From assembly GCA_022572185.1 (NCBI GenBank), contig JACZWL010000010.1, positions 1-64,000 of the forward strand: DNA of 64,000 nucleotides, read 5' to 3'. The stretch comes from Pseudomonadota bacterium (GTDB lineage Bacteria; Pseudomonadota; Gammaproteobacteria; Steroidobacterales; Woeseiaceae). This document shows, one piece after another, positions 1 through 64,000 of this stretch. A model generated the notes under the pieces. That model made no database searches. It was not told the origin of the DNA and saw nothing but the letters and a program-made list of their open reading frames with translations. The position numbers were made by a program, and so were the translations under genes. Numbering within the stretch: the stretch's first letter is position 1; each line of letters starts with the position of its first letter.

Positions 1-2
1 TC

Positions 3-938
3 GCAAACTTTCACATCGCGCGGCCGGAGGGTTTCATCGTGGTGACGGCACTATTGCCTTCGCTTTGGTCGCTGGCTCCGCCCGGCTGGCCGGGACGCAA
101 ACTGGCCCTGGTTGCCGCGCTGGCAATAATTCTCTACAGGCCGCCGCCACCACCGCAGGATTGCATTGATATGCACGTGCTCGATGTGGGTCAGGGTCTC
201 GCTGTGGTCCTGCGGACGCACCGGCATGCAGCCGTTTTTGATACCGGTCCGTCGTTTCGCGGTGGCAGCGATACCGGTCAGCTGGTCCTGGTGCCCTTTC
301 TCAGGAGCGAGGGCATTGCTTCGCTCGACTTGCTGTTGGTCAGCCATGCGGACCAGGATCATTCAGGAGGTGCGCGGTCGCTGACAGAGGAAATCGGCAT
401 AAAAAGGATGCTGACCGGGGAAGCGCTTGAGCATATCGATCTGCGGCAGGAATGGTGTCACTTGGGCGAGCGTTGGCATTGGGACGGCATCGAGTTCGCA
501 GTCATACACCCTGCGGAGTCGGGCCGCTGGCACGGCAACAATGCGTCCTGTGTCCTGGAGCTTCGCATTGACCGACACAGGGTTATTCTCACGGGTGATA
601 TCGAAGCACCGGTGGAGAGTCTGCTGGCGCGTAGCGGCGTTCTTGCGCCTGCCGACATCGTACTGATTCCGCACCACGGCAGTCGCACCTCATCGAGTGA
701 GGCGTTTGTCAGGAGCATCCGACCAAAAGTGGCTATCGTTTCCGCTGGTTTCCACAACCGCTGGGGATTCCCGAAGGAGGATATCGTCAGCCTGTGGCGG
801 AGCGCCGGTGCCGAGGTGTTGAATACGGCCAGTTCCGGGGCCATCAGCTACCGGATCTGCCGCGATGACGGCATACGGCGCCTTGCCGAACACCGGCGGG
901 ACGATCGCAAGTACTGGCATCAATATTCTGAGAAATGA
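3..938 (+). CDS. comEC: ComEC/Rec2 competence protein, C-terminal part
   Basis: This is the 3' end of a gene that begins before the window; the frame is open to the first base, so the GTG at 39 need not be the start. What remains is one hydrophobic stretch followed by the metallo-beta-lactamase-like domain that ends ComEC proteins. Metal-ligand signatures are visible: LDVGQG, DTGPS, SHADQDHSGG and IPHHGSRTSSSE. In the family, the membrane part forms the inner-membrane channel for DNA uptake, and the MBL-like domain is thought to act on the incoming strand. It lies 66 bp before exbB, as in many gammaproteobacterial comEC-exbB-exbD-msbA-lpxK loci. The family call is secure; the missing N-terminus cannot be judged. 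Confidence 0.93.
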   Translation, partial: ANFHIARPEGFIVVTALLPSLWSLAPPGWPGRKLALVAALAIILYRPPPPPQDCIDMHVLDVGQGLAVVLRTHRHAAVFDTGPSFRGGSDTGQLVLVPFLRSEGIASLDLLLVSHADQDHSGGARSLTEEIGIKRMLTGEALEHIDLRQEWCHLGERWHWDGIEFAVIHPAESGRWHGNNASCVLELRIDRHRVILTGDIEAPVESLLARSGVLAPADIVLIPHHGSRTSSSEAFVRSIRPKVAIVSAGFHNRWGFPKEDIVSLWRSAGAEVLNTASSGAISYRICRDDGIRRLAEHRRDDRKYWHQYSEK

Positions 939-1004
939 ACGCTTGCCGGGGAGCAATTTTCGGCTGGCCGCTGTATATTCCGATTTTCCTCAGAGTCAGT
1001 TTAT

Positions 1005-1631
1005 ATGGTTGAAATCGTCAAATCCGGCGGCTGGTTGATGGTGCCGATTATCCTGTGTGCGATTGTCGCAATGGGCATCATGCTCGAACGATTCTGGACG
1101 CTGCAACAAAAGCGCGTGATACCGGAAGATCTGACCAGCAAGGTTTGGGGATGGGTCAAGAAAGACCAGATCGATCAGGGTCAGATTCAAACTCTGCACC
1201 AGGGTTCCGCGTTAGGCCAGATCCTGGCTGCAGGCCTCATCAATCGCGACTACGAGCGGGCAGTCATGAAAGACAGTATCGAGGAAACCGGTCGTCATGT
1301 CGTTCATGAACTCCAGCGATACCTGGACACCCTGGGTACCGTCGCAGCGATTTCGCCGTTGCTGGGACTGCTCGGCACCGTCATCGGCATGGTCAAGGTA
1401 TTTGCGGCTATCACGACGCATGGCGTCGGCAATCCGACCGTCCTGGCTGGCGGTATTGCCGAGGCCCTGATTACGACGGCCGCCGGCCTGACTGTCGCCA
1501 TACCGGCACTGATCGGATATCGCTTCTACAGTAGCCGGGTTGACACGCTGGTGGTCGACATGGAGAAGGAAGCGATCAAGCTTGTCGAAGCACTGCATCG
1601 CCGTCAGGCGTCTTCCGGCAAGAAGAAATGA
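1005..1631 (+). CDS. exbB: MotA/TolQ/ExbB proton channel protein
   Basis: The 208-residue protein has the three membrane segments of the ExbB/TolQ family: about residues 10-30, 112-135 (SPLLGLLGTVIGM) and 155-178. Members form a pentameric inner-membrane channel that uses proton flow to energise outer-membrane processes through a TonB- or TolA-like partner. The stop overlaps the start of the ExbD-like gene by 4 bp (ATGA), so the two are translationally coupled. No tonB or tolA gene is adjacent. Location directly upstream of msbA-lpxK is a conserved arrangement and hints at an envelope role. Whether the partner is a siderophore receptor system or an LPS/lipid process cannot be told from sequence. 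Confidence 0.93.
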   Translation: MVEIVKSGGWLMVPIILCAIVAMGIMLERFWTLQQKRVIPEDLTSKVWGWVKKDQIDQGQIQTLHQGSALGQILAAGLINRDYERAVMKDSIEETGRHVVHELQRYLDTLGTVAAISPLLGLLGTVIGMVKVFAAITTHGVGNPTVLAGGIAEALITTAAGLTVAIPALIGYRFYSSRVDTLVVDMEKEAIKLVEALHRRQASSGKKK

Positions 1632-2053
1632 ACTTCAAAGTTCGGCCACGCGCAGAACCTGAAGTCAACATGACGTCGTTGATCGACGTAGTTCTGCTGT
1701 TGTTGATTTTCTTCATGGTCTCCACGAGTTTCGTCAAGCAGTCTCAAATCACGATCAGGCTGCCCGCGGCGGATAGTGCGGTAGTCGTCGAAGAAGTTCC
1801 TGAGCACCTCGAAATCATGATCACAGAACAAGGTACTTACCTCATCAACGGGCGTGAACTTATCAATAGCCGTCCGGAAACGATCAGAAACGCGCTGCAA
1901 AAACTCTCGGGTGGCAACACGAGATTACCGCTGACGATCAGCGCCGATGCGAACGCCCGGCATCAGCACGTAATCACCGCAATGGACGTTGCCGGCAAAC
2001 TCGGCTTCGTGAAAATTAATATCGCCACCGTCAACGATCCGACTGAACAGTGA
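1628..2053 (+). CDS. exbD: ExbD/TolR family protein
   Basis: The 141-residue protein has a short cytoplasmic N-terminus, one transmembrane helix at about residues 17-38 and a periplasmic domain. The helix begins SLIDVVLLLLIFFM; Asp20 corresponds to the membrane Asp that carries protons in ExbD/TolR. It overlaps exbB by 4 bp and the following msbA by 4 bp (GTGA), so exbB-exbD-msbA is one tightly coupled operon. ExbD dimers sit inside the ExbB pore. The family is certain; the symbol exbD rather than tolR is chosen because no tolA, tolB or pal gene is nearby. Confidence 0.93.
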   Translation: MNFKVRPRAEPEVNMTSLIDVVLLLLIFFMVSTSFVKQSQITIRLPAADSAVVVEEVPEHLEIMITEQGTYLINGRELINSRPETIRNALQKLSGGNTRLPLTISADANARHQHVITAMDVAGKLGFVKINIATVNDPTEQ

Positions 2054-3816
2054 TCGTAAGACTTGATCCACATAACGTAGCGGTGTACCGGCGTCTGTGG
2101 CGCTACGTCACTCCGTACTGGGTAATGGCCGTTGCCGCGATTGTGGCTATGGCTACCGCGGCTGCTGTGGAAGCCAGTCTGATCATCCTCTTGAAACCAC
2201 TGACCGATCAGACCCTCGTCGAGCACAATCTCGAGACGGCGCGCTGGATGCCCTGGGCGTTCATCGGCATTTTCATTGTGAGGGGCCTGGCCGGGTACAC
2301 ATCCGAATATAGTCTGGGCTGGATCGGCCGCGCGGTGATCAGCTCGTTGCGGCGCGACGTGTTTCAGAAATTCCTGACACTGCCAACACGATTTTTCGAA
2401 ACGCAAGCTACAGGTCCATTGCTGTCCCGCATAACCTACAACGTCGAAATGGTCGCGGAGGCTGGTGCGAATGTCGTCACGATCATGGTGCGCGATATAC
2501 TGACAGTCGTTGCGTTTATCAGCGTCATGCTTTGGCACAGTATCCGGTTGACGGCGTTCGTCGCGATTGTCGTCCCGCTGATCGCGATATCCGTGCGTAT
2601 ACTGAGCCGGGCCTTCAGGCGCTACAGCGGACATATCCAGGACTCCATTGGTGACGTGACGCGCGTTTCCGAGGAAGTTCTCATGGGAAACCGCATCGTC
2701 AAGGTTTTTGGCGGCCACGAATACGAAACGAATCGCATCACCGAGGCCGACGGGAAAAACCGAAAACAGAATATGAAGCTGATCAATGCGCGCGCACTCG
2801 GTGTTGCCGTAACACAGGTCTTGTTCGCGTTCGGTATCGCCGGTGTCATTTACGTTGCCGGCAAAGAAGCTGCAATGGGCAGCCTGAGCCCGGGAACTTT
2901 CATTTCTTTTATTGGCGCGATGATTCTGATGTTGCAGCCCTTGAGGCGCCTCACTAACCTGAACGCGTCTCTTCAACGTGGCATAACGGCTGCTGATAGC
3001 CTGTTCACCATCATGGACGAACCCGACGAAGTCGATTCGGGCACGTTTCGAAAGGACCGTGTTGAAGGAACGGTCGAGTTCAAGAACGTTAATTTTTCCT
3101 ATGGCGGAGAGAATACGCCGGTCCTGAGAGACCTGTCGCTGCGGATCGAAGCAGGTAGTTCTCTTGCTATCGTTGGCTACTCGGGCAGTGGCAAATCCAC
3201 GCTTGTCAGCCTGCTGCCGCGTTTTTACGATGTCGGGTCAGGCACGATCCTCCTCGATGACAGGCCGGTGGAGGAATACACACTCGAGAACCTCCGCGAT
3301 AATATCAGCCTGGTGACCCAGGACGTCGTGCTGTTCAATGACAGCATCGCCAACAACCTTGCGTACGGGCAGCTGCGGCAATGTTCACGCGCCGATCTTC
3401 TCCGGGCCGCGGAATCGGCACATGTTATTGATTTTATTAAAGATATGCCGGATGGGCTCGAGACGATCGTGGGCGATCGCGGGGTGCTTTTGTCGGGCGG
3501 ACAAAGACAGCGTATCGCGATCGGCAGGGCGCTTCTCAAGGATGCGCCGGTACTCATTCTGGACGAGGCCACCTCGTCGCTCGATACGAAATCCGAACGT
3601 CACATACAAGATGCGCTGAAACATCTGATGAAGAATCGTACGACGCTCGTAATCGCGCATCGATTGTCGACCGTGGAAGGTGCAGATCGCATCATAGTGC
3701 TCGACAAAGGCAGCATCGTTGAGTCTGGAACGCACCGCGAACTCATTGCACAGGATGGCCTGTACGCCAACCTGTATCGCATGCAATTCAGCGATGAACA
3801 GAACGGCGATAGCTGA
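2050..3816 (+). CDS. msbA: Lipid A export ABC transporter MsbA
   Basis: This is a 588-residue half-transporter: six-helix ABC transmembrane domain (about 1-310) followed by an ATPase domain. Walker A (GYSGSGKST), the signature LSGGQRQR and Walker B (VLILDEATSSLD) are intact. MsbA flips lipid A-core across the inner membrane. Its identity rather than another type 1 exporter is supported by length, lack of a peptidase domain, and lpxK following 30 bp later. The start is GTG overlapping the exbD stop; an internal start would remove the first membrane helix. Expression is presumably joint with exbBD and lpxK. Confidence 0.95.
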   Translation: MIVRLDPHNVAVYRRLWRYVTPYWVMAVAAIVAMATAAAVEASLIILLKPLTDQTLVEHNLETARWMPWAFIGIFIVRGLAGYTSEYSLGWIGRAVISSLRRDVFQKFLTLPTRFFETQATGPLLSRITYNVEMVAEAGANVVTIMVRDILTVVAFISVMLWHSIRLTAFVAIVVPLIAISVRILSRAFRRYSGHIQDSIGDVTRVSEEVLMGNRIVKVFGGHEYETNRITEADGKNRKQNMKLINARALGVAVTQVLFAFGIAGVIYVAGKEAAMGSLSPGTFISFIGAMILMLQPLRRLTNLNASLQRGITAADSLFTIMDEPDEVDSGTFRKDRVEGTVEFKNVNFSYGGENTPVLRDLSLRIEAGSSLAIVGYSGSGKSTLVSLLPRFYDVGSGTILLDDRPVEEYTLENLRDNISLVTQDVVLFNDSIANNLAYGQLRQCSRADLLRAAESAHVIDFIKDMPDGLETIVGDRGVLLSGGQRQRIAIGRALLKDAPVLILDEATSSLDTKSERHIQDALKHLMKNRTTLVIAHRLSTVEGADRIIVLDKGSIVESGTHRELIAQDGLYANLYRMQFSDEQNGDS

Positions 3817-3846
3817 AACGGCGCTGGTGGGCAGGGCGGTCCGCTA

Positions 3847-4890
3847 GTGATTCGTTACTTGCAAGACCTGATCCAACGTATCTGGTACGAGGATTCGGCC
3901 GCGTACTGGGTGCTCCTGCCGCTGAGTTGGCTGTTTACCGGGCTCGTTTCGGCCCGGCGGAATCTCTATGAGCGCGGGGCGTTGCGTCGTTATCAGGCAA
4001 ATGTGCCTGTCGTCGTCGTCGGCAACATAACTGTCGGCGGCACCGGCAAGACGCCGGTGACGATCTGGCTTGCACTGCAACTGAAGGAACGCGGTATGCG
4101 GCCCGGCATCGTAAGCAGGGGCTATGGCGGATCGGTTGGTCGAAAACCCTTGCGAGTGACCGCGGACAGCGATCCCGATACGGTTGGAGACGAAGCCGTA
4201 CTGATGGCCAAACGTAGCGCCTGTCCCGTCGTGGTTCATCCGAATCGTGCCGGCGCCGCAAGGGAAATTTGTGACCTCGATGTTGACGTGATCATTGCCG
4301 ACGACGGACTGCAGCACTACCGCCTTGCACGAAATTATGAGATTGCCGTCATCGATGGCGCGCGTGGCTTTGGCAACGGCCGCTTACTTCCCGCCGGCCC
4401 ATTGCGCGAACCTTTGTCGCGCCTCAAGTCAGTCGATCGCGTGCTCGTGAATAAGAGTGTCATGCGTAGTGAACGGGCCATCAGGGAATTGCCTGCTGGC
4501 CTTGCTGTGACCGACTTCTACCTGAAAGGCACAATGGTCCGAAGCCTGGATGAACGCGAACAGGCGCCTCTGGCCAGATTTGCGGGCAGGCGAATTCATG
4601 CGGTGGCTGCGATTGGCAACCCAGGCCGCTTTTTTACGTTTCTTGAATCGCATGGCATGCAGGTCATCGAGCACGCATTCCCGGATCACAGCAAACTGAC
4701 CGAGAAGGATTTGCGCTACGATGACGGGCTCGATGTCCTGATGACGGAGAAGGATGCCGTCAAGTATGGCAACCTTTCTATCGAGCGATGCTGGTATGTA
4801 CCGGTCGAGGTAGCGGTTGATCGGCCCCAGGACTGGCTTGATGAACTGCAAACGAAACTGTCAGCGATAACCCTGCGGGACAAGGCATGA
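3847..4890 (+). CDS. lpxK: Tetraacyldisaccharide 4'-kinase LpxK
   Basis: The 347-residue protein has an N-terminal membrane-associating helix (about residues 19-36) and a P-loop VVGNITVGGTGKTP at about residues 57-70. This is typical of LpxK, which phosphorylates the lipid A disaccharide at the 4' position. Further family motifs include ISRGYGG-like GIVSRGYGG, DDGLQH and the late MTEKDAVK. Translation starts at a GTG. It overlaps kdsB by 4 bp and follows msbA closely, so lipid A synthesis, lipid A export and Kdo activation are encoded together. Confidence 0.96.
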   Translation: MIRYLQDLIQRIWYEDSAAYWVLLPLSWLFTGLVSARRNLYERGALRRYQANVPVVVVGNITVGGTGKTPVTIWLALQLKERGMRPGIVSRGYGGSVGRKPLRVTADSDPDTVGDEAVLMAKRSACPVVVHPNRAGAAREICDLDVDVIIADDGLQHYRLARNYEIAVIDGARGFGNGRLLPAGPLREPLSRLKSVDRVLVNKSVMRSERAIRELPAGLAVTDFYLKGTMVRSLDEREQAPLARFAGRRIHAVAAIGNPGRFFTFLESHGMQVIEHAFPDHSKLTEKDLRYDDGLDVLMTEKDAVKYGNLSIERCWYVPVEVAVDRPQDWLDELQTKLSAITLRDKA

Positions 4891-5636
4891 GTGAATTTGT
4901 TGTAGTAATACCTGCGCGCTACGCGTCGGAGCGACTGCCCGGCAAGCCACTGCGTGAGATTGCAGGCAAGCCCATGCTGCAACATGTCAATGAACGAGCT
5001 AAAGAAAGCAACGCCAGAGAAGTTTTCATTGCAACCGACGATCAGAAAATCTTCGATGCAGCAGAAGGTTTTGGTGCATCTGTGCGCATGACTGACAGTC
5101 AGCATCGCTCGGGTACGGAACGGATTGCAGAAATCAGCGAGCAGATGAACTGGCCTGATGAGCAAGTCATAGTAAATCTGCAGGGCGACGAACCCTTGAT
5201 GCCTGCCGAGCTGATCAACCAGTGCGCTGCGTTGCTTGACGACAGTTCGGTGCAAATGGCAACGCTTGCGTCGCCGCTTGCTTCACGGGCGGATTTTGAG
5301 AACCCTAATGTCGTCAAAGTTGTTTGCGACCTCGACGGCAATGCGATTTACTTCAGCCGTGCGCCGATTCCGTACTCGAGGCGCGAAATGACCGATGCAC
5401 TTGCAGTGCAAAGTGCCATGCATCACCACGGAATTTATGCCTATCGATGTGCGGCCCTCAGAAAAATCGTGGCCGCAGAGCGCTCGGATCCGGAGGCCTG
5501 CGAGCAGCTCGAGCAGCTACGCGCCCTTTCGATCGGACTTAAGATCAGGGTGGCCAGGGCCCTCAGCAGGCCCCCGGCAGGTGTCGACACCGAGGCAGAC
5601 CTGGCCCAGGTCGAACGCCTGCTGTCGGGACAATAA
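4887..5636 (+). CDS. kdsB: 3-deoxy-manno-octulosonate cytidylyltransferase KdsB
   Basis: The 249-residue enzyme activates Kdo as CMP-Kdo for LPS inner-core synthesis. The N-terminal nucleotide-binding motif IPARYASERLPGKPL is canonical, followed by QGDEP and the HHGIYAYR segment of the family. It overlaps lpxK by ATGA and ends the exbB-exbD-msbA-lpxK-kdsB run. In many relatives a low-molecular-weight phosphatase gene comes next; here about 3.1 kb of accessory DNA lies between them. Confidence 0.96.
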   Translation: MSEFVVVIPARYASERLPGKPLREIAGKPMLQHVNERAKESNAREVFIATDDQKIFDAAEGFGASVRMTDSQHRSGTERIAEISEQMNWPDEQVIVNLQGDEPLMPAELINQCAALLDDSSVQMATLASPLASRADFENPNVVKVVCDLDGNAIYFSRAPIPYSRREMTDALAVQSAMHHHGIYAYRCAALRKIVAAERSDPEACEQLEQLRALSIGLKIRVARALSRPPAGVDTEADLAQVERLLSGQ

Positions 5637-5745
5637 CATCAAAGTTATCAGTAATTTACGATAGACTTGGAACCTTGAAACACCGGCGGAGAGATTTAAT
5701 GCCTGTGTTGCATCGACTGGTTGAAGCCGCAACCCAAAGCGGATG

Positions 5746-6045
5746 TCACCACTTCACACACCTCGCAAACTGATAATCATGACGGGTGAACTTTTGCTTG
5801 AGCCTGGTCGACCGCGCGTGAATCATCATCACACCGCCCGCTTCCTTACACGCCTGCAACCTTGCCTCGTAGCGTTCCCTCGCAAGGATGAGCGCATCCT
5901 CGTGCGCATACAGTTTTTCCTCTGCTTCAATTCTCTTATTGATCAGAGACCGGTCGCCGGTGAAATGTGCTTGTTCGATAAGATCTTGTGTGCTGGGCGC
6001 ACAACCAAACAATAAAAACAACGAAAGTATGCTTAATGCTTTCAT
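5746..6045 (-). CDS. Small predicted lipoprotein, unknown function
   Basis: The 99-residue product begins with a Lys, a hydrophobic run and a lipobox-like LLFGC, so it is probably a lipoprotein of about 85 residues after processing. The mature part is charged and helical-looking, with only two more cysteines (QACKEAG and FARCVKW). No family is recognised. It faces kdsB and has no partner on its strand. No clear Shine-Dalgarno sequence precedes the ATG. It opens the AT-richer accessory stretch, and could be a cargo gene. Confidence rests on the signal sequence rather than on homology. Confidence 0.6.
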   Translation of the reverse strand: MKALSILSLFLLFGCAPSTQDLIEQAHFTGDRSLINKRIEAEEKLYAHEDALILARERYEARLQACKEAGGVMMIHARSTRLKQKFTRHDYQFARCVKW

Positions 6046-6834
6046 TTTGACGGAACCTTAATTCGCTCCCCCATGGCATCATTGTTTGTCGTTGTAATTC
6101 TGCAGCTGCTTCAAGGCAGCAAATATTGGTTCCACTCCTTAGTGGCGATAAAACGTTATGTATGATTCTATCCCCCGGCGATGGCTTCTTCCATAAACGC
6201 CATCACACTTTTGATAGGCGGTGGGTCATTGCAAAATTAAGCAGCGCCACATGTTTGAGTTGAATACAGACGCAATGACGATACGACTTTTGTCAGTTGT
6301 GTCAGTGAGTTCCCAGTGGATCTAAATACGCTTTGCTGCCGGATGTCAGGCCATGCAAAGAGTACTACCGGGAGTTGGTCGTTTCTTTTGCTGGTTGGGG
6401 TGGTATGATTTTCGCGTCATCGACACAACTTTCGGGTTCGGCGCCGCAGGCAATGTCGGGAAGGTGAAGTGCCGACCTTGCGGTGTGACTATCACTCGCA
6501 AAGCTTAATCGGATTTGCCCGTGCAGGCAGCTATTCGTCAGATGCAACGGCTTTTGATCAGCCACTGCGGCCATTGAAGGTGGTGCACGTGTCCAAACCG
6601 GTTTCTGCTACCTACCCCTTACAACCCGTTTCCAACACGCTGGAGGCCGCAAAGGTGCTGTGATTGCTGTATCAAGGTAAGATCGACATCGTCGATACGG
6701 TCAGAGGTTGGTCAAAAAGCGAGCAACATTCGATTCACTGACGGAACCTCCGACCCCTGCCTCCTGAACGCGGTCTAGCACTCGGCGCTTATCCAAGACT
6801 GATGCAGACAACAATCAGGTACTAAATAAAGACT
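6046..6834. other. Long non-coding or undetermined stretch
   Basis: About 790 bp without a supportable gene. Short open frames occur (for example 6469-6663 on the plus strand and 6365-6574 on the minus strand), but they overlap each other, lack ribosome sites and have no recognisable motifs. Base composition is more AT-rich than the flanking housekeeping genes. It may be decayed mobile DNA next to the toxin-antitoxin module. I see no RNA gene. Confidence 0.5.
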
Positions 6835-6835
6835 A

Positions 6836-6860
6836 AATATAGTACTATATTGGAATTCCA
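6836..6860. promoter_or_regulatory. Candidate operator of the Phd/ParE module
   Basis: Positions 6836-6851 form a perfect 16-bp palindrome with half-site AATATAGT. It is followed at once by a second perfect palindrome, TGGAATTCCA (6851-6860). Both lie just before the GGAGG ribosome site (6863-6867) and the antitoxin ATG at 6875. Phd/YefM antitoxins normally bind palindromes over their own promoter, so autoregulation here is a direct inference. Confidence 0.65.
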
Positions 6861-6874
6861 GTGGAGGTATTCCA

Positions 6875-7156
6875 ATGAAGCCCAGTGAGTCCATCAAGCC
6901 GATTAGTTACCTGAAGACGAATACAGCTGACGTTGTTCGTGAGGTCAACGAAAACCGCGAAACGATCATCATCACTCAAAACGGCGAAGCCAAGGCAATT
7001 ATCCAGGATATTGCAACCTTTGAAGAGACTCAGGAAACACTGGCGTTGCTTAAACTGCTGGCACAAGGTAAACGCAGTATTGAGCAGTCACAATCACGAC
7101 CATTTCGGGCGGCGATAAACAAGCTGCGCAAAGATCTGGCAAAAACTTCAGCGTGA
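6875..7156 (+). CDS. Type II antitoxin, Phd/YefM family
   Basis: The 93-residue protein opens with the Phd/YefM fold signature: ISYLKTNTADVVREVNE followed by ETIIITQNGEAKAIIQD. This N-terminal domain dimerises and binds the operator, while the C-terminal tail (about residues 55-93) would wrap the toxin. A good ribosome site (GGAGG, 7 nt spacing) sets the start. It overlaps the toxin gene by 4 bp (GTGA), the usual antitoxin-first order. Two palindromes in front suggest autorepression. Confidence 0.88.
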   Translation: MKPSESIKPISYLKTNTADVVREVNENRETIIITQNGEAKAIIQDIATFEETQETLALLKLLAQGKRSIEQSQSRPFRAAINKLRKDLAKTSA

Positions 7157-7479
7157 CTGGCTATCGTGTAAGGATCCTGCAAGAGGCCGAGGAAGACTTG
7201 GCCGAGATTGTCGAGTTCATCGCCACTAATAATTCAGCGGATCGTGCCGACGATGTGCTGGAAACGCTTCTTGCCGTTTGCGAGCGTCTCGAGCAGCAAC
7301 CATTGAGGGGGCACTTTCTTCCCGAGTTGCGGTCGCTCGGCATCAAGTCATATCGCGAAGTCGACTTTAAGCCGTATAGGATCATTTACGAGGTGATAGG
7401 CCGCGATGTCTTTATCCATCTGATTGTCGATGGTCGCCGGAGTATGCAAACGGTCCTGGAAAGGCGGTTTTTGCGTTAA
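7153..7479 (+). CDS. Type II toxin, RelE/ParE family
   Basis: The 108-residue protein has the compact RelE/ParE layout: an N-terminal strand (YRVRILQEAEEDLAEI), two helices, then SYREVDFKPYRIIYEV and a final FIHLIVDGRRSMQTVL. Members either cleave ribosome-bound mRNA (RelE) or poison gyrase (ParE). The sequence does not decide between them, though the plasmid-stabilisation ParE style, with a Phd-type partner, fits well. Translation starts at a GTG inside the antitoxin stop, so toxin output depends on antitoxin translation. The module probably stabilises the accessory segment. Confidence 0.86.
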   Translation: MTGYRVRILQEAEEDLAEIVEFIATNNSADRADDVLETLLAVCERLEQQPLRGHFLPELRSLGIKSYREVDFKPYRIIYEVIGRDVFIHLIVDGRRSMQTVLERRFLR

Positions 7480-7659
7480 CAAGTAGTGCTCAAGCCAATG
7501 GCAGTTGTTCTTTCGTGTCGCGATAGCACGTAGAATCGCCTATTCGTCGGCGCAGATATCCGTGAAAAGACTGCCGCTTATTCTTGTTGGTAAACCAATA
7601 AAAATAAACACTTAAGAGCGCTGAAATTGACAAATAAGAGGCAGAAGAAAGCGTTATAA
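7480..7659. other. Intergenic stretch, no gene seen
   Basis: AT-rich sequence between the ParE-type toxin and the phosphatase fragment. A TTGACA at 7627-7632 lies 22 bp from a TATAAA at 7655-7660; that spacing is too long for a confident promoter. Nothing else can be supported. Confidence 0.4.
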
Positions 7660-7728
7660 ATGACTGAAATCATAGATAAAGTATCCGTTTTGTTTGTCTG
7701 CATGGGCAACATACTTTTATGGGATTAA
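7660..7728 (+). pseudogene. Truncated 5' copy of a tyrosine phosphatase gene
   Basis: An ATG at 7660 opens a 22-codon frame whose residues 9-18 read SVLFVCMGNI, then LLWD and stop. The intact phosphatase gene at 8774 begins MTDEVRI and continues RVLFVCMGNI before its active-site CRS. Both start MT plus an acidic residue and are colinear to the same point within one residue, so this is a homologous N-terminus cut inside the CX5R loop. The DNA matches exactly over 14 bp (7699-7712 and 8810-8823) and diverges upstream, so it is not a recent tandem duplication. It is very unlikely to encode a working protein. Confidence 0.75.
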
Positions 7729-7860
7729 AAACAATGAGTTAGGTGACTCTGGAACAAGGTGGGCTACAAGTTGCTGCGGGTATTCCGGCGCCTGCCTCCG
7801 GAAGGCGATTTGACACTCGTCAGTTCTTGCCTTAATAGCGTAACAAGCGATTGACGGATA

Positions 7861-7877
7861 TTAACAGATGCTGTTAA
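7861..7877. promoter_or_regulatory. Palindrome across the TumE-type start codon
   Basis: A perfect inverted repeat, TTAACAG-ATG-CTGTTAA, has 7-bp arms and its 3-nt centre is the first possible ATG (7868) of the downstream toxin gene. It is a good candidate operator for the DNA-binding partner. If translation begins at the next ATG (7886), the palindrome lies wholly upstream of the gene. Confidence 0.55.
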
Positions 7878-8236
7878 CATCAGGAATGACCGCGAAAAAG
7901 GACCGTGGGACGGACAACCTGCTAGCTCTAAACGGAGATCGTTATTTCGTTGATGAAAAAGGAGTGTTTGAGGTCGTTTTCAAGGTTGTTGGCGTTGAGG
8001 TTACGCCACAGATGCCGCATGGGCTTAAGTACACGCTTATGCTGCTGAATGCTAAAGGCGATCGTATCGTGTGTTTTGATAATGCTCATGCTGTGAAGAA
8101 GGGTTCGGGTCCAGGTAAGAAGCGTACAAAACAATATGATCACAAGCATATTGGAAATAGGGTTACCCCTTATGACTTCAAAGATGCCTTGACGCTTTTG
8201 GAAGATTTCTGGGCCGAGGTTGACAAGCGGTTGTGA
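7868..8236 (+). CDS. TumE-type (DUF6516-like) toxin candidate
   Basis: The 122-residue protein looks like the small DUF6516/TumE group: LLALNGDRYFVDEKGVFEVVFKV near the start is not quoted further; later segments are YTLMLLNAKGDRIVCFDN and a basic GPGKKRTKQYDH region. In known loci, such proteins are encoded just before a winged-helix DNA-binding partner, as here (26 bp gap). TumE members are reported as toxins; the mechanism is not evident from sequence. The start is uncertain: ATG 7868 lies in a palindrome, and Met7 (7886) is the alternative. Assignment is from memory of the family and should be confirmed by profile search. Confidence 0.68.
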   Translation: MLLTSGMTAKKDRGTDNLLALNGDRYFVDEKGVFEVVFKVVGVEVTPQMPHGLKYTLMLLNAKGDRIVCFDNAHAVKKGSGPGKKRTKQYDHKHIGNRVTPYDFKDALTLLEDFWAEVDKRL

Positions 8237-8261
8237 TGAGGCCTTGCAAAGGAGTGATTAG

Positions 8262-8627
8262 ATGAGAAAGCTAATTGTTGGGATTGCCAGTTATGATGAA
8301 ATGAAAGCTCGCTCACTGGCGATTGCTAAAGGCGACTACTTGCCTAAACGGGGCGAGCCGAAGGTGTGGTTTACATCTCTGGAAAGTTTCGCGAAAGTTC
8401 TCTCCAAGCGGAACGTTGAACTTTTGCAGATCATTGCAGAACATCAACCGGTGGGATACAAAGAACTGGAGGCTCTATCAGGACGAAAGATACCTAGCCT
8501 TTCGAGAACGCTCAGGACGATGGAGCGCTATGGCCTTGTTCGATTGGAGGAGGGCCCGGAGCGTAAGATCATACCGCATGCGCTTTATAGCGAAGTGGAA
8601 CTCAAATATCCGATTTTAGCTGCGTAA
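8262..8627 (+). CDS. Winged-helix DNA-binding antitoxin partner
   Basis: The 121-residue protein contains a MarR/ArsR-like helix-turn-helix from about residue 50: RNVELLQIIAEHQPVGYKEL, then SLSRTLRTMERYGLVRLEEG. This resembles the HVO_A0114/COG4190 group that accompanies TumE-type toxins. A ribosome site (AAAGGAG) lies a few bases before the ATG. Here the toxin precedes the antitoxin, the reverse of the classical order. The protein probably neutralises the upstream product and represses the operon, perhaps through the palindrome at 7861-7877. Confidence 0.75.
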   Translation: MRKLIVGIASYDEMKARSLAIAKGDYLPKRGEPKVWFTSLESFAKVLSKRNVELLQIIAEHQPVGYKELEALSGRKIPSLSRTLRTMERYGLVRLEEGPERKIIPHALYSEVELKYPILAA

Positions 8628-8773
8628 CTTTGAGAATCCGGTCTTCCTGACAAATCGAATTTGCCGCACGCCTTATTATATCTCGGGCTACAATTCTGGC
8701 TACATGTCGAACCGGATGCCTACGATTTTCTGTGCACGTGCTTGGACAGCTATATTAGTAGGATCAATGATCT

Positions 8774-9268
8774 ATGACTGACGAGGTGAGGATCCGCGTA
8801 TTATTCGTGTGCATGGGCAACATCTGTCGCTCGCCGACGGCCGAGGGCGTTTTCCGCAAAGTCGTCAGTGACGCCGGTCTGGATGCCCATATCCGCGTCG
8901 ATTCGGCAGGCACCCATGCCTATCACATCAATGAGCCACCCGACCGGCGTGCCCGGGCCGCGGCCGAGCGTCGCGGTTTCGTGCTGAACAATATCCGCGC
9001 GCGGCGTGTCATTGACGAAGACTTCGAGCATTTTGACTATATTCTGGCGATGGACGAGGACAATCTTCTGATACTGCGCGACAGCGCGCCGGAACATCAG
9101 CGCAGCAAGATCAGCTTGTTCCTGGAATTCGCCGGACTGGGCCGTGAGCTGGAAGTACCCGACCCGTATTATGGAGGCGCGGTCGGCTTCGAGCGCGTAC
9201 TCGACCTTGTCGAAGAAGCGTCCCGGGGACTACTCGAGACGCTGAAACGGGAAAGCGGCTTCGACTAA
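8774..9268 (+). CDS. Low-molecular-weight protein tyrosine phosphatase
   Basis: The 164-residue protein has the catalytic loop CMGNICRS with Cys13 and Arg19 (CX5R-S) and the general-acid loop PDPYYGG near residue 135. It dephosphorylates tyrosine residues in the cytoplasm. Homologues next to exopolysaccharide loci act on BY-kinases, but no such kinase is present here. In related genomes this gene often directly follows kdsB; here two toxin-antitoxin modules intervene and a truncated 5' copy lies 1.1 kb upstream. Its stop overlaps by 3 bp the stop of the convergent RNase E tail frame (9265). Confidence 0.93.
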   Translation: MTDEVRIRVLFVCMGNICRSPTAEGVFRKVVSDAGLDAHIRVDSAGTHAYHINEPPDRRARAAAERRGFVLNNIRARRVIDEDFEHFDYILAMDEDNLLILRDSAPEHQRSKISLFLEFAGLGRELEVPDPYYGGAVGFERVLDLVEEASRGLLETLKRESGFD

Positions 9269-9803
9269 TCCTTGTCCGGCGTTTCCTGTTCCGTCGGACC
9301 TGGCGCGGGGATAGACGGTTCCCATGGCAGCAGCCTGCCTGCGGGTTTGTCATCATCCGAGCCGATGTCCTCGGGTCTGGTTTCGGCTTTCTTTTCCTGC
9401 TTGTCCTCAATTGGAGCCCTGGCCTCTGTTGGAGGCTTGTCCTCTGTTGGAGCCCTGGCCTCTGTTTCAGTCGGCTTTTCCGCTTCGGCTTTTCGTTCGA
9501 CGGCCGGTGGCTCATCGACAGCTGGTGCCGGCGTCGCCGACTCGGTCTTCGTTTCGGAAGCCGGGCTCGCGGCTTGCTCGTAGATCTGTAAATCGAGAAC
9601 CGGAAGTTCGGGCTGGGTGATGTCGTAGTCGGCAGACTGACTATCGTCCACCTGTGAATCTGCCGGAGGCTCGGCCGGCACATCTGCCGGAGGCTCGGCC
9701 GGCACATCTGCTGGCGGCTCTGTGACAGGGATTGCCGGGATCATCGAGACCACGACCGGCTCTTCCGCCGGGGGACCTGGCGGTTCCAGCGTAGTCCTGG
9801 TCA
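9265..9803 (-). pseudogene. Acidic C-terminal tail of RNase E, frame-shifted from rne
   Basis: In the frame +1 to rne, an open reading region runs from about 9803 to a TAG at 9265. It encodes an acidic, Pro/Glu-rich tail: TLEPPGPPAEEPVVV, the tandem PPADVPAE repeats, then segments such as EAEKPTETEARAPTEDK and the end EQETPDKD. Composition fits an RNase E scaffold tail, whereas the rne frame over the same DNA reads repetitive Gly/Arg/Cys (CAGRASGR) and stops at 9641. One extra base in about 9795-9810 would explain the split. Restored, RNase E would have about 900 residues. It could be a real mutation or a sequencing error. Confidence 0.7.
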
Positions 9804-11959
9804 GTCACCGGTGCCTGTATGGCCGCTTCCGGCCTGTCAATCGAGGGCTCATCAGTAGCCTGCTGTCCATTGCCGGCCTGTGAGGCGGCAGTACTGTCTT
9901 CCGTGCTCCGTCTGCGGCGTCTTCCACCACGGCTACGGCGTTTGGGCCCGGTCTTGCGGCCATCGCTACGGGCCTCATCGCGCGCTTGCCTGCGACTGTC
10001 ATCCTGATTCTGATCGCGTGCCTTCGATCGTTGGTCAGACCCGGAATCCGATCGTTTTTCCTTGCGAACTTCCTGCGACCTGCGGGCAGAATCTTCGCCT
10101 GAGGCGTTCTTGCTGCGTCGCTTGCTTTGCTGCTTCGACCGTGAAGTCTTTTTGCCGGCAGCAGTTTTCTTTGCTTCGCTGGGTCGGCGCCCGCGCTGAG
10201 CGCCACGGCTACGGCCACGGCTGTCAGGCTTCTTGTGTGTTCGTGTCTGGCTACGCCGCTGCTTGCTGCTGCGAGCAGCGGATGAAGAAACGAATAATCC
10301 GGCCAACCACGCAAAGATCCCGGGACCTTTTTTCCGTCTCGGTTTGGGTACGGGTGTGAGCGGAGTGACGGTCGCGACGGCGGCTGGCTCCGCTTCCTTG
10401 CGATCCTGCAATGTCTGCGGGATTTCCGGTTCATCGGCGATTTCGGTTAGCGTGTAACTGATGCCGACGTTCTCTGGCAGCTCGACCTGGTCATCCCGGA
10501 CTCTCCGGATCTGGTAATGCGGCGTTTCCAGGGCCGGATTGGCAACCATAACGACCTGCATATCGTTGCGCGACTCGAGACTCTGGAGCCAGCTGCGCTT
10601 TTCATTCAACAGGTAGGTCGCAACTTCGACCGGCAACTGGGCAATAACTTTGGCGGTTCGCTCCTTTCTTGCCTCTTCGCCGATGATGCGCAGAATAGCC
10701 AGTGCGAGCGACTCAACGCTGCGAATGTTGCCGATGCCGGAACAACGGGGGCAAGTCATATAGCTCGATTCGCCCAGTGAGGGACGCAAGCGCTGTCGCG
10801 ACATTTCCAGCAGACCGAAGCGACTGATCTTGCCGATCTGGACGCGCGCGCGGTCTGCTCTCACGGCTTCCCGCAGCCGGTTCTCGACTTCCCGCTGGTT
10901 TTTTTGCGGGCCCATATCGATAAAGTCGATAACGATCAGTCCGCCAAGGTCACGCAGTCGCAACTGGCGTGCAATTTCGTCGGCCGCCTCGAGGTTGGTG
11001 TTCAATGCGGTCGCTTCGATGTTGCTACCCTTGGTCGCTCTCGCCGAGTTGATGTCGATGGATACCAGCGCCTCGGTATGATCGATGACAAGGCTGCCGC
11101 CGGCGGGCAGCGTGACCGAATGGGAAAATGCAGACTCGATCTGAGATTCGATCTGGTATCGGGTGAACAAAGGAACCGAATCTGTGTAGTGCTTCAGCTT
11201 GCGCAGATTGTGCGGCATGACCTGTTCGACAAATTCCTGCGCTTCTTCATACGTTTTCTCATCATCGATGAGAATCTCGCCGATCTCGTTGGTGAAGTAG
11301 TCGCGCAACGCGCGAACGACGGCGTTGCTTTCGCGATAAATCAGGAACGGGGAGGGTCGCTCGACGACGACTTTCTTGATTGCTTCCCAGACGGCAAGCA
11401 GGTTGTCCAGGTCCCAGGTAAATTCCTCTGCGCTGCGATCGATGCCGGCGGTGCGAAGAATGACGCTCATGCCCTGGGGTACGTTGATCTCCGCGAGCGA
11501 CTTGCGCGCGAGGTCGCGGTCTTCACCGACAATGCGCCGCGAGACACCGCCCGAACGTGACTTGTTCGGTTTCAGGACGATAAAACGTCCTGCCAGGCTG
11601 ACGTAGGTCGTTAACGCGGCCCCTTTGTTGCCGCGCTCTTCCTTGTCAATCTGAATGACGATGTTCTGGCCCTCGTTGAGGACCTCTTTGATATTCGGTT
11701 TACTGCCCTTTTCGACTTCGGAAACGAAGTACTCCGGGGATATTTCTTTTAACGGCAGGAATCCGTGGCGCTCGGCACCATAATCGATGAACGCGGCCTC
11801 GAGGCTTGGCTCGATGCGCGTGATCGTTCCCTTGTAAATATTGGCTTTCTTACGTTCGGCGGATGGTAACTCTATGTTCAGATCGTACAGGCGCTGGCCA
11901 TCGACCATCGCCATGCGCAACTCCTCTTCCTGGGTCGCATTTATCAACATTCTTTTCAT
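9641..11959 (-). CDS. rne: Ribonuclease E
   Basis: The 772-residue product begins MKRMLINATQEEELR, the classical RNase E start. The S1 RNA-binding domain covers about residues 35-120. The catalytic DNase-I-like domain carries VSIDINSARAT and LIVIDFIDM with the metal-binding aspartates. The zinc-link motif CPRCSGIG follows near residue 410. A hydrophobic-amphipathic GIFAWLAGLFV at about residue 555 fits the membrane-targeting helix, and a long Arg/Lys/Ser-rich region follows. The enzyme starts mRNA decay and processes rRNA and tRNA. The last ~50 residues in this frame look wrong; the natural tail seems to continue in another frame to 9265. Confidence 0.95.
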   Translation of the reverse strand: MKRMLINATQEEELRMAMVDGQRLYDLNIELPSAERKKANIYKGTITRIEPSLEAAFIDYGAERHGFLPLKEISPEYFVSEVEKGSKPNIKEVLNEGQNIVIQIDKEERGNKGAALTTYVSLAGRFIVLKPNKSRSGGVSRRIVGEDRDLARKSLAEINVPQGMSVILRTAGIDRSAEEFTWDLDNLLAVWEAIKKVVVERPSPFLIYRESNAVVRALRDYFTNEIGEILIDDEKTYEEAQEFVEQVMPHNLRKLKHYTDSVPLFTRYQIESQIESAFSHSVTLPAGGSLVIDHTEALVSIDINSARATKGSNIEATALNTNLEAADEIARQLRLRDLGGLIVIDFIDMGPQKNQREVENRLREAVRADRARVQIGKISRFGLLEMSRQRLRPSLGESSYMTCPRCSGIGNIRSVESLALAILRIIGEEARKERTAKVIAQLPVEVATYLLNEKRSWLQSLESRNDMQVVMVANPALETPHYQIRRVRDDQVELPENVGISYTLTEIADEPEIPQTLQDRKEAEPAAVATVTPLTPVPKPRRKKGPGIFAWLAGLFVSSSAARSSKQRRSQTRTHKKPDSRGRSRGAQRGRRPSEAKKTAAGKKTSRSKQQSKRRSKNASGEDSARRSQEVRKEKRSDSGSDQRSKARDQNQDDSRRQARDEARSDGRKTGPKRRSRGGRRRRRSTEDSTAASQAGNGQQATDEPSIDRPEAAIQAPVTDQDYAGTARSPGGRAGRGLDDPGNPCHRAASRCAGRASGRCAGRASGRFTGGR
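9661..9718. repeat. Short tandem repeat in the RNase E tail
   Basis: Two adjacent copies of a 24-bp unit containing TGCCGGAGGCTCGGCCGGCA, followed by a degenerate third. In the acidic-tail frame each unit encodes PPADVPAE. Such repeats can change in number by slippage. Confidence 0.8.
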
Positions 11960-12353
11960 GATGCCCTACTTTGTTATCAGTGGTGGGCAGCGAAAAGGAC
12001 AGGCGGGGTGTGGCCGAAGGGGCCGCGCAGGGGAAATCAGTACGGAGTGCGCGGCGCCAGGCGCGCGCAAACGTGAAGCTCACAACTTTCGAAAAGGCCC
12101 GATCGCTTTCGATCTGGCCGGCTAGAATACTGATCATTGTTACCCTGCGGCAAAGCCGCTTTGGTGCTCGCGCCGGTATGCCGTGCTCGCTGCCAAGTGG
12201 ATACAGGTCTCGCGTAGTGCGAAGCCTAAAATACAAAACAATCACGACAAATCAGAGGTTTACCGCGGTCGTGATTCACTCGTCGCGAGGGTTGAATCGA
12301 GTTCCATTGCCCTCGCAGGCCGGTAATATAACACAGCAGCTCACCGCGGCAAC
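11960..12353. promoter_or_regulatory. Divergent rne/rluC control region, probable long rne leader
   Basis: About 390 bp separate the divergent starts of rne and rluC and contain no supportable gene. In gammaproteobacteria rne has a long, structured 5' leader through which RNase E controls its own mRNA, and the divergent rluC arrangement is conserved. I infer the same here. A minus-strand TATTTT near 12225 might be a -10 element for rne, but no convincing -35 is seen. I did not identify the known leader hairpins by eye. Confidence 0.45.
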
Positions 12354-13349
12354 GTGATACAAGTCATTGTGATGGTTCCGGAATCTCCCAAATCAGTGCG
12401 GACGGGCGTCCGCAAGATCAGTATCGGCGAAGATTTCGCCGGGCAGCGCATTGACAATTTTCTATTCAACGCGCTACCCGGTGTGCCGAAAAGCCGTATT
12501 TATCGCCTGTTGCGCCGGGGCGAGGTCCGCGTCAATGGCGGCCGCATCAGGGCCGAATACAAGTTGCAGCCGGGAGATGAAGTCCGCGTGCCGCCGGCCC
12601 GGGTCAGTGCGCCGACGGCGCTGCCGCCCGCCAGGCTGGCGGAGGATATGCTGGAGCGCGTTATTTTCGAAGACAAGCGATTGCTCGTCATCGATAAACC
12701 CAGCGGTGTCGCGGTTCACGGTGGCAGTGGCATCAGTCACGGCGTGATCGAGCTGCTGCGGGCTTCGCGTCCTGATTTGAAAGACCTGGCGCTGGCGCAC
12801 CGGCTCGACCGCGAAACGTCGGGTTGCCTCGTTCTCGCCAAACGGCGCAGCGCGCTTCGCGAGTTGCACGAGAAGTTTCGCCAGGGACTTGTCGAGAAAA
12901 ACTATCTGGCGCTGGCCGCCGGGGACTGGCAATACGGCGATTACCTGATCGACGCGCCGCTTCATGTTCAGCATCGAAAAAGCGGAGAGCGTCACGTCAT
13001 CATCAGTGACCAGGGGAAGCCGGCAGAGACCCGCATCAGCTTATCGCGGACCTACGGTGACTTTAGCCTGCTGCAATGTCGGCCACTGACCGGACGTACG
13101 CACCAGATACGGGTACATGCACAAAGCCTCGGCCATCCACTCGTTATCGACGAGCGATATGGTGATGCGGACGCCAATCGACAGGCCGGGAAGCTGGGGC
13201 TCAAACGGCTTTTTCTGCACGCGCAGTCGATTTCCTTTGCGGACAGCAGCGGCAATGAGCGACATTTCACGGCTCCGCTCGCCGATGACCTTGATCATTT
13301 CCTGACGCACGGATTGTCGGCAAGAAAATCCAGAAAACGCTACAGGTAG
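12354..13349 (+). CDS. rluC: 23S rRNA pseudouridine synthase RluC
   Basis: The protein has an S4 RNA-binding domain (about residues 25-85: GQRIDNFLFNAL, KSRIYRLLRRGEVRVNG) and a pseudouridine synthase domain with the catalytic motif HRLDRETSG, whose Asp attacks the uridine. RluC modifies three uridines of 23S rRNA. Divergent placement from rne is the usual RluC context and separates it from RluD. The GTG at 12354 gives 331 residues; the in-frame ATG at 12372 (MVPESPKS) is an equally possible start. The gene ends just before a palindromic element. Confidence 0.93.
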   Translation: MIQVIVMVPESPKSVRTGVRKISIGEDFAGQRIDNFLFNALPGVPKSRIYRLLRRGEVRVNGGRIRAEYKLQPGDEVRVPPARVSAPTALPPARLAEDMLERVIFEDKRLLVIDKPSGVAVHGGSGISHGVIELLRASRPDLKDLALAHRLDRETSGCLVLAKRRSALRELHEKFRQGLVEKNYLALAAGDWQYGDYLIDAPLHVQHRKSGERHVIISDQGKPAETRISLSRTYGDFSLLQCRPLTGRTHQIRVHAQSLGHPLVIDERYGDADANRQAGKLGLKRLFLHAQSISFADSSGNERHFTAPLADDLDHFLTHGLSARKSRKRYR

Positions 13350-13358
13350 TGAAAAAAC

Positions 13359-13609
13359 GTCAGATCACTGCTGTCCCTTGAAACGAATGTTTCAGCGGCT
13401 GGCACGAAGTGATTGCATGGGGTTCTGCCGGAATGTCCCGCTACGGACATGGATGGTGCAAGGCTTGTCTCAGAGACGCGCCACAAGTATGTCCATGTAG
13501 GCTCGGGGCCCGCATCCCTGCGGGCCACGGTCTCTGCGACAAGCCTTGCACCATCCATATCCTTGATCGTGGTAGCGGGGCATAGCTTGTGGGACAGCAG
13601 TGATCTGAC
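13359..13609. repeat. MITE-like nested palindrome, 251 bp
   Basis: The ends are perfect 19-bp inverted repeats (13359-13377 and 13591-13609; end sequence GTCAGATCACTGCTGTCCC). Inside lie 29-bp arms with one mismatch (13449-13477 and 13530-13558) and a central hairpin GGCCCGCA/TGCGGGCC (13507-13526). A further imperfect match, CCCGCTAC, joins the two arm sets. No transposase is inside and no target duplication is obvious. It sits between the convergent ends of rluC and maf, and could also end transcription from both. Confidence 0.75.
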
Positions 13610-13631
13610 ACCTTTGCCCACGCCTTTTTCG

Positions 13632-14225
13632 TCAGGGGAGCAGATACCCAAGCTTGCGCAAGGTCTCTGCCAGCCAGATCATGGGCAAGCCGATAAGTGC
13701 GGTTGGGTCGTTTGTTTGAACGGATTCGAAAAGAACAAAACCAGCGCCCTCGATCTTGAAACTGCCGGCGCAATCATACGGTTCATCATGTCTCAGGTAG
13801 GTCTCTGCCAGGCGCAGGTCGAACTGGCGAAAGCGCACAGCGGTACGGTCGATGTGTTCGTGTCGTGTTCGCCCGGCCGGGCCGAGTACGCAAACGGCTG
13901 TCAGGAACTGCAGCGTTTTGCCCGATACCGCGAGCAACTGCTCGATGGCCTTCTGGTGATCACCGGGTTTGCCGAGAACCTGACCGTCGAGAACCGCGAT
14001 CTGATCGGCACCAATAATCAGCGAGTCGCGATGGGTGCTCGAAATCGCCTCGGCCTTCTCCCGGGCAAGACGTGCCGCAAGATACTCCGGCAGTTCGGTG
14101 CCGTCGCTGGACTCATCGACCTCGGGCGATACCGCCTCGTACTCGCCCAGGAAACGATCGAGCAGGCCTCTCCGATAGGTGGACGAGGAGGCTAGAACGA
14201 CAGGGCCCGCGGCCGGGTTTTGCAT
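13632..14225 (-). CDS. maf: Maf-like nucleotide pyrophosphatase (YceF type)
   Basis: The 197-residue protein starts with VVLASSSTYRRGLLDRF, the Maf substrate-binding loop, and has EKAEAI, SLIIGADQIAVLDGQVLGKP with the catalytic-region Asp, and YDCAGSFKIEG. Maf proteins hydrolyse modified nucleoside triphosphates; the YceF branch acts on 7-methyl-GTP. Position divergent from yceD-rpmF-plsX-fabH, near rluC and rne, is the conserved YceF context. The exact branch is inferred from that context. Confidence 0.92.
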   Translation of the reverse strand: MQNPAAGPVVLASSSTYRRGLLDRFLGEYEAVSPEVDESSDGTELPEYLAARLAREKAEAISSTHRDSLIIGADQIAVLDGQVLGKPGDHQKAIEQLLAVSGKTLQFLTAVCVLGPAGRTRHEHIDRTAVRFRQFDLRLAETYLRHDEPYDCAGSFKIEGAGFVLFESVQTNDPTALIGLPMIWLAETLRKLGYLLP

Positions 14226-14270
14226 GGTTAATCAGCATGTTGAGTAATCAGACGAGTGTAACCACTTTTT

Positions 14271-14299
14271 TTGACAGCATGGAAAACTGCCCTTATGAT
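14271..14299 (+). promoter_or_regulatory. Strong sigma-70 promoter of yceD-rpmF
   Basis: A consensus TTGACA (14271-14276) is separated by exactly 17 bp from TATGAT (14294-14299). Transcription should begin near 14306, only about three bases before the yceD ATG at 14309, so the mRNA would be leaderless or nearly so. Confidence 0.8.
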
Positions 14300-14308
14300 G
14301 CGCGCGCC

Positions 14309-14866
14309 ATGGCCAATCCACTCACCGATCGTGCGCTGCCCGCACAGCTGGCTGCAAGCGGTCAAGTGATTGAAACAAAAGGAAAATTATCGGAATTCCC
14401 TCGTTTGAGGATGCTTGTGGAGGCGGACCTGGCGAGGGTGACGCGCGCAAAAATTCCGCAAAAATGGCGGGATGCTCCGATAGACATTAGACTTGCGTTT
14501 GGCTGGGCCGATGTGCGCCGTCAGATTCCGGCGCTTGAGGGACAGATTTCGGCAAGAATTGATGCGGTTTGTCAGCGTTGTCTGGAACCGTTTGAGATAT
14601 CACTTAACGCACAGTTGAAATTGATGTTGCTGATCCCTGGCGGTGATGCAACAGCGTTTGAAGAATACGAAATCTGGGAGACAGCAGAAGATACTGTGCG
14701 GCCCCTGGACATTGTGGACGAAGTGTTGATTATGGCGATGCCATTGTCGGCGGCTCATGACGATTCTGCGATGTGCGGCCCGCTGGCAAAAAAGCTGCTT
14801 ACAGAGGAACCGGGAAAAGTTCGCCCGTTTGCCGATTTGAAATCGCAGATGCGCGACCCGAATTGA
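14309..14866 (+). CDS. yceD: YceD family 23S rRNA accumulation protein (DUF177)
   Basis: The 185-residue protein has the DUF177 core, with the cysteine pair in ARIDAVCQRCLEPFEI and the late VDEVLIMAMPLS segment. YceD is linked to 23S rRNA accumulation and is nearly always encoded before rpmF, as here (79 bp gap). The ATG at 14309 gives the family-like start MANPLTDRALPAQ. An in-frame open region extends upstream, but the consensus promoter at 14271-14299 lies inside it, which supports 14309. The mRNA then has almost no leader. Confidence 0.9.
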   Translation: MANPLTDRALPAQLAASGQVIETKGKLSEFPRLRMLVEADLARVTRAKIPQKWRDAPIDIRLAFGWADVRRQIPALEGQISARIDAVCQRCLEPFEISLNAQLKLMLLIPGGDATAFEEYEIWETAEDTVRPLDIVDEVLIMAMPLSAAHDDSAMCGPLAKKLLTEEPGKVRPFADLKSQMRDPN

Positions 14867-14945
14867 TAAATCGTCAGATAGCAGCTGACGAAAGATTTCA
14901 GATTCAATGGTGGCGCATGCGTGTCATCATTTATTGGAGATAAAA

Positions 14946-15137
14946 ATGGCAGTTCAAAAAAGTCGTAAGACACCTTCGCGGCGCGACATGCGGCGCTCAC
15001 ACGACAAACTGAAAGGACCGTCTCTGTCTGTGGATCCAACCTCGGGAGAAACCCATCTTCGGCATCGTGTCACGCCCGATGGGTTTTATCGCGGCAAGCA
15101 GGTTGTCGTGCAGCCCGAAGAAGACGACGAAGAGTAG
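14946..15137 (+). CDS. rpmF: 50S ribosomal protein L32
   Basis: The 63-residue protein begins [20 protein letters not shown], the canonical bL32 N-terminus, and continues [18 protein letters not shown] with an acidic tail. It binds 23S rRNA near the peptidyl transferase centre. The start is set by the ribosome site GGAG at 14935-14938. It lacks the zinc-binding cysteines of the other L32 type, as usual in gammaproteobacteria. It is cotranscribed with yceD and probably with plsX. Confidence 0.97.
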
Positions 15138-15182
15138 GCATTCACAGTCTCGGTGAAGGCGACAGCCTGACCGTGTGATTCC

Positions 15183-16193
15183 GTGGGCACTGGCTCAGTA
15201 ATTTCTCTTGATGCGATGAGCGGCGACCTTGGCGCCGAGGTGGTCGTTCGGGCCGCCCGCGCGGCGCTGGAAAAGCATCCTGATCTCAGGCTTGTGCTGG
15301 TCGGCGACGCCGAAGAATTGGCCGGCCACATTACGAGGATCGTCGGCGAGGAGAAACGGCTCACGATTCGTCAGGCGACGGAAGTGGTCGGTATGTCGGA
15401 ATCACCGGCCAACGCGCTGCGCAAGAAAAAGGATTCCTCGATGCGCGTTGCCATCAATATGGTCAAAGAGGGATCCGCTCAGGCCTGTGTCAGTGCCGGC
15501 AACACGGGTGCCCTGATGGTAACCGCGAAGTACGTGCTCAAGATGCTGCCTGGCATCGACAGACCGGCAATCATCGCAGAGCTGCCGTCGATCGGCGGCA
15601 CCGTTCACATGCTCGACCTCGGCGCCAATACCGTCGGCAGCCCGGAGCAACTTTTTCAGTTCGCAGTCATGGGTTCGATCATCACGGGCGATATCCGCGG
15701 GCTCGACAGGCCGCGCGTCGCATTACTGAATATTGGTGTCGAGGACAGCAAGGGACACGATACGGTCAGGGATGCGGCCGCTTTGCTAACTGAGAGTGGC
15801 CTGAACTACGTCGGTTTTATCGAAGGCAACGAGATTTTCTCGGGCAAAGCCGATGTAGTCGTGTCAGACGGCTTTACCGGCAATGTTGCGATCAAGACGA
15901 TGGAGGGCACGGCAGGCTTGTCGGTATACTATCTTCGCCGGGCTTTTTCGCGCAACCTGTTTTCTAAGATTCAGGCTGTGCTGGCCGGGCCCGTTCTGAG
16001 AAGCCTGGCTGTGGAGATGGACTCGCGCAACTACAATGGTGCGTCGCTCGTCGGTCTTAATGGTATCGTTATCAAGAGTCACGGCAGCGCCGATTCGTAT
16101 GCGTTTCAACATGCAATCGATACGGGGCTGGTCGAGGTCCAGAACCAGGTACCGCTGCAAATCGGCAATTTGTTGCAACAGGAAGCTGCATGA
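15183..16193 (+). CDS. plsX: Phosphate acyltransferase PlsX
   Basis: The 336-residue protein starts with VISLDAMSGDLGAEVVVRAA and has SAGNTGALM, MLDLGANT and VSDGFTGNVAIKTMEG, all family motifs. PlsX makes acyl-phosphate from acyl-ACP for phospholipid synthesis and is a peripheral inner-membrane protein. Translation starts at a GTG. It overlaps fabH by 4 bp, giving the conserved rpmF-plsX-fabH order. Confidence 0.96.
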   Translation: MGTGSVISLDAMSGDLGAEVVVRAARAALEKHPDLRLVLVGDAEELAGHITRIVGEEKRLTIRQATEVVGMSESPANALRKKKDSSMRVAINMVKEGSAQACVSAGNTGALMVTAKYVLKMLPGIDRPAIIAELPSIGGTVHMLDLGANTVGSPEQLFQFAVMGSIITGDIRGLDRPRVALLNIGVEDSKGHDTVRDAAALLTESGLNYVGFIEGNEIFSGKADVVVSDGFTGNVAIKTMEGTAGLSVYYLRRAFSRNLFSKIQAVLAGPVLRSLAVEMDSRNYNGASLVGLNGIVIKSHGSADSYAFQHAIDTGLVEVQNQVPLQIGNLLQQEAA

Positions 16194-17158
16194 TCTATTC
16201 GAAAATCGCAGGCACAGGACGCTATTTGCCGGAACGCATCATGACGAATGCGGACCTGGAGAAGATCGTAGACACAAGCGACGAATGGATCCGCACCCGT
16301 ACGGGCGTCGAACGGCGTCACGTAGCGACAGAGGACCAGCTGACATCCGATCTGTGCGTGGAAGCTGCGAAGAATGCCATCGAGGATGCCGGCATCACGG
16401 CTGAAGACATCGACCTGATTGTTGTTGGCACGACGAGTCCGGACCTGATTTTCCCGAACATCGCCACGATTATTCAGGAAAAACTCGGTATTCATGGTTG
16501 CCCTGCATTCAGCATTGAAGCGGCTTGCACCGGTTTCATTTATGCCTTAACAACGACAGATAAATTTATTCGCGCCGGCGAGACGAAGTGTGCCCTGGTC
16601 ATCGGCGCAGAGATCATTACGAAACTGATCGACTGGACCGACCGAACGACCTGCGTCCTGTTCGGTGATGGTGCCGGTGCGGTCATCGTCAAGCCCGCCG
16701 ATGAGCCGGGAATCATCTCCACCCATCTCGGCGCGGACGGGAAATACAAGGAACTCCTTTATTATCCGGTCGGCGTCTCCAAGGATTTATACAAGGCAGG
16801 TGTCGGTGATTCTAGAATCATCATGAGCGGCAATGAGGTATTCAAAGTCGCCGTCAAGACCCTCGGCAATGTCGCAACCATTGCGCTTGAAGCGAACGGT
16901 ATCGATAAAGACGATCTGGATTGGCTGATTCCCCATCAGGCCAATCTGCGAATCATACAGGCAACGGCGAAGAGGCTGGGCCTGCCGATGGAAAAAGTGA
17001 TTGTCACCGTACAGGATCACGGCAATACTTCGGCCGCTTCGGTGCCGATGGCGCTGGATGTCGCTGTTCGCGACGGCAGGATCAAACGCGGCCAACTTAT
17101 CCTGATGGAGGCCTTCGGCGGTGGCTTCACCTGGGGCTCCGTCTTAATGCGCTTCTGA
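16190..17158 (+). CDS. fabH: 3-oxoacyl-ACP synthase III FabH
   Basis: The 322-residue enzyme starts fatty-acid synthesis by condensing an acyl-CoA with malonyl-ACP. The catalytic triad is visible: Cys113 in EAACTGFIYAL, the His in LIPHQANLRII, and the Asn in DHGNTSAASVP. N-terminal GTGRYLPERIMTN and SDEWIRTRTG are typical. It overlaps plsX. Unusually, fabD, fabG and acpP, which follow fabH in most gammaproteobacteria, are absent; the next gene is on the other strand. They must lie elsewhere in the genome. Confidence 0.96.
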   Translation: MIYSKIAGTGRYLPERIMTNADLEKIVDTSDEWIRTRTGVERRHVATEDQLTSDLCVEAAKNAIEDAGITAEDIDLIVVGTTSPDLIFPNIATIIQEKLGIHGCPAFSIEAACTGFIYALTTTDKFIRAGETKCALVIGAEIITKLIDWTDRTTCVLFGDGAGAVIVKPADEPGIISTHLGADGKYKELLYYPVGVSKDLYKAGVGDSRIIMSGNEVFKVAVKTLGNVATIALEANGIDKDDLDWLIPHQANLRIIQATAKRLGLPMEKVIVTVQDHGNTSAASVPMALDVAVRDGRIKRGQLILMEAFGGGFTWGSVLMRF

Positions 17159-17200
17159 CTTTCCGAGACGCCAGGAGAGGAGCGGTCGATACGATTCGTT

Positions 17201-17222
17201 AGCCCGTCCTGACGGACTGGTC
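17201..17222. repeat. Degenerate REP-like sequence
   Basis: AGCCCGTCCTGACGGACTGG shares the core CGTCCTGACGG with the complete REP copies at 60023 and 60490 but lacks a full right arm and the leading GTAG. It lies between the convergent ends of fabH and the DUF1232-type gene. Confidence 0.5.
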
Positions 17223-17235
17223 ATTCACCCCGTGT

Positions 17236-17784
17236 TTACGAAATTGAGCCTCGCTTGCCGCTGCTTTTGCGCCGCCTTTTCATTCTTTGATGCAAAGTTT
17301 GTCGCTTCCTGTCGATGCGATCGCGGCGGACTGCCGGGTCGTGTCCGGTTTTGAACTGTTTGTCATAGTTGTCCCGGAAGTCACAAAAATCGTCATAGGC
17401 TTCACGTACGTGCCGTAACTCCCGAACGACCAGTTCGATCATGATGACGTCGTCAAGATATCCGATGACCGGGATGTAGTCAGGCAGAATGTCCTCCGGG
17501 TCGCCGAAATACACGAACATCGCCAGCAAGCGTTCTCGCTCATCTGTCGGTAGCGCCCATTCGTCATCCTGCAGCATCCTGATCAGTGACTCGAGTCTCG
17601 GGATGCGGCGTGCCACGAAATCCGGCAAAGGCCCTTCTTTCTTGATCTCGGCCAATATATCGCCGATGGCTTCGATGATTTCCGACTCATCGGCATGCCG
17701 GACCGCATCGCGGGACTTTTTCAAAGCCTCGCGAAAGAAATCCAGATCCCGATCACTGAGTTCGATTGAAAATCGCATTCCCAT
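17236..17784 (-). CDS. DUF1232/YkvA-like protein
   Basis: The segment DILPDYIPVIGYLDDVIMIELVV near the middle is the short hydrophobic DUF1232 signature; flanks are FVYFGDPE before and a strongly basic tail (KRRRKSSGKR) after. The N-terminal half is charged and helical. YkvA-type proteins are small membrane-associated proteins of unknown function. The frame is open up to 17844, but the ATG at 17784 (MGMRFSIELSDRD) gives a more family-like start with 182 residues; neither has a clear ribosome site. It is convergent with fabH and divergent from the GST gene. Confidence 0.75.
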   Translation of the reverse strand: MGMRFSIELSDRDLDFFREALKKSRDAVRHADESEIIEAIGDILAEIKKEGPLPDFVARRIPRLESLIRMLQDDEWALPTDERERLLAMFVYFGDPEDILPDYIPVIGYLDDVIMIELVVRELRHVREAYDDFCDFRDNYDKQFKTGHDPAVRRDRIDRKRQTLHQRMKRRRKSSGKRGSIS

Positions 17785-17950
17785 GAGGCTTGTCCGGAGG
17801 TGCTTGGGGCCTGACAGGCTACCGGCCTCACCGAATTGGGTCAATTCAATTGCCTATCGGGCAATCCCCGGGAGACAAAAAAACTGGAATCGAGGACCCT
17901 GGCAGTGCCTTGGTTTACCATGGGTGCCGGGACTATCAGGTAACGATCGC

Positions 17951-18607
17951 ATGACCGCGAAACTCGTCATAGGCAACAAGAACTACTCGACCTGGTCCCT
18001 GCGGGCATGGTTCCTGCTGGCCGAGGCCGGCATCGACTTCGAGGAAGAGCGTATCGCCCTCGATACGCAAGGATGTGCTGCAAGAATTGCGCAGTATTCG
18101 CCGGCTGGCCGCGTGCCCGTGCTGATTCTGGACGGGCAGGCGATCTGGGACACGATGGCGATTGCCGAAACAGTCGTCGAGCGCTGGCCCGAAAAAAAGC
18201 TTTGGCCGTCTGATCCCAAGGCAAGGGCCCATGCGAGAAGCATTTGCGCAGAGATGCACGCAGGGTTTTCGGTTTTGCGTGAAGCAATGCCTATGAATTG
18301 TCGCGCGATGGGGCGTAGAGTACCGTTACCCGATGCGCTCGCCGCCGACATCGACCGGATTTTCGAGATCTGGTCGGACTGCCAAAGGCGATACAAATCG
18401 GCCGGCGACTGGCTTTGCGGCAACTTTAGCGTGGCTGATGCGATGTATGCCCCGGTCGTCTTGAGATTTCGCACGTATGGCATCAACCTGCCGCAGTCGG
18501 CCACTGCCTACCCGAAGCGCCTGCTACAGAGCGAGGCGCTTCAGGACTGGCTTGCCGCGGCCGAGTCGGAAACCGAGGTTATCGAGAGAGAAGAAACAGG
18601 ACAATGA
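17951..18607 (+). CDS. Glutathione S-transferase family protein
   Basis: The 218-residue protein has a thioredoxin-like N-terminal domain (KLVIGNKNYSTWSLRAWFLL; then SPAGRVPVLILDG and WDTMAIAE) and an all-helical C-terminal domain with CGNFSVADAMYAPV. The NxSTWS motif supplies the Ser of a zeta/beta-like GST active site. The substrate is unknown. The ATG at 17951 starts the conserved first strand. It overlaps the L,D-transpeptidase gene by 4 bp, so the two are coexpressed, though a shared function is not obvious. Confidence 0.88.
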   Translation: MTAKLVIGNKNYSTWSLRAWFLLAEAGIDFEEERIALDTQGCAARIAQYSPAGRVPVLILDGQAIWDTMAIAETVVERWPEKKLWPSDPKARAHARSICAEMHAGFSVLREAMPMNCRAMGRRVPLPDALAADIDRIFEIWSDCQRRYKSAGDWLCGNFSVADAMYAPVVLRFRTYGINLPQSATAYPKRLLQSEALQDWLAAAESETEVIEREETGQ

Positions 18608-19614
18608 TTTTTCGACGGTACATGCTGACCCTTTTGTTCGTCATGGCGCTGCCAATCACGGTGCAGGCGGAACAATTCGAATTGCCGCCTGACGACGACG
18701 ATGTTGTCGGTGCATTGACGGTTGTCAACGCGCGCGCCGACGAGACACTGCTCGATCTTGCACGTCGCCACGGCCTCGGTTATGAAGACATTGTACGTGC
18801 CAACCCCGAGGTCGATACCTGGTTGCCTGGCGAGGGCACCGAAGTCCTGCTGCCCACCCGGTATGTATTGCCGCCCGGACCAAGAAAGGGCGTCATACTG
18901 AATCTTGCCGAATACCGCATGTACTACTTTCCGGAACCGAAAGATGGCGAGCCGGCAATAGTCATGACCTATCCGATGAGCATCGGCCGCATGGATTGGG
19001 AAACCCCATTGGGCCTGACGCACATCGTTTCGAAAGTGAGGAACCCGACCTGGTATCCGCCGGAATCGGTGCGTGCAGAACATGCGGCCGACGGCGACCC
19101 GCTGCCCAGGATCGTGCCGCCGGGGCCCAAAAACCCCTTAGGCGCGTTTGCGATGCGACTCGGTCTTCCCGGCTACCTGATACACAGCACCAATCGCCCA
19201 GCCGGTGTCGGCATGCGGGTAACGCATGGCTGCATACGGATGTTTCCCGAAGACATACGTTTCCTGTTTGACCAGGTAAGCGTCAACACGCCGGTACGAA
19301 TCATCAATCAGCCCGTCAAAATCGGCTGGCACGGCGACGAACTTGTCATGGAAGTTCACCGCGCGCTTGAATTTGTGCCTTTCGAAACTGATTCCGGAGA
19401 GATAAGCAATGAAGGGCTGCCGGAAGATTTACTCGTGCAGCCCGAGCGCAACATACTGACTGCGCTGACTGAACAGTTCGTCGCTGCAACGAATACACGT
19501 GCCGGCGAACTCGACTGGGAGCGGGCGGAGGACCTGCTCGAGCGAGCCGACGGCATTCCCATGCCGGTCGGTAGAACCATAAAAAACGCCGCGACAAGCG
19601 CGGCGTCTGAGTAA
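18604..19614 (+). CDS. L,D-transpeptidase, YkuD/ErfK family
   Basis: The 336-residue protein has a signal peptide (TLLFVMALPITVQAEQ), a LysM-like peptidoglycan-binding region (DETLLDLARRHGLGYEDIVR) and a YkuD domain from about residue 100. The catalytic motif MRVTHGCIRMFPED is intact at about residues 204-217. ErfK/YbiS-type enzymes attach Braun lipoprotein to meso-diaminopimelate of peptidoglycan. The convergent neighbour is exactly such a lipoprotein, ending in Lys, so an enzyme-substrate pairing is a strong inference. The 3' end of this gene contains the terminator of that neighbour. Confidence 0.93.
   Translation: MIFRRYMLTLLFVMALPITVQAEQFELPPDDDDVVGALTVVNARADETLLDLARRHGLGYEDIVRANPEVDTWLPGEGTEVLLPTRYVLPPGPRKGVILNLAEYRMYYFPEPKDGEPAIVMTYPMSIGRMDWETPLGLTHIVSKVRNPTWYPPESVRAEHAADGDPLPRIVPPGPKNPLGAFAMRLGLPGYLIHSTNRPAGVGMRVTHGCIRMFPEDIRFLFDQVSVNTPVRIINQPVKIGWHGDELVMEVHRALEFVPFETDSGEISNEGLPEDLLVQPERNILTALTEQFVAATNTRAGELDWERAEDLLERADGIPMPVGRTIKNAATSAASE
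19581..19605 (-). terminator. Intrinsic terminator of the Lpp-like gene
   Basis: On the minus strand the sequence reads CGCCGCG-CTTGT-CGCGGCG followed by TTTTTT, a textbook rho-independent terminator about 30 bp after the lipoprotein stop. It is encoded within the last codons of the convergent L,D-transpeptidase gene. Confidence 0.85.
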
Positions 19615-19633
19615 AATCTTCGTAGTCTTTCGG

Positions 19634-19939
19634 CTACTTAGACATAGATTTCTGGAACATGCGCTCCAAACGATCGCGGTTCGCATCGCAGCAAGCCTGA
19701 GCTTCAGTAGCTGCAGCCAAAGCCCGATCCGCAGTGCTCTGAGCGCTAGCAGCTGACTGCGCTGCACCGTCCACTGCTGCACGGGCAGCCTCAGCTGTAG
19801 ATTTGGCTGCTGCCGCATCTCTTGCTGCACTGTCCGCTGTCGCTTGTGCCCTGTCGATTGCTTCCTGGCTGGCACATCCAGAGGCCACCCCGAGCACGAG
19901 CACGAGTGCGCTCACTTTCAGTACATTCTTAATCATCAT
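19634..19939 (-). CDS. Lpp/OprI-type alanine-zipper lipoprotein
   Basis: The 101-residue protein has a signal peptide with lipobox (VASGCASQ), then a coiled coil of alanine-rich heptads such as AAAAKSTAEAARAAVDGAA, and ends FQKSMSK with a C-terminal Lys. This is the plan of Braun lipoprotein/OprI: the acylated Cys sits in the outer membrane and the terminal Lys can be joined to peptidoglycan. A Cys pair (QACCDAN) near the end is unusual and could give disulfide-linked oligomers. The convergent L,D-transpeptidase at 18604 is its probable attaching enzyme. A strong terminator follows. Confidence 0.9.
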   Translation of the reverse strand: MMIKNVLKVSALVLVLGVASGCASQEAIDRAQATADSAARDAAAAKSTAEAARAAVDGAAQSAASAQSTADRALAAATEAQACCDANRDRLERMFQKSMSK

Positions 19940-20104
19940 CCAAATTTCCTCTGTTGGAATAAAACTGCAGGCGCATTATTTCCTAATATGCCCTGGGCTT
20001 CAATGAAAACCTCGTTTTTATTCGGCTAATGTCTGTTTCATGCGACAGGGTGTTGTATATTGATCTTATCGGTTCATTTCAATTTACTGTCTGCTACGTG
20101 ACCT

Positions 20105-20235
20105 GAGCTTGGGAGCGAGGATAGATGTGTCGCTTCGCTTAAGTTCGCTGCGTCGTCCAGGACTCCGCTCACATCGGAGTATCCCCGCTCCCGCATCCTG
20201 CTCCGCCCGGACAATACGACGCTCAGCGACACACC
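20105..20235. other. Interleaved inverted repeats between lpp-like gene and lexA
   Basis: Several complementary segments lie in a 390-bp gap. A: GGGAGCG plus GGATA (20111-20123) pairs with 20180-20192 with one mismatch. B: GTGTCGCT (20127-20134) pairs with 20225-20232. C: GCGTCGT (20150-20156) pairs with 20216-20222. D: ACTCCG (20162-20167) pairs with 20175-20180. B and C nest together but cross A, so the fold would be a pseudoknot or two exclusive conformers. The rest of the gap (19940-20104) shows nothing further. Confidence 0.5.
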
Positions 20236-20268
20236 CATCCCTGCTGGTCCAGTTCGACGAATAATGAC

Positions 20269-20296
20269 TTGCGCCGAACTGATACCTGTATATAAT
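20269..20296 (+). promoter_or_regulatory. lexA promoter
   Basis: A consensus TATAAT at 20291-20296 is preceded with 16-bp spacing by TTGCGC (20269-20274). Transcription would start near 20303, right in front of the LexA box, so bound repressor would block initiation. Confidence 0.7.
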
Positions 20297-20304
20297 CCCA
20301 GGCA

Positions 20305-20320
20305 CTGTTTATTTATACAG
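20305..20320. promoter_or_regulatory. LexA (SOS) box
   Basis: CTGTTTATTTATACAG matches the gammaproteobacterial SOS consensus CTGT-N8-ACAG perfectly, with an AT-rich centre. It lies 10 bp before the lexA ATG at 20331. It should control lexA and the cotranscribed imuA-imuB. Confidence 0.92.
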
Positions 20321-20330
20321 GGTTATTGCG

Positions 20331-20948
20331 ATGCAAGGTCTGACTCCCAGACAATCTCAAATTCTCCATATGATTCAAGAATTTATAGTCGATTCCGGCA
20401 TGCCGCCTACGCGTGCGGAGATCGCTAAAGAGCTCGGCTTCAAGTCTGCCAATGCGGCCGAGGAGCATTTGCGGGCATTGCAGCGCAAGGGGGTGCTGGA
20501 ACTCGTACCGGGGACGTCCAGGGGCATACAGCTCAAGGATTCACTGCGCGAGCAGCTGGGTCTGCCGCTGGTCGGCAGGGTGGCGGCCGGTAGCCCGATC
20601 CTGGCAGAGGAGCATATCGAGACACATTACAGGCTCGATCCGGCTCTGTTTAACCCCAAGCCGCATTACCTGCTGCGGGTACATGGCATGAGCATGAAGA
20701 ACGCAGGCATTCTCGACGGCGATCTTGTTGCAGTACACCGCACACCTGAAGTGCGCAACCGGCAGATTATTGTGGCCAGAGTGGGGGACGAAGTCACCGT
20801 CAAACGCTATCGCCAGGATGGTTCCACGGTCTGGCTGTTACCGGAGAACGAGGAGTTCGAACCGATACAGGTGGACCTGAACACACAAACGATGGTGATC
20901 GAGGGTGTTGTTGTTGGCGTCATCCGTGACAATTTGTCCCGGCACTAA
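20331..20948 (+). CDS. lexA: SOS repressor LexA
   Basis: The 205-residue protein has an N-terminal winged helix ([36 protein letters not shown]) and a C-terminal S24 peptidase domain. The self-cleavage site is Ala86-Gly87 in VAAGSPI, with catalytic Ser121 (HGMSMKNAG) and Lys158 (EVTVKRY). RecA-DNA filaments trigger cleavage and derepression. A perfect LexA box precedes the gene, so it represses itself. The 17-bp gap to imuA makes a lexA-imuA-imuB operon. Confidence 0.97.
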
Positions 20949-20965
20949 GCAAACCTTGTTGCATT

Positions 20966-21613
20966 GTGGCCGACACGCTCGAGAAATTACTGCAAAACCC
21001 GCATCTCTGGCGGGGGCGGGATCAGGCAAATACCCCGGGCTGGCAAGGTCTCCCCAGCGGCTACCCAAAACTCGATCGCTATTTGCCGGGCGGTGGTTGG
21101 CCACGGCATGCCCTGACCGAAATTCTGCTCGAGCACTATGGCATGGGCGAGCTTCAATTGTTGATGCCGGCACTGGCCCGCCTCAGTAAACCGGAAGACA
21201 GTGAGGCAGCAGACGATGCAGAAGCTGGCTGGATAGCCTGGATAGCACCGCCTTTCCAACCCTACCCGCCCGCATTGTTGCAATGGGGTATCAACCTCTC
21301 GCAGGTATTGATTGTGCGTCCCAGGCAGGAGAGTGAGACCTTGTGGGCAGCCGAACAGGCTTTGTCTTCCGGCAATTGTGCAGCCGTACTCATGTGGTTG
21401 GATACGCTGGATGACTATTCCAGCCGGCGTTTGCAACTCGCTGCCGAGAAAGGACAAAGCTGGGCAATCGCATTTCGCCCGCTGAAAGCCCTGGCTCAAG
21501 CGTCGGCTGCTGTTTTGCGTATTCAGCTCACAGCGGGTGAAAAAGGCACGGATTTGGGTATTCTGAAAAGTCGCGGTGGCCGGCCGGCCGTGGTGCGGGA
21601 CTATGCGGGTTAA
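20966..21613 (+). CDS. imuA: ImuA, translesion synthesis accessory protein
   Basis: The 215-residue protein is a reduced RecA/SulA-like protein. It has GWQGLPSGYPKLDRYLPGGG and WPRHALTEILLEHYGMGELQ split across its N-terminus, then WIAPPFQPYPPALLQWGI and ALSSGNCAAVLMWLD, typical of ImuA. It lacks a clean Walker A. In the family, ImuA joins ImuB and DnaE2 in the mutasome that copies damaged DNA. Translation starts at a GTG 17 bp after lexA, so it is under direct SOS control. Confidence 0.9.
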   Translation: MADTLEKLLQNPHLWRGRDQANTPGWQGLPSGYPKLDRYLPGGGWPRHALTEILLEHYGMGELQLLMPALARLSKPEDSEAADDAEAGWIAWIAPPFQPYPPALLQWGINLSQVLIVRPRQESETLWAAEQALSSGNCAAVLMWLDTLDDYSSRRLQLAAEKGQSWAIAFRPLKALAQASAAVLRIQLTAGEKGTDLGILKSRGGRPAVVRDYAG

Positions 21614-21673
21614 CCCGAACATTGCACGAGATCCGGCCACAAACCGGACGCTCGTACAAGCTTCGGGTTAATC

Positions 21674-23284
21674 ATGTCGTCCCCGGATAAATCGCCCGCC
21701 ATTTTGCGGGAAGCCGCCCCGACTCCCTCCGTAATAACAAAGCCTGCTCACTTACAAAAAACGCCTGCGCAGCAGTCGCTCACGCCTGTCGCAGAACCTG
21801 AAGCGCCTCGGGCGACGCCTGTACGACGTCTGTGGCTTTGTATTTATCTGCCGGCCCTGCCGTTGCAGGCTTTAGATGATATAAACGTCCGGGAAGCAAT
21901 AGCGGTATTCGAAGGCCGGGAGGGCATGCAGCGGATATTGCTGGCCGACAAAAAAGCCAGCGCAGCGGGCATAAGCCCCGGACTGGCGGTGAATGCCGCA
22001 TTAGCGCTCCTGCCAGCGCTTTGTCTCAGGGAACGCAGCCTGCAACAGGAGCGACAGGCTTTAGAAGCTCTGGCTGCCTGGGCAGAGCAATTCACCTCTT
22101 TTGTCTGCATCGAAACGCCCAGCGTGTTGCTTCTGGAAATCGCTGGCAGCCTGCGGTTATTCGGCGGGCCTTCGTCCCTGCGGCAGAGAATCGCGACCGG
22201 TCTGGAGAGCCAGGGCTTCAGCGCGCTACTTTCGATCGCACCGACGCCCAAGGCATCGACCTGGCTGGCAAAGGCGGGCCGCAGGGTCTGTATTCTGGAG
22301 CAGGCAGACTTGACCAGTGCATTGCGCAAGCTGCCAATACGCTGTCTTGGGTGGCCGGATTCCGTCAAGGAACATTTGAGCGGTATGGGCATTACCTGCG
22401 TCGGCGATTGCCTGCGGTTACCGCGAGAAGGTTTTGCGCGGCGTTTTGGTGCTGGTCGCTTACTCGAACTTGATCGCGCGCTGGGCCGCTTGCCAGATCC
22501 CCGTCAATCTCATCGGGCGCCCGAACGTTTTTGTTCGGAATACGAATTGGTCGAAGAAGAGAGTGCGAGTGATTTGCTTCTCAATATCTGTCAGGAACTG
22601 CTTATTGAACTCGAGCGTTTTTTACTGACGCGGCAATTAAGTGTGCAGCGTGTGTTGTTTGGCTTTTTTCATTTGCGGGAGCCCGCAACGCATCTGACGC
22701 TGGGTTGTGTGCAGGCAAGCCGCAGCGTTCAGCACTGGTTTGATTTGCTGAAGATAAAGTTTGACCAGCTTCAGTTGCCGGCGCCGGTGATAGCGATTCG
22801 TTTAGCTGGCGGGCAGAGTCAATCACTCACGGCAAGAACTTCCAAGTTGCCCTTTAATAATGCGGGCAAGCGACAGAGTGAACCCATCGCACATCTTGTT
22901 GAGCGCATGAGCGCACGCATCGGTGATGAATCAGTACATGGTGTCACGACCGTCGCCGAGCACCGCCCGCAGTATGCCTGGATGCCTGCAGGTCTGACGG
23001 AGAGTGCCGCTGTTTCTAGCTACTGGTGCGAAGAAAGCAGGGTATTGCGGAGGCCTCTGTGGATGCTCCCGGAACCGAGGCCGCTGCCGGTCGAGCAGGG
23101 TGCTCCGGTGTATCAGGGTATTTTAAAGCTGCTTGACAGGCCGGAGCGCCTCGAGACGGGCTGGTGGGATGACGATGGCATTGCGCGGGATTATTACATT
23201 GCCGTCAATCCGGCAGGCATACATGTCTGGGTGTATCAGGATCGCCGGTCGGGTGACTGGTATCTGCACGGCATATTCGGCTAG
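21674..23284 (+). CDS. imuB: ImuB, Y-family polymerase-like protein
   Basis: The 536-residue protein has the DinB/UmuC fold: LWLCIYLPALPLQAL, then the finger/palm segments and a little-finger region from about residue 240. As in other ImuB proteins, the acidic catalytic residues of true Y-family polymerases are not preserved at the start (YLPALPLQ in place of the DxD-type motif). It therefore probably serves as an adaptor to the beta clamp and DnaE2. A low-complexity N-terminal extension (about 55 residues) precedes the fold, and the start may lie later. Its stop codon lies in the end of a palindromic element. Confidence 0.92.
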   Translation: MSSPDKSPAILREAAPTPSVITKPAHLQKTPAQQSLTPVAEPEAPRATPVRRLWLCIYLPALPLQALDDINVREAIAVFEGREGMQRILLADKKASAAGISPGLAVNAALALLPALCLRERSLQQERQALEALAAWAEQFTSFVCIETPSVLLLEIAGSLRLFGGPSSLRQRIATGLESQGFSALLSIAPTPKASTWLAKAGRRVCILEQADLTSALRKLPIRCLGWPDSVKEHLSGMGITCVGDCLRLPREGFARRFGAGRLLELDRALGRLPDPRQSHRAPERFCSEYELVEEESASDLLLNICQELLIELERFLLTRQLSVQRVLFGFFHLREPATHLTLGCVQASRSVQHWFDLLKIKFDQLQLPAPVIAIRLAGGQSQSLTARTSKLPFNNAGKRQSEPIAHLVERMSARIGDESVHGVTTVAEHRPQYAWMPAGLTESAAVSSYWCEESRVLRRPLWMLPEPRPLPVEQGAPVYQGILKLLDRPERLETGWWDDDGIARDYYIAVNPAGIHVWVYQDRRSGDWYLHGIFG

Positions 23285-23478
23285 CAGCGCGTGAAAAATC
23301 CTCAGACGGCACGATACTGCGTTAAGAATCGGCTCAAAATGCTCATGTACTGGCGTGTACACTGCGCTTGCCGGACAGGACGTCCCAATGCCGCGGAGCC
23401 CAGGGATGGGCGAGAGCGGCGCTCGCCGATTCTTGCCTTGTCTCGCACTCGCCTGAGACTTTTTCAACACGCTGCTAG
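23281..23478. repeat. MITE-like imperfect palindrome between imuB and dnaE2
   Basis: The element begins and ends with CTAGCAGCG and its complement. The arms are about 55 bp with scattered mismatches; conserved parts include TGAAAAA, CTCAG and AAGAATCGGC (23324-23333) facing GCCGATTCTT (23425-23434). The arm lengths match within 1 bp. No open reading frame for a transposase is present. The left end supplies the imuB stop codon. Confidence 0.72.
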
Positions 23479-23491
23479 TACTTGAAGATCT

Positions 23492-26400
23492 ATGACTGCC
23501 TATGCCGAACTGCATGTACTCAGTAATTTCACATTCCTGAGGGGTGCATCACATCCTGAAGAGCTTGTCGAAACGGCCGCAGTATTTAGTTACAGCGCGC
23601 TGGCTATCACGGACGAATGCTCCGTCTCCGGAATCGTAAGAGCCCATGTGGCGGCAAAGAACGCAGGGCTCAAAAAACTCATCATCGGTTCGGAATTTCG
23701 GCTCAGTACCGGCCTGAAGCTTGTGGCCCTTGCACAGAGCCGGGCCGGCTATGCCCGCTTGTGTCGTCTCATTACCGATGGCAGACGAGCAGCAGAGAAG
23801 GGCAGTTACAGACTGACGCCCGATGACTTTACCGATGGCCTGCCTGATTGCCTGTTGTTATGGATTCCCGGCAGTCAACTGATACTGAAACCGGAAGACC
23901 ACTGGATATGCGATGCTTTTCGTGAGCGCCTGTGGATTGCCGTGGAATTGCTCGCCGACGGCCTGGAACGTCAACGCTTAAACCGGCTGCAAAGCTCAAG
24001 CCGGACGATGGGCTTGCCGCTCGTTGCCAGCGGTGACGTGCATATGCACCGCCGCTCGCGTCGTATGTTGCAGGACACGATTACGGCGATACGGAAGAAA
24101 GTAACGCTTGACAGGGCAGGCTTCGCGCTGTATCCGAACGGCGAACGTTACCTTCGATCTCCTGCATCAATCGAGACGATCTATCCCGCAGAACTCACTC
24201 GGGAGACGCTGCAAATCGCCGGCCTGATCGATTTCTCGCTCGATGAGCTTCGTTACGAATATCCGGACGAACTGGTACCCGACGGTGAAACGCCGCGCAG
24301 TTATCTGCGTATTTTGAGCGAGCAGGGCATGCGAAGACGCTGGCCTGATGGTGTTCCGCAAAAGGTCGTGGCGCTCGTAGAGCATGAACTCGAACTCATT
24401 GCCGATCTTAACTACGAGCCCTACTTCCTGACCGTGCATGACATCGTTACTTATGCGAGGGCGCAGGGGATTCTGTGTCAGGGCCGAGGTTCTGCAGCGA
24501 ATTCTGCAGTTTGCTTTTGTTTGGGCATTACCGAAGTCGATCCGGGACGCATGGCAATGCTCGTCGAACGATTTATCTCCAAAGAACGTAATGAACCACC
24601 GGACATCGATGTAGATTTCGAACACGAGCGACGCGAGGAGGTTATTCAATATATCTATGGAAAGTATGGACGGGAGCGTGCGGCGCTCGCCGCGGCGGTG
24701 GTAACGTACCGGCCGCGCAGTGCACTGCGGGATGTCGGCAAGGCGCTTGGTCTCAGCGGCCTGCAGGTCGATAAGCTGGCCCGTTCCATGCAGTGGTGGG
24801 ACGGCCAGGAGGTCGACGACAGCCGGGTGCTCGAGGCCGGGCTCGATCCCGAGAGCCCGGTTATCAAACGCCTGCTCTATCTCGTGCGGCAGCTCATCGG
24901 TTTTCCGCGACATCTTTCACAGCACGTTGGCGGATTCGTCATCTCCAATGGACCTTTGACGGAACTGGTACCTGTCGAAAACGCGACGATGCAAGGTCGC
25001 ACCGTCATTCAATGGGAGAAAAATGATCTCGAGGACTTGGGGCTGTTGAAAGTCGACGTGCTGGGTCTCGGCATGCTGACAGCAATCAGGAGAAGCTTCG
25101 ATCTGATCAGGGAATACGACGGCAGGGAGTACTCGCTCGCGACGGTGCCGGCGGAAGACCCGAAAGTGTATGACATGATCTGCGACGGCGACACGATGGG
25201 TGTATTCCAGATCGAGTCTCGCGCACAGATGGCGATGTTGCCGCGTCTAAAGCCACGTTGTTATTACGATCTTGTCATTGAAGTGGCGATTATCCGCCCG
25301 GGCCCCATACAGGGAGACATGGTGCACCCGTATCTTCGCAGGCGTTCCGGTGAGGAGGCCGTCGAGTATCCGAGCGATGCCGTCAAAGAAGTACTGCAGC
25401 GCACACTCGGTGTTCCTATTTTTCAGGAACAGGTGATGCAGCTGGCTGTTGTGGCCGCCGGCTTTACCCCGGGTGAGGCTGACCGACTGCGTCGCGCAAT
25501 GGCGGCCTGGAAACGTCGCGGCGGTCTCGGCCAGTTTGAAGAAAAGCTCATCACGGGCATGCGGGAGCGGGGTTATACAGAGGACTTTGCCCGGCAGATC
25601 TTCAAACAGATAAAGGGCTTTGGTGAGTACGGTTTTCCTGAGTCTCATTCGGCCAGCTTTGCGTTACTCGTTTATGTTTCCTGCTGGCTTAAATGCCATG
25701 AACCAGCGGTGTATACGGCCGCACTGCTAAACAGCCAGCCGATGGGTTTTTATTCGGCATCGCAACTCATTCAGGACGTCCGGCGTCATGGCGTCGAAGT
25801 GCGGGCCGTGGATGTCAATCAAAGTGACTGGGATTGCACACTGGAGAGAACCCAAAGTGGTAAGCCGGCATTACGCCTGGGCTTGCGACAGGTCAAAGGC
25901 TTATCCGAAACTGCGGGCAAGACAATCGTCGACAAGCGTTCATCCGGTCTGTATCGGAGTATTCAGCAGCTGCTTGAGCGCACCGCCCTGAATCGCAGGG
26001 CACTTGGTGCATTGGCTGCCGCAGGTGCGCTGGCGACACTGGAGGGACACCGGCACCGGGCCCGCTGGGCTGTCGCTGGGGTTGAAAGACCAACGGCGCT
26101 TTTTCCCTCGATGGAGCATCATGAAGCCGTCCCGATGCTGAAGCGCCCCACGGAAGGACAGAACATCGTTGCCGACTACCAACATCTCGGGCTGACACTC
26201 GAGCGTCATCCCATGGCACTCATTCGACATTACCTGGATAGATTCGAATACGTTTCATCCAACGAGTTACCGGGCCTTCGGAGCGGCCGCCGGGTGAAAG
26301 TAGCAGGACTGGTCATCACGAAACAGCGACCCGGAACCGCCAGCGGAGTCACCTTTGTCACGCTTGAGGACGAATCAGGATGCACGAATCTGATTGTGTG

Positions 26401-26569
26401 GAAAAAAATTGCTGACGAGCAGCGCAGCGTACTTCTGAATGCACGCTTGATGGGAGTGGAAGGCGAATTACAGATCGAAGGCAAGGTAATTCACGTCATC
26501 GCCAGGAAACTGATCGATCACAGTGCGTTGCTGGGGGAGTTGCTGCTGCGGTCGAGAGATTTCCGCTGA
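23492..26569 (+). CDS. dnaE2: Error-prone DNA polymerase DnaE2
   Basis: The 1025-residue C-family polymerase begins with a PHP domain (YAELHVLSNFTFLRGASHPEE split here as the family start). The catalytic aspartates are in PDIDVDFEHERR and LLKVDVLGLGML. The helix-hairpin-helix region and an OB fold (VAGLVITKQRPGTASG) follow. It is shorter than DnaE1 and lacks the tau-binding tail. With ImuA and ImuB it performs SOS-induced mutagenic synthesis past lesions. A palindromic element of about 200 bp separates it from imuB; no own LexA box is seen. Confidence 0.96.
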   Translation: MTAYAELHVLSNFTFLRGASHPEELVETAAVFSYSALAITDECSVSGIVRAHVAAKNAGLKKLIIGSEFRLSTGLKLVALAQSRAGYARLCRLITDGRRAAEKGSYRLTPDDFTDGLPDCLLLWIPGSQLILKPEDHWICDAFRERLWIAVELLADGLERQRLNRLQSSSRTMGLPLVASGDVHMHRRSRRMLQDTITAIRKKVTLDRAGFALYPNGERYLRSPASIETIYPAELTRETLQIAGLIDFSLDELRYEYPDELVPDGETPRSYLRILSEQGMRRRWPDGVPQKVVALVEHELELIADLNYEPYFLTVHDIVTYARAQGILCQGRGSAANSAVCFCLGITEVDPGRMAMLVERFISKERNEPPDIDVDFEHERREEVIQYIYGKYGRERAALAAAVVTYRPRSALRDVGKALGLSGLQVDKLARSMQWWDGQEVDDSRVLEAGLDPESPVIKRLLYLVRQLIGFPRHLSQHVGGFVISNGPLTELVPVENATMQGRTVIQWEKNDLEDLGLLKVDVLGLGMLTAIRRSFDLIREYDGREYSLATVPAEDPKVYDMICDGDTMGVFQIESRAQMAMLPRLKPRCYYDLVIEVAIIRPGPIQGDMVHPYLRRRSGEEAVEYPSDAVKEVLQRTLGVPIFQEQVMQLAVVAAGFTPGEADRLRRAMAAWKRRGGLGQFEEKLITGMRERGYTEDFARQIFKQIKGFGEYGFPESHSASFALLVYVSCWLKCHEPAVYTAALLNSQPMGFYSASQLIQDVRRHGVEVRAVDVNQSDWDCTLERTQSGKPALRLGLRQVKGLSETAGKTIVDKRSSGLYRSIQQLLERTALNRRALGALAAAGALATLEGHRHRARWAVAGVERPTALFPSMEHHEAVPMLKRPTEGQNIVADYQHLGLTLERHPMALIRHYLDRFEYVSSNELPGLRSGRRVKVAGLVITKQRPGTASGVTFVTLEDESGCTNLIVWKKIADEQRSVLLNARLMGVEGELQIEGKVIHVIARKLIDHSALLGELLLRSRDFR

Positions 26570-26896
26570 GAATTATTGCGTCGAATCCACCGCCGTCCCA
26601 TAAATAAAAGACCGGCGTCCTGACGGGCGATACTTGTAAAGGTATCCGAGCGAATGTCATCATGTGCCCAACAAGCGAAAGCTACCTGAACGGGATGCTA
26701 CCGTTTCCGTGCAGGGCCCCGCAGCAAATAATCACGGAGCTGACTCCTTTTGACGATCGAGTCAATTGCGTTTTATTCCGCATCAAGACAGCTCTGTATT
26801 TGTCAGCGCGCAGTCGTTCATTTGGATTGCATACCGGCACTGCAAGATTCGAGAGCACAGCAGCCAGGTGGCGCCAGCCGATAAGGTGATCATCCG
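26570..26896. other. Intergenic stretch with a REP-like remnant
   Basis: A 327-bp gap. The only pattern seen is GGCGTCCTGACGGGCGA at 26614-26630, sharing the REP core with the copies near 60 kb. A 75-codon open frame (26662-26889) has no ribosome site and no family-like features. Confidence 0.5.
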
Positions 26897-28018
26897 ATGT
26901 CCGATATGATAAAAGGCCCTGCCCCCTGTTATCGCCTGCTGGGCCACGAATTCTCCTTGTATTCGGGGAAGGCTCGCGCCTATCTGCGGCACAAGCAGAT
27001 CCCGTTCGTCGAGAGCATCAGTGTCGAAGACCGTAAGCTCATTCAAGAGCGTGTCGGTCGTCGCGTGGTACCGGTGGTGGTGACACCCGATGGCGAGTAT
27101 GTGCAGGACACGACGCAGATTATCGACTACTTCGAGCGCCTTTATCCCGAAGCATCAGTGTATCCGGAGGGGCCGTGGCAACGGCTTGTGTCGTTGTTGT
27201 TTGAGGTCTATGGCGACGAGTGGCTGGTGTTGCCGGCGATGCACTATCGCTGGCACTTCAAGCGGGAGAATCTCGCCTATGTCCTGAGGAATTTCGGCGA
27301 TATCATCAAGCCGGGATGGCCGCGTTTGTTGAGGCCGATAGGCGGGCTTCCGTCAGCGATGCTGTTCGGTAATCTGTACAAGCCCGTCATGGGGCGGAGT
27401 CGTGGCAACATCGGTGAAATAGAAAAAAGCTACGAGTCGTTTCTCGATGACTTCAATCGGCACCTTGAAGACCACTCATATCTCCTGGGAGAGAGGCCGA
27501 GCGTTGGTGATTTCGGCCTGATCGGGCCGCTGTATGCTCATCTGTATCGAGACCCCTACCCGGGCCGGCTGATGAGGGAGCGTGCACCGAATGTCGCGCA
27601 ATGGGTTGAGCGCATGCAGCGGCCCACAACTTTCGACGGCAGCTTTCTTGCTGATGACCGGGTGCCCGAGACACTGTATCCGTTACTGAGGCGCATGTTT
27701 GACGAGCAGCTGCCGGTACTCGTGGATACTGTACGGCGAGTCGGGCGATGGGCAGCAGAACATCCGGATGCGAAAGGAATTCCCCGCTTCATCGGCAAAC
27801 ACGAATTCTATCTTGGGAAAGTGAAGGCAACTCGATACGTCATGCCGTTTTCCCAATGGATGTTTCAGCGACCATTGGCCCATTACCGGTCTCTGTCTCA
27901 CGCGCAAAAGGCGCGTATCGATCCGATACTCGATGAACTCGGTGGCTTGAGCGGACTGAATGAACCGGTGGCGGCGCCCCTGAAACTCGAAAATTATCGC
28001 CTGCTCCTGGAGCGCTAG
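26897..28018 (+). CDS. Glutathione S-transferase-like protein with C-terminal extension
   Basis: The N-terminal 80 residues form a thioredoxin-fold GST domain (HEFSLYSGKARAYLRHKQI, then RRVVPVVVTPDGEYVQDT and IIDYFE). A helical GST C-domain follows (SYLLGERPSVGDFGLIGPLY). The product is 373 residues against about 220 for ordinary GSTs, with about 130 extra C-terminal residues of unknown fold. No catalytic Cys is in the usual position; Ser24/Gly may replace it. An AAGGTG ribosome site supports the start. Function is unknown. Confidence 0.82.
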   Translation: MSDMIKGPAPCYRLLGHEFSLYSGKARAYLRHKQIPFVESISVEDRKLIQERVGRRVVPVVVTPDGEYVQDTTQIIDYFERLYPEASVYPEGPWQRLVSLLFEVYGDEWLVLPAMHYRWHFKRENLAYVLRNFGDIIKPGWPRLLRPIGGLPSAMLFGNLYKPVMGRSRGNIGEIEKSYESFLDDFNRHLEDHSYLLGERPSVGDFGLIGPLYAHLYRDPYPGRLMRERAPNVAQWVERMQRPTTFDGSFLADDRVPETLYPLLRRMFDEQLPVLVDTVRRVGRWAAEHPDAKGIPRFIGKHEFYLGKVKATRYVMPFSQWMFQRPLAHYRSLSHAQKARIDPILDELGGLSGLNEPVAAPLKLENYRLLLER

Positions 28019-28063
28019 CACGAAACAGGGCGCTGCCCCCATTGTTCAGCGTCAATTGTCTTC

Positions 28064-28357
28064 TTATTCCTCGTCGAGATCGATATCAAATGTATTATCG
28101 AGTTCTTTCTCAGCCGCCCGTTGTTCCTGTATTTCTTCAAGGCGTTTTCGAATTTCGTTTTTCATATGTGCATCGTCGCCCTGTGACGCTTCGATTTCGG
28201 CGACGAGTTCTTCGACGTTAATTTCCACAGACACATCGCCAACATTGTCTGTGACTCCCGTCTCCGTCAAAACGACCGTTTCTTCCGTTATTTCTTCGTC
28301 GACGGCGACCTCTGCATCCTCTGCTTTGTCGCGATCACCCATTTCGGTATGCATCAT
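28064..28357 (-). CDS. Small acidic protein, unknown function
   Basis: The 97-residue product is very acidic, with a Val/Glu-rich centre (DVSVEINVEELVAEIEA) and a predicted C-terminal helix (MKNEIRKRLEEIQEQRAAEK) ending DIDLDEE. There is no signal peptide or membrane segment. The tail vaguely recalls small acidic PA3496-type proteins, but I would not assign it. It is convergent with the GST gene and 181 bp downstream of gspF. Strong coding bias, with regular composition over the frame, suggests a real gene. Confidence 0.6.
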   Translation of the reverse strand: MMHTEMGDRDKAEDAEVAVDEEITEETVVLTETGVTDNVGDVSVEINVEELVAEIEASQGDDAHMKNEIRKRLEEIQEQRAAEKELDNTFDIDLDEE

Positions 28358-28538
28358 CTAAAGCCTCAATTCATGTACAGCTTGAATCCTGAGAAACGTG
28401 AGCAGTTCCGTTTGCATTAATCGCTTATATACGCCCAAAAATTCGGAGGCGCAAGAGAGTGATCTGCACTTTTTCAGTTACCCTGAAAAGATGCCCAAAT
28501 GAGCCCTGGTAAGGGTTCCGATGTAGCCCCGATGCGGG

Positions 28539-29753
28539 CTAGCGGATGAGATTGTTGATTTCGAAAATCGGCAGGAGGATGGCGAGTACGATGAGCAACA
28601 CAATGGCCGCCATGACAATGACAAGAAGCGGTTGCATGATGCCGAGTAAGGTAGCGATCAGGCCGTCGACTTCGCGCTCCTGATTGGTGGCGGCATGCGC
28701 GAGCAGTTCCTCAAGCCGGCCACTGGCTTCGCCGCTGGCGATAAGGTGCGTAGTCATCGGTGGAAACAGTTTGCTTGCCGCCAGCGACTTGCTGATCATC
28801 GCGCCTTCGCGCACTCGTTGCGTCGCTTCCTCAACCGCTTCTCGCATCGGCACATTGACAACGACCTGTGAAGCGATGGTCAGTGACTCGAGAATTGGCA
28901 CACCGCTGCCTGCGAGGATGCTCAGAGTTTGCGTGAACCTGGCAGTGTTCATGCCGCGTGTCAGTTTACTGATGATGGGCAGGCGCAGGAGCAATAAATG
29001 ATAACGTCGTCTTGGCCCCTCTTTTTTGAGGATATGCCGTACGCCGAATATGAGCGCCACAACAAAAACGATCAGGCCGATCCAGTAATCACGAATGAAA
29101 TCGCTCGATGCAATCATAATCCGGGTTAGCAGCGGCAGCTGCTGGTCGTAGTTTTCAAATATGTAGACGACTTTCGGAACAACATAGGCCAGCATAAAAC
29201 TGATAATCGCAACCGCGGTTACAACGAGTGCAATCGGATAAATCAGTGCGTTTTTTACTTGCTGTTGCAGTATGTGCCGGGACTCGGTGAAATCGGCAAG
29301 GCGTTCAAGCACGGCGTCGAGATGTCCGGACTGTTCGCCCGCTGCAACTGTTGCACGGTAAAGTTCGGGAAATGCGTGCGGAAAATCGGCAAGGCCGTCT
29401 GCGAACGTGTGGCCTTCCATGACGCGGGCCCGCACGCCCAACAGAATGCTCTGTGCCTGCGCGTCTTCGTTCTGTTGGCTGACCGCGAGCAGCGCTTCTT
29501 CAAGGGGCAGGCCGGCCTGAGACAGGGTCGCGAGTTGACGTGTCAGAAGCGCGAGTTCGCTTGCGGAAAGACCGCGTTTCAGGGAAAAACTTCGCTGGCG
29601 CCGTGATTCTTTTTTTGCGACCTCAGTAACTTTGATCGGATACATGTGCCGGTCGCGGAGGGTCTGGCGTACATGTTTGGCGGTGTCGCCCTCGAGCAGG
29701 CCTTTGGATTCCTTACCTGCTTGATCGAGTGCTACATATTCGAAGGCGCCCAT
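28539..29753 (-). CDS. gspF: Type II secretion inner-membrane protein GspF
   Basis: The 404-residue protein has the duplicated GspF/PilC cytoplasmic domain with three membrane helices: about residues 170-190, 220-240 and 375-400. Motifs include LALLTRQLATLSQAGLPLEEA and ESGVPI-like LAGSGVPILESL. It forms the platform that couples the GspE ATPase to pseudopilus assembly. It is last of the gspC-D-E-F run, 18 bp after gspE. No gspG-N genes follow it. Confidence 0.95.
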   Translation of the reverse strand: MGAFEYVALDQAGKESKGLLEGDTAKHVRQTLRDRHMYPIKVTEVAKKESRRQRSFSLKRGLSASELALLTRQLATLSQAGLPLEEALLAVSQQNEDAQAQSILLGVRARVMEGHTFADGLADFPHAFPELYRATVAAGEQSGHLDAVLERLADFTESRHILQQQVKNALIYPIALVVTAVAIISFMLAYVVPKVVYIFENYDQQLPLLTRIMIASSDFIRDYWIGLIVFVVALIFGVRHILKKEGPRRRYHLLLLRLPIISKLTRGMNTARFTQTLSILAGSGVPILESLTIASQVVVNVPMREAVEEATQRVREGAMISKSLAASKLFPPMTTHLIASGEASGRLEELLAHAATNQEREVDGLIATLLGIMQPLLVIVMAAIVLLIVLAILLPIFEINNLIR

Positions 29754-29771
29754 AAGCGGATTTTATGCCAA

Positions 29772-31316
29772 TCAATCTTCGCGCGTCACACGAAGTACTT
29801 CATCGAGTGTGGTAGTGCCGGCAAGCACGCGGCGACGGCCGTCGGCACGAATGCTTGGGGTCATCGTTCGGGCGTGCCGTTCGAGCTGCTGCTCGCTGAC
29901 GCCATCATGAATCATCGTTCTCATTACGTCATCTACAGCAATCAGTTCATAAATGCCGGTGCGGCCACGATAGCCCGTGCTTGCGCTTTCGCTGGCCCTG
30001 TAGATCGTCGGCGGATTGGCCGGGTCCATTTTAAGGGTGTGGCATTCGTAGTCGCGGGCAACATAGGCCACTTTGGTAGCGTCGTCGAGAACCCGAACCA
30101 GGCGTTGTGCAAGAACGCCGATCAGACTGGACGACAGAAGAAATGGTTCGACGCCCATGTCGCGGAGCCGGGCTATCGCGCCGACTGCGGTGTTGGTGTG
30201 CAGGGTGGAGAGAACAAGGTGACCGGTCAAACTCGCCTGAACCGCAATTTGTGCGGTTTCAAGGTCACGGATCTCGCCGACCATGACGACGTCCGGGTCC
30301 TGGCGCAAAATCGCCCGGAGGCCCCTCGCGAAGGTCATTTCAACTTTGGTATTGACCTGTGACTGGCCAATGCCGTCGATGAAATACTCGATCGGGTCTT
30401 CAACCGTCATGATATTGCGGCTGTTGTCATTGATGCGCCCGAGCGCAGCGTACAAAGTCGTCGTCTTGCCGCAGCCCGTCGGTCCTGTTACGAGGATGAT
30501 GCCGTGCGGCTTGTGAATGAGTTCGTCCATGATCTTGAGGGAGTTCTCGTCCATGCCGAGAGAGCTCAGATCCAGACGACCTGCTTGTTTGTCGAGAAGG
30601 CGTAATACGACCCGTTCGCCGTGACCCGAAGGCATGGTCGATACGCGCACGTCGACGGCGCGGCCGGCAATTCTCAGAGATATACGGCCGTCCTGCGGCA
30701 GGCGTTTCTCGGCAATGTCCAGTTTTGACATCACTTTGATCCGGGAGACCACGAGTGGGGCGAGCGCACGACGCGTCTGCAGAATTTCCTGGAGAACGCC
30801 GTCGATTCGAAAACGCACAACGAGCCGGTTCTCGTAGGGCTCGATATGCACATCCGATGCGTTTTCCTTGACGGCTTCGGTCAGCACCGCGTTGATGAAG
30901 CGAATAATAGGTGCATCATCATCGCTCTCCAGGAGATCCGATGGCTCCGGGAGTTCCTGTGCGACTTGCAACAGGTCGATGTCTTCATCGAGGCCACCGA
31001 CCATTTGCATCGCCATGTTACTGCCCTGTTCGTAGGCTTGTTGCAGCATTGCGTCGAATGCCTCTGCGGGCACTCTGGTCAGTTGCAGGGGAACGCCGGC
31101 GAAACGCCGGGCTTCGGCGAGGCTCAGCGGCGAGGCGCCGGTGCGATAGACGGTGTCTGCTTTGCCGTCCTTGATTTCACGAATCAGGACGCCATGGCGC
31201 TTGGCAAACGAAAAAGGCAGGGCCCGTGCGCTGGCATCACCCGCTGCTACGCTATCGCCGACCTCGACGGCAGTAACATCTTCAGTTTCGAGAACGATTT
31301 CGGTATTGCTGTCCAT
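29772..31316 (-). CDS. gspE: Type II secretion ATPase GspE
   Basis: The 514-residue ATPase has Walker A GPTGCGKTTT (about residue 275), the Asp box, Walker B VGEIRDLETAQIAVQASLTGH in part, and the His box HTNTAVGAI. It powers pseudopilus assembly from the cytoplasmic face. The C-terminal zinc subdomain is unusual: where GspE proteins carry a CxxC...CxxC tetracysteine, this one reads VRVLDDATKVAYVARDYECH and YRASESASTGYRGRTG, with a single Cys. Zinc binding is therefore probably lost, though the YRGRTGIYEL motif remains. Confidence 0.95.
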   Translation of the reverse strand: MDSNTEIVLETEDVTAVEVGDSVAAGDASARALPFSFAKRHGVLIREIKDGKADTVYRTGASPLSLAEARRFAGVPLQLTRVPAEAFDAMLQQAYEQGSNMAMQMVGGLDEDIDLLQVAQELPEPSDLLESDDDAPIIRFINAVLTEAVKENASDVHIEPYENRLVVRFRIDGVLQEILQTRRALAPLVVSRIKVMSKLDIAEKRLPQDGRISLRIAGRAVDVRVSTMPSGHGERVVLRLLDKQAGRLDLSSLGMDENSLKIMDELIHKPHGIILVTGPTGCGKTTTLYAALGRINDNSRNIMTVEDPIEYFIDGIGQSQVNTKVEMTFARGLRAILRQDPDVVMVGEIRDLETAQIAVQASLTGHLVLSTLHTNTAVGAIARLRDMGVEPFLLSSSLIGVLAQRLVRVLDDATKVAYVARDYECHTLKMDPANPPTIYRASESASTGYRGRTGIYELIAVDDVMRTMIHDGVSEQQLERHARTMTPSIRADGRRRVLAGTTTLDEVLRVTRED

Positions 31317-31339
31317 GCCCGTAACGCCGTTACCTGGCG

Positions 31340-33322
31340 TTATTCACCAGAATCATCGGCAGATTTGATTGCGTTCGCTTCTTCTTCATAGGACTCCAGC
31401 GGCGGCATGACCGGGCGATTGGCACCGCGCAACTGCGGTACTTTGGATCTCCCGCTGCCCATCTGGATATCCCTTATATAATTGTATTTGGCGTGTGTCG
31501 CAATAGCTGCTTGTGTACCGTCCCGCAAAATCGTCGGCCTGATAAATACCATCAGGTTGGTTTTCACTTTTACGACACTCCGATGCCGAAACAGGGCGCC
31601 GAGCAGCGGGATGCTGCCGAGAATCGGAACCTTCTGAGTGCTTTCTCTCAGCTCATCCTTGATCAGACCGCCAAGGACCAGGATACCGCCATCCTCGATG
31701 ATGACCGTTGTGTCAATCGTGCTCTGATTCGTAATCAGGTCGGCCGCTGCTGTCGATTCGCTGATGCTGGAAACCTCCTGCGAAATCTTCAGCAAAATCG
31801 CGTTGCCCTCATTGATTTGCGGCGTTATCGTCAGTTTGACGCCGACCTGTTCGCGCTGAATGGTTTGAAACGGATTTACGGCACCGCCAGCGGTACCGGT
31901 ACTGGTAAACGAGCCCGTCAAAAACGGCACCTCCTGGCCGATGTTCAGGCTGGCTTCCTCGTTGTCCGTGGTCACGATCGTCGGCGTCGAAATGATGTTG
32001 GTGGTGGCATCGGCTCGCAGGGCACTCAGGATCGCCGCGAAGCTGGTGCCGCCGTCCACGATGCGGCCAATGCCGATCGAAACGCCTTCCCCGATCGCTC
32101 CGCTCGGGTCGACGGCACCACCGCTGCCAGCCGAAGCAAGGAGGTTGATCAGGTTCGTGCCGGACGCCGGAAAGTTCGTGATGCCAACCGGGGTATTGCT
32201 GCCGCTGCCTTCGACAGCCCAGGTGACGCCGATGTCGGATACTCTGTCGACGAGAACTTCGACAATAATCGCTTCAACCAACACCTGTGCTCGCCGGATA
32301 TCCAGCTTGTCGACGATGGACATCAAGGAACGCATCATCTTGGGCGGAGCGTTGACCACGATCGCGTTGGTCTGCGGGTCTGCCCAGACACTGACCTGAT
32401 CCGCCGCTGCGGCGCCGGTTGCGGCGGCGCCTGCTGTCGCCTGCTGCGTAAAGTGCGTTTGCAGCTTGGTGGCCAGGTTTTCGGCATCCGCATAGCGCAA
32501 GTAGCGTACCCGGGTGCTGCCGCCATCCTCCAGCGGTGTATCGAGATGGGCGATCAGTGCCCGCAGCCTTAGCCTGCCGCTCTTGTCACCACCGATCAAG
32601 ATGCTGTTTGTGCGGGCATCCGCGACAAGGCTCGTCGTCACCGGCATGCCGTCGGTGCGTGGCGCTTGCGTAAGCGCTGTCAGTACCCGGACAATCTCGG
32701 CAGAAGACGCGTGTTCAAGCGGGACGACCTCAATGTCGTCATCGGTGGAAAGATCGATGCGGCGAATGATATTGATCAACCGCTTCACGTTACTGGCCCG
32801 ATCGGAAATGATGAGCATGTTGGAGCCCGGATGAGCTGCCAGGTGTCCGTACTGAGGAATCAGCGGCCGAAGAATCGGCACGAGCTGTGCAGCACCAATG
32901 TTGTGCACCTGAATTACCTGAGTCACGATGTCGTCAGCAGCCGCGCCTTCCGTGGTCGGCGGGTTCGGATGCTGTCGCGCGGTCGCATCCGGAATGATCT
33001 TGACGACGTCACCAGTCGTTATCGCGATATAGCCATGCACCTGAAGGATTGATAAAAATGCCTCGTAAAACGCCTCCGGGGACATTGGTGTCTTCGACAG
33101 TATCGTCACCTTTGCCGTGACACGCGGATCCAGAATGAACGTTTTGCCGGTAACTTCACCAACCGCCTCAACGATCTTGCGAATGTCTGCGTCTCTGAAA
33201 TTCGGCGTAGTCTGTGCCTGCGCACAGGGCACAGCAAGGATGCAAAGGATGATCGCCGTCAGCAGTTGCACGGGGGTCTTGAATTCGAAATTTCTTGCCA
33301 TCAACGCATTCATTGAGTTCAC
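31340..33322 (-). CDS. gspD: Type II secretion secretin GspD
   Basis: The 660-residue protein has a signal peptide (AIILCILAVPCAQAQ), the N0 domain (NFRDADIRKIVEAVGEVTGK), repeated N1-N3 domains and the secretin barrel with VPFLTGSFTSTG and GGLIKDELRESTQKVPILG. It forms the outer-membrane exit channel. The GTG start overlaps the gspC stop by 4 bp (GTGA). A run of Ala/Thr (AGAAATGAAAADQ) interrupts the N3 region. No pilotin gene is adjacent. Confidence 0.95.
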   Translation of the reverse strand: MNSMNALMARNFEFKTPVQLLTAIILCILAVPCAQAQTTPNFRDADIRKIVEAVGEVTGKTFILDPRVTAKVTILSKTPMSPEAFYEAFLSILQVHGYIAITTGDVVKIIPDATARQHPNPPTTEGAAADDIVTQVIQVHNIGAAQLVPILRPLIPQYGHLAAHPGSNMLIISDRASNVKRLINIIRRIDLSTDDDIEVVPLEHASSAEIVRVLTALTQAPRTDGMPVTTSLVADARTNSILIGGDKSGRLRLRALIAHLDTPLEDGGSTRVRYLRYADAENLATKLQTHFTQQATAGAAATGAAAADQVSVWADPQTNAIVVNAPPKMMRSLMSIVDKLDIRRAQVLVEAIIVEVLVDRVSDIGVTWAVEGSGSNTPVGITNFPASGTNLINLLASAGSGGAVDPSGAIGEGVSIGIGRIVDGGTSFAAILSALRADATTNIISTPTIVTTDNEEASLNIGQEVPFLTGSFTSTGTAGGAVNPFQTIQREQVGVKLTITPQINEGNAILLKISQEVSSISESTAAADLITNQSTIDTTVIIEDGGILVLGGLIKDELRESTQKVPILGSIPLLGALFRHRSVVKVKTNLMVFIRPTILRDGTQAAIATHAKYNYIRDIQMGSGRSKVPQLRGANRPVMPPLESYEEEANAIKSADDSGE

Positions 33323-34239
33323 TTGTCACCGAGATCGAGTTGACTGGTCTTCAATATCAGCGACAGCGGCTGACCGTTTCGCACCACGGTGACCGAAACC
33401 TGGTCCGAATTGCCGAGTGACTGAAATATCTGCATTGCCTGTTGAGGATCCGTCAGGCTCGCACCGTTGATATCCTTGATCAGGTCACCCGGGCGCAGGC
33501 CGAGCGCTGCAAATTGCTTGCGGTCCCGACCAGGATACACCCGGTAGCCCTGCATCTGACCCGCTACCATGTACGGAGTTGGCCGAACCACGTCGGCGAG
33601 TTTCGCGACGTTTTGCGAGATGACGGTCTGGATACTCCGGTTGCTGCTCGAGGCACGGTTGACAGATGTGGTATTTCGCCTGACCGGCACCGGACTTTGC
33701 GGAAATTCTTTCGGCAGTTTCAGGGCTCTCAGCGCGCCACCCTCGTTGAGCACTACCCGGTCCGGATAGACCGCATGCAGGGTCGTACCGGGTACAACGG
33801 TGTCCCGGATGCCATAGACTTTCTCCTCATTGCGGCTGTCCGCGATGATCGCCAGCCCTTCGTCAGGCCGCATTCCAGCAATCGTACCCTTGAGCAAGAG
33901 ATTCTGGCGGGTTTCTGCAAGGTCCTCATCGATGACGGGCGGGGCCTCGGTCACGGCCCCGTCGGTGCTTGCCGCGCCGAAAATATGGGCATTGGCGATG
34001 GCTTGCACGTTCGCGCGCGACCCCACTGCGCCTCCTGCGCTGACCTGCGAGGGTATGGTCACGACCGGATCGCCGGCCGAGGAGCCGGGCATCAGCATCC
34101 AGATGATCCTGGCCAGTTGCCAGGCGATCGCGATGACCAGCATCAGAGTCACCCAGCGCGGCAATAACTGATTGACAGCAGACAGCGTTCGCTCGCCGTC
34201 AAAGTGCCTGAAATCGGACCATTTCGCTTCAATTGTCAT
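33319..34239 (-). CDS. gspC: Type II secretion protein GspC
   Basis: The protein has a membrane helix at about residues 28-48 (WVTLMLVIAIAWQLARIIW), a periplasmic homology region (LLKGTIAGMRPDEGLAIIAD) and a C-terminal PDZ-like domain (ALGLRPGDLIKDINGASL). GspC links the inner-membrane platform to GspD. The ATG at 34239 (MTIEAKWSDF) is chosen because it gives the usual short cytoplasmic lead; the frame is open to 34326. It heads the leftward gspC-D-E-F operon. Confidence 0.93.
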   Translation of the reverse strand: MTIEAKWSDFRHFDGERTLSAVNQLLPRWVTLMLVIAIAWQLARIIWMLMPGSSAGDPVVTIPSQVSAGGAVGSRANVQAIANAHIFGAASTDGAVTEAPPVIDEDLAETRQNLLLKGTIAGMRPDEGLAIIADSRNEEKVYGIRDTVVPGTTLHAVYPDRVVLNEGGALRALKLPKEFPQSPVPVRRNTTSVNRASSSNRSIQTVISQNVAKLADVVRPTPYMVAGQMQGYRVYPGRDRKQFAALGLRPGDLIKDINGASLTDPQQAMQIFQSLGNSDQVSVTVVRNGQPLSLILKTSQLDLGDK

Positions 34240-34549
34240 AAAGACCTGACCCGCTCGATACCCATGAATATGCCCACTACCCCTGTCATTGACGCAGCAG
34301 GGGGATAATAAGGTTTCAATGCCCACTCAAACAAGCCCAGAACAGCAAAAAAACCTATATACGGCAAGTATATACCCCTAATTTCTAAATCTTTTTGGAG
34401 ATACCGTGGCCGGGCTGTGCGGGTTTATGGAGAAATGTGCGGACCAGGGTTGGAGTCATAGGCGCCGGGCCCATATATAATGGGCTCCAGAGCCGGTGCG
34501 GCAGGCGCGTTTGCCGGTCAATTCGCTGAAATGAAGACTTTTGGCAGCT
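34240..34549. promoter_or_regulatory. Divergent gspC/clpS control region
   Basis: A gap of about 310 bp. On the plus strand a TATAAT lies at 34476-34481, with only a poor -35 (TTGGAG, 20-bp spacing), so it is a weak clpS promoter candidate. I see no convincing promoter for the gsp operon and no RNA gene. Confidence 0.4.
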
Positions 34550-34879
34550 ATGTCTGAACAGGAAAAAAACGATCTGTATCGCGATGGCCACGACCTGGCG
34601 ATCGCAGAAGCCCGGCCGAAGTTGAAACGGCCGTCGCTTTATGAGGTCATACTAATCAACGACGACTACACGCCCATGGAGTTTGTGGTTGAAGTATTGG
34701 AATCCATTTTCAACATGGAACGCTCGAACGCGACACGGGTGATGCTCGAAGTGCATACCAAGGGCAAGGGCATTTGCGGCGTCTACAATTTCGAAATTGC
34801 CGAAACGAAGGTCGCACAGGTCATGAGCATTGCACAGCAGCAGCAACATCCCTTGTTGTGTACGATGGAGGAGTCCTGA
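34550..34879 (+). CDS. clpS: N-recognin/ClpA adaptor ClpS
   Basis: The 109-residue protein has the ClpS core: [20 protein letters not shown] with the N-degron-binding NDD...M residues, [16 protein letters not shown], and IAETKVAQV. ClpS binds N-terminal Leu, Phe, Tyr and Trp and hands substrates to ClpAP. The ATG at 34550 is preferred over a TTG at 34541. clpA follows 42 bp later. Confidence 0.96.
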
Positions 34880-34921
34880 TCAGGGCGCGAATGCGCGGAT
34901 CGGTGAAACGAGAAAGGCCCG

Positions 34922-37195
34922 ATGTTAAGTAGCGAACTGGAATTTTGTCTCAACGAAGCATTTCAAAATGCTCGTGAGCGCTGCCATGAATTCATGACGG
35001 TTGAACATTTGCTGCTGGCGCTCCTGGACATCCCCAAAGTGCATGAGATCCTGAAAGCCTGTGATTCCAATGTCACACAGCTTCGCCGGCAGTTAACCGA
35101 ATTCATCGACGAGGCAACACCATTGATGCTCGATGGAGAAGAGGGCGATGTGCAGCCCACGCTCGGCTTCCAACGCGTGTTGCAGCGCGCAGTCTTCCAC
35201 GTGCAGTCCAGCGGCAGGAAGGAAGTCACCGGCAGCAATGTATTGGTGGCGATTTTCAGCGAGAAACAATCACAGGCCGTGTACTTCCTCGGGCTTCAGA
35301 ACGTCACGAGACTCGATGTCGTGAATTACATCGCACATGGCATGCCGCAATTGCCCAGTGAGGGTGCCGAGGAAGACATCGACACGTCTCTCGATCCTGA
35401 TGCTGAACCCGAATCCAGCGCTCTCAAGAAATACGCCACGAACCTCAATCAGTTGGCGATCGAGGGCAAAATCGATCCGTTGATCGGCCGCGAGCTCGAA
35501 ATTGAAAGGACGGTTCAAATACTTTGCCGGCGAAGAAAAAACAACCCGCTGTATGTCGGCGAGGCGGGCGTCGGTAAGACGGCTATCGCAGAAGGTCTGG
35601 CGCGACTGATCACAGAAGAGCGTGTGCCGGAAGTGTTGCATGACAGCACGATCTACGCACTCGACATGGGGACGCTTATCGCCGGTACTAAATATCGGGG
35701 CGATTTCGAAAAGCGCCTGAAAGCCGTGATCGCCGAGATCCGGCAGGACCCGGGAGCGATCCTCTTCATCGACGAAATTCATACAGTTATCGGAGCCGGT
35801 GCAGCGTCTGGCGGCGTCATGGATGCGTCAAACCTGATCAAGCCGGTGCTGGCCAACGGTGAGATTCGCTGCATCGGATCGACGACTTATACCGAATACC
35901 GTGGTGTCTTCGAAAAAGATCATGCGCTTGCGCGCCGCTTTCAGAAAATCGACGTTCCAGAGCCAAGCATCGAGGAAACAATCGCTATCCTGAACGGCCT
36001 CAAGAGCCGTTTCGAGGAACATCACGGCGTGAAATACGATGCCGAAGCGCTTGAGGTTGCGGCGGAACTGGCGGCCAAATATATCAACGACCGTCGACTG
36101 CCGGATAAAGCGATCGATGTGATCGATGAGGCGGGTGCCAGCCTGCGCCTGAAACCCGTAGCGGAGCGCGGCGATCGAGTCACCGTGGAGATGATCGAAA
36201 ACATCATTGCGAAAATGGCGCGCATCCCACCGAAGAGTGTGTCGGCATCCGACAAGGACGTGCTTAAGACGCTCGAGCGCGATTTGAAGCTGACGATCTT
36301 CGGTCAGGATAAAGCGATCCAGGCCTTGAGCGCGGCGATCAAGATGGCACGATCCGGGCTGACCGATGAGGGCAAGCCGATCGGTTCGTTCCTGTTTTCC
36401 GGCCCGACAGGCGTCGGCAAGACCGAAGTGACTCGTCAGCTCGCGTTGGTCATGGGTGTCGAGCTGATTCGTTTCGACATGTCTGAATACATGGAACGCC
36501 ATACAGTGTCGCGACTGATCGGTGCCCCGCCTGGTTACGTCGGTTTTGATCAGGGCGGCTTGCTGACTGAGGCAGTAACCAAGAATCCACATGCCGTTGT
36601 ATTGCTCGACGAGATAGAAAAGGCGCATCCCGACGTCTTCAATCTGCTGTTGCAAGTGATGGACCACGGCACACTGACCGACAACAATGGCCGCCAGGCG
36701 GACTTCCGGAACATCATCCTGGTAATGACGACGAACGCCGGCGCGCAGGAAATGAGTCGTGCGTCGATCGGATTCACTGAGCAGGATCACAGCAGCGACG
36801 GCATGGCCATTATCAAGAAGTCGTTCACGCCGGAGTTCCGCAACAGGCTGGATGCAATCATTCAGTTCGCATCACTGGATGCTCATTCGATTGCGCGCGT
36901 CGTCGATAAATTGGTCGTCGAACTGGAAGCGAAGCTCGGTTCAAACAATGTCACGCTGGAACTCGACGATGCAGCGCGTAACTGGATCGCGGAACGCGGT
37001 TACGACCCCAAGATGGGTGCACGGCCGATGGCACGGATAATCCAGGAGCAAATCAAGCGGCCGCTGGCCGAAGAATTGCTGTTTGGCAGTCTGGCCGATG
37101 GCGGTCACGTCCGCATCTGTGTCGCAGCCGACGGCAACCTGGAACTCAAGTCTGAGCCCGCGACGAAAGAATTGGCACACCTGCCCGAAGAGTAA
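34922..37195 (+). CDS. clpA: ATP-dependent Clp protease ATPase subunit ClpA
   Basis: The 757-residue AAA+ unfoldase has an N-terminal Clp repeat domain (MLSSELEFCLNEAFQNARE) and two ATPase modules. Walker A of D1 is GEAGVGKTA (about residue 214) and of D2 is GPTGVGKTE (about residue 494). ClpP-binding loop and arginine fingers were not checked residue by residue. With ClpS it degrades N-degron substrates; Aat, which makes such substrates, is encoded 330 bp downstream on the other strand. Confidence 0.97.
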   Translation: MLSSELEFCLNEAFQNARERCHEFMTVEHLLLALLDIPKVHEILKACDSNVTQLRRQLTEFIDEATPLMLDGEEGDVQPTLGFQRVLQRAVFHVQSSGRKEVTGSNVLVAIFSEKQSQAVYFLGLQNVTRLDVVNYIAHGMPQLPSEGAEEDIDTSLDPDAEPESSALKKYATNLNQLAIEGKIDPLIGRELEIERTVQILCRRRKNNPLYVGEAGVGKTAIAEGLARLITEERVPEVLHDSTIYALDMGTLIAGTKYRGDFEKRLKAVIAEIRQDPGAILFIDEIHTVIGAGAASGGVMDASNLIKPVLANGEIRCIGSTTYTEYRGVFEKDHALARRFQKIDVPEPSIEETIAILNGLKSRFEEHHGVKYDAEALEVAAELAAKYINDRRLPDKAIDVIDEAGASLRLKPVAERGDRVTVEMIENIIAKMARIPPKSVSASDKDVLKTLERDLKLTIFGQDKAIQALSAAIKMARSGLTDEGKPIGSFLFSGPTGVGKTEVTRQLALVMGVELIRFDMSEYMERHTVSRLIGAPPGYVGFDQGGLLTEAVTKNPHAVVLLDEIEKAHPDVFNLLLQVMDHGTLTDNNGRQADFRNIILVMTTNAGAQEMSRASIGFTEQDHSSDGMAIIKKSFTPEFRNRLDAIIQFASLDAHSIARVVDKLVVELEAKLGSNNVTLELDDAARNWIAERGYDPKMGARPMARIIQEQIKRPLAEELLFGSLADGGHVRICVAADGNLELKSEPATKELAHLPEE

Positions 37196-37201
37196 GAATG
37201 G

Positions 37202-37251
37202 AATTCAGGGGTCGAACCGCTAAGGGGATTTAGCGGTTCGACCCCTGAATT
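37202..37251. terminator. Perfect 22-bp inverted repeat, bidirectional terminator
   Basis: Arms 37202-37223 and 37230-37251 are perfectly complementary over 22 bp with a 6-nt loop (GGGGAT). The stem contains AGGGGTCGAACCGCTAA. It fills the gap between the convergent clpA and infA stops. A short A/T flank rather than a T-run follows, so it may also be a mobile palindromic repeat used as terminator. Confidence 0.75.
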
Positions 37252-37253
37252 TA

Positions 37254-37472
37254 TTACCGACCCCGATAGATGATCCGGCCCTTGCTGAGATCATAGGGTG
37301 TTAACTCCACGGTGACACTGTCGCCGGTCAGTATCCGAATGTAATTCTTGCGCATCTTGCCCGATATATGCGCTGTAATGACATGGCCGTTTTCGAGCTC
37401 AACACGAAATGTCGTGTTGGGCAGCGTCTCGGTCACGACGCCTTCCATCTGTAGTGCTTCTTCTTTTGCCAC
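37254..37472 (-). CDS. infA: Translation initiation factor IF-1
   Basis: The 72-residue protein begins [20 protein letters not shown] and ends [13 protein letters not shown], the full IF-1 OB fold. It binds the ribosomal A site during initiation. Its place between clpA (convergent) and aat (same strand, upstream) is the conserved gammaproteobacterial arrangement. Confidence 0.98.
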
Positions 37473-37523
37473 AACTCTGATCTATGTTCCAAAAGGCTCG
37501 AGAATTGTGCAGAAACCATCGCC

Positions 37524-38279
37524 TTATTGCAACGCGGGATCGCTGTCCAGGCTCATTAATGCCGGCAGCGGCATGCGGTTTTGCGGCCATTCAGCGAATT
37601 TCGTTGCAGGATCGCAGGCACGTTCGAGCAAAGCCGCGAATTCCGACCGCGGCATGAGTATTGCCCCGAGACTCGTCAGGTGTGGCGATCCGACCTGACA
37701 GTCGAGGATTTCAAAGCGATGGCGGACGAGCAGCCCGCACAGTGTCCACATGGCGATTTTCGAGGCGTTGGATTCCTGACTGAACATCGATTCGCCGAAG
37801 AAGGCCTTGCCGATTGCGAGCCCGTACAAGCCACCGACGAGCTCATCGTCCCGCCAGATTTCCACCGAGTGCGCCCAACCCTGGCCGTGCAGCGTTGAGT
37901 ATGCCTCGATCATCTCATCTGTAATCCATGTTCCCTTCTGGCCGACTCGATTGGCCGCACAGGCCTCGACGACGGCACTAAAAGCTTTGTTGAAACTAAT
38001 CTCCAGGGCTGAGTTTTGCATGGAGCGACGAAGACGGCGCGCCAGGTGAAAGGAGTCCGGCAGCATGACGCAACGTGGGTCTGGAGACCACCAGAGAATC
38101 GGCTGGCCGCTGTCAAACCAGGGAAACACGCCTCGGCGGTAGGCGTACAGGAGTCTGTCAGGCGCGAGATTGCCACCTGCTGCCAACAGGCCATCGGGTA
38201 CGGTTAGCGCCGCAGCAATGTCCGGAAATGCTTCCGGCGGATCATCCTGACTGATCCACGCAATACGTGGCGTGCTCAC
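37524..38279 (-). CDS. aat: Leucyl/phenylalanyl-tRNA-protein transferase
   Basis: The 251-residue enzyme transfers Leu or Phe from tRNA to proteins with N-terminal Lys or Arg, creating ClpS substrates. Motifs include GLLAAGGNL, YRRGVFPWF, ILWWSPDPRCV, AYSTLHGQGWAHSVE and GGLYGLAIGKAFFGESMFS. It starts at a GTG overlapping the upstream gene's stop by 4 bp. Proximity to clpS-clpA places the whole N-degron pathway here. Confidence 0.97.
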   Translation of the reverse strand: MSTPRIAWISQDDPPEAFPDIAAALTVPDGLLAAGGNLAPDRLLYAYRRGVFPWFDSGQPILWWSPDPRCVMLPDSFHLARRLRRSMQNSALEISFNKAFSAVVEACAANRVGQKGTWITDEMIEAYSTLHGQGWAHSVEIWRDDELVGGLYGLAIGKAFFGESMFSQESNASKIAMWTLCGLLVRHRFEILDCQVGSPHLTSLGAILMPRSEFAALLERACDPATKFAEWPQNRMPLPALMSLDSDPALQ

Positions 38280-39439
38280 GACTCCCGCTCCGTACCGTCC
38301 GCCCCTTCGCCGATGCGATAGGGCGTATGCGTACCTGCCGCATCCATATAACGATCGATATGTTGCCCCTCTTCACGCAAGTAGCTTCGGATCGCTGCAT
38401 AGAATTCCGGATGTGCCAGCCAGTGTGCCGACCAGGTCGTTGTGGGCACGAACCCTCTGCTGAGTTTGTGTTCGCCCTGTGTGCCCGGTTCAAATATTTT
38501 CTTCTTGTTTGCGATGCAGTACTTGATGCCCTGGTAGTAACAGGTTTCGAAGTGCAGTGAATTGTAGTGAGCGTCGCTTCCCCAGTAACGTCCATAGAGA
38601 ACATTGTCACTCTCGTAAAAAACGGCTGCTGCGATTAATGCCTTCTGTCGTTCGGCCAGGACCAGTAGAATCGTGCCGGGCAGATGCTTCGACACATCAA
38701 GAAAGAAGTCGAGGTCGAAGTAGGGCATCGAACCACGTCTGAGAAATGTCACACTGATAAGTTGATAGACATCCTTCCAAAGTGCGTGATCAATGTCCTC
38801 GCCGTGCAACCACCGAAACGTAATTCCGTCTTCCACAACCCGGCGCCGCTCACGTTTCACTTTTTTTCGCTTTGCGGAGCTGAATTTGCGCAGGAAATCA
38901 TCAAAATCCCGATAGCCCTGGTTGTGCCAGTGGAACTGACAATCCTTGCGCAGTTGCAAGCCGGACTCACGGAGCACGGATAATTCGTCGGGCTCGGGAA
39001 ACAGCACATGAAATGAGGAACAGTCCGTATCGCGCGCAAGCTGAATCGCTGATGCCACCAATGTCCTTGCGAGATCCTTGTCGCGCCTGTCGCCGAGCAA
39101 AAGTCTGGTGCTTGGCGCCGGCGTAAAGGGCACCGCAGAGATCAGCTTGGGGTAGTAGTCAATGCCGGCCCGGTGATAGGCCTGGGCCCAGCTCCAGTCG
39201 AATACAAACTCGCCCCAGGAATGGGCCTTTTCATAAAGTGGCATTGCCGCTCGAATTTTTCCATCCGGCCCATACAAGGCAAGGTGCCTCGGCGTCCAGC
39301 CGGTCGCCGGAGAAACGCAACCGGTATTCTCCGCCGCGGCGAGAAATTCGTGCCTGAGAAACGGAAAAGTGCTGCCCGCAAGGCGGTTCCACTCATGCGC
39401 GTCAAACTTGGCAATGCTGTCGTGAATTTCGACCTGCAT
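38276..39439 (-). CDS. FemAB/GNAT-like acyltransferase family protein (COG3146 type)
   Basis: The 387-residue protein resembles the COG3146/DUF482 group, a peptidoglycan-bridge-like acyltransferase fold. Visible motifs are FLRHEFLAAAENTGCVSPATGW at the N-terminus (split), YHRAGIDYYPKL, and the C-terminal FEPGTQGEHKLSRGF and PTTTWSAHW. The function is unproven; a nitrogen-terminal or amino-acyl transfer role has been suggested for the family. It overlaps aat by 4 bp and lies 24 bp after trxB, so it is part of a trxB-(this)-aat transcript. It has no signal peptide. Confidence 0.85.
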   Translation of the reverse strand: MQVEIHDSIAKFDAHEWNRLAGSTFPFLRHEFLAAAENTGCVSPATGWTPRHLALYGPDGKIRAAMPLYEKAHSWGEFVFDWSWAQAYHRAGIDYYPKLISAVPFTPAPSTRLLLGDRRDKDLARTLVASAIQLARDTDCSSFHVLFPEPDELSVLRESGLQLRKDCQFHWHNQGYRDFDDFLRKFSSAKRKKVKRERRRVVEDGITFRWLHGEDIDHALWKDVYQLISVTFLRRGSMPYFDLDFFLDVSKHLPGTILLVLAERQKALIAAAVFYESDNVLYGRYWGSDAHYNSLHFETCYYQGIKYCIANKKKIFEPGTQGEHKLSRGFVPTTTWSAHWLAHPEFYAAIRSYLREEGQHIDRYMDAAGTHTPYRIGEGADGTERES

Positions 39440-39463
39440 CGGCGCCGGTCCTGATCCAGGCCG

Positions 39464-40762
<1,299 letters not shown>

Positions 40763-43081
40763 ATGGTCAGAACCAGCCAGTCAGCAAAGCCAGCAGCCCG
40801 GATATCGGCCCAGGTCGGTCGCACGCTTCGTGAGGGCGCATTGTGGGTATTCGGTTCGCTGTCGCTGATCCTGTGGGTGGCGCTCTTTAGCTATGATCCG
40901 GCTGACCCCGGCTTTACTCAGGCGAGCGGCTCAGGCGAAGTCCATAACAGCATTGGCGCAGCCGGCGCGCTGGTTGCCGACCTGCTTTTCAATTTCTTTG
41001 GCCGTCCGGCCTACCTCTTCACCGTGATGGTTTTCTATCTGGGCTGGATGATCTACCGTGAGCAAAAAACGCAACAAGCATTAACAAGAGCCGACTATGC
41101 GCTTCGCGTGGGCGGCTTCATCGCCACCCTGATCACGAGTTGTGCGTTGGCGAGCCTGCATTTTTCGCCGCTTGGTTTTCGTGAAACGGCCGGCGGCATT
41201 ATCGGTCAGATCGTGGGTGGCGGCATGGAGTCGCTGATGAAACTGCTCGGTGCGAGCACGCTCCTGTTATTCCTTTGGATCGCATCCATTTCTGTCTTCC
41301 TGGGAATTTCCTGGTTCAGCGTCATGGATCGAATTGGCCGATGGTGTCTTGTCGGCTGGGAATCAGGGCGTGCGAAACTCGGCGAGCTGCGCGACAAAGC
41401 GGAAGGCCGGCGCAAGCAAGCGGCCCGCCAGGAAGCGTTTGAGGCCGAGAAAAAGCGCACCCTGGGGCGCATACCTCCGCGCATTGAGCCGGGCCTGCCG
41501 GCGCTCGAGAAGAGTGTGCGCGCAGAAAGAGAACGTCAGGTGCCGTTGTTCGAGCCGCCCGAAGCCGGTGAATTGCCGCCATTGTCGCTGCTCGATGACC
41601 CGCCGGCTCAAAAACAAGGGTACTCGGACGAATCGCTCGAGGCGATGTCACGGCTGGTCGAGCTGAAACTCCTGGATTTCGGCATCGAAGTCCAGGTTGT
41701 GTCGGTGTCTCCCGGGCCGATCATTACGCGCTTTGAACTTGACCCCGCACCCGGCGTCAAAGTCAGCCAGATCACCAATCTCGCCAAGGACCTCGCCAGG
41801 GCCTTGTCGGTCGTCAGCGTACGGGTCGTCGAAGTGATACCGGGCAAGTCATTTGTCGGCCTTGAAATACCAAATGAAAACAGAGAGTTAGTAACTCTGG
41901 GCGAGATACTGAAATCGACGGCATATGACGAGCTTGCTTCACCCCTGACACTCGCGCTCGGCAAGGACATCGGCGGCAATTCGGTTGTTGCGGATCTTTC
42001 ACGTATGCCGCATCTGCTGATAGCCGGCACGACGGGCTCCGGCAAATCGGTCGCTATCAATGCCATGGTGTTGAGCCTTCTTTATAAAGCGAAACCGGAG
42101 CACGTGCGGCTCATCATGGTGGATCCAAAGATGCTCGAGCTATCGGTCTATGAGGGCATTCCGCACCTGCTCACGCCGGTTGTCACCGACATGAAAGAAG
42201 CAGCGAATGCGCTGCGTTGGTGTGTTGTGGAAATGGATCGCCGATATCGTTTGATGTCCGCATTGGGCGTTCGCAACATTGGTGGCTACAACCGCAAGGT
42301 GAGAGACGCCATCCAGTCGGGAAGGCCAATTCCGGACCCGACTTTCACGCCGCCTCCTCTGCAGGACGAGGACGCGCCGGTCGAGCACCCGACCCTCACG
42401 CCGTTGCCGTTTATCGTCGTCATTATCGACGAGTTGGCCGATTTGATAATCGTCGTCGGCAAGAAAATCGAGGAGCTGATTGCACGCCTTGCACAAAAAG
42501 CACGTGCGTCCGGCATACATATGTTGCTTGCAACACAGCGGCCGTCTGTTGATGTGATTACGGGCCTTATCAAGGCGAATATTCCCTGTCGCATCGCGTT
42601 TCAGGTCTCCGCGAAGGTCGATTCGCGAACGATACTCGATCAAATGGGAGCCGAAACCTTGCTCGGTCATGGCGACATGCTTTATCTGCCGCCCGGGACC
42701 TCGGTGCCGATTCGGGTGCACGGCGCATTCGTGGCCGATCACGAAGTGCACGCGGTGGTGCGGAATCTCAAGAAGAGTGGCGCACCACGGTACATCGATG
42801 AGATATTGCAGGCGCCGACAAGCGCAACACCCGGGCTTGCTGGCATCGATTCGATGCCAGCTTACGGGATCGATGCGGAGCAGGATCCCTTGTACGATCA
42901 GGCCGTTCAGATCGTCATCGAGACCCGAAAAGCGTCGATTTCAGGCGTTCAGCGCCGGCTCAAGATCGGCTACAACCGTGCGGCGCGCATGGTCGAATCG
43001 ATGGAGCAGGCAGGGCTGGTAGGGCCGCTGCAGTCGAACGGAAGCCGGGAAATCCTGGTCCCTGTTGCCACAAATGAGTGA
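40763..43081 (+). CDS. ftsK: DNA translocase FtsK
   Basis: The 772-residue protein has four membrane helices in the first ~180 residues, a short linker, the alpha-beta motor with Walker A GTTGSGKS (about residue 422), and Walker [13 protein letters not shown]. The C-terminal gamma winged helix ([20 protein letters not shown] in near form) reads KOPS sites. It pumps chromosomes at the septum and activates XerCD. The linker is short relative to E. coli FtsK. The ATG at 40763 ([11 protein letters not shown]) gives the conserved start before the first membrane helix. lolA follows by 18 bp. Confidence 0.95.
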
Positions 43082-43099
43082 CATTCCTGTGAGGCTGAA

Positions 43100-43789
43100 T
43101 TGAAAGCATATTCATTATTTATTGCCCTGTCCGGGCTCATGTTATGCAGCTCGATTTTTGCGGCCGAGCCGGGCATGGTCAGCGAAGCCGAGGGCAAGGC
43201 GCTCGTCGAAAATTTCGTGCTTAATATTCGGACACTGAAGGGCCGCTTCGAACAGTCGCTGGTCGACGCGGACAATCAGCTTGTCGAAACATCGAGCGGG
43301 ACACTCGAAATCCAACGCCCCGGTCAGTTTCGTTGGGTCTACGTTGAGCCCTATGAGCAGGTACTCGTTGCCGATGGTTTGAATGTGTGGAGCTACGATG
43401 TCGATCTGGCGCAAGTGACAGTCAAGCCGCAACTGGAAGTTCTCAGAAACACGCCGGCCTTATTGCTCGGTGGTTCGGAAGATGCGCTGGATCAGTTCGA
43501 TTACGTCGGCAGCTTCAGCGATCGTGGCACGGTTTGGATACGGTTGCGGCCGAAAGATACTGAGAGCGGATTCAACAAAGTCGAGCTTGGATTCACCGAC
43601 GGCAATCTGACCAGGATGATGTTCTCGGATAATCTCGAACAGACAACATTGATTGCACTATTCGATGTTTCTTTAAACGAAGATATCGATGCGGAGCGCT
43701 TTCAGTTTGAACCACCGGAAGGTGTCGATATCGTCGGCACACCGGTAAAGGTCAACGAAAGCAACACGGACGACGCAGCGGAATCGTAG
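43100..43789 (+). CDS. lolA: Outer-membrane lipoprotein carrier LolA
   Basis: The 229-residue protein has a signal peptide (SLFIALSGLMLCSSIFAAE) and the LolA fold: TLKGRFEQSLVDADNQ, GTLEIQRPGQFRWVYVEPY, GLNVWSYDVDLAQVTV. It ferries lipoproteins across the periplasm. Translation appears to start at a TTG with GAGG upstream. The C-terminal tail is acidic. The ftsK-lolA-rarA-serS order is conserved in gammaproteobacteria, here with a VanZ gene inserted. No LolCDE or LolB gene is in the window. Confidence 0.94.
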   Translation: MKAYSLFIALSGLMLCSSIFAAEPGMVSEAEGKALVENFVLNIRTLKGRFEQSLVDADNQLVETSSGTLEIQRPGQFRWVYVEPYEQVLVADGLNVWSYDVDLAQVTVKPQLEVLRNTPALLLGGSEDALDQFDYVGSFSDRGTVWIRLRPKDTESGFNKVELGFTDGNLTRMMFSDNLEQTTLIALFDVSLNEDIDAERFQFEPPEGVDIVGTPVKVNESNTDDAAES

Positions 43790-44192
43790 ATGTTGCCACT
43801 GCGCCATGAAAAGCGTTGGCGTGTAGCCGGCATCGGAATATTGTTTGTCTTTCTGGCGGCGGCAGTGACACCGACTTTATGGTTCTGGCCCGATATTTCC
43901 CAGACCAGATTCCCGCTGCTGGATAAATGGCTGCACATCCTGTCATTCCTCTTCCTGTCCTTGTGGTTCTCCGGACAATACAAGCGCAGTTCATATTGGC
44001 GACTGGTAGTCGGTCTCACGACATTTGGCGTATTGATCGAGCTGTGCCAACGCATGATCTCCTATCGGACGGCCGAGTGGATGGACCTCGTCGCTGATCT
44101 ATTCGGCATAGGCATTGGGTTCATCATTGCTGTCGCTGGCGCCGGTGGCTGGAGCCTGCGATTCGAGCAGTGGCTCGCAACAAAGAGTGTGG

Positions 44193-44209
<17 letters not shown>
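43790..44209 (+). CDS. VanZ-like membrane protein
   Basis: The 139-residue protein has four predicted helices: about residues 10-28, 48-62, 70-88 and 103-122. The VanZ signature LLDKWLHILSFLFLSLWFSG and ELCQRMISYRTAEWMDLVADLFGI (in parts) is clear. VanZ proteins give low-level teicoplanin resistance in some bacteria, but the wider family has no settled function. Its ATG abuts the lolA stop, and its end overlaps rarA by 17 bp, so it is cotranscribed with both. Confidence 0.87.
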
Positions 44210-46810
<2,601 letters not shown>

Positions 46811-46847
46811 CCCATCCCTTCCCGATATCTGATTCTTGGAGGCATGC

Positions 46848-49001
46848 ATGTATCCTGCTAATTCCCGACCGTTCAAGCCGATATTGCTGACAGCGTTTGT
46901 TGCTCTGCTGCTTGCGTGCTCTTCTGGCGACCATGCCGAAAATGCGCTTACCTATCCCCATGCGATGCGCTCGGATCAGGTAGACGACTACTTCGGCGTC
47001 CTGGTTGCGGATCCTTACCGGTGGATGGAGGACATAGAAAGCGAAGCCGTAGGAAAATGGATCAAAGCCGAAAACGAGGTTTCGTTTCCCTATCTGGCTG
47101 CGATACCGGCACGCGAGGCGCTCATCAAGCGATTCCGGGAATTATGGGACTACGAGAAATTCGGTTTGCCGAGGCATGAGGCGGGACGTTACTTTTACTG
47201 GCATAACGATGGCTTACAGGACCAGAGTATCTTGTACGTATCAGACTCGCTGGGAGGAGAAGCTCGAGTACTCATCGATCCGAACGAGTTCAGAGAAGAC
47301 GCGACGAATTCGGTTGGCAGCTACGAGGTCAGCCACGATGGCAGCAAGATTGCCTACAGCGTTTCAGAAGGCGGCAGCGACTGGAAAGACTGGCGGGTTC
47401 GCAATGTGGAAAGCGGCGAGGACTATCCGGACGTCATTACAGGCACCAAGTTCACGCCAGTCTCCTGGTCGATCGACGACAAGGGGTATTACTACAGCCG
47501 TTACCCGATGGTCGAGAACGCTGCGGCCGACGACAATCAGCAGGTTGCCATTTATTACCACAGGCTCGGTGAATCGCAGGACGAAGATGAGCTGATTTAC
47601 GAGATTACGGATCACGCAACGAGGAATCCGTATGGCACTGTCACAGACGACGGCAGATTTCTCGTTATACACGTGTCCGACGGATTCGACTCGAACGGTA
47701 TCTATTATATGCCGCTCGACGATCAGGAGCGGACAGTAAGCAGGCTGTTCGACGAGTGGGACGCCATTTACAGCATTGTTGATACCGATGGCGATACGTT
47801 TTATGTGCATACCAACAAGAACACGCCGCACTGGCAACTTGTTGCGGTCGATATCACCAGGAACAACATAGATGCGTGGCAGGTTCTGATACCACCGATC
47901 GATTCCGTGCTCGATACAGTAAGTTCGGTAGGTGAGCGTTTCTTCGCTCATTACCTGAATGATGCCACTTCGAAAATCGAGAGATACACGCGTGATGGCG
48001 ATTACCTTGGGGAAGTGATACTGCCGGGGCTTGGCACGGTGTCCGGTTTCTCCGGCGAGCGGCAAGATGACGAGACATTCTTCTCTTTTTCATCATATGT
48101 ATCGCCGCCACGCATTTTTCGGTATTCGCTCAAGGACGATACGAGCGAGATTTACAAGGTCGCCGAAATCGCTGCCGATGTGGATGCGTATGAAACCACG
48201 CAGGTCTTCTACAGCAGTAAGGATGGCACGCTGGTGCCGATGTTCATCACTCACCGCAAAGACATAGTGCTGGACGGGACAAATCCAACGCTGCTTTACG
48301 GTTACGGTGGGTTCAATGTCTCGCAGACGCCGCGTTACAGCACGAAGTTTATGGTCTGGCTGGAAACGGGCGGTGTCGTCGCGGTCGCAAACCTTCGTGG
48401 CGGAGGCGAGTACGGCGAAACCTGGCACAAAGCGGGAACAAGGGAACACAAGCAAAACGTATTCGACGATTTCATAGCAGCCGCTGAATGGTTGATCGAA
48501 AATAAATACACGTCGAAATCGAAACTGGCAATCAATGGCGGCAGTAACGGTGGATTGCTGGTGGGCGCGTCAATGACGCAACGACCCGACCTATTTGCCG
48601 CCGCAATATCAAATGTTGGGGTGCTCGACATGTTGCGTTATCACACGACAAGTGCGAACGCCCGAGCCTGGTCCAGCGACTATGGCTTGAGCGAGAACGA
48701 ATCGGATTTCAGGGCCCAGTTCGCCTACTCGCCGTTGCACAATGTCGAGAAAGGGGCTTGTTATCCGCCCACGCTGATTACGACGGGCGATCGGGACAAT
48801 CGCGTGATGCCGTGGCACAGCTTCAAATTCGCGGCCGAAATGCAGCAGGCCCAGGGTTGCACCAACCCGATTCTCATTCGCATCGAGACCAGGGCGGGAC
48901 ATGGTTCCGGGAAACCCACCTGGATGCGCATCGAGCAAGCTGCGGATGAATGGGCGTTCCTCGTCGAGCAACTGGATATCGAGCTACCCGATTTCGACTG
49001 A
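46848..49001 (+). CDS. Prolyl oligopeptidase family serine peptidase (S9A), lipoprotein
   Basis: The 717-residue protein has a lipobox-like signal (FVALLLACSSGD), a seven-bladed beta-propeller (about residues 60-430) and an alpha/beta hydrolase domain. The catalytic Ser is in NGGSNGGLLVG (about residue 565), the Asp in TGDRDNRVMP and the His in RAGHGSGKP. Members cut short peptides after Pro. The GGAGG ribosome site at 46837-46841 supports the ATG at 46848. Lipid anchoring suggests action in the periplasm or on the cell surface. Confidence 0.93.
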   Translation: MYPANSRPFKPILLTAFVALLLACSSGDHAENALTYPHAMRSDQVDDYFGVLVADPYRWMEDIESEAVGKWIKAENEVSFPYLAAIPAREALIKRFRELWDYEKFGLPRHEAGRYFYWHNDGLQDQSILYVSDSLGGEARVLIDPNEFREDATNSVGSYEVSHDGSKIAYSVSEGGSDWKDWRVRNVESGEDYPDVITGTKFTPVSWSIDDKGYYYSRYPMVENAAADDNQQVAIYYHRLGESQDEDELIYEITDHATRNPYGTVTDDGRFLVIHVSDGFDSNGIYYMPLDDQERTVSRLFDEWDAIYSIVDTDGDTFYVHTNKNTPHWQLVAVDITRNNIDAWQVLIPPIDSVLDTVSSVGERFFAHYLNDATSKIERYTRDGDYLGEVILPGLGTVSGFSGERQDDETFFSFSSYVSPPRIFRYSLKDDTSEIYKVAEIAADVDAYETTQVFYSSKDGTLVPMFITHRKDIVLDGTNPTLLYGYGGFNVSQTPRYSTKFMVWLETGGVVAVANLRGGGEYGETWHKAGTREHKQNVFDDFIAAAEWLIENKYTSKSKLAINGGSNGGLLVGASMTQRPDLFAAAISNVGVLDMLRYHTTSANARAWSSDYGLSENESDFRAQFAYSPLHNVEKGACYPPTLITTGDRDNRVMPWHSFKFAAEMQQAQGCTNPILIRIETRAGHGSGKPTWMRIEQAADEWAFLVEQLDIELPDFD

Positions 49002-49025
49002 CGAAACCGTGTCCATAAAGCGGCG

Positions 49026-51845
49026 CTATTCTCGATTTAAGACGTGTTTGAGTTCGACCAGCGCGTTCTGCCAGCGATCGTCGGACAATCGATAATATTC
49101 TTCCCAGTCTTCGCTCGCAGGAATGCCTGCAACGCTGATCGTCATCAGTGTTTTCTCGTCACGCTCGCGCAGGAAGAAGTCCACAGTGATCGGTCCGCTT
49201 GGCAATGGATCTTCGCCTTCGCGCGGCGCGATGACGAGGCGCATGCGTCGCGGCGGCATGAAAACATCGATGCGACCTGCCGATTCGGATCCGTCGCGAA
49301 GCGACAACGAAAATGGTCGACCGATCTGCGGCGTGAATTCGCCATCAAGCGCCAGCCATTTCTTCAGGTATTCGATGTCGGTGATCGCCGTCCACACGTC
49401 GTTGATTTTGCCAGCCACCTCGAGCTCGGCCCTGTGACTGCGCGTTATGCTTTCCGGTTGAGGCGCTGCTTTGGCCTTCGGCGGTTCCTCCTTCTTGGCA
49501 GCCGGCGCCACTTCCTCGCGCGTATCCGGATAGGAAATAACATGGAGATCGCGCTGCGGGAAAGGAATCGTAACGTTCGCGTCTCTGAACGCCTGATCGA
49601 TCGAGAAATTCAGGTCGCTTGTCACCTGGAATCGTCGTTCGATTCTCTGGATCCGGACGCGAAGTTCGAAATCCAGTGAGCTGTCGCCGAAGCCCATAAA
49701 CAATGCGCGTGGTTCGGGTGCGCGGCCGTCCGTGATGACTTCGGGGTGGGCGAGTGCGATCGTCTCGAGTATTTCGCGGACTTTTTCAATATCGGATCCA
49801 TATGCGACGCCGACGTTGACCCTCAGCCGTCCATAGGTATCGCGCAATACCCAGTTTGTTACGCGCCCGGAAACCAGTTCGGAATTCGGCACAAGCACGT
49901 TTTGGTTATCGAGTGTCTCGATTTCTGTCGCACGTATTCGGATGCTGCGGACGAATCCCTCCACTTCGCCGACCGTCACGAAGTCACCGGCGCGTATCGG
50001 ACGCTCAAACAGCAAGATAAGTCCCGAAACGAAGTTATTCGCTATCTCCTGCATGCCGAAGCCTATCCCCACGGCGAGGGCGGCACTGATGAAAGCGATG
50101 CCAGTGAGATCCACGCCCGCCATGCTGAGGCCGATTATGACGGCGAAAATGAATCCGACGTAACCAAAGAGGGTCATTAATGCGTCACGGGCGCCGCGTT
50201 CCAAAACGATGTGCCGCAGCCAGCGGCGGTTGATCCATCCCTTGATCCAGCCGATCGCGACCATGAAAAACGCGAACACGAGGATGCCGCCGATAATATC
50301 CATTGGCACGAGGCGAATACTGCCAACGACGCCGCCCATTACGATGAGATCGAAAAGACGATTGAGCGTCGTGCCGGACTCGTCCCAGACATAGATCACA
50401 TAGACAACGAAACTCAGCCAGAGTACGAGATCGGCGATCAGCTGCATGAAGCCGAGGCCGGTTTGCGACGCTTTTTCCGTTACGCCCAAATTTGCTCGTA
50501 GCCTGGACGCGCTGGGCGTGTCCTGACGCAACAAGTACTCAAACGCCATCAAAACGAGCCAAAGAAGAATCCAGAGGAGGAACAACGCCAGTGCCGTTCG
50601 TGTGACTCCGTGTATCAGGTATCCGGCAAGATTCTGGTAGCCGAGAAAAAGTGCTCCAACGCCGGCGATCAATGCGAGTGAGCCGAGATAGCGAATGAGC
50701 CGGAAGCGGCCTTGAAGACCCGGTATTCGACCAAGATAAGCAAGCACGGAATACAGGGTCGCGGCAACGACAAAAATCATGGTTGCCCGGCCACTCACAT
50801 TCGGGTCGACCATGCGAATGGTCAACCAGCGTGTACCGAGGACGACGAAACTCGCCACGAGTGCAAGCGCGAGGAATCGCAAGCGCAGACGCAGCGGGCG
50901 GACATGGTCCGGTATCAGTCCCTTGACCTGGGCAGACGGCGACAACGGCCCTGTCGCCCAGTCAATGATTACGCAGGCGACACCATAAAGCAGGATCGCC
51001 ATCGCAATCCGAACCACTGCAAATTCGAACGAAGCGGCCTCAAGCGTCAACATGAGTAAAGCAACAAGTGCCATACCTTCGAGCAGCAGTGGGGAGTATT
51101 GGGCCAGCGGTTTCGGGAACAGGTATTTCATTTGCGGTTCGGCATCACGGCCGCCGCTCGCGAGGAACCAGCGATTGAACCGATGGCGAATGAAGAGACC
51201 GATCGCTGCGGTGAGGCTGCCCACAAGTATCAGCAGCCAGAACAAATTGACCGGTGTCACGTCCTCGATCAGTTCGAGGTCGACCGATTTCCTGAGACGC
51301 GCAGGCCAGGTCAGCAAACGTGACGGCATCTCGCGGATCAATGTAACGATCGATCGGCCCCGGCTTGACAAGTATTGCTGAGAGAGCTCCGACTGCTTGT
51401 TCGTAATTCTATCGAGCAGTGAACTTGCGTAGTCCTTGACGCTGTTGCACTGCGTTTGCCGGGCAATTGTGTCATCGAGAAGCTGCCTGATCTCGTTACG
51501 CTGATCCATAACGGCGGGTGCTACATCGGCATCTACCTCTTTAAGCGGTTCGAAACGTGCTTCAAGTCGTGCGCGCTCTTCGGTTGCTTCCAATTGGCAT
51601 TTTTCAGCCGCGGCATCGACCGCAACCACCCTTGCCCGGGCGGCAGCGAGGAAAGGCGGTTCTACTTGTTCGTCATCGAGGTGACTGGCGAGCTGGTCGA
51701 GTTCGGCACCGACGCTGATGGGATCGAATACATCTACCTCCTGAGCCTGCGCAGGCAGACCGAAGAGGAAAAGGAAGATTGGGAAAATGCAGAGAAAGGA
51801 ACTCCTTGGATCGAGACGTCGGGCCAGTGCTTTCGCCTGTATCAT
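49026..51845 (-). CDS. MscS-family mechanosensitive channel fused to an AHSA1/SRPBCC domain
   Basis: The 939-residue protein has a signal peptide (FLFLFGLPAQAQ), a periplasmic coiled-coil region, about ten membrane helices, and an MscS pore and beta domain (LAVGIGFGMQEIANNF, SGLILLFERPIRAGDFV, ILVPNSELVSGRVTNW-like NVLVPNSELVSGRVTNW). Large MscS relatives (MscK/MscM) gate on tension and release solutes. The last ~140 residues are unusual: after a Pro/Lys-rich linker comes SRAELEVAGKINDVWTAITD, GRPFSLSLRDG and SDDRWQNALVELKHVL, an AHSA1/START-like lipid- or ligand-binding fold on the cytoplasmic side. The start at 51845 (MIQAKALARR) is chosen over 51947. Confidence 0.88.
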   Translation of the reverse strand: MIQAKALARRLDPRSSFLCIFPIFLFLFGLPAQAQEVDVFDPISVGAELDQLASHLDDEQVEPPFLAAARARVVAVDAAAEKCQLEATEERARLEARFEPLKEVDADVAPAVMDQRNEIRQLLDDTIARQTQCNSVKDYASSLLDRITNKQSELSQQYLSSRGRSIVTLIREMPSRLLTWPARLRKSVDLELIEDVTPVNLFWLLILVGSLTAAIGLFIRHRFNRWFLASGGRDAEPQMKYLFPKPLAQYSPLLLEGMALVALLMLTLEAASFEFAVVRIAMAILLYGVACVIIDWATGPLSPSAQVKGLIPDHVRPLRLRLRFLALALVASFVVLGTRWLTIRMVDPNVSGRATMIFVVAATLYSVLAYLGRIPGLQGRFRLIRYLGSLALIAGVGALFLGYQNLAGYLIHGVTRTALALFLLWILLWLVLMAFEYLLRQDTPSASRLRANLGVTEKASQTGLGFMQLIADLVLWLSFVVYVIYVWDESGTTLNRLFDLIVMGGVVGSIRLVPMDIIGGILVFAFFMVAIGWIKGWINRRWLRHIVLERGARDALMTLFGYVGFIFAVIIGLSMAGVDLTGIAFISAALAVGIGFGMQEIANNFVSGLILLFERPIRAGDFVTVGEVEGFVRSIRIRATEIETLDNQNVLVPNSELVSGRVTNWVLRDTYGRLRVNVGVAYGSDIEKVREILETIALAHPEVITDGRAPEPRALFMGFGDSSLDFELRVRIQRIERRFQVTSDLNFSIDQAFRDANVTIPFPQRDLHVISYPDTREEVAPAAKKEEPPKAKAAPQPESITRSHRAELEVAGKINDVWTAITDIEYLKKWLALDGEFTPQIGRPFSLSLRDGSESAGRIDVFMPPRRMRLVIAPREGEDPLPSGPITVDFFLRERDEKTLMTISVAGIPASEDWEEYYRLSDDRWQNALVELKHVLNRE

Positions 51846-51918
51846 CTTTGGAATATTCGTTCCGGAGCCACGCTCGCTGCAGTATACAGCGAAGCGATGA
51901 CGATAAAAAATGGAGGGA

Positions 51919-51944
51919 CGAGGGCATTCATGTGAATGCCCTCG
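51919..51944 (-). terminator. Terminator of the Bax-inhibitor gene
   Basis: Perfect 12-bp arms (CGAGGGCATTCA and its complement) with a 2-nt centre sit 13 bp after the minus-strand stop at 51957. A T-run (TTTTTT) follows on the minus strand about 10 nt later. The very short loop means the hairpin opens at its tip, but a terminator role is likely. Confidence 0.65.
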
Positions 51945-51956
51945 CATCAGATCTTG

Positions 51957-52646
51957 CTAGTGGCGGCTCATAAAGAGGCGCAGGATATACCAGAACATCA
52001 TCGCAATGGAGGCGAACAACTGCATCGATGCTGCGACGTACTTATCCTGGGGATAGTGGTGCAGGATGTTGGAAGTATCGTAGAGAACCGCTGCGCCCGC
52101 AAAGCCGATCATCGCAACCGAAAACCAGGTACCGAGTTCAAACCCGAAAAGCAGACTGCCGCCGATCGCCGCCAAAGCCAGAAAAAACAACCAGACCATC
52201 ATGCCTCGCAGGAACGAGAAGTCCTTTCGCGTAATCATCACGGTCGCAATCAGTCCGACACAGCCCAAAACTGTTACGCCCGCCGCGCTGTCGATTATGC
52301 CGGGTGCCCTGATACTCGCAATGAACAGCATTGGCGCGAATATCAATGACTCCAGTACAATAAATGCCGCGAAAGCCGCGTATTGCGCATTCTTCGATTC
52401 GACACGGTGTGCAACATGCGTTGCACCCCAGCCAGCCAGAATAAATACACCCAGCACCATCCACCAATTGTTGAGCATTGGAATGGCAATGCGTTCCGCT
52501 ATCCCGGACTGGAAGAAGTAGACTTCGATCGCCGCGAACGCGAGAATTGCGCCGACAACGTGGGCATAGCACTTCCAGATAAAGTCGGAGCGATCTTCGA
52601 CGGATGCGTCTGAGACCGGTGCCAGATAATTGACGTTGTCGTTCAT
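51957..52646 (-). CDS. Bax inhibitor-1/YccA family membrane protein
   Basis: The 229-residue protein has seven predicted membrane helices and the family pattern: EVYFFQSGIAERIAIPML, ESLIFAPMLFIAS, AAGVTVLGCVGLIATVMITR, and the final ALFASIAMMFWYILRLF-type segment with the two Asp of the pH-sensitive di-aspartyl latch (YDTSNIL; DKYVAAS). Bacterial members such as YccA modulate FtsH, and BsYetJ is a calcium leak channel; the role here is open. It stands alone with its own terminator. Confidence 0.92.
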   Translation of the reverse strand: MNDNVNYLAPVSDASVEDRSDFIWKCYAHVVGAILAFAAIEVYFFQSGIAERIAIPMLNNWWMVLGVFILAGWGATHVAHRVESKNAQYAAFAAFIVLESLIFAPMLFIASIRAPGIIDSAAGVTVLGCVGLIATVMITRKDFSFLRGMMVWLFFLALAAIGGSLLFGFELGTWFSVAMIGFAGAAVLYDTSNILHHYPQDKYVAASMQLFASIAMMFWYILRLFMSRH

Positions 52647-52792
52647 GCTGCAAACTCCCGCTGAAAATCAAACCACGAATTCTACCACTTTTGACCGCAC
52701 GATTATGGCGCAGTTCACGAACTACATGCGGTAACTATTTGGACAAACAGCGTCTGCGCCGTAGAAACAGGCAAATTACGATTCAGGTCGGA

Positions 52793-53059
52793 CTAACGGA
52801 ACATTGAGGGGTCAATCTCCATCGATACCTCGCTGATCTTGTCGGCAGGGATGCCGACCCGTCTGGCGTGTTCCTGGATCGCTTCAGGATTGGGTGCTTC
52901 GTATTCGCAGTAGACTTTGCCTTCGGCTTCGGACACGTAACTCCGGACCCAGACGACGCCTTCCATGTCATCACAAACCGCGGCCGATAATTTGCCGACT
53001 TCCGCCAGCTGCTCCGGGCTTTCCGGTTTCATGTTTCTTTCGATGATGTAAACAGGCAT
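52793..53059 (-). CDS. DUF4242 family small protein
   Basis: The 88-residue protein reads MPVYIIERNMKPESPEQLAE at the start and WVRSYVSEAEGKVYCEYEAP in the middle, typical of DUF4242, a small ferredoxin-like fold. One family member (SCO4226) binds nickel; whether this one does is unknown. A ribosome site (AAGGAGG) precedes the ATG. It lies 29 bp after the end of the large kinase gene and on the same strand, so the two may be cotranscribed. Confidence 0.85.
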   Translation of the reverse strand: MPVYIIERNMKPESPEQLAEVGKLSAAVCDDMEGVVWVRSYVSEAEGKVYCEYEAPNPEAIQEHARRVGIPADKISEVSMEIDPSMFR

Positions 53060-53088
53060 GCAAGCCTCCTTGGTTGGAATACTCTGTT

Positions 53089-56000
53089 TTAGATTGTGTA
53101 GTCAGATGATTGTAGCTTGCTGGCGAGCGATTCCAGCTCTTTGTCACCGATTTCCCGCCCGATGGCCAGTGCTGCAATGGAGAATGCATCGGCTTTTTGC
53201 TGTTCGCCAGCCTCCCGTGACACTTCGCTCAGGCGTTGCAGCGCCCATCCCTCGCCGGCGCGATCCCCGAATTCACGACGGCGTTCGACGCATTGCTGGT
53301 ACCAGACCCCGGAGCCCGTCAAGTCGCCGGCAATACGGGCGGCGGCACCCAGCGCGGCGAGACTGTCAGCCTCTGCGCTGTCCTGGCCGTATTCGCGGTT
53401 AGTGGCGAGCGCCTCTTCGAGTATTTTGAGCGCCTCGCTTGCGCGGTCCTGTTTGCTCAGGATAGCACCCAGGCCATTCAATACGACGCCGAGTTCCTGC
53501 CTGTTTTGATTGCGTCGAAGAAGCGCTGCCGCCATGCTGTACTGCTTCTCGGCTTCGTCAAGCTCTCCGCTTTGCCACGCGAGGACCGCAAGGCTGTTGC
53601 GAATGCGCGCTTCTGTCTCCGGGTCCTCCAGCTCGGTCGCAAGCGATAGCGCCCGACGGTAGAACCAATGTGCCTCGGATCGGTCCGTAGTTCGATGCAG
53701 GCCTGCCAGGTGTTCAAGTGCGTCCATTGTGCCCGGACGATCGCCCAGCCGCTCCTGCATTTCGGCCACTTGACGCCAGCTTACCTCAGCCTCGACACGG
53801 CCCGCACGCTGCTGTGCATTTGCCAGTTGTGTCAATGCCGACGCCAACGCCTCTTCAATACCGATGCGCCGCAGTACGCTGACCGCTTCCTCGAAACTGG
53901 GCATAGCCTCATCTGGTCTGCCGCAAGTCACGAGTGCTTCGGCCAATAGCACCAGGGACTGTGCCAGTTGATCGGCGCGGTTCGCACGCCGCGCCAGATC
54001 AACGGATTCCTGGTACGCCGCCAGACCGGCATCCAGCTCGCCCTGCTCAAGGTAAATGGCCGCCAGGCCGAGCGTGCAGAACGCTTCGCGAGCGGGTATT
54101 CGTGCCTCGTGGGCGCGCCGGCCTCCTTCTTTGAATGCTGCAATGGCGTCGTCCGTCTGCCCCATCGCACGAAACAGGTGACCCCTGTAGTTATATGCGT
54201 ATAGCGCATCGACCGGGTTGCCGGTTTCATTCGCCAGTTGCAGAGCTTCGTCACCGATCGTCATTGCACGATCCCACTCGTCCTGCCGTCGAAGAGCACG
54301 GCCAAGGTTGCAGAGATCGGCGATCAGGCGACTTTTATCGGCGTGCTCGCGCGTTTGCTCGACGGCCTGCTCAAGCCATGGCACCGCCTCATCATAATTA
54401 CCCTGGCGCCAGAGTGTGTGGCCGAGGCTTCGCAGCACTTTCCCCCGCAGTTCCGAGTCCTCGAGCTGCCCCGCGATCTCAAGCGCCTGATCGAAAGGTG
54501 GCCTTGCTTCAGAAAAGCGGGCCAGAAGCGTGTACAGGTCCCCCTGGCGCACGCAAACTTCACCGCGTTCCTTCGTTGCCACATCAGTCGGCAAAAGGTC
54601 TGTCAGGTCATCGATGATGGCCTGTTGTTCGTCGCGGCGGCCCAGTTTCTCAAGATGACGCTCCAGATCGAGCAGCAACTGAATGAGTAGCGACGATCGC
54701 TCCGCAGGGTTCTTGTTACTACATTCGATCCAGCCGCGCGTCCGACTCAGCATCTCTACGGTTTCCGGCAGGCGCCACAGGCCTTCGGCACTTTTCGCCG
54801 CCGCCAGTCCGTAGTGAATCGCCTTGTCCCACTCTTCTGCCGCTGCAAAGTGGGTCGCCAACCGTGCCGCCTGTTCTTCCGGATTTTCGGCGTACAGATT
54901 CTCAATGGCCTCGCCGACCAACGCATGCCGCTCTTTTCTTTGCCGCTCCAGCAAACTCTCGTAGGCAACGTCGCGCGTTAGTGCGTGCTTGAAACGGTAG
55001 GTGGGCTCCGGCACGAGCCCGGTTCGTTGAATCAGCCCGGCAGACCGAAGTGTCTCCAACGCCCCTTCGACTCGTGAGCGTGAAGGAACGACGCGGCTCA
55101 GGAGTTCCAGGCCGAACTGCAGTCCAATAACGGCAGCAGTGCGCAGCACTTCTCTGGCCTCCGGATCGAGCCGGTCGAGCCGGCTCTTCAACACGGCCTG
55201 GACCGTGTCGGGAATCTGCAAACGGTCAATCGTACCAGTGAGATGCGCTTCGCCGTCCTCAATGACAAGCGTTCCGGATTCGAGCAAGGTTCGGCACAGT
55301 TCTTCTATGAAAAACGGGTTGCCCCCCGTTTTCTCAGCAATGCGATCAGACAATTCTGCCGGAATCTTTGCGCCGTCAAACGATGCGCGCAACATCTCGG
55401 CTGCCGGGCCGCCAGCCAGTGGCGAGAGCTCGAGATGCACGTCGCCGGTCGGCAGCGGGCTCGCGCCAGCTTGTACGGGCCTCGATGCCACGATCACCAG
55501 CAGGGGGTAAGCCGACACCATTTCCTGCAATTGAAAAAGCACTTCCTTGGAGCCTTCGTCTGCCCAATGCCAGTCTTCGAGTAGCATTACCAGGGGCTGC
55601 CCGGCTGCACCGAGCGTAAAAACAGAGATCAGCGCCTCACCTAAAGCGGTTTGCAGGTCCTCACCTTCCAAATAGGAAGGGAGCGCGTACTGTTCACTTT
55701 CGATCGACAGTACATGGAGTATGACGGGAAGATAGGCCTCGAGCTGTGGCGCCAGGTCCCGCGTTTTTGTGACGACCTCGTCGTGAGCGTTGTCGGGAAG
55801 CACTTTCGGCATGCCGAGCATGTCTTTCACGCTTTCGATGAATGGCAGCAGCGGCGTCAGGCTGCCGCGTTCCCGGCAACGGCCCACTGTGGAACGAACG
55901 TTGTGATCCTTGAGTGACTTCCAGAATTCGAACAGCAAGCGACTCTTGCCGACGCCGACGTCACCGACAACGGTCACGAAACGTCCCATCCCTGACTGAG

Positions 56001-57837
56001 TGTCCTCCAACGCCTGCGACAGTGCGGCAAGCTCATTCGTGCGTCCGACGAACCGCGTGAGGCTTCCCGGGTCCGACGCCTCCAACCGGCTGGCGTGCCC
56101 GGACTCACCCAGTACGGCCAGCGGTGTCATGGCCGGTTGATCGGGCAACAGCTTGACCGGGGCGCGTCCCTCAATAGAGACGAATGGCTCGACAATCCGT
56201 GCGAGATCTGGAGGAATCAGGATCTCGCCAGGGGCAGCCAACGCGGCTAGGCGTGTGGTGTCGAGGGCGACCGTGCCGCCAACACGATAACGCCGCTCGC
56301 CCGATTCGGTGGCGCGAATCGCAACCTGCTCGGATCCTACGGCAAAACGCAGCTGGACGCCCTCCGGCAGACCCGCCTCGTCCGAATCGCCGGCCTGGAT
56401 TTCGAGTGCAGCCCGGACTGCACGGAGTCGGTCGTCTTCGTGTGTTGTCGGGACGCCAAAAAGAGCAATACATTTGTCTTCGGAAAACTCATTCAATACT
56501 CCGCCATAGTCTTCCACGATGGTTTGCACGCTTGTACGCAAGCCTGCCAACGTAGTTTCCACTTCGTCAGGATCCAGCGTTTCGAGCAGGGATTCGAAAC
56601 CACTGATCGAGCAGGCAATAACAGTGACGCGTCGGCGTTCCCCTTCCGGTGGCAGGCTTGGTGTGGAATCGAGAGAAATCTGGCAGGACGGATCGTCCAG
56701 CAGTAGTTCCAGGTCCTTGAGGATTGCCGAGGCATCCGGGTAGCGCCGCTCGGGGTCTTTATGCGTGGCGCGCTGGACCACAGCAGCGACATTGGGCGGA
56801 AGCGACGGCACCCGGCTGGTAAGGGTTTCGGGCTTGCTGTTCAGGATGGCGTTAACGACGGCCTGATCACTTCCGCCGCGGAAAGGCCGGGTGCCGCATA
56901 GCATTTCGTAGAGTACGACGCCGAGCGACCAGATGTCTGTCCGTTGGTCGACCTTGTCACCCCGCGTTTGCTCCGGACTCATATAGGCAACCGTACCGAC
57001 ACCTACACCCGTCTTCGTTACCCCGATTGCGCCAAACTTGGCCAGGCCGAAATCGACAATTTTCACTGTGCCATCTGCGGTCAGAATTATGTTGGCCGGC
57101 TTGATATCCCGATGGATTACTCCCTGCTCGGCAGCTTTCACGAGGCCGCGACTAATCTGTGCCGCGATGTCCAATGCCTGCGGAAGCGGAACGAGACCCT
57201 GATCGATGCGTTGCCGGAGCGTATCGCCTTCGTAGTACTGCATGGCGATATAAAAACGTCCATCGTCTGTGTCACCGACCTCGTGAATCGCACAGATGTT
57301 CGGGTGATCCAGTGCCGCGGCAGCTTTGGCTTCAATGAGAAAGCGTTCCTTCGCGTCCGCATCTGCGAGCAGGTGATCGGACAGGACCTTGAGCGCCACG
57401 ATACGATCCAGGCGAGTGTCACGGGCTTTGTAAACCACGCCCATTCCACCAACGCCAAGCCGCTCGAGAATGTCGTAATGAAAAAGCCGCTGGCCCTCCA
57501 TCTGAGTGGCGGAGAGGAACCGGCCGCTTGCCGGAGCCGCACTACCCGCGGTGCCAGCGTCGCTGGCCTGTGCCTCGCCCTCTCCCTCTTCCTTCGGGTC
57601 AGGGACAATGTCAAACATCCAGGCGAGCACCATGGCGACCGGAAAACCCAGTACAACGAGAATTGCGACCATGTTGGGCACCCAGACGGGTACGCCGAGC
57701 GGCGGCAGGAAAATGGTCGCGCCCTCGGCAATGCCTGCACCGACAACCAAGTAAGCCACCATTGCACGTATGACTTTGCGTCGCCTGAGCTCATGGAAGA
57801 AGCTGCGCAGCCGGAACCGGAATTTATCTTCAGGCAT
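53089..57837 (-). CDS. Ser/Thr kinase - cyclase-like - ATPase - TPR signalling protein
   Basis: The 1582-residue protein starts with a two-helix membrane module (ELRRRKVIRAMVAYLVV; LGFPVAMVLAWMFDIVP, residues 15-80). A eukaryotic-type kinase domain covers about 118-380: Gly loop GVGGMGV, Lys150, HRD with Asp244, DFG at 262-264. A class III nucleotidyl cyclase-like domain follows (about 402-560). Its first metal Asp is replaced by Ser410 (IACSISGFE), while Asp454 remains, so cyclase activity is doubtful. An ATPase module begins at FVGRTNELAAL, with Walker A GDVGVGKS at 625-632. From about residue 980, TPR repeats run to the end. It is probably an inner-membrane kinase with regulatory ATPase and protein-binding parts; targets are unknown. 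Confidence 0.9.
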   Translation of the reverse strand: MPEDKFRFRLRSFFHELRRRKVIRAMVAYLVVGAGIAEGATIFLPPLGVPVWVPNMVAILVVLGFPVAMVLAWMFDIVPDPKEEGEGEAQASDAGTAGSAAPASGRFLSATQMEGQRLFHYDILERLGVGGMGVVYKARDTRLDRIVALKVLSDHLLADADAKERFLIEAKAAAALDHPNICAIHEVGDTDDGRFYIAMQYYEGDTLRQRIDQGLVPLPQALDIAAQISRGLVKAAEQGVIHRDIKPANIILTADGTVKIVDFGLAKFGAIGVTKTGVGVGTVAYMSPEQTRGDKVDQRTDIWSLGVVLYEMLCGTRPFRGGSDQAVVNAILNSKPETLTSRVPSLPPNVAAVVQRATHKDPERRYPDASAILKDLELLLDDPSCQISLDSTPSLPPEGERRRVTVIACSISGFESLLETLDPDEVETTLAGLRTSVQTIVEDYGGVLNEFSEDKCIALFGVPTTHEDDRLRAVRAALEIQAGDSDEAGLPEGVQLRFAVGSEQVAIRATESGERRYRVGGTVALDTTRLAALAAPGEILIPPDLARIVEPFVSIEGRAPVKLLPDQPAMTPLAVLGESGHASRLEASDPGSLTRFVGRTNELAALSQALEDTQSGMGRFVTVVGDVGVGKSRLLFEFWKSLKDHNVRSTVGRCRERGSLTPLLPFIESVKDMLGMPKVLPDNAHDEVVTKTRDLAPQLEAYLPVILHVLSIESEQYALPSYLEGEDLQTALGEALISVFTLGAAGQPLVMLLEDWHWADEGSKEVLFQLQEMVSAYPLLVIVASRPVQAGASPLPTGDVHLELSPLAGGPAAEMLRASFDGAKIPAELSDRIAEKTGGNPFFIEELCRTLLESGTLVIEDGEAHLTGTIDRLQIPDTVQAVLKSRLDRLDPEAREVLRTAAVIGLQFGLELLSRVVPSRSRVEGALETLRSAGLIQRTGLVPEPTYRFKHALTRDVAYESLLERQRKERHALVGEAIENLYAENPEEQAARLATHFAAAEEWDKAIHYGLAAAKSAEGLWRLPETVEMLSRTRGWIECSNKNPAERSSLLIQLLLDLERHLEKLGRRDEQQAIIDDLTDLLPTDVATKERGEVCVRQGDLYTLLARFSEARPPFDQALEIAGQLEDSELRGKVLRSLGHTLWRQGNYDEAVPWLEQAVEQTREHADKSRLIADLCNLGRALRRQDEWDRAMTIGDEALQLANETGNPVDALYAYNYRGHLFRAMGQTDDAIAAFKEGGRRAHEARIPAREAFCTLGLAAIYLEQGELDAGLAAYQESVDLARRANRADQLAQSLVLLAEALVTCGRPDEAMPSFEEAVSVLRRIGIEEALASALTQLANAQQRAGRVEAEVSWRQVAEMQERLGDRPGTMDALEHLAGLHRTTDRSEAHWFYRRALSLATELEDPETEARIRNSLAVLAWQSGELDEAEKQYSMAAALLRRNQNRQELGVVLNGLGAILSKQDRASEALKILEEALATNREYGQDSAEADSLAALGAAARIAGDLTGSGVWYQQCVERRREFGDRAGEGWALQRLSEVSREAGEQQKADAFSIAALAIGREIGDKELESLASKLQSSDYTI

Positions 57838-57958
57838 AGGTCAATTGACGACTGCGCCGATGAGACTGCTATTCAGTATTCCTTCTAATTCATCGCTCAT
57901 GGTGGACATCTGCCTCGGGATGGTCCGTTCGATCGACTGGTGAGGATTTTACTCCAGA

Positions 57959-58080
57959 TGGCGGAGAGGGTGGGATTGACTCGGTGCATCCTTGCACCTC
58001 GCCCTTCGGGCGCACTTCGTGCGTCCAGATCGGCTGTCCTGCCGATCTGTCGAACAGCGTTCAAATCCCTGACCCTCTCC
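57959..58080 (-). ncRNA. tRNA-Ser-derived multi-hairpin element
   Basis: Read on the minus strand, this element has a closing stem of 9 bp (58072-58080 with 57963-57971) plus 6 bp (58064-58069 with 57972-57977) across a 2-nt bulge. It encloses four consecutive perfect hairpins: 58026-58049 (9-bp arms), 58012-58022, 58001-58011 and 57983-57998. It ends GCCA, and its last 19 nt equal the 3' end of the tRNA-Ser just upstream. It would be transcribed after the tRNA. Terminator read-through is needed. No function is known. Confidence 0.55.
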
Positions 58081-58113
58081 AAAAACAACGGCGCCCCAAA
58101 AGGACCCGTTGTT
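58081..58113 (-). terminator. Terminator after tRNA-Ser
   Basis: On the minus strand AACAACGG and CCGTTGTT form an 8-bp stem (58106-58113 with 58084-58091), with additional G/C pairing in the loop, then TTT. It begins three bases after the tRNA CCA end. Confidence 0.7.
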
Positions 58114-58115
58114 CT

Positions 58116-58206
58116 TGGCGGAGAGGGTGGGATTCGAACCCACGAAGGGCAACTAACCCTTGCTGGTTTTCAAGACCAGTGCATTCAACCGCTCTGCCAC
58201 CTCTCC
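58116..58206 (-). tRNA. tRNA-Ser(TGA)
   Basis: On the minus strand a 91-nt tRNA begins GGAGAGGTGGCAGAGCGG and has an anticodon arm CTGGT-CTTGAAA-ACCAG with anticodon TGA. A long variable arm (AAGGGTTAGTTGCCCTT) follows, as in class II tRNAs, then GTGGGTTCGAATCCCAC and the acceptor CCTCTCC-G. The CCA is encoded. The long variable arm and anticodon both identify serine. Confidence 0.96.
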
Positions 58207-58446
58207 TGGGGCCTGTATGACACCGGTTGTTCGACGGCGCATTCTGCGCGCAGGCTGCCAGGGATTCAACAACGCAACGCTGACTATCGTTGATTTAGGG
58301 CATTTTTCAGCAGTAATCATTGAAAATCGGCTGGCCAGGCACAAAATAGTGCCAGTCGCAGCTCAGGCCGCATTTCGAACCATGATTCGGCCAGTTTGTC
58401 AGATAGAACACCGGACTGCGCCCGGCTGAAGGATCAAGGCAAGACG

Positions 58447-59067
58447 ATGAAATTCTCAGTCCTTATTTCGATTGTGATATTGATGATGGCACTGTCCGCG
58501 TGCTCGCACGAGGACGGTACCGCGAACACCCCGGAGCCTTCGGAAAAGTCATTTAATGCGACCGTCGAAGATGAGCCTGGGGCAAAAAAGTCGATACAGG
58601 CGTACCCGTGCGAACATCGGGACGAATTCAGTGAATTCGATTTCTGGCTGGGCGAATGGGATGTGCATACAGCGAACGGGTCATTTGCCGGCAAGAATCG
58701 AATCGAAAAAGCACAGGCCGGTTGTGTGCTGGTCGAAAACTGGGTCAGCGTGACTGGTGTTTCCGGTATGAGCGTGAATTACTTCGATATATCGAGCGAG
58801 GAATGGGTGCAGGTGTGGAGTGGCGCGGGCGGCACGCAGATTGTGATTCGCGGCGGACTCAGCGACGAGGGCCTGTTATTGGAGGGGCATATCAACTATG
58901 TTGCTAACGGCACGTCTGCACCGTTCAGGGGATTGTGGACGCCATTACCTGACGGTCGTGTTCGTCAGTTCTTTGAGCAATCCAGCGATGGTGGTGAAAC
59001 CTGGGCGCCGTGGTTCGAAGGCTTCTATACTCGGACCAATATGGAACGGCAAGCAAGTGAGAAATAA
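58447..59067 (+). CDS. Predicted lipoprotein, DUF1579-like
   Basis: The 206-residue protein has a signal with lipobox (VILMMALSACSHED). The core FSEFDFWLGEWDVHTANG and later GTSAPFRGLWTPLPDGRVRQ match the DUF1579-like beta-barrel group, whose function is unknown. The ATG at 58447 (MKFSVLISI) is chosen because it starts the signal peptide; the frame is open further upstream. The following small membrane protein begins directly after its stop. Confidence 0.82.
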   Translation: MKFSVLISIVILMMALSACSHEDGTANTPEPSEKSFNATVEDEPGAKKSIQAYPCEHRDEFSEFDFWLGEWDVHTANGSFAGKNRIEKAQAGCVLVENWVSVTGVSGMSVNYFDISSEEWVQVWSGAGGTQIVIRGGLSDEGLLLEGHINYVANGTSAPFRGLWTPLPDGRVRQFFEQSSDGGETWAPWFEGFYTRTNMERQASEK

Positions 59068-59379
59068 TTGATTCGGCACACAGCAAACAGGCATTTTCCT
59101 GCAGGCAATCCGCTCGCCAACGTGCTCGTCGTTATTGTCGGCGCGCTCGTGATCGGCGCGACGATCATTCTGGGCGTCGTCGCGTTCGTCGCACTGAGCG
59201 GCATTATTTTGGTGTTGGCCGTCGTGCTGGGCGTTCGGATGTGGTGGCTTGGCCGGAAGCTGCCAAAACACAGCAGAGCGGCAAGCGGGCGAGGGCGACC
59301 CGGATCAGGTGACAATACCGTTATCGAAGGCGAGTACCGGGTAGTTTCTGTGCACCGGGATGAAGACCGACCGGACTAA
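59068..59379 (+). CDS. Small membrane protein, unknown
   Basis: The 103-residue frame directly follows the lipoprotein stop and would start at a TTG. It has one long or two close hydrophobic helices (about residues 18-57: VLVVIVGALVIGATIILGV then VAFVALSGIILVLAVVLGV), and a basic, then acidic hydrophilic tail. No family is recognised. An internal GTG near 59119 is another possible start. Its coding reality rests on the clean membrane segment and operon-like spacing. Confidence 0.6.
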   Translation: MIRHTANRHFPAGNPLANVLVVIVGALVIGATIILGVVAFVALSGIILVLAVVLGVRMWWLGRKLPKHSRAASGRGRPGSGDNTVIEGEYRVVSVHRDEDRPD

Positions 59380-59420
59380 AGAATAGGAAAACCGCCAGAA
59401 ACCCCGTAAGCTCGCGATCC

Positions 59421-60026
59421 ATGCGAAGCGGGAAATCAGATCAAGATCGGCGCCGCAAACGCCGGCGCCGCCGAATTCAAGCCATCATTATCTATGCTGG
59501 TATCGCCATCGGCTTGGCGTGGTTCTTTGAGTCCCAGGCCACGACCACAATCATCTTCGTCCGGCACGCAGAGAAAGAATTGAATTCGGGCGACGATCCC
59601 GCCTTAAGTGATGCCGGTCGCCGCCGGGTAACGGAATTGACGCGGCAACTCGTCGACGCGGACGTAGTGGCGGGCATCGACGCGATCTACACCACACCGT
59701 TCAGACGTGCTCGGGAGACAGCACAGCCATTGGCTGAAGCATTGAACTTGCAAATGAACACATATGATGCGGCCGACAGGGAGACAGTGCTCGAGACGAT
59801 TCTCAAGAACCACAAAGGAAAAATAATCCTGGTTGTCTGTCATAGCGACACGCTGCCGGAACTCATTGCGAACCTCGGAGCGAGTAAGAATGTTCCTGCG
59901 ATCGATGAATTCGAGTACGACAACATATACATTATTTCCATTCCATGGTTTGGCAAGACCAAGACTATTCGTCTGCGTTTTGGCGAGCCCTACAGGCAAA
60001 GCACAGTTGCCGACATAACAGCGTAG
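59421..60026 (+). CDS. Membrane-anchored histidine phosphatase (SixA/phosphoglycerate-mutase-like)
   Basis: The 201-residue protein has a very basic N-terminus (RRRKRRRRR), a single membrane helix (about residues 19-36), then a histidine phosphatase domain. The RHG motif is FVRHAEKE, with LSDAGRRRVTEL, TTPFRRARETAQP and the second catalytic His in VVCHSDTLPE. The basic residues place the domain outside the cytoplasm by the positive-inside rule. The substrate is unknown. Its TAG stop is the TAG of a GTAG-type REP element. Confidence 0.87.
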   Translation: MRSGKSDQDRRRKRRRRRIQAIIIYAGIAIGLAWFFESQATTTIIFVRHAEKELNSGDDPALSDAGRRRVTELTRQLVDADVVAGIDAIYTTPFRRARETAQPLAEALNLQMNTYDAADRETVLETILKNHKGKIILVVCHSDTLPELIANLGASKNVPAIDEFEYDNIYIISIPWFGKTKTIRLRFGEPYRQSTVADITA

Positions 60027-60046
60027 GAGCCCGTCCTGACGGGCGA
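60023..60046. repeat. GTAG-type REP element, copy 1
   Basis: GTAG followed by the hairpin GAGCCCGTCCTGACGGGC and GA. The leading GTAG plus short hairpin is the hallmark of REP elements moved by RAYT transposases. The stop codon of the phosphatase gene (60024-60026) lies in the GTAG. Confidence 0.75.
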
Positions 60047-60077
60047 TGACGGCTGCTCTTTTCAAACGTAGACCGAC

Positions 60078-60506
60078 GTGATTTCGCAAACTGAACTAAA
60101 AATCTCGACGACCGGCAGGGGCACTTATGACATCAGCCGTCAGATAGACGATGTCGTTAGTGCATCGGGGATTGTTACCGGGCTTTGCCACGTTTTTATT
60201 CGACACACCAGCGCTTCACTGATGCTTTGCGAAAATGCAGACCCCGCAGTCATGCGGGATCTGGAAGCATTCATGGAACGCCAGGTCCCGGATGGTGATC
60301 CTCTGTTTACGCACACGGCAGAAGGTCCCGATGATATGCCGGCACATATCAGAAGTGTTTTGACTCAGTCAGATATCAATCTGCCGATTTCGAACGGTCA
60401 TTGCGCCCTTGGTACCTGGCAGGGAGTTTACTTGTGGGAACACCGGTATGCACCGCATCAGCGAAACGTGATCCTGACGCTGACCGGCAGTAGGAGCCCA
60501 TCCTGA
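60078..60506 (+). CDS. yjbQ: YjbQ/UPF0047 family protein
   Basis: The 142-residue protein has the conserved HTSASLMLCENADPAV, then GHCALGTWQGVYLWEHR, which is the UPF0047 signature. E. coli YjbQ shows weak thiamin-phosphate synthase activity; the cellular role is unsettled. Translation starts at a GTG. Its TGA stop (60504-60506) falls inside the second REP copy, so the last residues (SRSPS) are encoded by the repeat. Confidence 0.92.
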   Translation: MISQTELKISTTGRGTYDISRQIDDVVSASGIVTGLCHVFIRHTSASLMLCENADPAVMRDLEAFMERQVPDGDPLFTHTAEGPDDMPAHIRSVLTQSDINLPISNGHCALGTWQGVYLWEHRYAPHQRNVILTLTGSRSPS

Positions 60507-60513
60507 CGGGCGA
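60490..60513. repeat. GTAG-type REP element, copy 2
   Basis: GTAGGAGCCCATCCTGACGG plus GCGA, one base different from copy 1. It provides the end of the yjbQ coding sequence and lies between the convergent yjbQ and bcp genes. Confidence 0.75.
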
Positions 60514-60518
60514 ACAGC

Positions 60519-61025
60519 TCAGTCTGAATCATCACCGTATCGTTGTTCCGCGTCGCTGGCTGTCATGCTGGCAGTTTCCCTCAGAATAATCGCTTTCTCG
60601 ATGAATTCCTTGTGCCGGTTGATCAGGACATCGGCTTGCAGGGCTGCCTGAATTTCTGCGCTTTGCGAAATCAGGTAGGTTGCGCGCCTCACGCCAACTC
60701 CGAAGGGGCCATCGACGTCATACATCTTTATTGCCACTTTGTCCGGATCGCTAAGGAGCGTGAATGGCAGTTCGTATTTTTCCTTGAACTTCATGTGACT
60801 CGCGGCATCCTGCGGGCTGACACCAAAAACCCTCAGACCGACTGACAGGATGTCGTCATGCATGTCACGAATCGAACAGGCTTCTTTGGTGCAACCCGGC
60901 GTGAAGTCCGCGGGATAGAAATAGAGTACGAGCGGTCCTTTTTCCAACATGTCGATCAGCGACACATTCTCACCTCTCTCGTTCGGCAAAACGAATTCCG
61001 GGGCTTTTGAACCAGGTTGGAGCAT
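60519..61025 (-). CDS. bcp: Peroxiredoxin, Bcp/PrxQ type
   Basis: The 168-residue protein reads VLYFYPADFTPGCTKEACSI in its active-site region: peroxidatic Cys in TPGCTKE and resolving Cys five residues later, the atypical two-cysteine Bcp arrangement. It reduces hydroperoxides with thioredoxin, whose reductase gene (trxB) is in the window. The C-terminus is extended by about 15 residues relative to E. coli Bcp. Confidence 0.92.
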   Translation of the reverse strand: MLQPGSKAPEFVLPNERGENVSLIDMLEKGPLVLYFYPADFTPGCTKEACSIRDMHDDILSVGLRVFGVSPQDAASHMKFKEKYELPFTLLSDPDKVAIKMYDVDGPFGVGVRRATYLISQSAEIQAALQADVLINRHKEFIEKAIILRETASMTASDAEQRYGDDSD

Positions 61026-61092
61026 ATAAACTCTCCTTGTTTACCTCTCGAGTTATCGAGGCGAAGATGATAGCCGAAATTTGCTGGAATAA

Positions 61093-61129
61093 AAAAGGCC
61101 TCTGCAATTCGTGAGTGCAGAGGCCTTTT
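61093..61129 (-). terminator. Intrinsic terminator before bcp
   Basis: A 14-bp stem AAAAGGCCTCTGCA with its complement (61116-61129) and a 9-nt loop. On the minus strand it is followed by TTTTTTATT and ends the upstream gene at 61149. It may also work in the other direction. Confidence 0.85.
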
Positions 61130-61148
61130 CCCTGTTACTACCTGCAAA

Positions 61149-61601
61149 TCAGTCTTTGAACTTAATTTCCTGATAGACCGCGTTTCCGCCGAGGCGCCGC
61201 AGTTTGCCGCGTTCAATTGTGGCATCACGGGCCTTGGCCAAAGAACCCTGAAGCTTTTCGGTCAACGCATCAAAGTACTCGGAGCTCAGATCAAATGCCG
61301 CCCAGTTCGGGTGCTCAGTGATCAGTAAGAGGTCGGGCTCTCCATCCCGGGCGAATGAGTTGACGAGCATGCGGTAAGAGACGACGTTGCCGTCCTCGAT
61401 TTGTTGGTCGAGGAAAACCCGCCAAAGGCCTCTCAAGTCATTGATGTAAGCATTGAACATGCCGGGCTCGGTGAATACCTGAGTAGTCGCAATGACATTT
61501 CCGTTTTCCCAGTTTCGGTCATTGTCCTGCGCGGCTGCCGGGACGCTGAACATTGATGCACACAAAAGAACGGCCAATGCCGCCATTAGTCTTGATTTCA
61601 T
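61149..61601 (-). CDS. Secreted protein of unknown function
   Basis: The 150-residue product has a signal peptide (LMAALAVLLCASMFSVPAAAQ). The mature part includes NVIATTQVFTEPGMFNAYIN and LLLITEHPNWAAFDLSSEYF, resembling small dimeric alpha/beta-barrel (ABM-like) folds, but no named family is recognised. The ATG at 61601 (MKSRLMAAL) starts the signal; the frame is open to 61685. A strong terminator follows. Confidence 0.75.
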   Translation of the reverse strand: MKSRLMAALAVLLCASMFSVPAAAQDNDRNWENGNVIATTQVFTEPGMFNAYINDLRGLWRVFLDQQIEDGNVVSYRMLVNSFARDGEPDLLLITEHPNWAAFDLSSEYFDALTEKLQGSLAKARDATIERGKLRRLGGNAVYQEIKFKD

Positions 61602-61734
61602 TTTTGTCTCCTGAACTTGTAATTGATTATTCTGCATGCGGGCACTGCCGCGACCGGCAGTATAATGAATCTCACGAAGAAACATAGGCTAATTGGGAAT
61701 GCCCGGCTCTGATAGAATTCCCGCCGTTCACAAC

Positions 61735-61773
61735 GCCCCGGTAGCTCAGTTGGACAGAGCACCAGATTCCTAA
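61735..61773 (+). pseudogene. 5' half of a tRNA-Arg(CCT)-like gene, broken after the anticodon
   Basis: GCCCCGG-TA-GCTCAGTTGGACAGAGC-A-CCAGA-TTCCTAA is a good acceptor 5' strand, D arm and anticodon loop with CCT. The next bases (CAAAATGTTGGG) do not complete the anticodon stem, and no T arm follows before 61869. Thus the 3' half is lost. The D arm matches the intact tRNA-Arg 134 bp downstream almost exactly. Confidence 0.75.
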
Positions 61774-61868
61774 CAAAATGTTGGGTGCAAGACAGGCGTT
61801 TATACTTATGAGGTTACGGACATCCCCTGTCCAGTAAAACAGGGATTGTCCAAAAAAAAGCGTTTATT

Positions 61869-61942
61869 GCGCCCGTAGCTCAGTTGGATAGAGCACCTGC
61901 CTCCTAAGCAGGGGGTCGCAGGTTCGAATCCTGCCGGGCGCA
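61869..61942 (+). tRNA. tRNA-Arg(CCT)
   Basis: GCGCCCG acceptor pairs with CGGGCGC. The D arm is GCTCAGTTGGATAGAGC, the anticodon arm CCTGC-CTCCTAA-GCAGG (CCT) and the T arm GCAGGTTCGAATCCTGC. The discriminator is A and the CCA is not encoded (CGA follows). It is preceded by a broken homologous gene. Confidence 0.95.
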
Positions 61943-62187
61943 CGATTTTCGCCGGGGTCTACTTATGCCCTGAATCCGGCTGTTTCAAGCCCGCATGATT
62001 CCACGGAATTGCGGAGACTGAAAACTGAGCGCTATTTGAGAGGTTTCACGCAGTCGATTAAATCCGGAGGCGGGCCGCGCATTGCGTAGTAGCTGGGTCG
62101 AGCACTGCCTGTTTACAGCAGCGTCCTGCCCGACTACTCCTTATCTTGGAGCAGGCCAGCGGACAAAGTGCTTTCCCCCCTTTTTCG
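61943..62187. other. Intergenic stretch between tRNA-Arg and vapC
   Basis: About 245 bp, without a supportable gene. A weak inverted repeat between about 62085 and 62140 (GTAGT...ACTAC with partial GCAG/CTGC matches) follows the vapC stop at a distance of 45 bp or more. No confident terminator is seen. Confidence 0.4.
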
Positions 62188-62622
62188 TTAGGCTAACAAG
62201 GGGTTTCTGGTCGACAGCGTCGGGAACCGGCTGAAATCACGGTCTGCAGTGAGGAACTCGGTAACACCGTGAGTCGTGCAAAGCGCCGCAATGCGCGCAT
62301 CATGAACGAGTGGGCCGCGGACCTGGCCTTTGACAACCAGTTCTTTTAGCTCCATCCAGTGATCACTGGATTCACCAAGGAGTACCAGGGAGGCCGAACC
62401 CAGCCAGGCATCGACCTGCGCGGCCGCCTGCTTCACGGTCGATGGTGGTGCGTAGATCTTTGGATGGGTAACGATGGCGAGAAATTCGTTGATACTTGGC
62501 CACGGCACGGCCCATTGATTCAGGCCTTCGGCCAGCTCCTTGATCAGATTAGCGGCCTGTACGTGCCAATCGGAATCCCGGCGATGCGCGTAGACCAGGA
62601 TGTTGGTGTCGACTGCAATCAA
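62188..62622 (-). CDS. vapC: VapC-type toxin, PIN-domain ribonuclease
   Basis: The 144-residue PIN protein has the acidic active-site residues: VDTNILVYAH at the start, the Glu in PSINEFLAIV, LVHDARIAAL, and the final TADRDFSRFP. VapC toxins cut tRNA or rRNA sites. It overlaps the antitoxin gene by 4 bp. Placement beside tRNA-Arg and a broken tRNA suggests a mobile origin. Confidence 0.93.
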   Translation of the reverse strand: MIAVDTNILVYAHRRDSDWHVQAANLIKELAEGLNQWAVPWPSINEFLAIVTHPKIYAPPSTVKQAAAQVDAWLGSASLVLLGESSDHWMELKELVVKGQVRGPLVHDARIAALCTTHGVTEFLTADRDFSRFPTLSTRNPLLA

Positions 62623-62864
62623 CTGCCGCGTCCTTCGTAGGCAGCATCGCGAATATCTGACCAGGCTTTATTCTTGAACTCTGCTTGTAAACCCTTACCG
62701 TCAATGCTCATGTCAGGAAGTACATATTTCGCGCCGCGTTGCTGTTCCTTGATGGTATTACGGATACCCTGTTCAATAATTGCACGTAGGGTTGTACGTC
62801 TCTTCGCCGCGAGTCTTTTGGCTTTTTTCAGCAGTTCGTCAGAAATGTCGACGGTGGTTTTCAT
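62619..62864 (-). CDS. vapB: VapB-type antitoxin
   Basis: The 81-residue protein begins MKTTVDISDELLKKAKRLAA, a ribbon-helix-helix DNA-binding fold, and ends with a toxin-binding tail (AWSDIRDAAYEGRGS). It precedes and overlaps vapC. A 14-bp perfect inverted repeat abuts its start codon, a probable autorepression site. No Shine-Dalgarno sequence fits before the ATG. Confidence 0.92.
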   Translation of the reverse strand: MKTTVDISDELLKKAKRLAAKRRTTLRAIIEQGIRNTIKEQQRGAKYVLPDMSIDGKGLQAEFKNKAWSDIRDAAYEGRGS

Positions 62865-62902
62865 ATATGGTTACCCATAGTAATAAATATGGGTAACCAT
62901 AT
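62865..62902. promoter_or_regulatory. VapB operator
   Basis: ATATGGTTACCCAT (62865-62878) and its perfect complement (62889-62902) are separated by 10 bp, so the half-site centres lie 24 bp apart. The repeat touches the vapB ATG. A minus-strand TACTAT at 62882-62877 might be a -10 element between the arms. Confidence 0.8.
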
Positions 62903-63145
62903 CACGCTCAGACGAAGGCCGCAATAGCGTGTGTGTTGTAGTGCACAAAAACTCCATCGGTGTTGCCAAGCGGCCCAAAGGGGCCTGCGGCCCTTGGCTG
63001 GCGCCCATTCCGGGTGTTTTTGCACTGTCGTTCTTTGTATCCAGGATGACGATTAGTTCAACGTTTTCAGGGACTCAGGTCAGTATTCTAATAGAAGATT
63101 TCGCACTGGCCGGGGTCTCCCGGCCTCCCTGTAGCGTATGCCACG
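62903..63145. other. Divergent vapB/Sel1 gene intergenic stretch
   Basis: About 240 bp with small hairpins such as GGCCCAAAGGGGCC (62971-62984) and GGCCGGGGTCTCCCGGCC (63107-63124). No coding frame or clear promoter is supported. Confidence 0.4.
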
Positions 63146-64000
63146 ATGAATTACCGTATTTCCGCTGCCTTGAGTGTCCTGAAGATCGCTGTCTTATCGT
63201 CAGCAGTCGCGGGTCCCCTGTTAGCCGCTGACTTCAAGACAGGCCTGGACGCGTTCAATGCCAAAGACTTTGCGAGCGCGCTTGACGAGTGGCTGCCGCT
63301 GGCCGAAGACGGCGATCTCAATGCAATGTATAACGTTGCTCTAATCTACGATGAAGGCCTCGCAGGGCCAGTAGATAAGGTCAAGGCGATCAAGTGGTAT
63401 CTGGAGCCGGCAAACCGTGGTGACGTCACCGCGCAATTCAATCTGGCAATTATTTACGACTATGGGCAGGGCGTAGCCGAAGATAACGAAGCGGCCATCA
63501 AGTGGTATCGCGCGGCAGCGAGACAGGCGGACGAACAGGCACAATATAATCTGGGCGTGATGTACGGCAGCGGCGAGGGTGTGGCCGTCGACTACGCCGA
63601 ATCGATCAGATGGTATCGCCTGGGGGCCGATCAGGGCCATGCGGCGTCGCAATACAACCTTGGTTACAGCTATGACGTTGGCAAGGGCGTTGCGGAAGAC
63701 AATCACGAAGCGCTCAGGTGGTACCGGATGGCTGCCGAACAGGGTAATTCCGAAGCGCAATATGCGATTGCATTGATTTACGATCTGGGCGACGGTGTGC
63801 CTGAGGACAACGTAATGGCCGTCGAATGGTATGAACATGCCGGCGAGCAGGGTCATGTCAAAGCGCAGTTCAATGTTGCCGTCATGTACGACGTTGGCGA
63901 AGGTATCGAGGAAGACAACGAGTTGTCTGTTCACTGGTATCGTGCCGCAGCGGCGCAGGGCCATCCCGATGCACAATTCAACCTGGGTGTCATGTTTGAA
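63146..64000 (+). CDS. Secreted Sel1-repeat protein, 3' end outside window
   Basis: From the ATG at 63146 an open frame runs 285 codons to the window edge without a stop. A signal peptide (LKIAVLSSAVAGPLLAAD) is followed by Sel1-like repeats of about 36 residues with the pattern AQFNLAIIYDYGQGV-EDN-AIKWYRAAA. Seven or so repeats are visible, starting near residue 40. Sel1 repeats form alpha-solenoids that bind proteins, often in envelope signalling or peptidoglycan-related functions. The partner is unknown. The long open frame on the opposite strand is a mirror of the repeats. Confidence 0.92.
   Translation, partial: MNYRISAALSVLKIAVLSSAVAGPLLAADFKTGLDAFNAKDFASALDEWLPLAEDGDLNAMYNVALIYDEGLAGPVDKVKAIKWYLEPANRGDVTAQFNLAIIYDYGQGVAEDNEAAIKWYRAAARQADEQAQYNLGVMYGSGEGVAVDYAESIRWYRLGADQGHAASQYNLGYSYDVGKGVAEDNHEALRWYRMAAEQGNSEAQYAIALIYDLGDGVPEDNVMAVEWYEHAGEQGHVKAQFNVAVMYDVGEGIEEDNELSVHWYRAAAAQGHPDAQFNLGVMFE

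Follow-up and report, generated by a model that had tools for sequence, protein, structure and literature searches.

Channels of the MscS family are thought to act mainly as tension valves, and little is known about how they are tuned from inside the cell. One group within the MscS superfamily, the bCNG channels, has a cyclic-nucleotide-binding domain after the core. The helix-grip (SRPBCC) fold, to which AHSA1-type domains belong, is best known for its central cavity; for many AHSA1-type domains no ligand is known, some bind proteins, and Aha1 binds Hsp90. The superfamily is known for terminal modules, with subfamilies that carry terminal ligand-binding domains, bCNG channels among them (PMC4560390). 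In MscK, Trp914 forms the upper gate (PMC9653487).

Here we describe a gene from a Woeseiaceae bacterium, located in a window of 64,000 nucleotides (contig JACZWL010000010.1, positions 1 to 64,000), whose product joins an MscK-like channel to a C-terminal AHSA1/SRPBCC domain. Like the bCNG channels, this protein is an MscS-type channel with a module of ligand-binding type added terminally. Unlike them, it carries an AHSA1/SRPBCC domain, a candidate ligand-binding module only, on an MscK-like instead of a short channel, and Pfam found no cyclic-nucleotide-binding domain after the MscS core, just AHSA1. MscS channels with terminal modules are known; what is new here is the AHSA1 module, and its presence on an MscK-like member of a superfamily that gains modules. 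A literature search, with most subscription papers outside its reach, found no report of an MscS-AHSA1 fusion and, in agreement with the first-pass annotation, no characterised example in the papers that could be searched. The features of the locus are as follows, with residues numbered in the 973-codon frame that opens at the ATG at 51947.

49026..51845 (-), MscK-like channel-AHSA1 fusion gene; open frame, with a signal-peptide-like segment after the 51845 start
49029..49454 (-), AHSA1/SRPBCC domain, residues 832-973 (~142 residues; Pfam match 848-970), by Pfam, AlphaFold and Foldseek
49455..49526 (-), variable Lys/Pro/Glu-rich linker, residues ~808-831; low identity, low pLDDT
49569..49823 (-), MS_channel_3rd (cytoplasmic alpha/beta domain), residues 709-793; Pfam E 4.9e-19
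49848..50045 (-), MS_channel_2nd (beta domain), residues 635-700; Pfam E 2.9e-22
50043..51263 (-), multi-pass membrane region with ~10-11 hydrophobic segments, residues ~229-635, by hydropathy; best solved relative MscK
51264..51740 (-), predicted periplasmic region after the signal peptide, residues ~70-228, by hydropathy
51905..51945 (-), terminator-like hairpin, a 12-bp perfect stem followed by TTTTTT; fold z -5.9
51957..52646 (-), gene for a BI-1 family (Bax1-I) membrane protein; Pfam E 8.6e-25

Architecture of the fusion protein

The minus-strand open reading frame at 49026-51947 holds 973 codons from its first ATG. Translation likely starts at codon 35, the ATG at 51845 directly ahead of the signal-peptide-like segment, which gives a protein of ~939 aa. 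The first ATG lies at the foot of the terminator-like hairpin, a position that suggests it is not the start, and in many relatives a possible start is found ~105-125 bases past the BI-1 stop codon. The hairpin, missed by a simple scan and brought out by folding, sits between the BI-1 gene and the channel gene and is probably a terminator. A frameshift joining two genes, which the first-pass annotation had raised as one way in which its reading could fail, has a negligible chance of explaining the fusion, as has a read-through or an assembly join: the gene is a single intact frame with no internal stop codon, and the fusion recurs in ~20 separately assembled genomes at 47-67% identity and is common to 22 near-complete Woeseiaceae copies.

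The channel part has the pore helix and beta domain of the MscS superfamily, with PF00924 and PF21082 far over their cut-offs, and its PDB matches include both MscS and MscK structures. Its best solved relative is MscK (KefA) of E. coli (PDB 7uw5/7ux1), which matches residues 507-813 with an E-value of 3.3e-54. As in MscK, a multi-pass membrane region lies ahead of the pore domain and is followed by the same MscS-type beta and alpha/beta domains. The two differ at MscK Trp914, with which a Phe aligns here, and in the periplasmic part, which from the signal peptide to the first membrane segment measures ~160 aa here, as against the large gating-ring domain of ~500 aa in MscK; no Pfam or PDB match was found for this region. 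MscK also has no AHSA1 tail, and the NCBIfam MscK equivalog model scores the fusion protein at 253.7 bits, below its curated cut-off of 991. The earlier description of the channel as MscS-type holds for its Pfam domains and needs amending as to type, the channel being of the large, MscK-like kind and not a minimal MscS.

The channel cage ends at the motif IPFPQRDLH and gives way to a linker that is nearly free to change, with a mean identity of 17% across relatives and a varying length. In a longer AlphaFold model (434 residues of channel plus tail), residues 792-833 have a pLDDT <50 and most of the tail one of 70-90; the channel part is of low confidence (pLDDT 55, pTM 0.36), and the arrangement of the domains is not readable from this model. 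A fold search with it repeats the MscK/MscS and AHSA1 matches only.

The tail beyond the linker is an AHSA1/SRPBCC domain, as had been proposed, with the motifs VWTAITD and W-xx-ALVELK in place and with boundaries that match the 49026-49450 first assigned to it. Against a gathering cut-off of 22.1 bits, PF08327 (AHSA1) scores 38.5 bits with the full protein (E 1.6e-9) and 43-44 bits, up to 43.9, with the tail searched alone; the match spans model positions 4-124 of 125, and all 19 tails in the alignment used for folding match the family. The Polyketide_cyc2/lipid-transport family is a weak second match in three of these 19. AlphaFold, given the tail with 18 relatives, returned a helix-grip fold (pLDDT 90.5, pTM 0.84), and the best solved Foldseek match to this model is Mll2253 (3q63; TM 0.83, 18% identity). 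Further matches are other AHSA1/SRPBCC proteins, Aha1 C-terminal domains (1x53, 8z3h, 2m89) and ligand-binding plant proteins with this fold, such as PYL1, which is a receptor for abscisic acid, and a protein that binds cytokinin. Residues invariant among the tails are a TR at the domain start and GIPxxE. Mll2253, RHE_CH02687 (2lak) and the Colwellia Aha1-domain protein (2m89) have the Pfam family and fold in common with the tail, and differ from it in being soluble single-domain proteins with no channel fused. The eukaryotic Hsp90 co-chaperone Aha1 (AHSA1) has the tail's helix-grip fold in its C-terminal domain (1x53, 8z3h); its N-terminal domain, part of the co-chaperone architecture, is absent from the fusion protein, where Pfam found no match to it. 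We also considered the tail as part of the MscS C-terminal fold and rejected this, since the tail folds alone as a separate domain and orthologues without it end ahead of where it begins.

Distribution and origin of the tail

Among the 98 related genomes examined, the tail is present in every Woeseiaceae orthologue that is complete at its C-terminus; a contig end cuts one further copy (L020), and two partial copies with the C-terminal end preserved, L030 and another from G037, likewise extend into the tail. An order-wide search added three fused copies (G609, G621, G633), bringing the near-complete total in Woeseiaceae to 22, and in neither set did we find a Woeseiaceae orthologue that had lost the tail. 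Most genomes of genus g10 are without the whole gene, rather than without the tail alone. The tail is under purifying selection, judging from dN/dS values of ~0.04-0.23 in the pairs where these could be computed, and the pairwise distances between tails rise with those between channels (r = 0.91, p 0.0005), as vertical inheritance predicts. These comparisons of sequence show that the fused form is inherited vertically under purifying selection in Woeseiaceae.

Beyond this family the fusion appears to be rare. A scan of 84,980 species genomes with a GIPxxExW-type pattern, which reaches close relatives only, returned 20 loci, 19 of them fused or C-terminal fragments of the same kind and the other a lone Steroidobacteraceae gene. 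No further fusion came out of a profile search through 369 genomes of the class, and of the ~69 PF08327 matches in 185 class genomes only the window's lies in a frame >413 aa; these surveys would miss a distant SRPBCC domain that had joined another MscS channel independently. What looked like an 801-aa AHSA1 frame in genome G690 proved to be a lone AHSA1 gene with a long frame open by chance ahead of it.

Five other families of the order have orthologues (L022-L029, L031) of 38-44% identity, and these stop where the tail would be expected to start, no more than ~50 residues from the first residue of IPFPQRDLH. In the three tail-less loci whose flanks were read (L022, L025, L031) the channel gene is convergent with serS, as are the fused genes of L043, L046 and L049. 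Because position and sequence agree, we take the tail-less and fused genes to be orthologues, and the simplest history is therefore one gain near the base of Woeseiaceae; on these grounds the tail was probably gained once there. In a tree of the tails and their lone relatives the fused tails cluster and one origin is not rejected; long branches blur the attachment of the lone relatives. We hold the anatomy of the protein, together with a single origin of the fusion, with very high confidence. The existence of tail-less orthologues marks the tail as something added to a functioning channel; it suggests that the channel works without the tail and fits a regulatory add-on. In several relatives serS and the channel gene are direct convergent neighbours, whereas in the window they are separated by a gene for a prolyl oligopeptidase (Peptidase_S9; 46836-49001, +).

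In most Woeseiaceae loci the channel gene has the BI-1 gene as its immediate upstream neighbour, an arrangement absent from genus g5, whose genomes are small. One tail-less orthologue also has a BI-1 family gene upstream (L025:4064-4738). An operon with BI-1 is unlikely to be the reason for the tail, given this tail-less case and the terminator-like hairpin between the two genes.

The closest lone relatives of the tail are in Steroidobacteraceae (L051, L061-L068), and we looked there for a lone tail homologue beside a channel, in the manner of a Rosetta stone. No such pair was found. A homologue of the PF04020 (Phage_holin_4_2) membrane proteins is instead near in nine of the nine loci; this small membrane-protein gene is on the same strand as, and within ~2 kb of, the lone AHSA1 gene, and directly adjacent to it in ~6. 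The lone relatives near PF04020 genes and the channel fusion thus tie this AHSA1 branch to membrane proteins in two unrelated ways, and the nine loci are an independent hint that the branch to which the tail belongs may work at the membrane. The window's genome has a PF04020-like gene (L087:549-926) on the same contig, ~0.5 kb past the window end and ~12.6 kb from the channel; it has no tail-like neighbour, and another AHSA1 gene, separate and distant, lies at L087:1665-2102.

Possible functions of the tail

In MscS-type channels the chains exit through the beta-barrel at the base of the cage. A tag attached to the C-terminus of YnaI showed up as density 'beyond the beta-barrel' (PMC12375004). 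For these two reasons we expect the AHSA1 domains below the cage, and the first proposal, which put them in the cytoplasmic vestibule, is unlikely. The explanation that we favour, at a probability of roughly 0.4, is a tension-gated heptamer in which the tail is a ligand-binding modulator under the cage. The channel would form a heptamer whose MscS pore is opened by membrane tension, with seven AHSA1 domains hanging below the cytoplasmic cage on flexible linkers. The cytoplasmic cue that these domains would bind is most likely a small molecule, hydrophobic or amphipathic in character and held in the helix-grip cavity; we favour such a cue because the fold is best known for that cavity. Binding could alter the packing of the domains against the cage or against one another and so shift the tension threshold, recovery or inactivation; the tail would be a modulator, not an opener, and not the ligand gate put forward in the first-pass annotation. 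Ligand-dependent modulation as such is a tentative assignment. The cytoplasmic part barely changes on opening in MscK (PMC9653487) or in YnaI (PMC12375004), so an effect on the gate from a domain placed there is hard to explain, and a flexible linker transmits force poorly; both count against modulation.

The same flexible linker would suit a protein-docking module, in which the tail binds no small ligand and instead recruits a protein of the cytoplasm, an enzyme or a chaperone such as HtpG, which is kept at the channel in this way or reads the channel's state. We regard docking as unlikely, if still a serious rival: the fold search matched C-terminal domains of Aha1, Aha1-Hsp90 binding is a precedent within the family, and TR and GIPxxE are kept, but the Aha1 N-terminal domain is absent, nothing in our analysis ties standalone bacterial AHSA1 proteins to HtpG, and the only consistently adjacent partner candidate is BI-1, a family gene of which also adjoins a tail-less orthologue. 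The Hsp90-like partner offered in the first-pass annotation likewise draws on the family name and is weakened by the missing N-terminal domain. Quite unlikely, in our judgement, is a structural accessory that conveys no signal, whether it aids heptamer assembly or stability or partly covers the opening at the cage base and filters solutes. An MscS/MscK heptamer would place seven tails at the exit of the cage, tail and channel evolve together, and dimers are possible among AHSA1 relatives (2m89, a dimer of Aha1); set against this, tail-less orthologues in other families show that assembly is possible without the tail, and the linker varies freely in length and sequence. It is improbable that the channel serves just to anchor in the membrane a domain that does separate work, such as handling lipids or hydrophobic compounds, and that the fusion matters little for gating. 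The lone Steroidobacteraceae relatives near a PF04020 gene mean that the domain may do something at the membrane independently of the channel, and the weak second match to Polyketide_cyc2/lipid-transport points the same way, but a seven-subunit channel is an unusual anchor, and no Woeseiaceae orthologue was found to have shed the domain.

Implications for channel tuning

The modulator reading has a more specific and rather doubtful form, a two-input valve responding to tension and a metabolite, in which a START/AHSA1-type receptor domain would bind a lipid, a quinone or another hydrophobic cytoplasmic molecule and set the tension response, and which would be confined to one marine family. If this were true, the natural tail-less orthologues would serve as controls. 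More broadly, the retention of the domain in every complete Woeseiaceae copy found suggests that some factor inside the cell adjusts or uses the channel. One domain of ligand-binding type was probably added once, and orthologues, several at the same genomic place, are still without it; a single tethered domain, added or removed, would be a direct test of whether and how a cytoplasmic module resets a mechanosensitive gate. A function for the tail would also give a role to one branch of the large, mostly unexplained bacterial AHSA1 family.
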